Of a stretch of DNA of 38,095 nt, positions 1 to 38,095 are shown in pieces (within the stretch, counting starts at the first letter, position 1; the number at the start of each line of letters is the position of its first letter). Under the pieces are notes generated by a model, which was given only the letters and a program-made list of their open reading frames with translations, did no database searches and was not told the origin of the DNA. The stretch covers positions 85,569 through 123,663 of the forward strand of contig BJGQ01000001.1 in the NCBI GenBank assembly GCA_014190575.1, written 5' to 3'. Source of the DNA: Bacteroidota bacterium. GTDB taxonomy: Bacteria > Bacteroidota > Bacteroidia > Chitinophagales > UBA10324. The translations under genes were made by a program, and so were the position numbers.

Positions 1-448
1 TGTGTAAATAATCATGCGCCAACCAATTTGTTAAAAACAATTCGCCATTCAATGCGCCGAATTTCGGATGCATGTATGCTTGCTTATAATCAGGTGACGA
101 AAGTGAGTTCAACCACTTAACAGAATTTTTTCTTTCAGCTAAAAACTGATTCAGCATTTCATGATAATCCTTATTGATGTAATCGTTTTGTATAACCAAC
201 GCAACAGGATCAATACCCGGCATTGGTAAATCCGGAGTGGTTAAAACATGATTCAATCTCGCTCTGAAATCTTCGCGTTCCTCGTCATACAAATGACAAA
301 CAATTTCAAGTAAGCACCACTTATCCGGCGCTGGTTTCCACATGTATTCTTGTTTGGAAATTGCTGATAAAATTGATTTAAAATCATCCCAATTATTATT
401 GAGTTCTGAAATAATAAAGTGTGATTTGAAAGAAGATTCTTCTGTCAT
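1..448 (-). CDS. DinB-like (DinB_2 superfamily) protein, 3' end cut by window edge
   Basis: The minus-strand frame opens at an ATG (446-448) and runs open to the window edge, giving 149 visible codons. The start reads MTEESSFKSHF. A histidine in VCHLYDEEREDF and the later segments DPVALVIQNDY and NWLAHDYLH match the DinB/YfiT-like four-helix fold, in which spaced histidines bind a divalent metal. Members act as metal-dependent thiol transferases or have unknown roles; the substrate here cannot be told. The C-terminus is missing because of the window, not because the gene is visibly broken. It lies 28 bases upstream of where aroA ends on the same strand, so it may be the last gene of the aroB-aroA run. 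The family call is from motif recognition only. Confidence 0.75.
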   Translation of the reverse strand, partial: MTEESSFKSHFIISELNNNWDDFKSILSAISKQEYMWKPAPDKWCLLEIVCHLYDEEREDFRARLNHVLTTPDLPMPGIDPVALVIQNDYINKDYHEMLNQFLAERKNSVKWLNSLSSPDYKQAYMHPKFGALNGELFLTNWLAHDYLH

Positions 449-475
449 AACAATTTTTCTTTTCGTGAAATTAAC

Positions 476-1696
476 TCAAGTGTTTTTCTTTTTAAACTCC
501 TTCCAGAAATCAGGAAAAGATTTGTTCACCACTTTTTCATTATCAAAAGATATGGAAGAAACCAGGGAAGCAAGCGGGGCAAAACTCATAGCAATACGGT
601 GGTCATTTTGAGTGGGGAGTTTTAAGTTTAAATTTTTTAGTTCAAAATTCTTTGCATCAATTGAAAAAGAATTCTTCGTTTGTTTCACGCTGCAATTCAG
701 TTGCTTTAGCAATTGAGCAAACACATTTGCCCGTTCGCTTTCTTTTGAGTTGAGGTGCGATGTGTTTTTGAATGTTGCGTTAATTTTTTTAGCAGCACAG
801 GTTACAACCAATGCAGGAAATAAATCAGGACAATCTTTAACATCGAAAATCAGTTTCTTATATTCTTTGTGCCTTTGCGACTTTGCGGTTAAAATATTTT
901 CAATCAAAACTCCTTTCTCATTAAAAGTACTTTTCACACCGAACACTTCAAACAATTCAGCAACCACTCTGTCGCCTTGCAGTGAATCATCTTTCAATCC
1001 TTTCAATAAAATTTTGCTTCCGGGATTTAATTCAGCGAGTTCATAAAAATAAGAAGCCGCACTCCAATCAGGTTCGACCGAAAAGTTTTTTGATTGATAT
1101 TTTCCCGGAGAAACAGAAATAGTTTTTTCATTCTCTGTTACTTCAATTCCAAATTCGCGCATCAACTCAATGGTCATATCAATGTACGGACTGCTCACTA
1201 CTTTTCCTTTCAACGATAATTGCAATCCGTTTTTAAATGTTGGAGCAACTAACAACAACGCAGAAATAAATTGCGAGCTGATGCTTGCACTGATATTCAG
1301 CATCCCTCCTGCTAAATTTCTTCCATTAATCAGCCAATGATTTTTCTTTCGCTCAATATCTCCACCCAATTTTTTTAATGCATCAATCAACGGTTCATTT
1401 GGTCGTTGCATTAATCGTTTGCTACCTGAAAGTTTGCATTCACTTTCTCTAGTTGTAAGGAAAGCCAAAAGAAAACGAAGCGTTGTTCCGCCCTCTCCTG
1501 CATTAATATTTTTATTTTTTAACTGAAGTGCTTGCGTTAAAATTTTTGTGTCATCAGCTTCCGATAAATTTTCAATCTTAAATTTTTTATCGCACAACGC
1601 TTGAATAATCAATACACGATTGCTGATGCTTTTTGATGAAGGAAGATTGATTTCCTTACTGATTGGGCCTTCAATATGTTTTAATGTGAATGACAT
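476..1696 (-). CDS. aroA: 3-phosphoshikimate 1-carboxyvinyltransferase (EPSP synthase)
   Basis: Sixth step of the shikimate pathway: transfers enolpyruvyl from PEP to shikimate 3-phosphate in the cytoplasm. At 406 residues it is slightly shorter than the usual 420-430. Visible family motifs are LPSSKSISNR near residue 18 (substrate-binding Lys/Ser), NAGEGGTTLRFL (the NAGTAMR-type PEP loop, here with an extra GG), RPNEPLIDALKKLG, a KDCPDLFPAL segment carrying the catalytic-region aspartate, and QNDHRIAMSFAPLA near the C-terminus. The ATG at 1694-1696 overlaps the aroB stop by one base (TAATG), which points to translational coupling in one transcript. The start is further supported by the immediate MSFTLKHIEGPISKEINLP lead-in typical of the family. 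Confidence 0.95.
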   Translation of the reverse strand: MSFTLKHIEGPISKEINLPSSKSISNRVLIIQALCDKKFKIENLSEADDTKILTQALQLKNKNINAGEGGTTLRFLLAFLTTRESECKLSGSKRLMQRPNEPLIDALKKLGGDIERKKNHWLINGRNLAGGMLNISASISSQFISALLLVAPTFKNGLQLSLKGKVVSSPYIDMTIELMREFGIEVTENEKTISVSPGKYQSKNFSVEPDWSAASYFYELAELNPGSKILLKGLKDDSLQGDRVVAELFEVFGVKSTFNEKGVLIENILTAKSQRHKEYKKLIFDVKDCPDLFPALVVTCAAKKINATFKNTSHLNSKESERANVFAQLLKQLNCSVKQTKNSFSIDAKNFELKNLNLKLPTQNDHRIAMSFAPLASLVSSISFDNEKVVNKSFPDFWKEFKKKNT

Positions 1697-2757
1697 TATA
1701 ACTGACGATAATAATTCAAACTTTCCCTTATCAAGTCAATTGTCACTTCTTTTTCCCAATACGGTTTCCCGATTCTTTTAAGCAGCACCGGTTTTATTTT
1801 TCCTTTTATATTTTTTTTATCCGATGATATAAATGAAATCACATCATCAATATCCTTCTCTTTAAATTCAACTTTTGGAAAATTACACTTTAAGAAATCA
1901 AGCTGTTCAGAAAATACATTATCAGCTGGTTTAAATATTTTCTCTGACAAATACAATTCACAAATCATTCCGGCTGCCACTGCAATACCGTGTGGAATTG
2001 GTTTCTTTTTCAACAAACAAAAACTTTCCAAAGCATGACCAACAGTATGCCCCAAGTTTAATTGCTTTCGCTGACCTTCTTCATATAAATCTTTGTCAGT
2101 AATTTTTAATTTGAATTTAACTGCACCAGAAATCTGTTCTTCAATGAATTCAGCATTATCAAAATTCAAAACAAAATTTTTCCATTCATTCAATCCACCA
2201 AGTATTGCCTGCTTTGCTATTTCTGCATGCGCACTGAGTATTTGTTCTTTGGGTAAAGAGTTTAACCATCCTGTTGAAATAAAAACAGCTTTCGGTTGAG
2301 CAAATGTTCCCAATTGATTTTTATGATTTGCAAAATCAATTCCTGTTTTCCCTCCAATAGATGCATCAACCATCGCAAGCAAAGTAGTTGGCACATGAAT
2401 AAAATCAATTCCTCTTTTAAAAACAGAAGCAGTGAAACCGCCAATATCAGTTATCACTCCTCCCCCTAAATTTATTAATACAGATTTCCGATCTGCAAGT
2501 GGTAAAATTTGTTCCCATAATTTTTCGGCAGACGAAAGCGTTTTATTTTCTTCTCCTGATTGAATGGAAAGTGAATGATAATCTTTCAACTTACATAACT
2601 CAACTAACTTCGGTAAACAAAGCCGTTCGGTATTTGAATCGGTGAGAATTATGATGGAAGAATAATTTCCTCTTCGTAAAAACCGCCGCAACGATTTTAA
2701 TTCATCATCGATAAAAACACGATGAAATTTTCCTTTAATAACTGCGAACCTGCTCAT
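1696..2757 (-). CDS. aroB: 3-dehydroquinate synthase
   Basis: Second step of the shikimate pathway: NAD- and metal-dependent cyclisation of DAHP to 3-dehydroquinate, in the cytoplasm. The 353-residue length is normal. Motifs seen are GGGVITDIGGFTASVFKRG (NAD-binding glycine-rich region), HVPTTLLAMVDASIGGKTG, HKNQLGTF and LNLGHTVGHALE, which supplies metal-ligand histidines. The 3' end overlaps the aroA start by one base and the 5' end overlaps the upstream ABM-type gene by 23 bases, so the three genes look like one operon. Two consecutive shikimate steps are not encoded side by side here (step 2 next to step 6), so the other aro genes must lie elsewhere. Confidence 0.96.
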   Translation of the reverse strand: MSRFAVIKGKFHRVFIDDELKSLRRFLRRGNYSSIIILTDSNTERLCLPKLVELCKLKDYHSLSIQSGEENKTLSSAEKLWEQILPLADRKSVLINLGGGVITDIGGFTASVFKRGIDFIHVPTTLLAMVDASIGGKTGIDFANHKNQLGTFAQPKAVFISTGWLNSLPKEQILSAHAEIAKQAILGGLNEWKNFVLNFDNAEFIEEQISGAVKFKLKITDKDLYEEGQRKQLNLGHTVGHALESFCLLKKKPIPHGIAVAAGMICELYLSEKIFKPADNVFSEQLDFLKCNFPKVEFKEKDIDDVISFISSDKKNIKGKIKPVLLKRIGKPYWEKEVTIDLIRESLNYYRQL

Positions 2758-3055
2758 AAGATTTTACGCGCTCTAACGATTCCAGACTCCATGCATCAGC
2801 AGGTGCTGAAAAATATTGTCGAATTTCTGTCCATGTGGAACGGAACAATTCTGAGAAGCGATACTTATTCAATGCTTGTTCATCGCGCCAGATGCTGTAA
2901 GTAAAAACCACATCACTTGAACCGGCTTCATTCAGTAATTCCAAATGCATGCATCCTTCAAACCCTGAAATACTATCTTTTATTCTGCTGAACAATGCGC
3001 GAAATTCATGTACACATTCAGGTTTAAATTCCATCTTAACAATTCTAACTATCAT
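2735..3055 (-). CDS. Antibiotic biosynthesis monooxygenase (ABM) family protein
   Basis: A 106-residue single-domain protein. It begins MIVRIVKMEFKPECVHEF, continues GFEGCMHLELLNEAG and VVFTYSIWRDEQALNKYRFS, and so shows the beta-alpha-beta ferredoxin-like pattern of the ABM family, in which dimers can act as cofactor-free monooxygenases or haem-degrading enzymes. Nothing identifies a substrate. It precedes aroB and overlaps it by 23 bases, in a different frame, so it is probably cotranscribed with aroB-aroA. A functional link to aromatic metabolism is only a guess from position. The ATG start fits the family, since the first strand begins almost at residue 1. Confidence 0.8.
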   Translation of the reverse strand: MIVRIVKMEFKPECVHEFRALFSRIKDSISGFEGCMHLELLNEAGSSDVVFTYSIWRDEQALNKYRFSELFRSTWTEIRQYFSAPADAWSLESLERVKSYEQVRSY

Positions 3056-3113
3056 TTTTATAAATACATTTTTATTAACTCAAAACTTCAAACCCGAAAC
3101 CCGAAACTATTTT

Positions 3114-3887
3114 TTACTTGAATTCAATTTGTACTGTGTCATTCAATTTCAATCCTAACAAACCTGCCATGCTTCCATGCTTCATAAATAATTCAATGTA
3201 GCCTGCTGAATTTACAATACATGAAATATTTCCCTCCTGAATTGAACTGTAGTTTTCTTCTAACTTATCAATGTCGTTATTTCGTCTGAAGGTCACAATA
3301 AATTTCCTGTCTTGTCTTATTTTTTCAAATTCTTCCTTGCGAACATTCAAAATCACATTTTCAAAACGATCAATATGTAACACTTGTCCTTTAATGTAAT
3401 TGTGATTTACTATTGGGCGAAACGAAGCCGCACTAATAATAGATGAAACCGGGTCACCAATCTCTTCCAATATTTTTCCTTCGCAAATTGCTTTCGCTGC
3501 ACGCACATACAAACCTGCAACTGGCAAAGTTGTTTGTACTTCATCATCCCTTAAATAATAAATTCGTTCTGGTTGTTTCCCTTCAAATACCAACGCAAAC
3601 AAACCATTATCCGGACCAATGAAATTGTGTTCGTTATATTGAATCACAAGATGTTTCATCCCTCTGAGCCTGCTCGTATCAACTCCAACAATGTGAATGG
3701 TTCCATTTGGAAAATGATGATATGAATTTATTAACACATAGGCAGCCTGTGAAAAACTAAATGGTTCAACATCATGTGTGATGTCAATAATATTTACATC
3801 CGGAATTGCTTTTAATAACTCGCCTTTCAACACCGCCACATAGTAATCTTTGAGGCCAAGGTCGGTGGTGAGAGTAATCAGATTCAT
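3114..3887 (-). CDS. SAM hydroxide adenosyltransferase family protein (former DUF62)
   Basis: Belongs to the fluorinase/chlorinase-related family that in most bacteria hydrolyses S-adenosylmethionine to adenosine and methionine with hydroxide as nucleophile. Supporting segments are MNLITLTTDLGLKDYYV at the N-terminus, IIDITHDVEPFSFSQAAYVL, FIGPDNGLFALVF, and a beta-barrel-like C-terminal half with NVILNVRKEEFEKI. I chose the internal ATG at 3885-3887 because the family begins right at the first strand; an in-frame ATG 12 codons upstream (3923) is possible. The protein is then 257 residues, close to family length. The physiological role in Bacteroidota is not established. It is 58 bases from the ABM gene on the same strand, so it may be the first gene of that run. 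Confidence 0.88.
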   Translation of the reverse strand: MNLITLTTDLGLKDYYVAVLKGELLKAIPDVNIIDITHDVEPFSFSQAAYVLINSYHHFPNGTIHIVGVDTSRLRGMKHLVIQYNEHNFIGPDNGLFALVFEGKQPERIYYLRDDEVQTTLPVAGLYVRAAKAICEGKILEEIGDPVSSIISAASFRPIVNHNYIKGQVLHIDRFENVILNVRKEEFEKIRQDRKFIVTFRRNNDIDKLEENYSSIQEGNISCIVNSAGYIELFMKHGSMAGLLGLKLNDTVQIEFK

Positions 3888-3999
3888 TTCGCGGAATAAA
3901 TAATTGTTGACAAATAACAACAATGAAATCTGAATTTGTGTTTGTGTCTTATGACCATTGAAAGTGGATAAAATAAAAAAGTGTTTTTTTTAGTGAACT

Positions 4000-4007
4000 T
4001 ATATTTG
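4000..4007 (+). promoter_or_regulatory. Probable -7 box upstream of phoH
   Basis: TATATTTG matches the Bacteroidota -7 consensus TAnnTTTG. A start site about 5-8 bases downstream would leave a leader of roughly 17 bases before the TTG start at 4031. I see no good -33 TTG at the expected 17-23 base distance, so only the -7 element is supported. Confidence 0.45.
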
Positions 4008-4030
4008 AAATCTAAACGCCGCTATAAACT

Positions 4031-5011
4031 TTGACAGAACTAACAATTACGCTCGACGCTATTGACCCGGTAGAATTTTTAGGTATCAACAATTCAAGAC
4101 TGCAAATGCTCAAACGAGCCTATCCGAAACTCAAAATTGTTTCTCGAGGAAATCTGATAAAAGCAGAAGGAACCAACGAAGATCTGACCTCGCTCGACGA
4201 CAAAGTGAAAATGATGATTCAGTTTGTGGAGAAGTACGGTCGCATCAGTGATAAAACCACTGAAGATTTATTGGGCGATTCGAACCCATCGGAACTGGAT
4301 GCATTCAAATTTGCAGAAGATGTTATAGTCTATGGAACCAATGGATTAACTGTGAAAGCGCGCACAGCCAATCAGAAAAAAATGGTGACCATGTCGGAAG
4401 AGAATGATATCATCTTCGCAATTGGACCAGCAGGAACCGGAAAAACATATACTGCTGTTGCATTGGCTGTTCGTGCCTTGAAAAACAAGCAGATTAAAAA
4501 AATTATTTTAACCCGACCTGCAGTTGAAGCCGGTGAAAGTCTTGGTTTTTTGCCAGGAGATTTAAAAGAAAAGATTGATCCGTATCTGCGACCGTTGTAT
4601 GATGCATTAGATGATATGATTCCGCCTGATAAACTGAATTATTACATAGCCAATAGAACAATTGAAATTGCTCCGCTTGCCTTTATGCGCGGCCGAACAC
4701 TTGATAATGCATACATTCTTTTAGATGAAGCGCAGAACACGACAGACTCGCAAATAAAAATGCTTCTAACCCGAATAGGGCCAAGCGCTAAAGCAATTAT
4801 CACTGGAGATTTAACTCAGATTGATTTACCTAAATACCAACGCAGTGGTTTGTTTAAAGCATTGGATATATTACAAAACATTGAAGGCATTGGTGTAATT
4901 TTTCTGAATGAAAGCGATGTGGTTCGCCATCGTTTAGTAAAACAAATTATTAAAGCTTATGGCAACAGTGATGATAAAGCGAAAGATGATGCCGCAGGAT
5001 TGAAAAAATAA
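4031..5011 (+). CDS. PhoH family ATPase (PhoL type)
   Basis: A 326-residue cytoplasmic P-loop ATPase. An N-terminal RNA-binding-like domain (about residues 1-95, [15 protein letters not shown] then [11 protein letters not shown]) precedes the PhoH core with Walker A GPAGTGKT at 132-139 and Walker [11 protein letters not shown]. PhoH/YbeZ-type proteins work with the endonuclease YbeY in rRNA and RNA quality control; no ybeY is visible here. The start is a TTG at 4031. A stop codon (TAA, 4025-4027) sits two codons upstream in the same frame and the product begins with the expected strand, so no ATG alternative exists near. It opens the plus-strand housekeeping run, divergent from the SAM hydroxide adenosyltransferase gene. 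Confidence 0.93.
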
Positions 5012-5059
5012 TTTTCAATCTGGTATTTAATTAATAATTCAAAATCTTCAAATCATTTA

Positions 5060-5845
5060 ATGACAACAATACAAGCAATCGTTCTCGGTATCATTGAAGG
5101 GCTAACTGAGTTTCTTCCAATATCATCGACAGGTCACATGATAATCGGAACTGCTATTCTTGGTATTCAGCCCGATGATTTTGTAAAAATGTTTACTGTA
5201 AATATTCAGTTCGGCGCTATTCTTAGTGTGGTTGTGTTATACTGGAAAAAGTTTTTTCAGTCACTGGATTTTTATTACAAGCTGATTGTGGCTTTTATTC
5301 CGGCTGCAATATTCGGTGTGTTGTTAGATAAATACATTGATGAATTATTAGGAAGCGTTGAGGCGGTAGCGCTTGCTCTTTTATTAGGTGGGATAGTTTT
5401 ATTGTTCATTGATAAGTATTTTGTAGCAAATGAAAAAGAAACAGAAAAAAATATCAGTTACCTCTCTGCATTAAAGATTGGTTTCTTCCAGGTTATATCC
5501 ATGATTCCCGGCGTATCACGAAGCGGCGCAACAATTGTTGGCGGACTTTCACAAAAACTAAATCGCAAACAAGCCGCTGAATTTTCTTTTTTTCTTGCTG
5601 TTCCTACAATGGCAGCAGCAACTTGTTATAAACTATTAAAGAATTATAAACTGATTGATGCATCTAACATTAAATTATTATTGATTGGAAATGCAGTTGC
5701 ATTTATTGTGGCCTTGATTGCAATCAAAGCATTCATTGGCATTTTGAATAAACATGGTTTCCGTTGGTTTGGAGTTTATAGAATAATCATCGGCGCAGTA
5801 CTAATTATTCTTCTCGCGCTAAAGATTAATCTTGCAGTGTTATGA
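5060..5845 (+). CDS. uppP: Undecaprenyl-diphosphatase
   Basis: Integral membrane enzyme that dephosphorylates undecaprenyl pyrophosphate to recycle the lipid carrier for peptidoglycan and other envelope polymers; overexpression is linked to bacitracin resistance in known members. The two family signatures are present: [16 protein letters not shown] near the N-terminus (catalytic glutamates and the Ser/His cluster) and [13 protein letters not shown] in the middle (arginine motif). About seven to eight hydrophobic helices are visible over 261 residues, the standard length. The last codons overlap truB by four bases (ATGA at 5842-5845), indicating coupled translation. Confidence 0.96.
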
Positions 5846-6555
5846 CATTGCAGGAGATAAAAGAAGGTAGTGTTTTATTAATTGATAAACCATCACGGTG
5901 GAGTTCATTTGATCTAGTAAAAAAAGTGAGCTTACTTGCCCGACCAAAAAAAGTTGGTCATGCTGGTACGCTCGATCCGCTTGCAACCGGTCTCATGATT
6001 ATTTTAACAGGAAGCAAAACAAAAGAAATGCTTCAATTAAACGCAGGCGAAAAGGAATACACCGGTACATTTTTTATTGGCGCTACCACGGAGTCCCATG
6101 ATTTGGAACGACCTGTTGATGCAACTTTTCCAACCGAACATATTACTGATGAACTGATATATGAAATTGCAAAGAGTTTTGTTGGAGAGTTTGCACAAAC
6201 CCCGCCATTGCATTCAGCAAAAAAAAGAGATGGCGTTCGTTATTATAAAATGGCAAGGCGAGGTGAAGAATTTCAACGAATAAAATCGTGGGTAGAATTA
6301 AAAGTGTTTGAAATCACCCGCATCGCTTTGCCTGAAGTTGATTTTAGAATTGTTTGCAGTAAAGGTTTTTATGTTCGTTCGCTGGCTCATGATTTTGGCC
6401 AGAAACTTTTAAGTGGCGCTCATATAATTGCATTACGGAGAATTCGCAGTGGAGAATTTAATGTGAAGGATGCTTATACCATTGAATCGTTTACTGAATT
6501 TGTGTTAAAGGAAAAAGAGAATTACCAGAATGAAAGTTTATCACAGCATCAATAA
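5842..6555 (+). CDS. truB: tRNA pseudouridine(55) synthase
   Basis: Converts U55 of the T-loop of tRNAs to pseudouridine. The family signature [15 protein letters not shown] carries the catalytic aspartate (LD in AGTLDP) near residue 50, after [15 protein letters not shown]. Further motifs are [21 protein letters not shown] and [14 protein letters not shown]. At 237 residues it is of the short type without a C-terminal PUA extension, as usual in Bacteroidota. The start ATG overlaps the uppP stop by four bases, and the 3' end overlaps the ribF start by 26 bases, so the genes are tightly packed in one transcript. Confidence 0.95.
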
Positions 6556-7456
6556 TCTCCCGCTGTTTAAAAATCCGGTTATCACCATTGGAACTTTTGA
6601 TGGTGTGCATGAAGGTCATCGCAACCTGATTCAAAAAATAAAATCTCTCTCTAATGAAAAGCAAGGTGAAAGTGTTCTCATAACTTTTGATCCCCATCCA
6701 CGATTAGTTGTTTATCCCGATGATAAATCATTGCGCATACTTACAACCCTGAACGAAAAAATTTCTTTACTGAAAAAAGAAGGAGTTGATCATTTGATTG
6801 TGGTTCCATTCACCAAAGAATTTTCATTGTTATCCGCAAAAGATTATTTGCAAAATTTCTTAATCGAAAAACTTCATCCTTCAATAATTGTTACTGGTTA
6901 CAATCACTCATTCGGTCATCATCGGGATGGAAACATTGAGATGCTTCGAAGATTTGAAAATGAATTTCATTACAAAGTTGAAGAACTAAACAAACAATTG
7001 GTTGATGACATTGCTGTGAGCAGCACACGAGTTCGTATAGCATTGAATGAAGGTGACATAGAATTAGCAACAGATTTACTTGGTCACTCCTACTCTATTT
7101 CCGGAATTGTTGTCCATGGTCAGCACCTCGGAAATAAAATCGGATTCCCGACTGCGAATATTTCAATAAATAATTCGCTTAAATTAATTCCTGCAGATGG
7201 CGTCTATGCAGTTCGTGTAAATTATAAAAATGAAAAACTGAAAGGCATGATGAACATTGGTAACCGCCCAACTGTAGATGGTTTGCATCACAAACTCGAA
7301 GTACATCTTCTTGATTTCAATAAAGATTTATACAATGAAGAACTGGAAATTCATTTTGTAAAACAATTGCGTGAAGAGAAAAAATTTTCTTCCGTTGATG
7401 AACTGAAGGAACAATTGAAGTTGGATAAAGAGAATACAATTACTGTATTGAAATAA
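6530..7456 (+). CDS. ribF: Bifunctional riboflavin kinase / FAD synthetase
   Basis: Makes FMN from riboflavin and FAD from FMN. The N-terminal FAD synthetase half shows ITIGTFDGVHEGHRNLI (nucleotidyl-transferase HxGH-like motif) and VTGYNHSFGHHRDGN plus SSTRVRIALNEGD. The C-terminal riboflavin kinase half shows HGQHLGNKIGFPTANI (Mg-ATP and flavin loop) and GMMNIGNRPTVDG. Length 308 is typical. It starts 26 bases inside the end of truB in another frame; the [11 protein letters not shown] lead-in directly before the first strand supports this ATG. rlmH follows after only six bases. Confidence 0.96.
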   Translation: MKVYHSINNLPLFKNPVITIGTFDGVHEGHRNLIQKIKSLSNEKQGESVLITFDPHPRLVVYPDDKSLRILTTLNEKISLLKKEGVDHLIVVPFTKEFSLLSAKDYLQNFLIEKLHPSIIVTGYNHSFGHHRDGNIEMLRRFENEFHYKVEELNKQLVDDIAVSSTRVRIALNEGDIELATDLLGHSYSISGIVVHGQHLGNKIGFPTANISINNSLKLIPADGVYAVRVNYKNEKLKGMMNIGNRPTVDGLHHKLEVHLLDFNKDLYNEELEIHFVKQLREEKKFSSVDELKEQLKLDKENTITVLK

Positions 7457-7462
7457 ATTGAA

Positions 7463-7927
7463 ATGAAAATCTTACTCCTCTCCTTTACCCGTTCCGAAGA
7501 AAAATACATTGTTGAAGGTGTTACTGAATTTGAAAAGCGGATTAAAAAATACAATTCATTCGAAACAAAAATTATAAAAGCCAAAGCCGAATCAAATTCA
7601 ACAGAACAATTAAAAGCAGAAGCAAAATTGCTGGAACAATATTTTGCATCAGATTCCATTGTTGTTTTAATGGATGAGCAAGGGAAACAATTCACTTCGA
7701 AAAAATTTTCTGATTTCCTGCAATCAAAAATGAACACCGGAATAAAGAATCTCGTATTTGTTATTGGCGGAGCGTATGGTTTTTCAGATGAAATAAAAAA
7801 GAAAGCAAACGATTTAATTTCCCTTTCGCCACTGACCTTTCCCCACCAGCTTGCAAAACTTATTTTCTGCGAACAACTGTATCGTGCATTTACAATTTTG
7901 AAAGGAGAAAAATATCATCACCAATAA
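7463..7927 (+). CDS. rlmH: 23S rRNA (pseudouridine(1915)-N(3))-methyltransferase
   Basis: SPOUT-class methyltransferase that modifies m3-pseudouridine 1915 in helix 69 of 23S rRNA. The 154 residues match the usual 155-160. Supporting segments are SIVVLMDEQGKQFTSKKF, FVIGGAYGFSDEI (SAM-binding knot), and the family-typical end SLSPLTFPHQLAKLIFCEQLYRAF followed by YHHQ, where the last histidines form part of the active site. It is the last gene of the phoH-uppP-truB-ribF-rlmH run and is followed 36 bases later by a strong bidirectional terminator. Confidence 0.96.
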   Translation: MKILLLSFTRSEEKYIVEGVTEFEKRIKKYNSFETKIIKAKAESNSTEQLKAEAKLLEQYFASDSIVVLMDEQGKQFTSKKFSDFLQSKMNTGIKNLVFVIGGAYGFSDEIKKKANDLISLSPLTFPHQLAKLIFCEQLYRAFTILKGEKYHHQ

Positions 7928-7962
7928 TATCGGTAGTAACTAATTAAGAATGAAAATAAAAA

Positions 7963-7992
7963 AGCCGCTCTGAAAATTATTTCAGAGCGGCT
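7963..7992. terminator. Bidirectional intrinsic terminator between rlmH and hppA
   Basis: A perfect 12-bp stem (AGCCGCTCTGAA / TTCAGAGCGGCT) with a 6-base loop is preceded by an A run and followed by a T run, so it can stop both the plus-strand rlmH transcript and the minus-strand hppA transcript. Confidence 0.93.
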
Positions 7993-8012
7993 CATTTTTT
8001 AATTTAAATTAG

Positions 8013-10547
8013 TTATTTCTCTTTCGAGCAACATTCCTTTTTACCGCCTTCTTTGCAACAACCTTTGTTACCTTCTTCTTTGCACTTTCCGTTATTTGAG
8101 CAATCAGATTTGCATTTGTCTTTGCATTCGTTGCAACAAACACCTCCGCTCATTTCTCCTCCCTTCTTGCAGCAATCCATTTTTTCATGTCCTGTACAAT
8201 TACCCATTTCTCCCTTGCACTGTTCCATACCTTCCTTGCAATGCATTGAATCTCCCATCATCATTCCACCATCTTTGCAGCAATTCATTCCTTCATGACC
8301 TTCGCAATTCATTTTTTTACCTTCACATTCGCCCTTCATCATACCATGATCACAGCATTCCATTTTATTCATGCAGGCATCATCACCACCATTGCTCACA
8401 CTCGAATTAATAAATGGATGTCCAATTGATGGCGCAATTACTAAACTCACAATCGACATCAACTTAATTAAAATATTCATTGAAGGACCTGAAGTATCTT
8501 TAAATGGATCGCCAACAGTGTCACCTGTAACAGAAGCTTTATGCGGTTCTGATTTTTTATAAAAAGTTTCTCCGTTTATGACCGCACCTTTTTCAAAACT
8601 CTTTTTTGCATTGTCCCATGCACCACCTGCGTTTGATTGAAACATTCCCATCAACACACCTGACACAGTAACACCGGCTAACATTCCACCCAGCACTTCA
8701 GCACCAAAAGTGAATCCAACAATAATTGGAACTGTAATGGCAATTGCACCTGGTGCCATCATTTTTCTTAAAGAAGCATTTGTAGATATTGCAACGCACT
8801 TATCATATTCAGGTTTTCCGGTTCCTTCCATAATTCCCGGAATCTCACGAAACTGGCGACGAACTTCTTCTACCATTGCCATCGCAGCTTGTCCCACTGC
8901 AGAAATTGCAAGTGAGGAAAATATAAACGGAATCATTGCACCAATAAACAATCCTGCCAGTACATCTGCCTGGTAAATATCAATTTTATTAATGCCGGCG
9001 ATACCAACGAATGCAGCGAACAAAGCGAGAGATGTTAATGCAGCACTCGCAATTGCAAATCCTTTTCCGGTTGCAGCGGTTGTGTTTCCAACAGCATCGA
9101 GTGTATCTGTTTTTTCACGAACTTCTTTTTCCAACTCACTCATCTCTGCAATTCCTCCTGCATTATCAGCTATTGGACCGAATGCATCTATTGCTAATTG
9201 CATTGCAGTAGTTGCCATCATTCCGGCGGCAGCTATTGCTACACCATACAAACCTGCGAACATAAATGAACCATAAATTCCGGCTGCTAAAACAATGATT
9301 GGTGCAACGGTTGATTCCATTCCCACTGATAATCCTGCAATAATATTTGTAGCATGTCCGGTTGATGATTGACGAATGATAGAATTTACCGGACGCTTGC
9401 CCATTGAAGTATAATATTCAGTTATCAAACTCATTAATGTTCCAACCACTAAACCAAGAATCACCGCACCAAAAACTCCCATCTTACTGAACTCATGTCC
9501 ACGAAGGTTTAAAGTATCAGGCAACAACCAATTGATTAAAAAATAACTTGAAATAGCAGTGAGAATAATAGCACCCCAGTTTCCTTTATTCAATGCCCCC
9601 TGAACCACTGAAGTAGATGCTTCAGCCGTGTCTTTTATTTTCACGAAAAAAGTTGAAATCATTGAAAAAATAATTCCCATTCCGCAAAGCATCATTGGAA
9701 GAAGTATTGGCGATAAGCCATTGAAATGATCAATCAATGGAATTTGTTTTCCAAATTCATCTGTCGAAGTTATTTCTCTTCCCAAAACCATAGTAGCAAG
9801 AATGGTGGCAACGAATGACCCAAACAAATCGGCCCCCATACCTGCAACATCACCAACATTATCACCTACATTATCAGCAATGGTGGCAGGGTTGCGCGGA
9901 TCATCTTCAGGTATTCCGGCTTCTACTTTTCCAACCAGATCAGCACCAACATCAGCGGCCTTTGTATAAATTCCTCCACCCACACGGGCAAAGAGTGCGA
10001 TGCTTTCAGCACCCAATGAAAAGCCTGTTAAAACTTCCAATGCGCGTTGCAATCCTTCTGCTCCGTTACCATCAGCGAACATATAATATAACCCAATGAA
10101 TAATCCACCTAAACCGAGTACTGCCATTCCTGTAACTCCCATTCCCATTACCGAACCTCCGGTAAAAGATACATTCAATGCTTTGGCCAAACTTGTGCGT
10201 GCAGCATGTGCAGTACGAACATTAGCCTTAGTTGCTATGCGCATTCCAATGTATCCTGCGGTTGCTGAAAACACAGCGCCGATAATAAATGCAACTGCAA
10301 TCAGCGGGCTTGAATCAGGGTTTGAATAACCAAGAACAGCCAACAGTATTGCGGCAATTACTACAAAGTAACCAAGCACTTTCCATTCAGCTTTTAAAAA
10401 CGCCATAGCGCCTTCGGCTATGTAGGTCGAAATTTCTTTCATGCGTTCGTTGCCCGCATCTTGTTTTGTAACCCACGCCGATTTCCAGGCGGTAAACAGC
10501 AATGCAACAATTCCGAAACACGGTATCAGATAAAAAAACGGACTCAT
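8013..10547 (-). CDS. hppA: K+-dependent membrane-bound pyrophosphatase with Cys-rich C-terminal tail
   Basis: Ion pump that couples pyrophosphate hydrolysis to H+ and/or Na+ export. The multi-helix core (about residues 1-715) carries [20 protein letters not shown], the substrate motif DDPRNPAT at 215-222 and [19 protein letters not shown] at 487-496 has Ala, not Lys, after GNTT, which in this family marks K+-dependent enzymes. The usual TM6 glutamate of Na+ pumps (DLFES) is Gly here (DLFGS), while a Glu is found at 181 in GAESIALF. This resembles the Flavobacterium-type H+ pumps described with the gate Glu in TM5, as I recall the literature. From residue about 716 to 844 the protein is a hydrophilic tail with 22 Cys, many Met, Gly and Lys; see findings. 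Core enzymes normally end near residue 700-760. Monocistronic, with its own promoter and terminator. Confidence 0.95.
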
Positions 10548-10568
10548 TTCTTTTTAAATTTTGGTCGG

Positions 10569-10599
10569 CAAAAATAACTTTCATCACCTCATATCCAAA
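10569..10599 (-). promoter_or_regulatory. Bacteroidota-type promoter of hppA
   Basis: On the minus strand TTTG (10599-10596), a 19-base spacer and TATTTTTG (10576-10569) match the consensus TTTG-N19-TAnnTTTG exactly. The predicted start site gives a leader of about 15 bases to the ATG at 10547. Confidence 0.8.
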
Positions 10600-10671
10600 G
10601 GTTAGTTTGTTTTACAAAAGAAAGTAAAGTGTAAGCGAATCATAAATTCAATATACAATATTCACTATTCT

Positions 10672-10743
10672 ATTGTTCAATTGTTCTATTGTTCTATTGT
10701 TCTATTGTTCAAATGTTCAATTGTTCAATTGTTCAATTGTTCT
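10672..10743 (+). repeat. Nine tandem copies of an 8-bp repeat, ATTGTTC(A/T)
   Basis: Nine consecutive octamers read ATTGTTCA or ATTGTTCT, with one variant (AATGTTCA at 10712-10719). They are followed at once by a T8 run (10743-10750) and a G10 run (10752-10761). The array lies about 70 bases upstream of the hppA promoter, in non-coding DNA. Confidence 0.95.
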
Positions 10744-10976
10744 TTTTTTTAGGGGGGGGGGAATACAGACTGCTTTGGTTTGTTGCAGCCCGTTGTCGGA
10801 ACGCGTGTGGGAACATCCCGGACCTCAAAGTCGGGATTTGTCTTTCACGCGGTAGCCTTGCAGGCAATAGATAAATACAATTGTATGTTGAGCAGGCGAC
10901 CAAAAAAGACGGGGAAGTTTATGCAAACAATTGCTTTTCAAAAATTAATTTTGTCTTGCAAAAAAACAATTTCCCC
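10744..10976. other. Non-coding stretch with GC-rich segment; no gene seen
   Basis: After the octamer array come T8 and G10 runs and then about 110 bases (10770-10880) that are clearly richer in G+C than the surroundings. They include a short hairpin, ATCCCG and CGGGAT around an 11-base loop near 10815-10840. No open frame there has a recognisable product. TAATTTTG at 10946-10953 fits a -7 box (TAnnTTTG) for the antitoxin gene that starts at 10977. The GC-rich piece may be a fragment of a dispersed element. Confidence 0.5.
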
Positions 10977-11210
10977 ATGACCACATTCTCTCTTAAGAAA
11001 AACATCCATCAGGTTGTTGATTCAATTGATGATAAAGATTTTTTGCAGGCAGTTCTCACTATTGTTTCTGATAAACGGAAGGAATTGGATTACCAACTCA
11101 CACCGGATCAAATTTCTATTCTGGATGAACGGGAGAAAAACCACCTGAGCGGAAAAAGCAAGTCATATAAATTAAATGAACTGAAGAGAGCACTTGCAGT
11201 GGCGAAATGA
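10977..11210 (+). CDS. Putative antitoxin of a RelE/ParE-type toxin-antitoxin pair
   Basis: A 77-residue protein starting MTTFSLKKNIHQVVDSIDD. The ATG at 10977 is preferred over in-frame starts further upstream because it follows a plausible -7 box (10946-10953) and the upstream codons have odd composition. The C-terminal half, LTPDQISILDEREKNHLSG then KLNELKRAL, resembles the short 'addiction module' antitoxins placed before RelE/ParE toxins. In that family the C-terminal helix wraps the toxin. No clear DNA-binding domain is visible in so short a protein. The stop overlaps the start of the toxin frame by four bases (ATGA, 11207-11210), the usual coupling of such pairs. The call depends mostly on the neighbour and the overlap. 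Confidence 0.7.
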   Translation: MTTFSLKKNIHQVVDSIDDKDFLQAVLTIVSDKRKELDYQLTPDQISILDEREKNHLSGKSKSYKLNELKRALAVAK

Positions 11211-11513
11211 AACTGAATCGTAATTTCATTTTTTTTAAAGGAAGAATTTATTTCTGACCTTGCTGAAGCAATGAATTGGTATAGTGAAAGAGGCGAAAAA
11301 ACGGAACAGAATTTATACAATGATGTGTATGCAGTTCTTAAACACATTCAGAATTTCCCCGAAAATTTTTCAATGATTCAAAAAAATTATCGGCAGGCAG
11401 TGCTTGGCAGGTTTCCTTATGTTATTGTTTACAAAATTTATCGTACCGAAATTTCGGTGTATTCATTATTTCATACTTCCAGAAATTCAAGGAAGAAAAT
11501 CAGAAGAAAATAA
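11207..11513 (+). pseudogene. RelE/ParE-family toxin gene, frameshifted in a T8 run
   Basis: From the ATG at 11207, overlapping the antitoxin stop, the frame reads MKLNRNFIFFKGRIYF and stops at 11255-11257. In the +1 frame the family sequence resumes just after the T run at 11229-11236: KEEFISDLAEAMNWYSERG, then HIQNFPENF, YRQAVLGRFPYVIVYKI and SVYSLFHTSRNS, ending at 11513. Removing one T (T7 instead of T8) would join the two into one toxin of about 101 residues with MKLNRNFIFLKEEFIS, which looks canonical. It may be a true loss of function, a sequencing error, or a gene expressed by slippage on the T run. An internal ATG at 11271 would give an 80-residue product lacking the first helix. In working members the toxin is an mRNA interferase or gyrase poison; which type is not clear. 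Confidence 0.8.
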
Positions 11514-11524
11514 TTTCCATAAAA

Positions 11525-11551
11525 AAGCCGTTCTGGTTTTCGGAGCGGCTT
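11525..11551 (+). terminator. Intrinsic terminator after the toxin-antitoxin pair
   Basis: An 11-bp stem with two G-U pairs (AAGCCGTTCTG / CGGAGCGGCTT, loop 11536-11540), preceded by A6 and followed by TTGCTTTT. It lies 11 bases past the toxin stop. Confidence 0.75.
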
Positions 11552-11561
11552 TGCTTTTATG

Positions 11562-11607
11562 CCGGTTGCAAACCGGATTACTTATCTGAACTCGATTGCA
11601 AATCGAG
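11562..11607. repeat. Pair of palindromes sharing the core TTGCAAA
   Basis: Two hairpins in a row: CCGGTT-GCA-AACCGG (11562-11576) and CTCGATT-GCA-AATCGAG (11591-11607), separated by 14 bases. Stems differ in sequence but the centre TTGCAAA is the same, which suggests a small dispersed palindromic element rather than two chance hairpins. Confidence 0.7.
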
Positions 11608-11629
11608 AACAACAGAGTGGGTGGAGTAC

Positions 11630-11655
11630 TGGTAGGTTTGTGAAAGAGTAAAATG
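11630..11655 (+). repeat. Remnant of a T9SS sorting-domain gene end (direct repeat, copy 1)
   Basis: These 26 bases match 13508-13533 with one difference (11635). In one frame they read TGRFVKE and stop, like VGKFVKE and stop at the end of the gene at 11808-13529. No open frame precedes them here. A further hairpin with a bulge, CGTGCAGGTG / CACCTCGCACG, follows at 11686-11710. Confidence 0.75.
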
Positions 11656-11723
11656 AGAGATGAAATACTCGTCAGCACAAAAAATCGTGCAGGTGAAAAC
11701 ACCTCGCACGGGCTTGGGTTAGC

Positions 11724-11731
11724 TATATTTG
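11724..11731 (+). promoter_or_regulatory. Possible -7 box for the T9SS-exported protein gene
   Basis: TATATTTG fits TAnnTTTG and lies about 75 bases before the ATG at 11808. No convincing -33 element is seen. Confidence 0.35.
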
Positions 11732-11807
11732 TTAAAAGATTAAAATGTGGAACACCAATAAGTGCGGTAATTTTCATTCATCAGTTATATCAATAAAGGA
11801 ATAACTT

Positions 11808-13529
11808 ATGAAAAAAATAACATTTATTATTTACTTTTCATTGATTACTTTTTTTTGTTCTGCTCAAAGTTATCAATGGCGAGCAATTAATCCGGGGCTT
11901 TATTGTAACGATTCAACATTTTGGCAAAATTGTGATGTCGAAAACATGGTGGTAGATACTTTAAGAGATTTGATATGGTTACAAGGTTTTTTTGCAGGAG
12001 GCGATACAATACAATCGTCAAACTTGATTGGATATAATGGTGCAAGTTTTATAACTGCCAATAATATTGATACAACTTTTGGCAATAATACAACAGATTT
12101 ATTAATGTATCAGGGTAAAATAATTTTCAGTTCAAAATACTCAGTTTATAGCTACGATGTTGATTCACAACATATAACGCTTCTTGGAATATTCCCAACC
12201 AGCTCCTACCCCGGAGGTTTGTGTTTAAGTGAATACAATGGAGACTTAATAGTTGCAGGCCAGTTTTTTGCAATAAAAAAACCTGGTGGCTTATGGGTTA
12301 CTACCGGTAGCATTGCCCGATGGGATGGCAATGATTGGCATACAATGGATGCCGCAGGGCTTGGCTTATGGGGCTCTGGCACCATTGTACATAAAATGCA
12401 GGTTTATAATAGCAAACTCTTTGTGGGTGGTAATTTTCAAAAAGCAGGAAACATTGATGCGTGGGGCATCGCATCATGGGATGGTAGTAACTGGGCATGT
12501 TTGTGCAATGGAACAGGTAGATATGGTATAGCACATGAACCACCAAGCCAAAATTGGAATGCTACAATAAGTGACATTGAAGTCATTAATGAAAAATTAT
12601 ATATTGTTGGCAATTTTGATTCAGTATGTAATATAAAAACTTATCTTGCGTATTGGAATGATACTTTTTGGGTTGGAAATATTTATCCTTATTATTTTAA
12701 TTATAAAATTAAATCATTTGGAAGTCACATAGTTATTACCAGTGGAGATGCACTCCCTCAAATATTTTATTGGAATGGAATATCACCTATTGGTGTTGAT
12801 TCAGGATTTAGTAGTGGGAATACCTTTTTAAGCCTCATTAATTTTCACGACACATTATATGCCGCAGGTTATATGCAATACTCAGGTAACACACCATTAT
12901 TTAATTTTGCACGGTTAGTACCTGATAGTTTAATAAATATAAGTGCAGGAATATGCAGCGGAGAGAGTTATAATTTTAATGGAGTACTATTGGATTCAGC
13001 CGGAGTATATACAGATACTTTAATAGATGCATCAGGGTTAGATTCAATTGTGGTTTTAACATTAAATGTAACTTCTGTTACATCTTCAATCAGTATAAGT
13101 AATGATACGATTACAGCCACAGGCAATGGAATAATACAATGGTACGATTGTGATAGCCATCAGATAATAGTAGGTGCAGCCGGAAATACATTTGTTCCAT
13201 CAGTAAGCGGAAACTATGCTGCCATCGTTTCCAACAACAATTGCGCTGATACCACAAATTGTATTAATGTAATTGCGGGAGTATCTAATTTGTCAGGTGA
13301 AAACAGGCAAATAAAAATTTATCCTAATCCTGCAAGTGAAAAACTTACAATCAGCAGTAAGCAATCAGAAGAAAAAATAGTGGTAATGGATATTACAGGA
13401 AGAATGGTATTTCAAGCAAGCACTAACACCCCGGAAATAGATGTAAGCAGTTTAGCAAGCGGCATGTACTTGTTGCGAGTAGAATTTAGAAATGGAGATA
13501 TTGCAGTTGGTAAGTTTGTGAAAGAGTAA
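11808..13529 (+). CDS. Secreted protein with T9SS type A C-terminal sorting domain
   Basis: A 573-residue protein with a Sec signal peptide (MKKITFIIYFSLITFFCSAQ). The large middle part (about residues 40-370) repeats a pattern of YNGDLIVAGQF, SIARWDGNDWHTM, NSKLFVGGNF, IASWDGSNW and EKLYIVGNF. This looks like short blades of a beta-propeller of the 'WDG/GGNF' kind found in many Bacteroidota surface proteins. About residues 370-480 form Ig-like beta strands with SGESYNFNG and NVTSVTSSISI. The last 75 residues form the sorting domain: KIYPNPASEKLTIS, then VMDITGRMVFQ, ending SGMYLLRVEF and GKFVKE. It should be exported by the T9SS and anchored or released at the surface; ligand or enzyme activity is unknown. 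It is flanked by a 26-base direct repeat; see findings. Confidence 0.85.
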   Translation: MKKITFIIYFSLITFFCSAQSYQWRAINPGLYCNDSTFWQNCDVENMVVDTLRDLIWLQGFFAGGDTIQSSNLIGYNGASFITANNIDTTFGNNTTDLLMYQGKIIFSSKYSVYSYDVDSQHITLLGIFPTSSYPGGLCLSEYNGDLIVAGQFFAIKKPGGLWVTTGSIARWDGNDWHTMDAAGLGLWGSGTIVHKMQVYNSKLFVGGNFQKAGNIDAWGIASWDGSNWACLCNGTGRYGIAHEPPSQNWNATISDIEVINEKLYIVGNFDSVCNIKTYLAYWNDTFWVGNIYPYYFNYKIKSFGSHIVITSGDALPQIFYWNGISPIGVDSGFSSGNTFLSLINFHDTLYAAGYMQYSGNTPLFNFARLVPDSLINISAGICSGESYNFNGVLLDSAGVYTDTLIDASGLDSIVVLTLNVTSVTSSISISNDTITATGNGIIQWYDCDSHQIIVGAAGNTFVPSVSGNYAAIVSNNNCADTTNCINVIAGVSNLSGENRQIKIYPNPASEKLTISSKQSEEKIVVMDITGRMVFQASTNTPEIDVSSLASGMYLLRVEFRNGDIAVGKFVKE

Positions 13530-13533
13530 AATG
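13508..13533 (+). repeat. Direct repeat copy 2, at the 3' end of the T9SS gene
   Basis: Encodes the last residues GKFVKE and the stop of the 11808-13529 gene and four bases beyond. It matches 11630-11655 in 25 of 26 bases. Confidence 0.8.
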
Positions 13534-14005
13534 CCTGTTCGCCTCTGGAGGAAGAAATGAAATACACAACAACCCACAAATCGCAAGAGCACCCGTGTCC
13601 CACACCGCTCAATCCACTGGCGGCGGGAGACACAGGCGAGGGGAAAGCGTTCCATTGTATAGTGTCAACAGTCCATAAACAATCAACCACAAACTTTCCC
13701 GAGTCGAACAACAACTTTAAGGTATCAACATCAATCAATAGAGCCATGTCAACAGTATATAGGCAATGCAATCAAAACTTTCTGCAATCGAATAAAGTCC
13801 ATAGCAAATAATTACTTCACTTTCCGTCATCGACCTACAACTATATCACAACGACCACCAACTTTCAGCAAGTGAATTTTTAAAATAAAAAAATATATTC
13901 TATCCTTTCCACCTCGGTGCGCGTACACATGCACCAGTACTTTATATTAGCGAGGTTACGAACCGAATAGATCAACACACACCAAAACGAAAAGAAACCA
14001 GCAAG
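13534..14005. other. Intergenic stretch with a GC-rich hairpin segment; no gene supported
   Basis: About 470 bases without a credible gene. Near 13595-13633 a GC-rich block can fold: GTGTC-CC pairs with GG-GAGACAC and, inside it, CCGC pairs with GCGG. TGAAATAC at 13558 and the following CACAAA and ATCG resemble 11661 onward, so sequence likeness to copy 1 seems to continue beyond the gene end. The rest is A-rich and rich in CAAC-like triplets. An 84-codon open frame at 13557-13811 has no family features and I do not call it a gene. Confidence 0.5.
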
Positions 14006-14013
14006 TATATTTG
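14006..14013 (+). promoter_or_regulatory. Possible -7 box for the radical SAM gene
   Basis: TATATTTG matches TAnnTTTG and ends 20 bases before the ATG at 14034. No -33 TTG is seen at the expected distance. Confidence 0.4.
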
Positions 14014-14033
14014 CACCGTTGCAACAACAATCA

Positions 14034-15338
14034 ATGGCTTCACTCACACAGGTTCCGAATTTAGTTTACTCAGATGCGCAGGGAAATATTTTTGATGCGC
14101 CCGGCCTGTGGATGAGCGGCCGTAGCGGCAACGATTTTGTGGCAATGACCGCTGATGATTTTATAGAACTGCCCGATGGAAGCGATTTATACACTCTTGA
14201 AGGCAGGCACCCCATAGGTTTCGATAAAGAAACCAACGAGCCAACAGTTTACAAAGATGGTTTTGCAGTAGGCGCGCAAATGGCTCCCGCACATACCATG
14301 TTTTATTTATCAGCTTTTGAAACCAATGCTAATGCGCCTACCCTCCCGCTTTTTGCTTACACCGCAGTTGGCTGGTGGAACGGAAAATTTTATGTACCCG
14401 CCATCCGCATTGATAATGATAAACGACAAGAACCGAGAGATTTTGATCGTCAACTGATTGAACGGAATGTTCATTCAATGATTAAAGATTTCCCAAACAA
14501 TCGTTTGCTCAAACACATTGGCGAAACATGTGCTCTCACCTATTGTTGCCCTGCCGCTCGCAATCATTTCATGCACCGGTTCGAGGCTCCCATTCCAACT
14601 TCACCTGCGTGCAACAGTAATTGCATCGGGTGCATTTCATTTCAACCCACAACTGAAAATATTTCAAGCACACAGGAGCGCTTAACATTTAAGCCCACGG
14701 TTGAAGAGATAACTGAATACACCATTCCACACCTTCAAAATGTAAAATCAGCCATAGTAAGTTTCGGTCAGGGATGCGAAGGCGAACCACTGCTCATGTG
14801 GGAAACAATCCGCGATGCAATTGTAGAAATAAGAAAACTAACAAAAAAAGGCAGCATTAACATGAATACAAATGGCAGTATGCCTAAAGCAGTTGATGCA
14901 TTGTGTAAGGCAGGCTTAAATAGTATTCGTGTAAGTTTGAACAGTGTTCGTGAAAATATTTACAACGCATATTATCTGCCTAACAATTATAAATTCAGTG
15001 CGCTGAAAGAAAGTATAAAAGTGATTCGCAGTTATGGCGGATGGGCATCGCTCAACTACTTTGTTTTTCCCGGTATTACAGATGAGGTTGAAGAATACGA
15101 AGCACTTCGGAAATTTATTCGTGAAACTGATGTACGAATGATTCAGTGGCGCAACTTCAATATTGATCCTGATTGGTACCTGGAAAAAATAAAATATTAC
15201 CCTTCCGAAAAGGTGATCGGCATCAATCGCATGATGAAATTATTGAAAGAAGAATTTCCACATTTATACTATGGATATTTTAATCCACCTATCGAAATTA
15301 TAAATAAAAACCTTCAGGAAAAAGCACCATTGGTGTAA
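14034..15338 (+). CDS. Uncharacterised radical SAM protein
   Basis: A 434-residue protein without signal peptide. The 4Fe-4S/SAM motif CNSNCIGC (C193, C197, C200, CxxxCxxC) starts a radical SAM barrel of about 230 residues. Later strands fit: IVSFGQGCEGEPLL (GGE-like), INMNTNGSMP, GLNSIRVSLNSV and LNYFVFPGITD. The first 190 residues are unusual: a region with GLWMSGRSGNDFV and LYTLEGRHPIGFD, then an aromatic stretch (FAYTAVGWWNGKFYVPAIRI), then a cluster C166, C171, C172 and H178/H181 just before the barrel. I cannot place this region in a known family. The ATG at 14034 is preferred to an in-frame TTG five codons upstream. No precursor peptide or partner gene is seen next to it; its neighbours are T9SS cargo genes. 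The fold call is sure, the reaction unknown. Confidence 0.88.
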   Translation: MASLTQVPNLVYSDAQGNIFDAPGLWMSGRSGNDFVAMTADDFIELPDGSDLYTLEGRHPIGFDKETNEPTVYKDGFAVGAQMAPAHTMFYLSAFETNANAPTLPLFAYTAVGWWNGKFYVPAIRIDNDKRQEPRDFDRQLIERNVHSMIKDFPNNRLLKHIGETCALTYCCPAARNHFMHRFEAPIPTSPACNSNCIGCISFQPTTENISSTQERLTFKPTVEEITEYTIPHLQNVKSAIVSFGQGCEGEPLLMWETIRDAIVEIRKLTKKGSINMNTNGSMPKAVDALCKAGLNSIRVSLNSVRENIYNAYYLPNNYKFSALKESIKVIRSYGGWASLNYFVFPGITDEVEEYEALRKFIRETDVRMIQWRNFNIDPDWYLEKIKYYPSEKVIGINRMMKLLKEEFPHLYYGYFNPPIEIINKNLQEKAPLV

Positions 15339-15566
15339 CCTGTTTTTTTTATTTGCCCTTCATAAAAGGCTACTCAAAATATCTTATCCACAACTTAGTT
15401 TTTATTAATGGAAATGCAAATTGCAATTTCATAAAAGTATTACCGTTTTTATAATATCCATGTTAATTTCTCAATGAAATAAATAGGGTTGATTTTTTTT
15501 AATTGTATTGGATTCATTTTTTCACGCAGAAGAAATTTTAATAAATCAATTAAAACAACTGCACAA

Positions 15567-17345
15567 ATGAAGAAAATAATCGTCGCCTTGTTTTGCATTA
15601 TTGCCTTAAATGCAAATTCACAAACCACTCAGCGATTAGTTTTGGTTGAAGAAGTTACAAATGCATCGTGTACTCCATGTGCCTTGTCGAATCCGGCATT
15701 TGAAACTTTAATGAATGCAAATTCAACCAAGGTTATTCCAATAAAATATCACGCTTCTTTTCCCGGTTATGATCCTTTTTATTCAGCTAATTCTGCTCAA
15801 AATCAGGCTCGTTCCGTTTACTATTCAGTAACTGCTGTTCCAACTGCACGATTAGATGGCGCAGGAACATTTTTACAAGATGTGAATCAGGCTTCTATTG
15901 ATGCAGAATATGCTGTACCAGCAACAATGAGCATTGCACTTGCATGGAAGTACTCTTCTGATGCCGATTCAATTTATATAACGGTGACATTTAAAGCCTT
16001 ACAAGCAATAAACGGAACTCTGATAGGAAATATTGCGGTTATAGAAAAAGCAGTTCACTACGATGTAGCACCTGGTAGCAATGGAGAAAAAGATTTCACA
16101 AATGTGATGCGTAAACTTCTTCCATCGCAAACGGGTGTTCCGCTTCCAACATCTATGGTAGCAAATCAAACATTGACATTTACTACTGGAATGCTTATTA
16201 CTTCAGGATTCAATGATATCAGTCAGATTGGAGTAATTGCTTTTATTCAAGACAATGCAACAAAAAATGTTAAACAAGCTGCATATGCCGCAACTGCTTC
16301 TGTAGTTCCTGTTAATCCGATTATTCTTCTTTCTTCAAAGGGAAATCCGGTTTGTTCAAATAATGGCTCAGTTAACATTTCCGTAATGGGCGCAAGTGGC
16401 GCTTATTCTTATCACTGGTCTAATGGTGCAACCACTCAAGATATATCAGGTCTTGCTGTTGGTACATATGCTGTTACTGTTACCTCAGGAATTAAAACTG
16501 CAACCGCCTCTTATAATTTGACTCAAGGTGCACTTGCTACTCCAACAAGCGTTATTACAAATGGAATTACTTCATGTTCTACTGCCTTGAATTGGGCAGC
16601 ATTATCGGGCGCTTCTTATTTTCAGGTTAAATACAAAACTGCTTCATCGAGTATTTGGTCGAGCCCGATAAATGTATCGACTACAAATTATGTTTTTACC
16701 GGACTTTCAGCTTCCACACAATATAATTATTCAACAGCAGGCGTTTGTGCAAACGGAACTGCGGGTGCAAGCGCAAGTTATACTGCAACAACTTCTTCCT
16801 GCACTATACCTTCAAACACTGCAGCAGCAAATATTACAGCATCTACTGCACTTATAAGTTGGACTGCTGGATGTAATGCATCATCCTATGAAATTCAATA
16901 TATGATTTCAGGTGGAACTTTGTGGACATCGGCTATATCATCATCTACTTCAAAGACATTGACAGGTTTAATGGCCTCAAAAATTTACCAATATAAAGTA
17001 CGAACTTTATGTGGCGCTGTATATACGAGCTTTTCAGCTGTAAAAACTTTTGTAACACCCGCCGCCCGTATTGAAAATATAAATGAAGAAGTTGCAGTAA
17101 ATATTTATCCAAACCCATTTGAATCAACAATTAATATTTCAATTCCTGAAAGCATGAATTCAGATCAAGAATTTTCAATCGTATTATTTGATATTTTAGG
17201 AAGGAAAATTTTAGATTTAAAAAATGTTCAATTTGAATTAGGTAATGCAAAAATTGAAACATCAAATTCATTGGCTCCGGGAATTTATCTTTTAGAAATT
17301 AAAGGAATTGGTATTGACATAAAAAAACAACTAGTTAAATCATAA
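15567..17345 (+). CDS. Omp28-like exported protein with CxxC thioredoxin-type motif and T9SS sorting domain (paralogue 1)
   Basis: A 592-residue protein with a signal peptide (MKKIIVALFCIIALNANSQ). The Omp28/thioredoxin-like domain (about 20-255) has CTPC at 35-38 in [16 protein letters not shown] and VPTARLDG, where VPT is the usual cis-proline site. A SprB-like repeat follows (about 270-320: YSYHWSNGATTQDISGL, GTYAVTV), then two fibronectin type III-like domains (about 325-510) and a T9SS type A sorting domain (NIYPNPFESTINIS to the end). The start at 15567 is chosen because the signal peptide begins there; in-frame codons upstream add a non-signal leader. Likely a surface or outer-membrane thiol protein. 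It is followed by a close paralogue after 75 bases. Confidence 0.87.
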   Translation: MKKIIVALFCIIALNANSQTTQRLVLVEEVTNASCTPCALSNPAFETLMNANSTKVIPIKYHASFPGYDPFYSANSAQNQARSVYYSVTAVPTARLDGAGTFLQDVNQASIDAEYAVPATMSIALAWKYSSDADSIYITVTFKALQAINGTLIGNIAVIEKAVHYDVAPGSNGEKDFTNVMRKLLPSQTGVPLPTSMVANQTLTFTTGMLITSGFNDISQIGVIAFIQDNATKNVKQAAYAATASVVPVNPIILLSSKGNPVCSNNGSVNISVMGASGAYSYHWSNGATTQDISGLAVGTYAVTVTSGIKTATASYNLTQGALATPTSVITNGITSCSTALNWAALSGASYFQVKYKTASSSIWSSPINVSTTNYVFTGLSASTQYNYSTAGVCANGTAGASASYTATTSSCTIPSNTAAANITASTALISWTAGCNASSYEIQYMISGGTLWTSAISSSTSKTLTGLMASKIYQYKVRTLCGAVYTSFSAVKTFVTPAARIENINEEVAVNIYPNPFESTINISIPESMNSDQEFSIVLFDILGRKILDLKNVQFELGNAKIETSNSLAPGIYLLEIKGIGIDIKKQLVKS

Positions 17346-17420
17346 TTTTTAAAGCGAAACATGTAAATAATTATTGCGTAAATAGGCAGCCATAATCAGG
17401 CACTCCTAAATAAATACGCA

Positions 17421-19229
17421 ATGAAAACCTTACTCTACTTTGTTTTTCTTAGTCTTTTTACATTTGAAAGTATCGCGCAAACCCAACGATTAGTTCTTGT
17501 TGAAGAATTTACTAATGCATCATGTGGACCGTGTGCATTATCTAATCCTGCTTTTAATGCGCTAATGACAGCAAATGCCACTAAAGTTGTTGCAATAAGA
17601 AATCATACAAGTTTCCCAGGATACGATCCTTTTTACGCACAAAATACAGTTCAAAATCAGTCCCGAACAATTTACTATCAAGTTACCAATGTACCTACAG
17701 CTCGGATGGATGGAGCAGGAGTTTTTTTGAGTGATGTCAATCAAACTTCGATTGATGCGGCGTATGCTGTTGCTCCAATATATAGCATAAAGATTAACTA
17801 CCATATTTCAAATGACAATGATTCGCTTTATGCGACCGCAACGGTTAAAGCATTAAGTTTTAACACAGGAACTTTAAAAGCACACATTGTGGTTGTTGAA
17901 AAAATGATATCCCTCACTACGCCCCCGGGATCGAATGGTGAAACAGATTTTCCGATGGTGATGAAGAAAATGCTTCCATCTGAAGCAGGCACTTCGCTAC
18001 CGGGAACAATGTTTCCAGGCGATTCAGTAGTAATAAATGTTGGTTGGTTATTGGCAAATGTCTTTAACATTAATCAGTTAGCGGTAGTGTGTTTTGTTCA
18101 GGACAATTTAAATAAAAATGTGAAACAGGCCGCTTATGCGCCAACTCCATTTAGCGGTCCACCACCTACCCCACCAACCATTGCTTTAAATACATTAACA
18201 AATACTATGTGTGGTTCAACAGGTGCAATAAATATTAATGTAAGCGGAGGAACTACGCCCTACTCTTATATATGGTCTAACAACGCAACATCCGAGGATA
18301 TTTCCGGTTTAGAAACAGGAACATATTCTGTAACCGTTATAGGAGGAACAGCAACCAGTGTTGCGACCTATACAATTCAGCAAGTATTATCACAACCAAC
18401 TATAGATTCTATGAGCGCAAAAACATCGTGCTCCATAAAAATGAATTGGACAGTTGTTAACGGTGCTGCTACCTACAAGGTAAGATACAAGACGACATCA
18501 AGTTCTACCTGGAATACAGAAATAATTGCAGGAAATATAAACAACTATGTTTTTAATGGATTAGCATCAGGAACTACATATAATTTTGAAGTTGCCGCGT
18601 GTTGCTTAAATGGATACAATAGTGGATTTGTTGGTACAACCGATTTTACAAATGAATGCAAAATGATTACATCATCTTCTGTAACCATTAATTCAAGCAC
18701 AAGCGCAACTGTTTCTTGGGTGGCACCATGTTATTCAATTGGTTACAGAATTATTTATAAAATGACAAGCTCATCAGTTTGGTCATCTGCATTTATTTGG
18801 GGAACTACTCAATTCACAATTACAAATTTGCTACCTAACACTTCTTATGAATATAGATTGCGTAACCGATGTGGCGATCCGCCAAATGTAACAGGATGGA
18901 CTTCGGCAATAAGTTTTACAACACCGGCTATGCGAATTGAAGACGAAAATACAATTGTAAATTCAACTAATACTTCAATGTTAGTTTACCCAAATCCTAC
19001 ATCCGATTTATTTAACCTTTCGGGTTCCTTTAATGAAAACAATGTGGAAGCTCAAATTAAAATAGTTAACACACTTGGTCAGATTGTTTTTCAATCAATA
19101 ATTACATTGGATAAAGGGACTTATGACTTACCTATTTCTCTTCCATCAACAATTAGTGATGGGTTGTACTATGTAAATGTTTTTTCAAATAATGAAAAAC
19201 AAGAATCCCAACTTTTGATTCAACGATAA
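17421..19229 (+). CDS. Omp28-like exported protein with CxxC thioredoxin-type motif and T9SS sorting domain (paralogue 2)
   Basis: A 602-residue protein with the same layout as the gene before it: signal peptide ending ESIAQ, Omp28/thioredoxin-like domain with CGPC at 35-38 ([16 protein letters not shown]) and VPTARMDG, SprB-like repeat ([17 protein letters not shown]), two fibronectin-like domains and a sorting domain ([16 protein letters not shown]). CGPC is the classic thioredoxin active site, while the first copy has CTPC, so the redox potential may differ. N-terminal halves are very similar, C-terminal halves less so. The pair looks like a tandem duplication. A terminator follows 20 bases after the stop, and none separates the two genes, so they may be cotranscribed. 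Confidence 0.87.
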
Positions 19230-19249
19230 ACTTCTTCGATATTGCTAAA

Positions 19250-19284
19250 ACAAAAACGGAGCAAAATTTTTGCTCCGTTTTTGT
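19250..19284 (+). terminator. Intrinsic terminator after the Omp28-like pair
   Basis: A 13-bp stem, ACAAAAACGGAGC / GCTCCGTTTTTGT, with an A4-T5 loop, followed by TTTC. The A and T tracts on both sides would allow action in both directions. Confidence 0.85.
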
Positions 19285-19528
19285 TTTCTGTTCAACTTGA
19301 ATTTCAAGATACTTTCATTATAAATTTCTGTAATTTATATAATTGTTTATAGAAGAATTTTTCAATAAAAAATAAATAAATTTAACATTGTAATAAATCT
19401 AAACAGTTCAAGTTTGGTGAAATTTTTTGCTTTCACAATTTTTAGTTGTTACCATTTTCATATTTTTTCCATCAATGCAATTTTCGGGTTTTAAATTTTA
19501 CATTCGCCGCCAACCCCCGAAAAATAAA

Positions 19529-20434
19529 ATGGCTGATAACAAAGATTTAGATTTTACCTACACCACTATTGATAAAATATTTCGCTTAAGCATGGGCGAA
19601 ACCGGTGATTACTCTGGAGCAAAATACGATGGCAATTTTTCAATGCCGCTGGAAGCTGCGCAAAAAGCAAAACATAAATTCATTGCCGACAGTTTAAATA
19701 TTACAAATGGAAGCAAAGTGCTCGACATGGCATGTGGCTGGGGACCTTTTTCAAATTACATTACAAAAGAACGAGGAGCAAAAAGTCTTGGCTTAACTTT
19801 ATCACAAGGTCAGGCTGATGCATGCAATGCAAATGGTTTAAATGTTATGGTGAAAGATTGCCGATACATTACGCCAAAAGATTTCGGAACTTTTGATGCT
19901 GTTACCTGCATTGGAGGGCTAGAACATTTTGTTTCAGCTGAAGAATGGAAGGCTGGAAAGCAAGAAGAAATTTACAAAGATTTTTTCACGAAAATTTATG
20001 ACTTGTTGCCAGTTGGTGGTCGTTATTATATGCAGACAATGACCTTCAGCAAAAACATGATTCCTTATTCAGAGTTTGATATTAATGCTGATAAAAATTC
20101 TGCCGCTTACATCTGCGCGTTGATGGAAAAAGAATTTCCGAATTCGTGGTTGCCTTATGGCCCTGAGATGGTAATCAGAAATGCTGAACCCTTATTCAAA
20201 TTAGTTTCAAAAAGCAGTGGTCGTTTGGATTACATTGAAACAATTGGTCAATGGAGAAAAAAATTCCGTCAATTCAATCTGAAAAAATATTTTCTATACC
20301 TGTCGTTGGTTCCTAAATATATTTTCAATAAAGAATTCCGTCACCAGGTGGCAGTTTTCAGAGTGAGCCCGAACCGTGTTTGCTTCGAACAGGAAATTAT
20401 GGACCACTACCGATTGGTGTTTGAAAAAATCTGA
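19529..20434 (+). CDS. SAM-dependent methyltransferase, cyclopropane-fatty-acid synthase-like
   Basis: A 301-residue class I methyltransferase related to CFA and mycolic acid cyclopropane synthases. The SAM motif VLDMACGWGPFSNYI lies at about 64-78, and later VTCIGGLEHFV and VGGRYYMQTMTF fit the family core. CFA enzymes add a methylene bridge to unsaturated acyl chains of membrane lipids; related enzymes methylate other small substrates, so the acceptor is uncertain. The ATG at 19529 (MADNKDLDF) is chosen because the 34 codons before it in the same frame contain only a TTG start and have hydrophobic, unfamiliar sequence. The 240 bases between the preceding terminator and this start hold only AT-rich DNA. 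Confidence 0.8.
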   Translation: MADNKDLDFTYTTIDKIFRLSMGETGDYSGAKYDGNFSMPLEAAQKAKHKFIADSLNITNGSKVLDMACGWGPFSNYITKERGAKSLGLTLSQGQADACNANGLNVMVKDCRYITPKDFGTFDAVTCIGGLEHFVSAEEWKAGKQEEIYKDFFTKIYDLLPVGGRYYMQTMTFSKNMIPYSEFDINADKNSAAYICALMEKEFPNSWLPYGPEMVIRNAEPLFKLVSKSSGRLDYIETIGQWRKKFRQFNLKKYFLYLSLVPKYIFNKEFRHQVAVFRVSPNRVCFEQEIMDHYRLVFEKI

Positions 20435-20491
20435 GGACTTTTCTTTAAGAAAATATTTTCTTTTAAAATAATCAGTTAAGAAATATTCGAA

Positions 20492-21571
20492 TCAGAAATT
20501 CGGACATTCCAGTTTCTTCTTAGGGTTTGCGTTGTTGTTGAATTTGAAATTCCGCAGTTCCACAATCAAAACCAATTCATGAGTGCCTTGAGTATTGGAA
20601 CGCAAATCGCTGATGGTTAAATCATAACTATATCCTATTTTATAAACCAATGATTCTTTATTCTGATCTCCAGCAAATCCAAAATTTACAATAATGGCAT
20701 CGGCTCTTTTTATATCAAAAATCAACGGCGTTTGATTCCGATATGCAAGCCCTGCAAACAACGGTTTCATTAATACATTGAAAGAAAAATTAAATTCAGT
20801 CATGGCTGTTTGGTGTTCCCACATGATTGAAGGCGCTAATAATATTTTATATCTCTTCACTTCATATCGAACCGGAATTACCGCTCCTGCATGCAATACT
20901 AATTTTTGTGGTAACCTTGATACCTGACCTGTAATACTTTCATCAGGCTCTGTAACATGATGCAGGGATGCACCGAAAGTATAAGTGGCAATCAGGTTTT
21001 TTAATCTGTTGCGATGGTTCCCTTTTATCAATGCGCCAACCGTAAAATCAACAAATGTTCGGGATTGTTGATATGGCATTGGATTATTTGTTGGTCCGGT
21101 AATTCCAAACAATGGATGCAGTTGGTCGCTGAATAAAAGTTTTGACCAATCAATTTTTTTATTAATAATTGAAGTATTAAAACCCGCCTGAAAAACCCAA
21201 TTCTTTGGTGAGAGAATTACCCGATACGAATAAAGTCCGCTGATGCATTGCGTGCGCAGGTAACCTTCTCCCTCTGTATCGCTCCACGCATTTAATCCAA
21301 TGCCACTGCTTAAACTTAAATCTTGTGCATCAATCGCCAATGAATAAGTTGGAAACTTACTAGGAATTCGTGGCCATAAATCTCTGTAATTAATTCCTGC
21401 ACGCAATCCAGAATTAATTCCTGTGAAAGCCGGATTTACATACAATTGGTTAAAATAAAACTGAGAAAAAGTAGGGTCTTGCGCTTTTGAAACAAATGAA
21501 AACGAAAGCAGAAATAAAATCGCTGTGAATCGAATGATATGTTTACACAAATTATTTTTGATGAGTTTCAT
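20492..21571 (-). CDS. PorP/SprF family type IX secretion system membrane protein
   Basis: A 359-residue outer-membrane beta-barrel protein with a signal peptide ending SKAQ (about residue 31). The mature start DPTFSQFYFNQLYVNPAF, with TGINSGLRAGINYRDLWP after it, is the hallmark of the PorP/SprF family. Members serve the T9SS and the secretion or anchoring of gliding adhesins. Multiple copies per genome are normal, often beside a large SprB-like adhesin, but none is adjacent here. It stands alone, divergent from the GT9 gene and convergent with the methyltransferase gene. It fits the three T9SS cargo proteins in this window, though no direct pairing can be shown. Confidence 0.93.
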   Translation of the reverse strand: MKLIKNNLCKHIIRFTAILFLLSFSFVSKAQDPTFSQFYFNQLYVNPAFTGINSGLRAGINYRDLWPRIPSKFPTYSLAIDAQDLSLSSGIGLNAWSDTEGEGYLRTQCISGLYSYRVILSPKNWVFQAGFNTSIINKKIDWSKLLFSDQLHPLFGITGPTNNPMPYQQSRTFVDFTVGALIKGNHRNRLKNLIATYTFGASLHHVTEPDESITGQVSRLPQKLVLHAGAVIPVRYEVKRYKILLAPSIMWEHQTAMTEFNFSFNVLMKPLFAGLAYRNQTPLIFDIKRADAIIVNFGFAGDQNKESLVYKIGYSYDLTISDLRSNTQGTHELVLIVELRNFKFNNNANPKKKLECPNF

Positions 21572-21654
21572 AAGTCTGTTGGCAATATAACGAGATTTGA
21601 AGCATATTTGAAAATTGAATTCGATAAAACAATTTTAACTACTGAAAGATAGAA

Positions 21655-22671
21655 GTGCAATTAAAAAAAATATTGATTATCCGCTTTAGTTCTATTGGTG
21701 ATATTGTTTTAACAAGTCCGGTAATCAGATGCATAAAAAAACAATTGCCCGATGTTGAATTGCATTACCTGACAAAGAAATCGTTTTCAATTTTACTGGA
21801 CTCAAATCCATACATTGATAAAATTCATTTGCTGAACGACAATCTTTCTTTAAAAATAAAAGAATTACAAGCAGAGAATTTTGATTTCATTGTTGACCTT
21901 CATAATAATCTTCGAAGTTTTTATATCAAGTGGCAATTGGAAAAACCGGTTCGTTCGCTCAACAAATTAAATATCCGGAAATGGTTGCTGGTGAATTTGA
22001 AAATAAACATCCTTCCCGACAAACACCTTGTTCAACGGTATTTGGATACAGTAAAAAAAATAAAAGTCTCGGACGATGGAGAAGGTTTGGATTATTTCAT
22101 TCCGAAAAAAGATGAAATTCAATTGCATGATTTTCCGCTTACTCATATGCATGGATATGCAGCACTCGTTATAGGCGCGCAACACGCAACAAAAAAACTT
22201 CCATTTGAAAAACTGAAAGAATTGTGTGAGAAAATTCAGGTTCCGTTTATAGTAATCGGGGCAAAAGAAGATTTTCAAACCGGAAATGAATTGGAAAAAT
22301 TATTTCCATTTAAAGTTTTTAATGCTTGCGGAAAATTCAATCTCAATCAATCAGCCTCAGCAATTCGTCAATCGAAAATTGTTATTACTCACGATACATC
22401 AATGATGCACATTGCTTCAGCTTTTAAAAAGAAGATACATTCATATTGGGGAAATACAGTTCCATCGTTTGGTATGTATCCGTATTTCGGAAGCAAGTCA
22501 AAATATTTGTCACTTTATGAAAATAATTCATTTATACATGAAGTTAAAAATTTGAATTGCCGGCCATGCTCTAAAATCGGGTTTAATAAATGTCCGAAAG
22601 GTCATTTCAATTGCATGAAGTTACAAAATTTTGAAAATCTGATAAAAGAATTACCTCAGGCTGTTCAGTAA
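21655..22671 (+). CDS. Glycosyltransferase family 9 (heptosyltransferase-like)
   Basis: A 338-residue cytoplasmic GT-B enzyme of the lipopolysaccharide core heptosyltransferase family. It starts with a GTG (21655) and MQLKKILIIRFSSIGDIVL, whose RxSSIGD motif is diagnostic, followed by TSPVIRCIKKQLPDVELHYL. The donor-binding half has VITHDTSMMHIASAF and SYWGNTVPSFGMYP. The C-terminus has a cysteine-rich end, CRPCSKIGFNKCPKGHFNCM, which is common in GT9 proteins of this phylum. The sugar donor is probably a nucleotide-activated heptose or other sugar; the acceptor is unknown. The stop codon abuts the end of the convergent DUF4294 gene with no gap. Confidence 0.9.
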   Translation: MQLKKILIIRFSSIGDIVLTSPVIRCIKKQLPDVELHYLTKKSFSILLDSNPYIDKIHLLNDNLSLKIKELQAENFDFIVDLHNNLRSFYIKWQLEKPVRSLNKLNIRKWLLVNLKINILPDKHLVQRYLDTVKKIKVSDDGEGLDYFIPKKDEIQLHDFPLTHMHGYAALVIGAQHATKKLPFEKLKELCEKIQVPFIVIGAKEDFQTGNELEKLFPFKVFNACGKFNLNQSASAIRQSKIVITHDTSMMHIASAFKKKIHSYWGNTVPSFGMYPYFGSKSKYLSLYENNSFIHEVKNLNCRPCSKIGFNKCPKGHFNCMKLQNFENLIKELPQAVQ

Positions 22672-23259
22672 TTAAAAGTTATTCTCAATGCCACGAACAA
22701 TCAGTTCAATATCTTTATCCTGTTGCGGGTCATACGGAACTTTTAAATCATATCCCCATAAACTACCGGCGCTCTGCCAGAAAAAAGCTGACATCGGGTT
22801 TTTAAATTCTTTTATCAACTCATAACAATTCTGTCCGGTTTCTCTGGCAATCAACTTTACCAATAAAGCTCCTTGAGTGGTTGTCAGATTTTTCAATGGT
22901 TCCTGAAATTGCGCGTCCAGTTCGTTTTCTTTTTCTTTCAAAAATTTTTTACGGTCGTGCCTGCTGTCTTTGTCAGCTAACTCCTGTTGCACTTCATTAA
23001 ATATTTCTCCTGCTTTTTTCGCATAAGGATATACAATGAGAATATTTTTTTTCAGCGATAAAAATTTATTCTGTTCAAACGATGAAGCAAATGTTCTTTT
23101 TGAAACTACCACCACTTCGGGTAATGTTAGAATAGGGAATGAATCATTGTTCACCACAATAACCGGAACATAAGCACTGCCGCCCGATTGCGCATTTACA
23201 TTAATAAATAATGAAACGAAGGTGTTAAATAACAGAAAAACTTTTTTTGAGAATTTCAT
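22672..23259 (-). CDS. DUF4294 domain protein (secreted)
   Basis: A 195-residue protein with a signal peptide ending NVNAQ (about residue 24). The segments LPEVVVVSKRTF, ILIVYPYAKKAGEIFNEV and LVKLIARETGQNCYELIKEF match DUF4294, a family found almost only in Bacteroidota and of unknown role. It is probably periplasmic. The middle is strongly charged and helical (KEKENELDAQF). It ends one base after the GT9 gene on the other strand, so transcription from both sides must end inside or beyond the other gene; I see no terminator between them. Confidence 0.85.
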   Translation of the reverse strand: MKFSKKVFLLFNTFVSLFINVNAQSGGSAYVPVIVVNNDSFPILTLPEVVVVSKRTFASSFEQNKFLSLKKNILIVYPYAKKAGEIFNEVQQELADKDSRHDRKKFLKEKENELDAQFQEPLKNLTTTQGALLVKLIARETGQNCYELIKEFKNPMSAFFWQSAGSLWGYDLKVPYDPQQDKDIELIVRGIENNF

Positions 23260-23362
23260 GGATTCAAATTTAAGCTTATTCCTTTAATTCAATTCACAAG
23301 CCAAAGTCTTATAACGATGCAAACCGCTTGTTGTTATGTTAAAAACTTGTGTTAAATATTTG

Positions 23363-23394
23363 TTGCAAAGGATTAACTAAATCCTATAACTTTG
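23363..23394 (+). promoter_or_regulatory. Promoter of the tandem small lipoprotein genes
   Basis: TTG at 23363-23365, a 21-base spacer, and TAACTTTG at 23387-23394 fit the Bacteroidota promoter pattern. The leader to the ATG at 23424 would be about 23 bases. Confidence 0.7.
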
Positions 23395-23423
23395 GCGCAC
23401 AAAAAAATTCTCAAAAACCATTT

Positions 23424-23663
23424 ATGAAAAAAACATTTCTCATTCTGTGTGGTGCCGGGCTCATTTCGCTCGCAGTTGCAAGTTGCAATCAAGCACCTAA
23501 ACCAATGGATGCTGCGGCAATAACTGCAAAAGCTGATTCGGTTTTCAATTCAAAAAAGCAAGGACTTGTTGATGCGGCAAACAATGCATGCATGACCAAC
23601 GGTGCTGCTAAAACAAAGGCTGTTTGCGATTCTATCTGTAATGCTAACGGAGTAAAAATGTAA
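23424..23663 (+). CDS. Small lipoprotein of unknown function (member 1 of a tandem pair)
   Basis: A 79-residue protein with a lipoprotein signal peptide, MKKTFLILCGAGLISLAVASC, with the lipidated Cys at 21. The mature part is about 58 residues, with AADSVF-type helices and three further Cys (C62, C70, C74) in NNACMTNGAAKTKAVCDSICNANG. The ATG at 23424 follows the predicted promoter and begins the signal peptide. The C-terminal 30 residues align without gaps to the next gene, so the two are paralogues. No known family comes to mind. Confidence 0.75.
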   Translation: MKKTFLILCGAGLISLAVASCNQAPKPMDAAAITAKADSVFNSKKQGLVDAANNACMTNGAAKTKAVCDSICNANGVKM

Positions 23664-23698
23664 ACCAATTATTCACAAACTGAAAAAACGAAACAACA

Positions 23699-24112
23699 AT
23701 GAAAAAATCAATCATACTTACCGGAGCCATTGCACTTGCACTTGGGTTCCAATCGTGCCAGAAGGGCGATGATGGTGCACAAGCTGCAAAAGACTGGGCT
23801 GCAATTGACAGTATTGCAAACATGAAAGCAACTGCACTTACTGATTCTTTAAATAATGCCTGCATGATGGATGCCACTGCTAAAGGAATGGCAATGGGAG
23901 ATTCAATGGTGAATGCATCAAAGAAAGGTGGTAAAGGTGGAAGCAAACCAAAAACTACAACTGTTGTAACACCTCCTCCTCCTCCGGTTGATCCTAAAAA
24001 AGATAAAATGGGTGGAAGCAATACAAATACAGATGTCAAGAAAGATAAAATGGGGGGAACACAGCAAACGAATACCGACGCTAAGAAGGATAAAATGGGT
24101 AAGCCTAAATAA
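23699..24112 (+). CDS. Small lipoprotein with repetitive Lys-rich tail (member 2 of a tandem pair)
   Basis: A 137-residue lipoprotein (lipidated Cys at 20, in LALGFQSC). The first part has ALTDSLNNACMMDATAKGMAMGDSMVNA, which matches the end of the preceding lipoprotein in spacing and key residues (NNACM, AK, DS, NA). It then adds a low-complexity tail: GGKGGSKPKTTTVV, a run of five prolines, and three copies of KKDKMGG-like units. The tail is basic and probably unfolded, and could contact surface polysaccharide or peptidoglycan. It begins 35 bases after the first lipoprotein gene and the pair ends at a shared terminator, so it is probably one transcript. Confidence 0.75.
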   Translation: MKKSIILTGAIALALGFQSCQKGDDGAQAAKDWAAIDSIANMKATALTDSLNNACMMDATAKGMAMGDSMVNASKKGGKGGSKPKTTTVVTPPPPPVDPKKDKMGGSNTNTDVKKDKMGGTQQTNTDAKKDKMGKPK

Positions 24113-24133
24113 TACTTCAAAAAAAATTCCAAT

Positions 24134-24167
24134 AAAAAAACCCGTTCAGTTTGAACGGGTTTTTTTA
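24134..24167. terminator. Bidirectional terminator between lipoprotein genes
   Basis: The core stem ACCCGTTCA / TGAACGGGT (24140-24148, 24152-24160) is extended by A7 on the left and T7 on the right. It serves the plus-strand lipoprotein pair and the convergent EGF-like gene. Confidence 0.92.
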
Positions 24168-24186
24168 TTTAGCTTAATTAAAAATC

Positions 24187-24693
24187 TTAGTTTGTCCAGG
24201 TTGATGTGCAAACATCAGAAAGACCAGAACCAGTATCAGTTACTGTATAGCTCCAGGTAATAGTATGTCCATCAGTGCTGATAGTACCAGTTCCGCTAAC
24301 TCTGAAACCATCATTATCAGGCTCTTGAGTTGGAATTGTAATGGTTGTTCCGCTGATAGTTGCATTAACAACATTTACGAAGCTATTCCAAACATTAGTG
24401 ATTTTAACATCAAAAATACCAGATCCTGAAGTTACACTTACACCATAAGAAGCAGAACCTGAAAGGCTGCAACCATCTTGTGCAGTCCATGCACCTTTAA
24501 ATTTAGCTCTGTTTTCAGTACTGCAATCAGTTCCTTCATAACCAGAAGCACAATTACAAGTACCATCAACGCATGTTCCGGCGTTTAAACAAGTTACATC
24601 TTTACAAGGGTCAGTACAAGATGTGTAAAAAGTTACGATAGCCAATGAAAACACCATTAAGATGCCGGCTGTTAAAATGCTTAGTTTTTTCAT
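24187..24693 (-). CDS. Lipoprotein with one EGF-like domain
   Basis: A 168-residue protein with a lipoprotein signal peptide (lipidated Cys about 26, in FYTSC). Residues 30-57 form an EGF-like module: cysteines 30, 35, 41, 46, 48 and 57, with spacing C-x4-C-x5-C-x4-C-x1-C-x8-C and CNCASGYEGTDC, the usual EGF end. The rest (about 62-168) is a Thr/Ser-rich beta-sandwich-like domain with SYGVSVTSGSGIFDVKI and STDGHTITWSYTV. It resembles small lipocalin-like lipoproteins of Bacteroidota, but I cannot name a family. It has its own promoter. EGF modules are mostly known from animals, but this simple lipoprotein-EGF layout recurs in aquatic Bacteroidota. Confidence 0.82.
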   Translation of the reverse strand: MKKLSILTAGILMVFSLAIVTFYTSCTDPCKDVTCLNAGTCVDGTCNCASGYEGTDCSTENRAKFKGAWTAQDGCSLSGSASYGVSVTSGSGIFDVKITNVWNSFVNVVNATISGTTITIPTQEPDNDGFRVSGTGTISTDGHTITWSYTVTDTGSGLSDVCTSTWTN

Positions 24694-24729
24694 TTTTTAT
24701 TTATTTGTTTTTGTTTAGAATTTAAGCTG

Positions 24730-24759
24730 CAAAGATATTTTTTCATTTGAACCAATCAA
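24730..24759 (-). promoter_or_regulatory. Promoter of the EGF-like lipoprotein gene
   Basis: On the minus strand TTG (24759-24757), a 19-base spacer and TATCTTTG (24737-24730) fit the Bacteroidota consensus. The leader to the ATG at 24693 is about 30 bases. Confidence 0.7.
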
Positions 24760-24814
24760 CTTTTTGTAAAATCTAAATTAAAACTTTACTCACATCTGTT
24801 TTACCTTCGTTCTA

Positions 24815-26134
24815 ATGATTAATCAGTTTAAAAATTTTATTCAATCAAATCAATTGTTTTCTGAGGGGATTCCTGTTTTAGCAGGTGTAAGCGGAGGAGT
24901 TGATTCAATGGTTCTGGTTAATTTATTTTCCCTCATGAACCAACCATTTGCCATTGCTCATTGCAATTTTCAATTAAGAGGTGATGAGTCAAATGCCGAT
25001 GAAAAATTTGTAAAAGAACTGGCTTCAACTTTAAAAGTCGAATGCTTTACAGAGCAATTTGATACAAAAGAAGTTGCACGGACTGAAAAGATTTCTATTC
25101 AGATGGCTGCAAGAAATCTTCGTTATGATTGGTTGGAAAAAATCAGAAAGCAAAATGGATTTCATTTTATTGCTACCGCTCATCATCGTGATGATTCAAT
25201 TGAAACGGTTTTAATGAATTTAATAAAAGGAACCGGTATCAGAGGATTGCATGGAATACTGCCGAAGCAAGGGAAAATTATTCGACCGTTATTATTTACA
25301 GGAAAAAATGAAATCAGAAAATTTGCATTGGAAAATAAAATTGCTTTTCGCGAAGACAGTTCAAATATTAAAACCGTTTACGAGCGAAACCTGATTCGTC
25401 ATAAAGTAATTCCGTTGATGGAAGAAATAAATCCATCTTTCAAATCATCTTTCGAAAACAGCATAAGGCATTTTGTTGATGCTGAAGCATTGTATGAATT
25501 AAGCATTGCTAATTTCAGAAAAAAGTTAATGAAACAGAAAAAAAGCTATGCGTTAATTGATATTCCAGCTTTGTTAAATTCTATTGCTATAGAAACTATC
25601 TTGTTTGAACTATTGCAGCTATTTGGTTTTGAAGAGAAATCAATCGAACAAATTTTTAATTCTTTAAAAAGTGAAAGCGGCAAAGAATTTCTTTCATCTA
25701 CTCACCGGATAATTAAAGACCGGAAAAAACTTTTCATTGTTGAAAAAGAGCTTTCAGATTCTGAGGTTTTCCTGATTGAAAAAAAGAAATCGCAAACCAT
25801 TCCGATTGGAGAAAATAAAATTGAAATCAGATTGAAAGAAGCATCATCAAGAACAAAACATGGTCAAATCGAACTGGATGCAGATAAAATTTCTTTCCCG
25901 CTCATTTTACGAAAATGGAAATCAGGCGACTACTTCTACCCTACAGGAATGAAAATGAAAAAGAAAAAACTGAGTAATTTTTTTGTTGACTTAAAAATCC
26001 CTTTACACGAAAAAGAAAACCAATTTGTGCTACAGGATACTGCTGATAAAATAATTTGTGTTGTTGGATTGAGAGGCGATGAAAGATTTGCATTAAAAAG
26101 TTTCACAAAAAATTTCATCACAATTAAAATTTAA
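24815..26134 (+). CDS. tilS: tRNA(Ile)-lysidine synthetase
   Basis: Ligates lysine to C34 of the CAU anticodon of a tRNA-Ile, changing its identity from Met to Ile; essential in most bacteria. The PP-loop SGGVDS is at 26-31 in VLAGVSGGVDSMVL. ATAHHRDDSIETVLMNLIKGTG, IIRPLL and FREDSSN match the ATP/tRNA-binding core. The C-terminal TilS domain is present (LRKWKSGDYFYPTGM, KLSNFFVDLKIPL, VVGLRGDERF). The length of 439 is normal for a two-domain TilS. TACCTTCG at 24802-24809 is a weak -7 candidate. Confidence 0.96.
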   Translation: MINQFKNFIQSNQLFSEGIPVLAGVSGGVDSMVLVNLFSLMNQPFAIAHCNFQLRGDESNADEKFVKELASTLKVECFTEQFDTKEVARTEKISIQMAARNLRYDWLEKIRKQNGFHFIATAHHRDDSIETVLMNLIKGTGIRGLHGILPKQGKIIRPLLFTGKNEIRKFALENKIAFREDSSNIKTVYERNLIRHKVIPLMEEINPSFKSSFENSIRHFVDAEALYELSIANFRKKLMKQKKSYALIDIPALLNSIAIETILFELLQLFGFEEKSIEQIFNSLKSESGKEFLSSTHRIIKDRKKLFIVEKELSDSEVFLIEKKKSQTIPIGENKIEIRLKEASSRTKHGQIELDADKISFPLILRKWKSGDYFYPTGMKMKKKKLSNFFVDLKIPLHEKENQFVLQDTADKIICVVGLRGDERFALKSFTKNFITIKI

Positions 26135-26178
26135 CATCCGATTATTTTATTCACCATTCCCATTAGTATTTTGCACTC

Positions 26179-26793
26179 ATGATAGTTTACTTAATAATCA
26201 TTTTCACTTCGCTGTTTTCATTTCTTGCTTTGCAAGATGTTAACCTAATGAATCGTTTTATCATGTATCCCTATGCGGTTAAGCACAACAAGGAATGGTG
26301 GCGGTTTATTACTTCCGGTTTTTTGCATGCTGATTTCATGCACTTGTTCTTCAACATGTTTGTGTTGTACTCATTCGGTTTAGTGTTGATTCAGTATTTC
26401 GAATATTTATTTGAAGGATTATCAATTTACTATTTTTTAGTTTTATACATCGGAGCCATAATCGTTTCTGATTTTTCATCCTATATTAAATATCATGAAT
26501 CTCCTTCCTATCGTTCGCTCGGAGCATCAGGTGCGGTGAGTGCCGTATTGTTTGCTTTTATTTTAATCAATCCAATGTCGCAGGTTTTAGTTTTTTTTAT
26601 ACCGATGCCAGGTGTTTTAATGGGAGTAATTTATTTAGGTTACTCTTGGTATATGGCAAAGCGCGGAGGCGACAGAATAAATCATGATGCACATTTTTAT
26701 GGCGCTGTGTTCGGTTTTTTATTTCCCGTTTTATTAAAACCTGAATTGTTTATTGATTTTATTGATAAAGTAAAATTTGCCCTTCACCTATGA
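26179..26793 (+). CDS. Rhomboid family intramembrane serine protease
   Basis: A 204-residue protein with about six membrane helices. The catalytic dyad is S117 in SLGASGAVSAV and H172 in HDAHFYGAVFGF. The oxyanion-site HxxxN motif is at 55-59 (HLFFN), and WWRFITSGFLHADF precedes it. Rhomboids cut transmembrane substrates within the bilayer; the substrate is unknown. This is the minimal six-helix bacterial form without extra domains. It overlaps the threonine aldolase start by four bases (ATGA, 26790-26793), so the two are translationally coupled, although no shared pathway is obvious. Confidence 0.93.
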   Translation: MIVYLIIIFTSLFSFLALQDVNLMNRFIMYPYAVKHNKEWWRFITSGFLHADFMHLFFNMFVLYSFGLVLIQYFEYLFEGLSIYYFLVLYIGAIIVSDFSSYIKYHESPSYRSLGASGAVSAVLFAFILINPMSQVLVFFIPMPGVLMGVIYLGYSWYMAKRGGDRINHDAHFYGAVFGFLFPVLLKPELFIDFIDKVKFALHL

Positions 26794-27812
26794 TAATAGA
26801 TTTACGCAGCGACACAGTTACAAAGCCTACTCCTGATATGATGCAGGCAATGATGAATGCAAAAGTTGGCGACGATGTTTTTGGAGAAGACCCAAGCATT
26901 AATGAATTGGAAGCAATGGCTGCAAGTATGTTTGGAAAAGAAGCTGCTATTTTTTGTCCGACCGGAACAATGACCAATCAGATTGCAATAAAGACCCACA
27001 CGCAACCAATGGATGAAGTGATAGTGGAGAAAAGCAATCATGTTTATTTTTATGAGTCGGGCGGAATTGCTTATCACTCGCTTTCGTCGGTGCGCTTAAT
27101 AAATGGCGACAGAGGAAGAATTAAACCTTCTGATATTTCAGAAAATATTAATCCCGATAATATTCATCATCCGAAAACAAGATTGGTAGTAATAGAAAAT
27201 ACAGCCAATCGAGGAGGTGGTAGTTATTATCAATTGAACGAAATGAAAGCTCTGAGCGAAACCGCTCACAATAACAATCTCAAAATCCATTTAGACGGAG
27301 CCAGAGTTTTTAATTGTTTGGTGGAGATAAATGAAAACCCAAAAGAAATAGGTCCACTCTTCGATAGCGTCAGTGTTTGTTTGTCGAAAGGTTTGGGTTG
27401 TCCAGTTGGTTCGTTGTTGTTAGGAAGTAAAGATTTCATTGCGAGCGCAAGAAAATATCGTAAAGTATTTGGGGGTGGAATGAGACAAGCAGGGTTTTTA
27501 GCTGCTGCCGGAATATATGCATTACAGAATAATATTCAGCGATTAAAAGAAGACCACAAAAGAGCAAAATCATTGGCAGAAATTTTAAATCAAACCGAAT
27601 GGATAGAATCGTTAATGCCTGTTGACACCAACATTTTAATCTTTAAACTGAAACCCGAATTCAAATCAGAATTGTTAGTGGAGAAACTAAAAGAGAATAA
27701 TATATTCTGTTTTTCAATTGGTGGAAATTCAATTCGTCTGGTCACTCACCTGGATTTCAATGATGAACTGCTGAATAAATTTTCTGAAATTATTCTCAAA
27801 ATAAATCTTTAA
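26790..27812 (+). CDS. ltaE: Low-specificity L-threonine aldolase
   Basis: PLP enzyme that cleaves threonine or allo-threonine to glycine and acetaldehyde. The 340-residue length is typical. It starts MIIDLRSDTVTKPTPDMM, a family signature, followed by GDDVFGEDPSINELE and FCPTGTMTNQIA. The PLP lysine is K200 in SKGLGCPVGSLL; D169 in HLDGAR is the expected cofactor-binding Asp. C-terminal VDTNILIFKL and IRLVTHLDF complete the fold. It is coupled to the rhomboid gene by a four-base overlap and is followed by a weak hairpin. Confidence 0.93.
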   Translation: MIIDLRSDTVTKPTPDMMQAMMNAKVGDDVFGEDPSINELEAMAASMFGKEAAIFCPTGTMTNQIAIKTHTQPMDEVIVEKSNHVYFYESGGIAYHSLSSVRLINGDRGRIKPSDISENINPDNIHHPKTRLVVIENTANRGGGSYYQLNEMKALSETAHNNNLKIHLDGARVFNCLVEINENPKEIGPLFDSVSVCLSKGLGCPVGSLLLGSKDFIASARKYRKVFGGGMRQAGFLAAAGIYALQNNIQRLKEDHKRAKSLAEILNQTEWIESLMPVDTNILIFKLKPEFKSELLVEKLKENNIFCFSIGGNSIRLVTHLDFNDELLNKFSEIILKINL

Positions 27813-27826
27813 GTCGTTCGACTTAA
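27809..27826. terminator. Short hairpin over the ltaE stop codon
   Basis: TTAAGTCG / CGACTTAA, 8 bp with a TT loop. No T run follows directly, so termination is uncertain. Confidence 0.35.
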
Positions 27827-27843
27827 CAATCATATTTTATCCT

Positions 27844-29034
27844 TTGAGTTGCTTAATCACTTTTTCAAATCGAGCAGTTTCGCTTTCAACCACCAGCGAA
27901 GCATTCCGCATTTATACTGAAAAAGAATTTTCAGAAATAGAACTCACCTGGAATTCGATAGTAGTGAATCATTCTCATTTACATTCATCACATTTGAACG
28001 CTATCCGGAAAACAACAGGCGACGATATGAATTTTTACTTCATCATTTTCAGCAATGGAAAAGGTGAGAACATTGGTGCAGCTTATTTTCAATTACTGAG
28101 TTTCGACCATCGCCATTATAAAAATTTCTTCACAAAAAATCCTGTATTGAATTGGTTAGAAAGAAAATTAATCGACAATAGATTCAGCATACTTGTTTGC
28201 GGAAGTTTATTCAGCATTGAAGGTGCAGGCTATTGTTTCAAATCTGATTTAACCAATGAACTTGCTCAACAATTAAATTCAGCCATAAAAATTTTAGCAA
28301 AAAAAGTTCGCGCATCATCTTTATTGATAAAAGATATTCCGGAATACGATGTTGAAGTTCTATCGTCACTCGGATTAAATAAATACGATGGCGATAAAAC
28401 CATGCAATTGTTCATTCCAGAAAACTGGAATTCCATTGCTGATTATGAGCATTCACTCAAGCACAAGTATGCGCAACGGTTTCGTTCCATCAGAAAAAAA
28501 CTATTTGGAATTTCTATTTCAGAATTTGATGAATCACAAATAAAACTTCATCAGCAAAAAATGTTTTCACTATTTGAGAACATAGTGGAGAAACAAACCA
28601 TTCGTTTAGGCAGAGTGCATTCAAACTATTTTTCAGAATTAAAAAAAGTTTATGGTGATGCGGTGAAAATCTTCGGCTACTTTAAAAATCAGGAGTTGAT
28701 TGCTTTTGTCATTCACCGTTTGCATGAAGAAGCGAAAGAATATGAAATTCATTTTGTTGGGTTTGAAGAAATAGAAAATCAAAAACATTCACTCTACTTT
28801 AATATTCTTTTTCATGGAATTGAACAAGCCATTTTAAATAAATGTGCTTGTCTGGAAATGGGTCGAACTGCCATAGAAGCTAAATCAATTCTCGGAGCAA
28901 CCCCCCGTAAAATTAACGGATATTTTTATTTCTATAACCCTATTGCCCGCAGGCTATTTAATATTTTACAAAAAGCTTTTCTAAAAAATACTGAATCAAA
29001 ATTTATTGAAAGGCATCCGTTTAAACCTGTCTGA
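27844..29034 (+). CDS. GNAT-like acyltransferase (FemAB / DUF482-related)
   Basis: A 396-residue cytoplasmic protein. The C-terminal half has the tail of the GNAT/FemAB fold: KYAQRFRSIRKKLFG, VKIFGYFKNQELIAFVIHRL, YEIHFVGFEEIENQKHSLYF, CLEMGRTAIEAKSILGATP and a final YFYFYNPIARRL. Proteins of this kind transfer acyl or aminoacyl groups, sometimes in envelope or lipid synthesis; donor and acceptor are unknown here. No ATG lies near the N-terminus of the conserved region. I take the TTG at 27844, the only plausible start before residue 62; the start is uncertain. It follows ltaE by 31 bases and may be cotranscribed. Confidence 0.65.
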   Translation: MSCLITFSNRAVSLSTTSEAFRIYTEKEFSEIELTWNSIVVNHSHLHSSHLNAIRKTTGDDMNFYFIIFSNGKGENIGAAYFQLLSFDHRHYKNFFTKNPVLNWLERKLIDNRFSILVCGSLFSIEGAGYCFKSDLTNELAQQLNSAIKILAKKVRASSLLIKDIPEYDVEVLSSLGLNKYDGDKTMQLFIPENWNSIADYEHSLKHKYAQRFRSIRKKLFGISISEFDESQIKLHQQKMFSLFENIVEKQTIRLGRVHSNYFSELKKVYGDAVKIFGYFKNQELIAFVIHRLHEEAKEYEIHFVGFEEIENQKHSLYFNILFHGIEQAILNKCACLEMGRTAIEAKSILGATPRKINGYFYFYNPIARRLFNILQKAFLKNTESKFIERHPFKPV

Positions 29035-29103
29035 TTTTCTAACCTGATTATTGGTCATTGTTCTCTCCTTTCATTGCTTATTTTAGCGCTCCCAAAAATC
29101 ACA

Positions 29104-30567
29104 ATGGCAGAAATTTATCCCGGCTTAGAAACTATTGATAAAACCCACGACGAAAGTCGGCAGGGCGAAGCACTTTCAATTGCAGAACCGGAAACAAAAA
29201 AATCAAACGGCAAATTCTTGTATGTTGAAAGTTATGGTTGCGCTATGAACTTCAGCGACAGCGAAATCATTGCCTCGATTATGGTTACAGAAGGATTTTC
29301 TGTTACCAAAAATCACAATGAAGCTGATGTTTTATTGATTAACACTTGTTCCATTCGCGAAAAAGCAGAAGACAAAATCCGATTACGAATCAGCGAACTG
29401 AAATCAGTAAAGAAGAAAAAACCTGATGCGCTCATAGGCATTATGGGTTGTATGGCAGAGCGATTGAAAACTCAATTGCTCGATGAAGAAAAAATGGTTG
29501 ACCTTGTAGTTGGCCCTGATGCTTATCGTGAATTGCCTGCATTGGTTAAAAGCGCCGAAGACGGGACCAAGGCGATAAATGTTTTACTGAGCCGTGAGGA
29601 AACTTACGCCGATATAAATCCTGTGCGTTTAAACAGCAATGGAATTGTTGCTTTTATTTCCATCATGCGCGGATGTGATAACATGTGTTCATTTTGTGTG
29701 GTACCATTTACTCGCGGTCGTGAGCGCAGTCGTGATGCTGAAAGTATTGTTCGCGAAGCCGAAGATTTATTTAACAATGGTTATCGTGAAGTGACTTTGC
29801 TCGGACAAAATGTTGACAGTTATAAATGGAAAAGCCCCACCCTAACCCTCCCCCAAGGGGAGGGAGAAGCAACTTCTGAAGAAGTGGTGACTTTTGCAAA
29901 TCTGTTAGAGATGGTTGCGAATGTGAATCCATTATTGCGTGTTCGGTTCAGTACTTCTCACCCGAAAGATATAACGGATGATGTTTTGTACACGATAAAA
30001 AAGCATCACAACATTTGTAAGTACATTCATTTACCTGTTCAGTCTGGAAGTTCACGGGTTTTGGAATTAATGAACAGAACTTACAATCGTGAATGGTATA
30101 AAAGCAAGGTTGATTCAATCAGAAAAATTCTTCCCGATTGCACGATAAGCGCTGATATTATTTCTGGATTTTGTACTGAAACCGAAGAAGAACATCAGGA
30201 AACTTTAAGCATGATGGAATATGTGCGCTACTCAATGGCTTACATGTTTACATACAGCGAGCGACCAGGAACGCTTGCTGCTCGCACATTAAAAGATGAT
30301 GTCCCGGAATTAATAAAGAGTCGCCGCTTGCAGGAGATTGTTGATTTGCAACATGTGCATCAGGCTGAAGATAATAAATCGGAACCGGGAAAAGTTTATG
30401 AAGTTTTAGTGGAAGGAACCAGCAAACGCTCGAAAGAACAATTGTTCGGAAGAAACTCGCAGAACAAAGTTTTAATTTTTCCAAAAGGAAATTTAAAACC
30501 CGGCGACTATGCAAATGTGAAAGTGATTAGTGCAACTTCTGCTACATTAATTGGGGAAGTGATTTAA
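29104..30567 (+). CDS. miaB: tRNA-2-methylthio-N6-dimethylallyladenosine synthase
   Basis: Radical SAM methylthiotransferase that converts i6A37 of tRNA to ms2i6A37. The N-terminal cluster-binding domain has C46 ([13 protein letters not shown]), C82 ([14 protein letters not shown]) and C116 (MGCMAER). The radical SAM CxxxCxxC is C191, C195 and C198 in [11 protein letters not shown], followed by [17 protein letters not shown] domain ends the protein ([19 protein letters not shown]). The ATG at 29104 is preferred over an in-frame TTG ten codons upstream. At 487 residues it is slightly longer than average. Residues 244-255 come from an inserted palindromic repeat; see separate entry. It heads the run miaB, sigma-54 activator, lptE, hypothetical, secG. 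Confidence 0.96.
29846..29864. repeat. Palindromic repeat inserted in frame within miaB
   Basis: CCCTCCCC-CAA-GGGGAGGG is a perfect 8-bp GC-only-type stem in AT-rich coding DNA. It encodes part of [12 protein letters not shown], a peptide type known from in-frame REP-like intergenic repeats. It sits between GQNVDSYKW and the strand starting TFANLLEM, a loop that is variable in MiaB. Confidence 0.8.
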
Positions 30568-30627
30568 ATCAGAAAGTAAAAATTATTTCAAACAGAGATT
30601 TGATTTTTAATAAAAGGAAAAAATAAA

Positions 30628-31827
30628 GTGGAATTACAATCATTAAAAAACAGGTTTGGAATTATAGGCAATAGTTCTGCATTGAATCATGCATTGCAAA
30701 CTGCCATACAGGTTGCTCCAACTGATTTAACAGTTTTAATCAATGGAGAAAGCGGAGTGGGGAAAGAAAGTTTTTCGCACATCATTCATCAGCTCAGCAA
30801 GCGAAAACACAATCCATTTATTGCGGTTAACTGCGGAGCAATTCCTGAAGGCACTATTGATTCAGAATTATTCGGTCACGAAAAAGGTTCGTTCACGGGT
30901 GCACACGAAGCACGGAAAGGATATTTTGAAACTGTAAACAGCGGAACAATTTTTTTAGATGAAGTAGGTGAATTACCTATCGGAACTCAAGCAAGATTGC
31001 TTCGTGTTTTGGAATCGCAGGAATACATCAGAGTGGGCTCATCAAAAGTTTTGAAAACTGATGTGCGTGTAATTGCCGCAACAAATATTAATCTGCTCGA
31101 CAAAATTTCAGCCGGACGATTCCGCGAAGATTTATATTATCGTTTGAATACAGTTCCGATTTTAGTGCCATCACTCCGTGACCGGAAGGAAGATATTCCC
31201 ACTTTGTTCCGCAGATTTTGTATTGACTTCGCTGAGAAATATCACACCGACCCGATTCAATTAGATGACAATGCAAAACAGTTGTTGGTGAATTATACTT
31301 TCCCCGGAAATATTCGTGAATTAAAAAATATTGCAGAGCAGGTTTCCGTTCTTTCAAAAAATAAAATCGTTACTGCTGAAGAGTTTCGTCAGTTCATTCC
31401 TGATACTCGCCATAATAATTTACCCGTTCCATTGAGTCATTCTGATAATCAGAGTTTCATGTCGGAACGGGAAATACTTTACAAAATGCTTTTTGAAATG
31501 AAGGGCGATTTGAATGAGTTGAAAAAAATTGTTTACACCGCAGTTCCAGGAGGAGAATCTATGAAAGGAGTTTCAGATTACCAGGTTCAGCAAGGATTTT
31601 CTCCAATGCAAACTCACGAAATGGCAAAACCAATTGTGATTGATGCAAATAATAATGTTCGTGAAATTCAAGTGGAAGAATCATTGTCGTTAATGGATAA
31701 AGAAAAAGAAATGATTATTAAAGCGTTGAAGAAACACCGCAGCAGAAGAAAAGATGCAGCACGCGATTTAGGAATTTCGGAACGAACACTTTACAGAAAA
31801 ATTAAAGAATACAATATTGCTGATTAG
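30628..31827 (+). CDS. Sigma-54-dependent transcriptional activator, no receiver domain
   Basis: A 399-residue bacterial enhancer-binding protein. The AAA+ domain begins almost at the N-terminus: Walker A GESGVGKE at 40-47, GSFTGA at 87-92 (the GAFTGA loop contacting sigma-54, here with Ser), Walker B GTIFLDEVGELP near 106-117, and RFREDLYYRLN. A Fis-type helix-turn-helix ends it (KDAARDLGISERTLYRKIKEY). No receiver, GAF or PAS sensor precedes the AAA+ domain, so activity is probably set by level or by partners. The start is GTG at 30628 with AAAAGGAAAAA about 10 bases before it. A linker of about 90 residues (265-355) between AAA+ and HTH is unusual. It sits between miaB and lptE. Confidence 0.92.
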   Translation: MELQSLKNRFGIIGNSSALNHALQTAIQVAPTDLTVLINGESGVGKESFSHIIHQLSKRKHNPFIAVNCGAIPEGTIDSELFGHEKGSFTGAHEARKGYFETVNSGTIFLDEVGELPIGTQARLLRVLESQEYIRVGSSKVLKTDVRVIAATNINLLDKISAGRFREDLYYRLNTVPILVPSLRDRKEDIPTLFRRFCIDFAEKYHTDPIQLDDNAKQLLVNYTFPGNIRELKNIAEQVSVLSKNKIVTAEEFRQFIPDTRHNNLPVPLSHSDNQSFMSEREILYKMLFEMKGDLNELKKIVYTAVPGGESMKGVSDYQVQQGFSPMQTHEMAKPIVIDANNNVREIQVEESLSLMDKEKEMIIKALKKHRSRRKDAARDLGISERTLYRKIKEYNIAD

Positions 31828-31847
31828 TTAAATGTGAAAAACTAAAA

Positions 31848-32354
31848 GTGAAAAATTATTTGCGCGAATTTTACTGCCTACTGTTTACTGCCAGCTGCCT
31901 ACTGGGCTCTTGCGGGATTTATTCTTTCACAGGTGTAAACACGACTGTAAAAACTGCAACTGTTCATTTAATTACCAATCAAGCTTCAGTTGTAAATCCT
32001 GGATTGAGTGGATTGCTGACAGAAAAACTAAAAAATAAAATCATCACCAACAGTCCCATTGCAGTGGTGGAGCAAAATGGTGAAATAGATTTTTCTGGAA
32101 CAATTACTTCTTATCAAACAAATCCGGTTGCTGCATCTGCTAATGAAACTGCTGCCTTGAATCGCTTAACTATTGCCATTAATATTGAGTGCACCAATAA
32201 GAAAGACGATAAGCAAACATGGACACAAAGTTTTTCGCGGTATGCCGATTTTAATAGTTCGCAGGATTTGAGTAGTGTTGAATCAAAATTGGTTGAAGAA
32301 ATTACAGACCAGTTAATAGAAGATATTTTTAATAAATCTTTGGTAAATTGGTAG
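31848..32354 (+). CDS. lptE: LptE-family lipoprotein (LPS assembly)
   Basis: A 168-residue lipoprotein with a signal ending LLGSC (Cys 22) followed by GIYSFTGV, the usual mature start of Bacteroidota LptE. LptE plugs the LptD barrel in the outer membrane and helps to deliver LPS to the surface. Segments TVKTATVHLITNQA, PGLSGLLTEKLKNKI and GTITSYQTNPVAA follow the family pattern. The start codon is GTG at 31848; no nearer ATG fits. It lies 20 bases after the sigma-54 activator and one base before the next gene. lptD is not in the window. Confidence 0.85.
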   Translation: MKNYLREFYCLLFTASCLLGSCGIYSFTGVNTTVKTATVHLITNQASVVNPGLSGLLTEKLKNKIITNSPIAVVEQNGEIDFSGTITSYQTNPVAASANETAALNRLTIAINIECTNKKDDKQTWTQSFSRYADFNSSQDLSSVESKLVEEITDQLIEDIFNKSLVNW

Positions 32355-32355
32355 C

Positions 32356-33735
32356 GTGAAAAAAAAAGAATTGTACAACTTAATTGAAAACCCTTCTTCA
32401 GTTTCGGAACTACCGAAAGAGAAACTGAATGAATTAATAAATCAGCATCCGTGGTTTGCCTCAGCACATTTATTGAAAGCGAAACGGGCGCAATTGCAAA
32501 ATCATTCTGAATTTGAAAGCATACTTTCTACCGCAGCAGTTTATGCTAATAACAGAATTGCATTGTTCGAATTAATTTATCCATCATCTCCTGAAAAAAT
32601 TCTTCGTACTGATTTTGAAATTCAGGAAACAAAATCAAAAAGCAATGGCGAATTAAAGCATCCTGTAATTTCAGAAACAATTATTGAAACAGAAATTGCA
32701 ATAGCACAAACAGAAGATTTGCTCGATACCATTATTGCAAAAGAAAAAGTGGAAGAAGAAAAACAGAGCAAAGAAATTTTTGATGAACTGATAGTAGCTT
32801 CTGAAATGGAATCCGGGTTTCAGATTGAAGATACAGATACCGATGAAGTAATTGTTGCAGGCGACCATGAAGAAGAAGGAATTATGGCAGTGGAAAATGC
32901 CGCACGATATGATAAGGAAGAAAATTATTCGGAAGAATTTGAAGCGGTGAGCCAGTCAGGAAATCTGGTTGAGTTTGTTGAAATGGAAATTGATGAAGAA
33001 GCGAATGAACCTGAAATTGATAAGAACGAAGTTGAATTAGAATCAACAAAATATTTGGACGAAGAAATTGAACGCAACGAGGCTGAAGAAGAAATAAAGG
33101 ACGCGGAAGTTGAGGTGCTTTCGCTCTCGGAATATGCGCACAAGAATGAAGAATTTGAAAGCGATGAAGAAGGTAGCGCCGAAGAAAACATAGAATCAGA
33201 ACTGGAATCATTAAAAGTTTTGGAAGCGCAAAACGCAACTGAAATTATTGTAAAAGAAAAATTGTCGGTAAGTATTTCATCAGAAATAAATGAAGAACAT
33301 TCCTTCCTCGATTGGCTGAAAAAACTTTCGGGCACAATTGAAATTGCAGAGTCGCAAAAAAATATTGAAGTTGTTTCTGCTCAAATTATTTCTGAAGCAG
33401 TTTCTGCCGAACAGGAAGCCACAGAAGAAGCTCTGATAGATTTCACTCCCGATTTGTTATCCACTAATAACGAAGAAGATTTAAGGGTGATTGACAACTT
33501 TGTTCATTCCATAAAAGAGAAAAAAGCCGAACCAAAACAATCATCGGTTATTGACCGTGCCGAGAAGAGTTTGATAAATTCAGATGAGATTGTGACAGAG
33601 ACTTTGGCGAGAATTTTAACTGCCCAGAATAAGTATCAAAGTGCCATTTCGATGTACGAAAAGTTGAGTTTGAAATTACCGCACAAATCACATTACTTTG
33701 CCGCCCTCATAAAAGAATTGAAAAACAAATTGTAA
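32356..33735 (+). CDS. Acidic hypothetical protein with TPR-like C-terminus
   Basis: A 459-residue cytoplasmic protein starting with GTG at 32356 (one base after the lptE stop). The N-terminal 75 residues contain LNELINQHPWFASAHLLKAKR, a TPR-like helix pair. The middle (about 90-330) is very acidic, with runs of Glu such as EEEKQSKEIFDEL and EEIERNEAEEEIKDAEVE, low complexity, and probably unfolded. The C-terminus (about 410-459) has LARILTAQNKYQSAISMYEKLSLKLP, a clear TPR-like unit. Similar acidic proteins between lptE and secG are common in Bacteroidota, from memory, but I know of no function. secG starts two bases after the stop. Confidence 0.7.
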   Translation: MKKKELYNLIENPSSVSELPKEKLNELINQHPWFASAHLLKAKRAQLQNHSEFESILSTAAVYANNRIALFELIYPSSPEKILRTDFEIQETKSKSNGELKHPVISETIIETEIAIAQTEDLLDTIIAKEKVEEEKQSKEIFDELIVASEMESGFQIEDTDTDEVIVAGDHEEEGIMAVENAARYDKEENYSEEFEAVSQSGNLVEFVEMEIDEEANEPEIDKNEVELESTKYLDEEIERNEAEEEIKDAEVEVLSLSEYAHKNEEFESDEEGSAEENIESELESLKVLEAQNATEIIVKEKLSVSISSEINEEHSFLDWLKKLSGTIEIAESQKNIEVVSAQIISEAVSAEQEATEEALIDFTPDLLSTNNEEDLRVIDNFVHSIKEKKAEPKQSSVIDRAEKSLINSDEIVTETLARILTAQNKYQSAISMYEKLSLKLPHKSHYFAALIKELKNKL

Positions 33736-33737
33736 TC

Positions 33738-34094
33738 ATGTTAGAAGCCATTATCATCATCATCATCATTGCCTGTGTACTATTGATTTTAGCAGTATTA
33801 ATTCAAAATCCAAAAGGTGGAGGATTGAGTCAGTCATTCGGCGGATTCTCAAACCAAATGATGGGAGTAAAACGCACAACCGACTTTTTAGAAAAAACAA
33901 CTTGGTCATTAATAGGTGGAATTGCTATACTTAGTCTGGCCACTATTTTCTTTATCAATCGCAATTCAACTACAGCGACTACAGAAAATCCATTGAAAGG
34001 TTTAGCGCCTACTTCAACTCCGCTAAATCAGCAACAACAACAACCTGCAGCAAATCAAAATGCTGCTCCGTTGCCGGTTGATTCAGCCAAGTAA
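33738..34094 (+). CDS. secG: Preprotein translocase subunit SecG
   Basis: Small inner-membrane partner of SecYE that helps protein export. The 118 residues hold two membrane helices: IIIIIIIACVLLILAVLIQ and WSLIGGIAILSLATIFFI. Between them lies the family loop QNPKGGGLSQSFGG followed by MMGVKRTTDFLEK. A 45-residue Pro/Gln/Ala-rich tail (TSTPLNQQQQQPAANQN) follows, longer than in E. coli but common in this phylum. It ends the run started by miaB; the next gene on the minus strand converges with it after four bases. Confidence 0.94.
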   Translation: MLEAIIIIIIIACVLLILAVLIQNPKGGGLSQSFGGFSNQMMGVKRTTDFLEKTTWSLIGGIAILSLATIFFINRNSTTATTENPLKGLAPTSTPLNQQQQQPAANQNAAPLPVDSAK

Positions 34095-34098
34095 TTTT

Positions 34099-34818
34099 TT
34101 ACTTCCCTAAATTATAGAGGTAACGAACCAATGTTCGTTTTGCCACAGGTAAAAATGTTTCCATCAATGGAAATTTTTCGTGGCTTTCAATTACAAATGT
34201 GCCGGGAGAAAATATTTTCTTTTCGGTTTTTATAATTGTTGACTTCATATTCTCATAAGTGTTCGCAATGCTTTTGGTATAAGTGCAGATGTAGTCCACT
34301 TTAATACCTCTGTATAATTCAGTGCTGTTTTCAAAAAGTGCAATTTGATATTCGTACACTTTTGTTTGTCGGCTTCCGGTTCTTGCTAAAAACAAATAAC
34401 CGAATTCAGGATTAACCGGAACCAATCCAACTGGAAAAATTTGCAAATCATTTTCGACTGAGGCATATAATTCGCGACCATCATTCATGGTTGATTGCAA
34501 ATGAGGAATTGCGAACTCCAATATAGTTTCCAGTTCTTCAATGCACTTATTTTCAATCATCAGTTTTTCGTATTGCAATTTGAAATTTTCAAAATCAATT
34601 TTTGAAATCTGTTTTGGAAATGCGTTTGCCACAATTTCCTTATTCTCTTTCAGTTGTTTCAGATTGTGATGATGTGAAATAATATCTGACAAGGTCGGAT
34701 ACAATTTTTTACTATCGAACTGCTTACTTACCTCCTGCAAATAATCGAGCAGTAAATATTTTTTATACTCAAAATCTATCCAACCTTCTGTAATCCAATT
34801 TGCGCTTAGATTTTTCAT
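34099..34818 (-). CDS. Hypothetical protein
   Basis: A 239-residue protein with no signal peptide or membrane helix, starting MKNLSANWITEGWIDFEYKK. The first half is helical and charged (LKQLKENKEIVANAF, DFENFKLQYEKLMIE); the second half looks like beta strands (FGYLFLARTGSRQTKVYEYQIALF, GIKVDYICTY). I recognise no family. It converges with secG with a gap of four bases and no terminator. Codon use is like the neighbours, so it is a real gene and not a shadow of another frame. Confidence 0.7.
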   Translation of the reverse strand: MKNLSANWITEGWIDFEYKKYLLLDYLQEVSKQFDSKKLYPTLSDIISHHHNLKQLKENKEIVANAFPKQISKIDFENFKLQYEKLMIENKCIEELETILEFAIPHLQSTMNDGRELYASVENDLQIFPVGLVPVNPEFGYLFLARTGSRQTKVYEYQIALFENSTELYRGIKVDYICTYTKSIANTYENMKSTIIKTEKKIFSPGTFVIESHEKFPLMETFLPVAKRTLVRYLYNLGK

Positions 34819-35053
34819 GACCGATGGTTTAAAAGTTTATACGGTTAAATCTGCATCAGGGTTTACTTTTTTTCATTGTATAGAATTGTTGTTATTCAAC
34901 AATGCAACCCTGTTTTGTATAGTGCCGATAATAAAGTGGTGGATAAAAGCAGTTGCTCGTTTTTAAAATTTACATCAATAAGCATAACAATTTGAGTTGA
35001 TTGTGAAAGCTAAATTCTTAAATCAAAAAATCATTTTACAAAAAATATTTTTT

Positions 35054-35527
35054 ATGAATAAAATAATTGTGCTCCTTCTACTTATTCTTCCACATTTTTT
35101 TGATGTGAATGCTCAAAGCAGAATTGATTCAGAGCAAACTGAAATTATTCAGTTCAGTGTTTTAACAAATACTGTTTCCGAAAAAATGGAAGGCATTCAA
35201 TTGCTTCAATCAAAAATTATAAATGAAAAAATAACTGGTGATACACATCCATTAAATGATGAAGGAATTATTCAATTTGATATTGCTGATGCTGAAGGAA
35301 AAATTCTTTTCTCGGTAAAACAGGATAATCCATGTTTCATTAATTATGAATATGCCAATGAAAAAGGTGAACTCGGTCGGTACAAAAAAACAGAACCCCA
35401 AGAAACTCTTCTGGTAAAATTTCCTGTTTTGAAAAATGCTTCGTCGCTTAAAGTTTATCAAGTCACTGCTGACGGGAAACAGATTTTGATTTCTTCATTC
35501 ACCTATCTAAACAATTCGTGGAAATGA
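35054..35527 (+). CDS. Small secreted protein, cotranscribed with an M64 peptidase
   Basis: A 157-residue protein with a signal peptide (MNKIIVLLLLILPHFFDVNAQ). The start at 35054 is chosen because the signal peptide begins there; the frame is open 19 codons upstream. The mature part is beta-rich with EGIIQFDIADAEGKILFSV, ETLLVKFPVLKNASSLKVY and ISSFTYLNN. That resembles the small N-terminal domain seen on Bacteroides M64 peptidases (M64_N), but this is only a shape-level likeness. It overlaps the M64 gene by four bases (ATGA, 35524-35527), so both are probably made together. No known function. Confidence 0.7.
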   Translation: MNKIIVLLLLILPHFFDVNAQSRIDSEQTEIIQFSVLTNTVSEKMEGIQLLQSKIINEKITGDTHPLNDEGIIQFDIADAEGKILFSVKQDNPCFINYEYANEKGELGRYKKTEPQETLLVKFPVLKNASSLKVYQVTADGKQILISSFTYLNNSWK

Positions 35528-38095
35528 AAAAACTAATTCTTCTGTTGCTGATTTTTGTTTCCGGAAAAATTTCTGCACAAACATTCCCTGTTACAACCAT
35601 TCTCTATAACGGTTCTTCAAGCAATCACATTGATTTGGTTTTTTTGGCTGATGGATTCACTTCGGCAGAACAAACAAATTTTATTACACAGGTGAATACA
35701 ATTTCAACCGCATTATTTAACACCTCTCCATATAAAGAATATAAAAACCTGTTTAATGTTTATGCAATACAGGTGAGTTCAGCAACATCAGGTATTATGC
35801 ACCAAGTAACTGCCCCTGATTGTGCATCAGCAAGTCCTACTGTTCCATCATCCAGTACTGTATCTTATTTCGGAAGCAAATTCGATTACGGCAGTATTCA
35901 CCGGTTGGTAGTTGCAACAAATACCACTGCCATACAAAATGTTTTACTCGCAAATTTTCCGGCATACAATAAAGCTATTATAGTTGCCAATTCCACTTAT
36001 TATGGCGGTTCAGGTGGAACATATCCTTGTTGTACTATAAATGGGGCAAGCGCAGAAATAATAATTCATGAACTCGGTCATTCAATTGCAAACCTCACTG
36101 ATGAATATACTTCCGGTGGATGCAGCACAATAGAAAAACCGAATTGTACCATGGAAACAAATCCAACATTGATAAAATGGAAAGCCTGGATTCCGGGTGG
36201 AATGCCGATTCCTACATCTGCAGGTACAAATTGCACTTCAGTAGGATTATATCTCGGTGCGAATTATTGTCCAACGACTTGGTATCGCCCGATGTGTAAT
36301 TGTAAAATGTTAGCCCTTGGTCAGCCATTCTGCAGTATTTGTAAGGAAGAATTGATTGTGTCATTTCTAAACATGACTAATCTGGTTAATAGTTATTCCC
36401 CGGTAAATACTTCAACAATTACTATTGCAAGTGGAGGTTCACAAACTTTTTCATCCACCATTATTCAAACAATTCCAAACACAGTTAAATCACAATGGGT
36501 ATTGGATGGTATGGTCGTAACAACAAATAATTTATCATACACGGCAATCGGAAATAATTTGACTTTAGGAAATCACACACTAACCTTCAATGTTTGGGAC
36601 ACAACTTCGTTGGTAAAAAAACTGGTTCCAACCAATTCTGTTTTATGGACTATATATAAAAGCGGAACCACAACAGTTACACTTTCAACTTTCAATCCTG
36701 TTTGTGTGAATGCATCTTCATTTACATTGACAGGCGGTTCCCCTAACGGAGGAACTTATTCAGGAACAGGTGTGAGTGCCGGAATATTTAATCCGGCAAT
36801 TACAGGAGCTGGAACTTTTACAATTACCTATACTTATAATTCTCAATCAGCATCTCAAAGTATTCAAGTGAAGGCATTGCCTGTTGTTGTGATTTCTCCA
36901 TCGAGTAGTAGTATTTGTTCAGGAAGTTCAACCACAATTACTGCAAGTGGAGCTACAACTTATTCCTGGTCCCCTTCAACTTCTTTGAGTTCAACTTCAT
37001 TGGCAAGTGCAACAGCTTCACCCACTACCAACATTACTTACACAATAACAGGAACTACAAATGGATGCAGTAGTTCTTCAACATCAAGTGTTTCTGTAAT
37101 TGCATTGCCAACTTTAAACATCGCCGGAAGCTATACAATTTGTACTGGTTCATCAACAACATTAACTGTAAGTGGAGCTACAACCTATTTCTGGTCGCCG
37201 GCAACAGGATTGAATTTAACTTCAGGTTCAACAGTAATTGCAAATCCAACTGCTTCGATCACCTATGCAATTTCGGGAACAGCAAATGGTTGTACTAAGA
37301 TTCAAAATTTTTCATTGACTGTAAATTCAATTCCAACAATTACATCATCAGCAAACGCAACAATTTGTTCAGGAACTTCAACATCATTAACAGCAAGTGG
37401 AGCAACAACTTATACTTGGTCACCTTCAACAGCGTTAAATGATACTATAGGATCAAGTGTAGTTGCTAATCCAACATCCAACATCACTTACACTATTACG
37501 GGAAGCAATGGATGCACTTCAACAAAAACTGTTTCGGTTTCTGTTAATGCCTCACCAACAATTTCTTCTTCTTCCAATACAACTATTTGTTCAGGAACTT
37601 CAACTACAATGACAACAAGTGGTGCTACAACATATTCATGGTCACCATCCACAGGCTTGAATTTAACTTCTGGTTCAAGTGTAATTGCGACTCCATCATC
37701 AACTACAACTTATACCATAACTGGAACAACAAATGGTTGTTCGAATACAAAAACAATTTCGGTTTCGGTTAATGCAACTCCAACTATTACAACATCAGGA
37801 AACACATCTGTTTGTTCAGGTTCGTCAACAACATTAACAGTTGGTGGAGCAACAACTTACTCGTGGTCTCCATCTATTGGATTGAATGCAGCAACCGGAG
37901 CAAGTGTAATTGCAAACCCTTCAACAAATAATACTTACACAATTGTCGGCACGAGTAACGGATGCACCAACACAAAAACAATTTCAGTTTCAGTCAATGC
38001 AATCCCAACTATTTCTTCTTCAGCAAACATCACAATTTGCTCAGGAAATCCCACAACTTTAACAGCAAGCGGAGCATCAACTTATTTGTGGTCGC
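35524..38095 (+). CDS. Secreted M64-family metallopeptidase with Ig-like repeats, 3' end cut by window edge
   Basis: The frame starts at ATG 35524 and stays open to the window end (857 codons visible). A signal peptide ends KISAQ. The M64 domain (about 20-290) has IDLVFLADGFTSAEQ, NVYAIQVSSATSG and the zinc site HELGHSIANLTDEY at 182-195 (His182, Glu183, His186). It resembles the IgA peptidase family, though most members act on unknown proteins. A Cys-rich segment (MCNCKMLALGQPFCSICKEE) follows, then about 130 residues of beta-sandwich, then a chain of 75-residue repeats that runs off the window. The C-terminus is unseen; a T9SS sorting domain there would be expected but is not shown. Confidence 0.9.
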   Translation, partial: MKKLILLLLIFVSGKISAQTFPVTTILYNGSSSNHIDLVFLADGFTSAEQTNFITQVNTISTALFNTSPYKEYKNLFNVYAIQVSSATSGIMHQVTAPDCASASPTVPSSSTVSYFGSKFDYGSIHRLVVATNTTAIQNVLLANFPAYNKAIIVANSTYYGGSGGTYPCCTINGASAEIIIHELGHSIANLTDEYTSGGCSTIEKPNCTMETNPTLIKWKAWIPGGMPIPTSAGTNCTSVGLYLGANYCPTTWYRPMCNCKMLALGQPFCSICKEELIVSFLNMTNLVNSYSPVNTSTITIASGGSQTFSSTIIQTIPNTVKSQWVLDGMVVTTNNLSYTAIGNNLTLGNHTLTFNVWDTTSLVKKLVPTNSVLWTIYKSGTTTVTLSTFNPVCVNASSFTLTGGSPNGGTYSGTGVSAGIFNPAITGAGTFTITYTYNSQSASQSIQVKALPVVVISPSSSSICSGSSTTITASGATTYSWSPSTSLSSTSLASATASPTTNITYTITGTTNGCSSSSTSSVSVIALPTLNIAGSYTICTGSSTTLTVSGATTYFWSPATGLNLTSGSTVIANPTASITYAISGTANGCTKIQNFSLTVNSIPTITSSANATICSGTSTSLTASGATTYTWSPSTALNDTIGSSVVANPTSNITYTITGSNGCTSTKTVSVSVNASPTISSSSNTTICSGTSTTMTTSGATTYSWSPSTGLNLTSGSSVIATPSSTTTYTITGTTNGCSNTKTISVSVNATPTITTSGNTSVCSGSSTTLTVGGATTYSWSPSIGLNAATGASVIANPSTNNTYTIVGTSNGCTNTKTISVSVNAIPTISSSANITICSGNPTTLTASGASTYLWS
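36883..38095 (+). repeat. At least six 225-base (75-residue) Ig-like repeats in the M64 gene
   Basis: The motif (I/V)C(S/T)G begins at 36913, 37138, 37363, 37585, 37810 and 38035, so spacing is 225, 225, 222, 225 and 225 bases. Each unit reads about ICSGSSTTLTASGATTY, WSPSTGLN, NPT, TYTITGTTNGC and SVSVNA. The last copy is cut by the window end. Confidence 0.93.

Follow-up and report, generated by a model that had tools for sequence, protein, structure and literature searches.

The window analysed here (the whole stretch of DNA, 38,095 nucleotides long) contains, at positions 14034..15338 of the plus strand, an open reading frame that starts at ATG 14034 and encodes a radical SAM protein of 434 amino acids, followed by a stop codon. 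An alternative start, the in-frame TTG upstream at 14019, is less likely, because close relatives align from ATG 14034. Full-length homologues at 55-91% identity to the window protein show that this ORF is a genuine gene under strong constraint. Immediately ahead of it, a promoter-like element of the Bacteroidota -7 type, TATATTTGC (14006..14014, plus strand), ends 19 bases before the ATG; we take the Bacteroidota -7 consensus to be TAnnTTTG. The element is identical in two close relatives (loci L031 and L033) amid otherwise diverged upstream DNA, and its retention there suggests that the gene is probably transcribed from its own promoter. The TAnnTTTGC pattern is not enriched in the window, with 4 matches against 13 expected by chance. 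Two further such elements, at 10568-10576 and 24729-24737 (both minus strand), lie just before an H+-pyrophosphatase ORF and the ORF at 24187-24693.

The protein can be divided into three regions, all encoded on the plus strand: a predicted β-rich N-terminal domain (residues 1-135; 14034..14438), a predicted helical linker (residues 139-182; 14448..14579) and a radical SAM partial barrel (residues 183-415; 14580..15278), the last delimited from Pfam, the structural model and its structural neighbors. The CNSNCIGC motif, from which the sequence-only reading had recognized a radical SAM protein, occupies residues 193-200, and Pfam Radical_SAM (PF04055) matches residues 187-354 well above its cut-off (E 1.1e-14; 55.4 bits versus 29.5); nothing else emerged from a Pfam scan of the protein up to E 1. 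Membership in the radical SAM superfamily is thus supported both by this profile and by a CX3CX2C motif present in 116 of 116 homologues. Motif and homologue alignment identify C193-x3-C197-x2-C200 (14610..14633) as the ligands of the SAM-binding [4Fe-4S] cluster. Farther along the barrel, the stretch G245-Q-G-C248-E-G-E-P252 (14766..14789), which we take to be the GGEP-type SAM-binding motif, encloses an invariant cysteine.

Conservation was counted over 116 distinct sequences among 143 collected, each with more than 380 aligned residues. Eight candidate ligand positions are invariant throughout this set: H161, C166 and C172 in the linker (codons 14514-14516, 14529-14531 and 14547-14549), the three cysteines of the radical SAM motif, H233 (14730..14732) and C248; a further position, C291 (14904..14906), is Cys in 115 of the 116. 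The arrangement HX4CX5CX20CX3CX2C recurs in 116/116 homologues. The sequence-only reading had pointed to a cluster of C166, C171, C172 and nearby histidines just before the barrel; C166 and C172 bear this out, but C171 is Cys in only 8 sequences, H178 and H181 are His in 6 and 8, and the conserved histidine proves to be H161, which that reading had not named. The window protein has no Cys before residue 166 and none beyond residue 291, and among the 116 homologues no conserved Cys column lies past 291 (one at 394 is occupied in 40/116). Mean conservation is 0.73 for residues 1-60, 0.81 for residues 61-138 and 0.83-0.88 for residues 193-380, such that residues 61-138 are conserved almost like the barrel.

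The suggestion that the long N-terminal part belongs to no known family has also held up. Residues 1-160 match no Pfam family in the window protein, and a Pfam scan of 26 members gave two weak matches, each in a single member (E 0.027 and 0.16). Comparison of the domain with PDB sequences uncovered no relative (one match at E 1.2); Foldseek gave a best E of 0.24, and in VIA no chain out of 997 reached Z ≥2. Predicted alone, however, the domain reached a pLDDT of 78.0 in its best model and 47.5-56.5 in the other four, and with models of this quality the null results from fold searches do not demonstrate a new fold. Run against 395 genomes, with only 9 first-look candidates scored in many of them, a profile of the domain matched exactly the 14 genomes already obtained with the whole protein, giving a single match in each that fell within the same gene; in the genomes searched, every match to the domain thus came with this barrel.

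The subfamily is conserved over its full length across Chitinophagales families and Kryptonia. An order-level search gave matches in 63 of 198 genomes, or 61 genomes with the gene once two weak partial matches (G129 and G169; 27-30% identity) are left out and one fragment (G096) is kept. Sampling of the phylum at 1e-20 yielded 14 of 395 genomes, comprising the window's own and 13 of the same order, and in the Kryptonia class the gene is carried by 5 of 100 genomes, including those of loci L045 and L086, which a contig search had also brought up. Similar sequences presumably exist in other phyla. Mean identity between the Kryptonia members and the Chitinophagales groups is 56-60%, and in a quick tree of 45 sequences, midpoint-rooted and without an outgroup, the Kryptonia branch falls among Chitinophagales families, a placement that would fit lateral transfer. 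Each genome holds one strong copy; second matches, seen in four genomes, are only 26-29% identical. No relative was found in the plasmids, phages and viral contigs searched; PHROGs returned a general radical SAM family and nothing more specific, and PADLOC two weak matches (E 0.027 and 0.04).

We modeled the protein with AlphaFold2 from an alignment (A1) of the window protein and the best 80 of at least 568 matching loci in a contig search that used the window protein as its only query. The model is of good overall quality (pLDDT 86.5, pTM 0.87), with low confidence at residues 191-204, the cluster loop, and 247-249, the C248 motif. In VIA, the top match is NifB (Z 14.5, rmsd 3.6, 205 residues), followed by Mycobacterium tuberculosis LipA (Z 14.4, rmsd 4.7 Å, 253 residues, spanning model residues 137-432). 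Both of these neighbors hold auxiliary clusters, although the ranking is nearly a tie, because Z values of 12.5-13.6 were obtained for PFL-AE, BlsE, RlmN and viperin; PFL-AE and viperin are not known to have an auxiliary cluster. Foldseek on the full model ranked HydE and PFL-AE first.

Comparison with curated families agrees with the earlier expectation that no characterized radical SAM subfamily would match over the full length: no curated Pfam or NCBIfam family fits, and the window protein, for which alone scores were compared with cut-offs, reaches no NCBIfam threshold (MoaA 33.4 versus 284, NrdG2 30.7 versus 131 and NifB 10.7 versus 343.65 bits). Among the matches listed for the 81 members of A1 (25 of 32 families), MoaA and NrdG2 lead. 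MoaA gives the top score, over residues 192-376, and, according to PMC5352715, carries a C-terminal CX2CX13C cluster motif; besides falling far below the cut-off, the window protein lacks this motif and, having no Cys after residue 291, would have no C-terminal cluster, so identity with MoaA was rejected. Membership in the SPASM/twitch group was set aside for want of a Cys-rich C-terminal domain. In Tes (GDGT-MAS), Cys and His residues ligate an N-terminal auxiliary cluster (PMC9433317), a precedent for histidine in this role, and 30 of 81 members match Tes weakly in NCBIfam; the window protein differs in that it has neither a rubredoxin part, there being no Cys before 166, nor the C-terminal cluster. 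NifB is met again in a weak sequence match over residues 185-315 (E 0.024) and in weak NCBIfam matches of 5/81 members. The K1 ligands of MthNifB include H31 and C115, its N-terminal ligand is C18, and H31 and H42 provide precedents for histidine ligation (PMC9692996). C18 stands 20 residues ahead of the first radical SAM cysteine, C38, and C172 of the window protein stands 21 ahead of its own. In contrast, the counterparts of H31 and C115 in the alignment are P186 and N276; with the K1 ligands unmatched and a score of only 10.7 bits, identity with NifB was likewise rejected.

The auxiliary cluster of LipA is bound by an N-terminal CX4CX5C motif, according to PMC5352715, and the LipA of the window's own genome reads CX4CX5CX14CX3CX2C. 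The window family shares the spacings of 4 and 5 ahead of CX3CX2C, and LipA/LIAS structures, though scoring close to other radical SAM families, give the longest VIA alignments listed (240-269 residues); the window family differs in a histidine in place of the first cysteine, in 20 rather than 14 residues up to the SAM cluster, and in the additional N-terminal domain. Two matched spacings can agree by chance, and the third does not agree. These likenesses raise the idea of a LipA-like sulfur insertion, in which an auxiliary cluster would be sacrificed as the sulfur source for thiolating unactivated carbons of an acceptor. In the Kryptonia locus L045, moreover, the gene is the last member of a run on one strand that starts with genes for pyruvate dehydrogenase E1-beta and E2; the layout of L086, which was not annotated, is similar, and four gene families in this place are common to L152 and L153. 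However, M19 and M24 peptidase and DUF4921 genes separate the dehydrogenase genes from the radical SAM gene in L045, and the fifth locus of the class, L154, has no such run. All 16 genomes tested for it encode a genuine LipA that scores above the curated cut-off; 13 of these genomes, including the own genome and five of the Kryptonia class, also carry the window family, which indicates that the family is no replacement for LipA. CX4CX5C occurs in 0/116 homologues, the LipA profile TIGR00510 is absent from the matches of the window protein up to E 1, and hhalign gave a probability of 0.3%, a weak test given a shallow alignment (Neff 1.8). On these grounds identity with LipA was rejected, and we consider a LipA-like sulfur insertion very unlikely.

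As judged from the alignments, the linker motif thus stands approximately where LipA and NifB hold auxiliary-cluster ligands, while keeping the full ligand set of neither. It is possible, if doubtful, that the SAM cluster is the only cluster of the protein and that C166 and C172, with C248 or C291, bind zinc or serve a structural or redox role. The linker invariants amount to two clustered cysteines and one histidine only, which would suit such a site; H161 and C166, five residues apart in the predicted helix 157-169, would also project their side chains about 140 degrees from one another and hence not from the same helix face. Against this, the position of these residues directly ahead of CX3CX2C resembles that of the Fe-S ligands in LipA and NifB.

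Inspection of the gene neighborhoods suggests one possible metabolic context. In 34 of the 61 carrier genomes, an arginase-family (ureohydrolase) gene lies upstream on the same strand and ends 7-1545 bases away, the distance being 7-8 bases in two same-genus genomes; its product matches PF00491 and scores 149.7 bits, below the agmatinase cut-off of 174.3. A ureohydrolase (E ≤1e-60) is present in 54/61 genomes with the radical SAM gene versus 53/137 without it, counts that ignore relatedness. Within the best 80 of at least 568 matching loci, 68 have at least 3.5 kb upstream, and in these a same-strand arginase-family gene precedes the radical SAM gene in 45, a small membrane-protein gene in 50 and either in 51. 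Such an association might mean that the enzyme matures the ureohydrolase or takes part in its pathway, which would concern guanidine, agmatine or another guanidino compound of this kind. Yet CcmF (45/80) and CcmE (43/80), encoded on the opposite strand beyond the ureohydrolase and membrane-protein genes (from Pfam annotation of two loci), are nearly as constant in these best 80 loci as the hydrolase (50/80), so the hydrolase block may be inherited gene order. Seven genomes carry the radical SAM gene and no ureohydrolase; in family f17 the hydrolase occurs in 3/8 carriers and also in 6 non-carriers. The arginase-family gene of the own genome (C2) is unlinked, on another contig, and all that the five Kryptonia-class genomes encode is a relative at 35-38% identity, located elsewhere. 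A role tied to the ureohydrolase therefore seems quite unlikely.

A survey of the neighborhoods of homologues, a check proposed alongside the sequence-only reading, found ureohydrolase, small membrane-protein and cytochrome c maturation genes often nearby, but no constant neighbor outside families f1 and f20 in the loci examined; the ureohydrolase link holds in two families. Twenty further regions were inspected (5 from f1, 3 from f15, 8 from f17, 1 from f21 and 3 from the Kryptonia class), of which two, both f1, have the arginase-family gene. Ten annotated neighbors in these regions varied, including IF-3, serine hydroxymethyltransferase, a pseudouridine synthase, an amylase, a laccase-like protein and a sigma factor; in the layouts of L146 and L071, an overlapping frame was picked in place of the radical SAM gene. 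In many of the best 80 loci, a single copy or a tandem pair of the small membrane-protein gene (L039:5401-5985 and relatives) precedes the radical SAM gene, and three copies scanned gave no Pfam match above cut-off.

The immediate neighbors in the window belong to the type IX secretion system (T9SS), as had been remarked from the sequence. Por_Secre_tail is found in the adjacent ORFs 11808-13529, 15489-17345 and 17421-19229; the latter two, 42% identical to each other, encode cargo proteins with fn3, SprB and Por_Secre_tail domains, and 17421-19229 also matches Omp28. This setting invites the proposal of a RiPP or protein maturase, for example for the adjacent cargo. Relatives of the two downstream cargo genes do adjoin the gene in its three nearest relatives (both lie downstream of it in L031 and L033, and one or more in L032), but in none of the other loci among the best 80 of at least 568 matches; because the association recurs only in these 3/80 loci, the T9SS genes characterize the genus and are not shared by the family as a whole. 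The SPASM cysteine set is missing, and the gene has a promoter-like element of its own. Nor was a recurrent precursor-like gene found beside it, the sequence-only reading having noted none in the window: 80 loci yielded 755 short ORFs of 20-80 aa close to the gene, and no same-strand, precursor-like family recurs among them, the families found in more than 6 loci being pieces of the small membrane-protein gene (20) and two that are opposite-strand by their listed member (12 and 10). We regard a maturase function as extremely improbable. Separately, the small ORF 13557-13811 was rejected as a precursor peptide since it overlies a repeat present at three other places in the genome. The intergenic repeat itself, at 13585-13665 upstream of the gene, has three more partial copies of 87-92% identity in its own genome.

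Taken together, the conserved residues and their placement suggest a stand-alone enzyme of an uncharacterized radical SAM subfamily that holds an auxiliary metal site, most likely Fe-S, a reading to which we assign a probability of about one half. That it stands alone is supported by the single strong copy per genome and by the absence of a partner common to all lineages. In this enzyme, the CX3CX2C cluster would cleave SAM to give the 5′-deoxyadenosyl radical, which would abstract hydrogen from a substrate held between the barrel and the N-terminal domain. C166 and C172, together with H161 and/or C248 or C291, may ligate an auxiliary Fe-S cluster, or with lower probability a different metal, near the active site, where this cluster could bind the substrate, pass electrons or donate sulfur; such roles are known or proposed for the auxiliary clusters of MoaA, TYW1 and LipA. 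Its substrate would most likely come from general metabolism, either as a small molecule or as a group bound to a protein, a RiPP precursor being less probable. A bolder version, in which a linker cluster bound by His/Cys/Cys and the cysteine of the GEP motif catalyze a transfer or coupling of an as yet undescribed type within ordinary metabolism, beneath an N-terminal domain of new fold, is in our estimate unlikely.

Many radical SAM subfamilies are uncharacterized, and a search of the open-access literature found no description of this one. The present subfamily, strongly conserved yet outside every curated family checked, offers a compact target for biochemistry with named residues to mutate (H161, C166, C172, C248 and C291). 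If an auxiliary cluster with histidine ligation is indeed present, the few radical SAM enzymes whose auxiliary cluster precedes the barrel would gain a further variant.

Two other ORFs of the window deserve mention. A membrane H+-pyrophosphatase (8013-10547, minus strand) matches PF03030 up to residue 704 of 844 and has a Cys-rich C-terminal tail that extends past the model. A second radical SAM ORF (29074-30567), MiaB-like by eye, contains an in-frame low-complexity stretch of 17 residues that resembles an inserted repeat.
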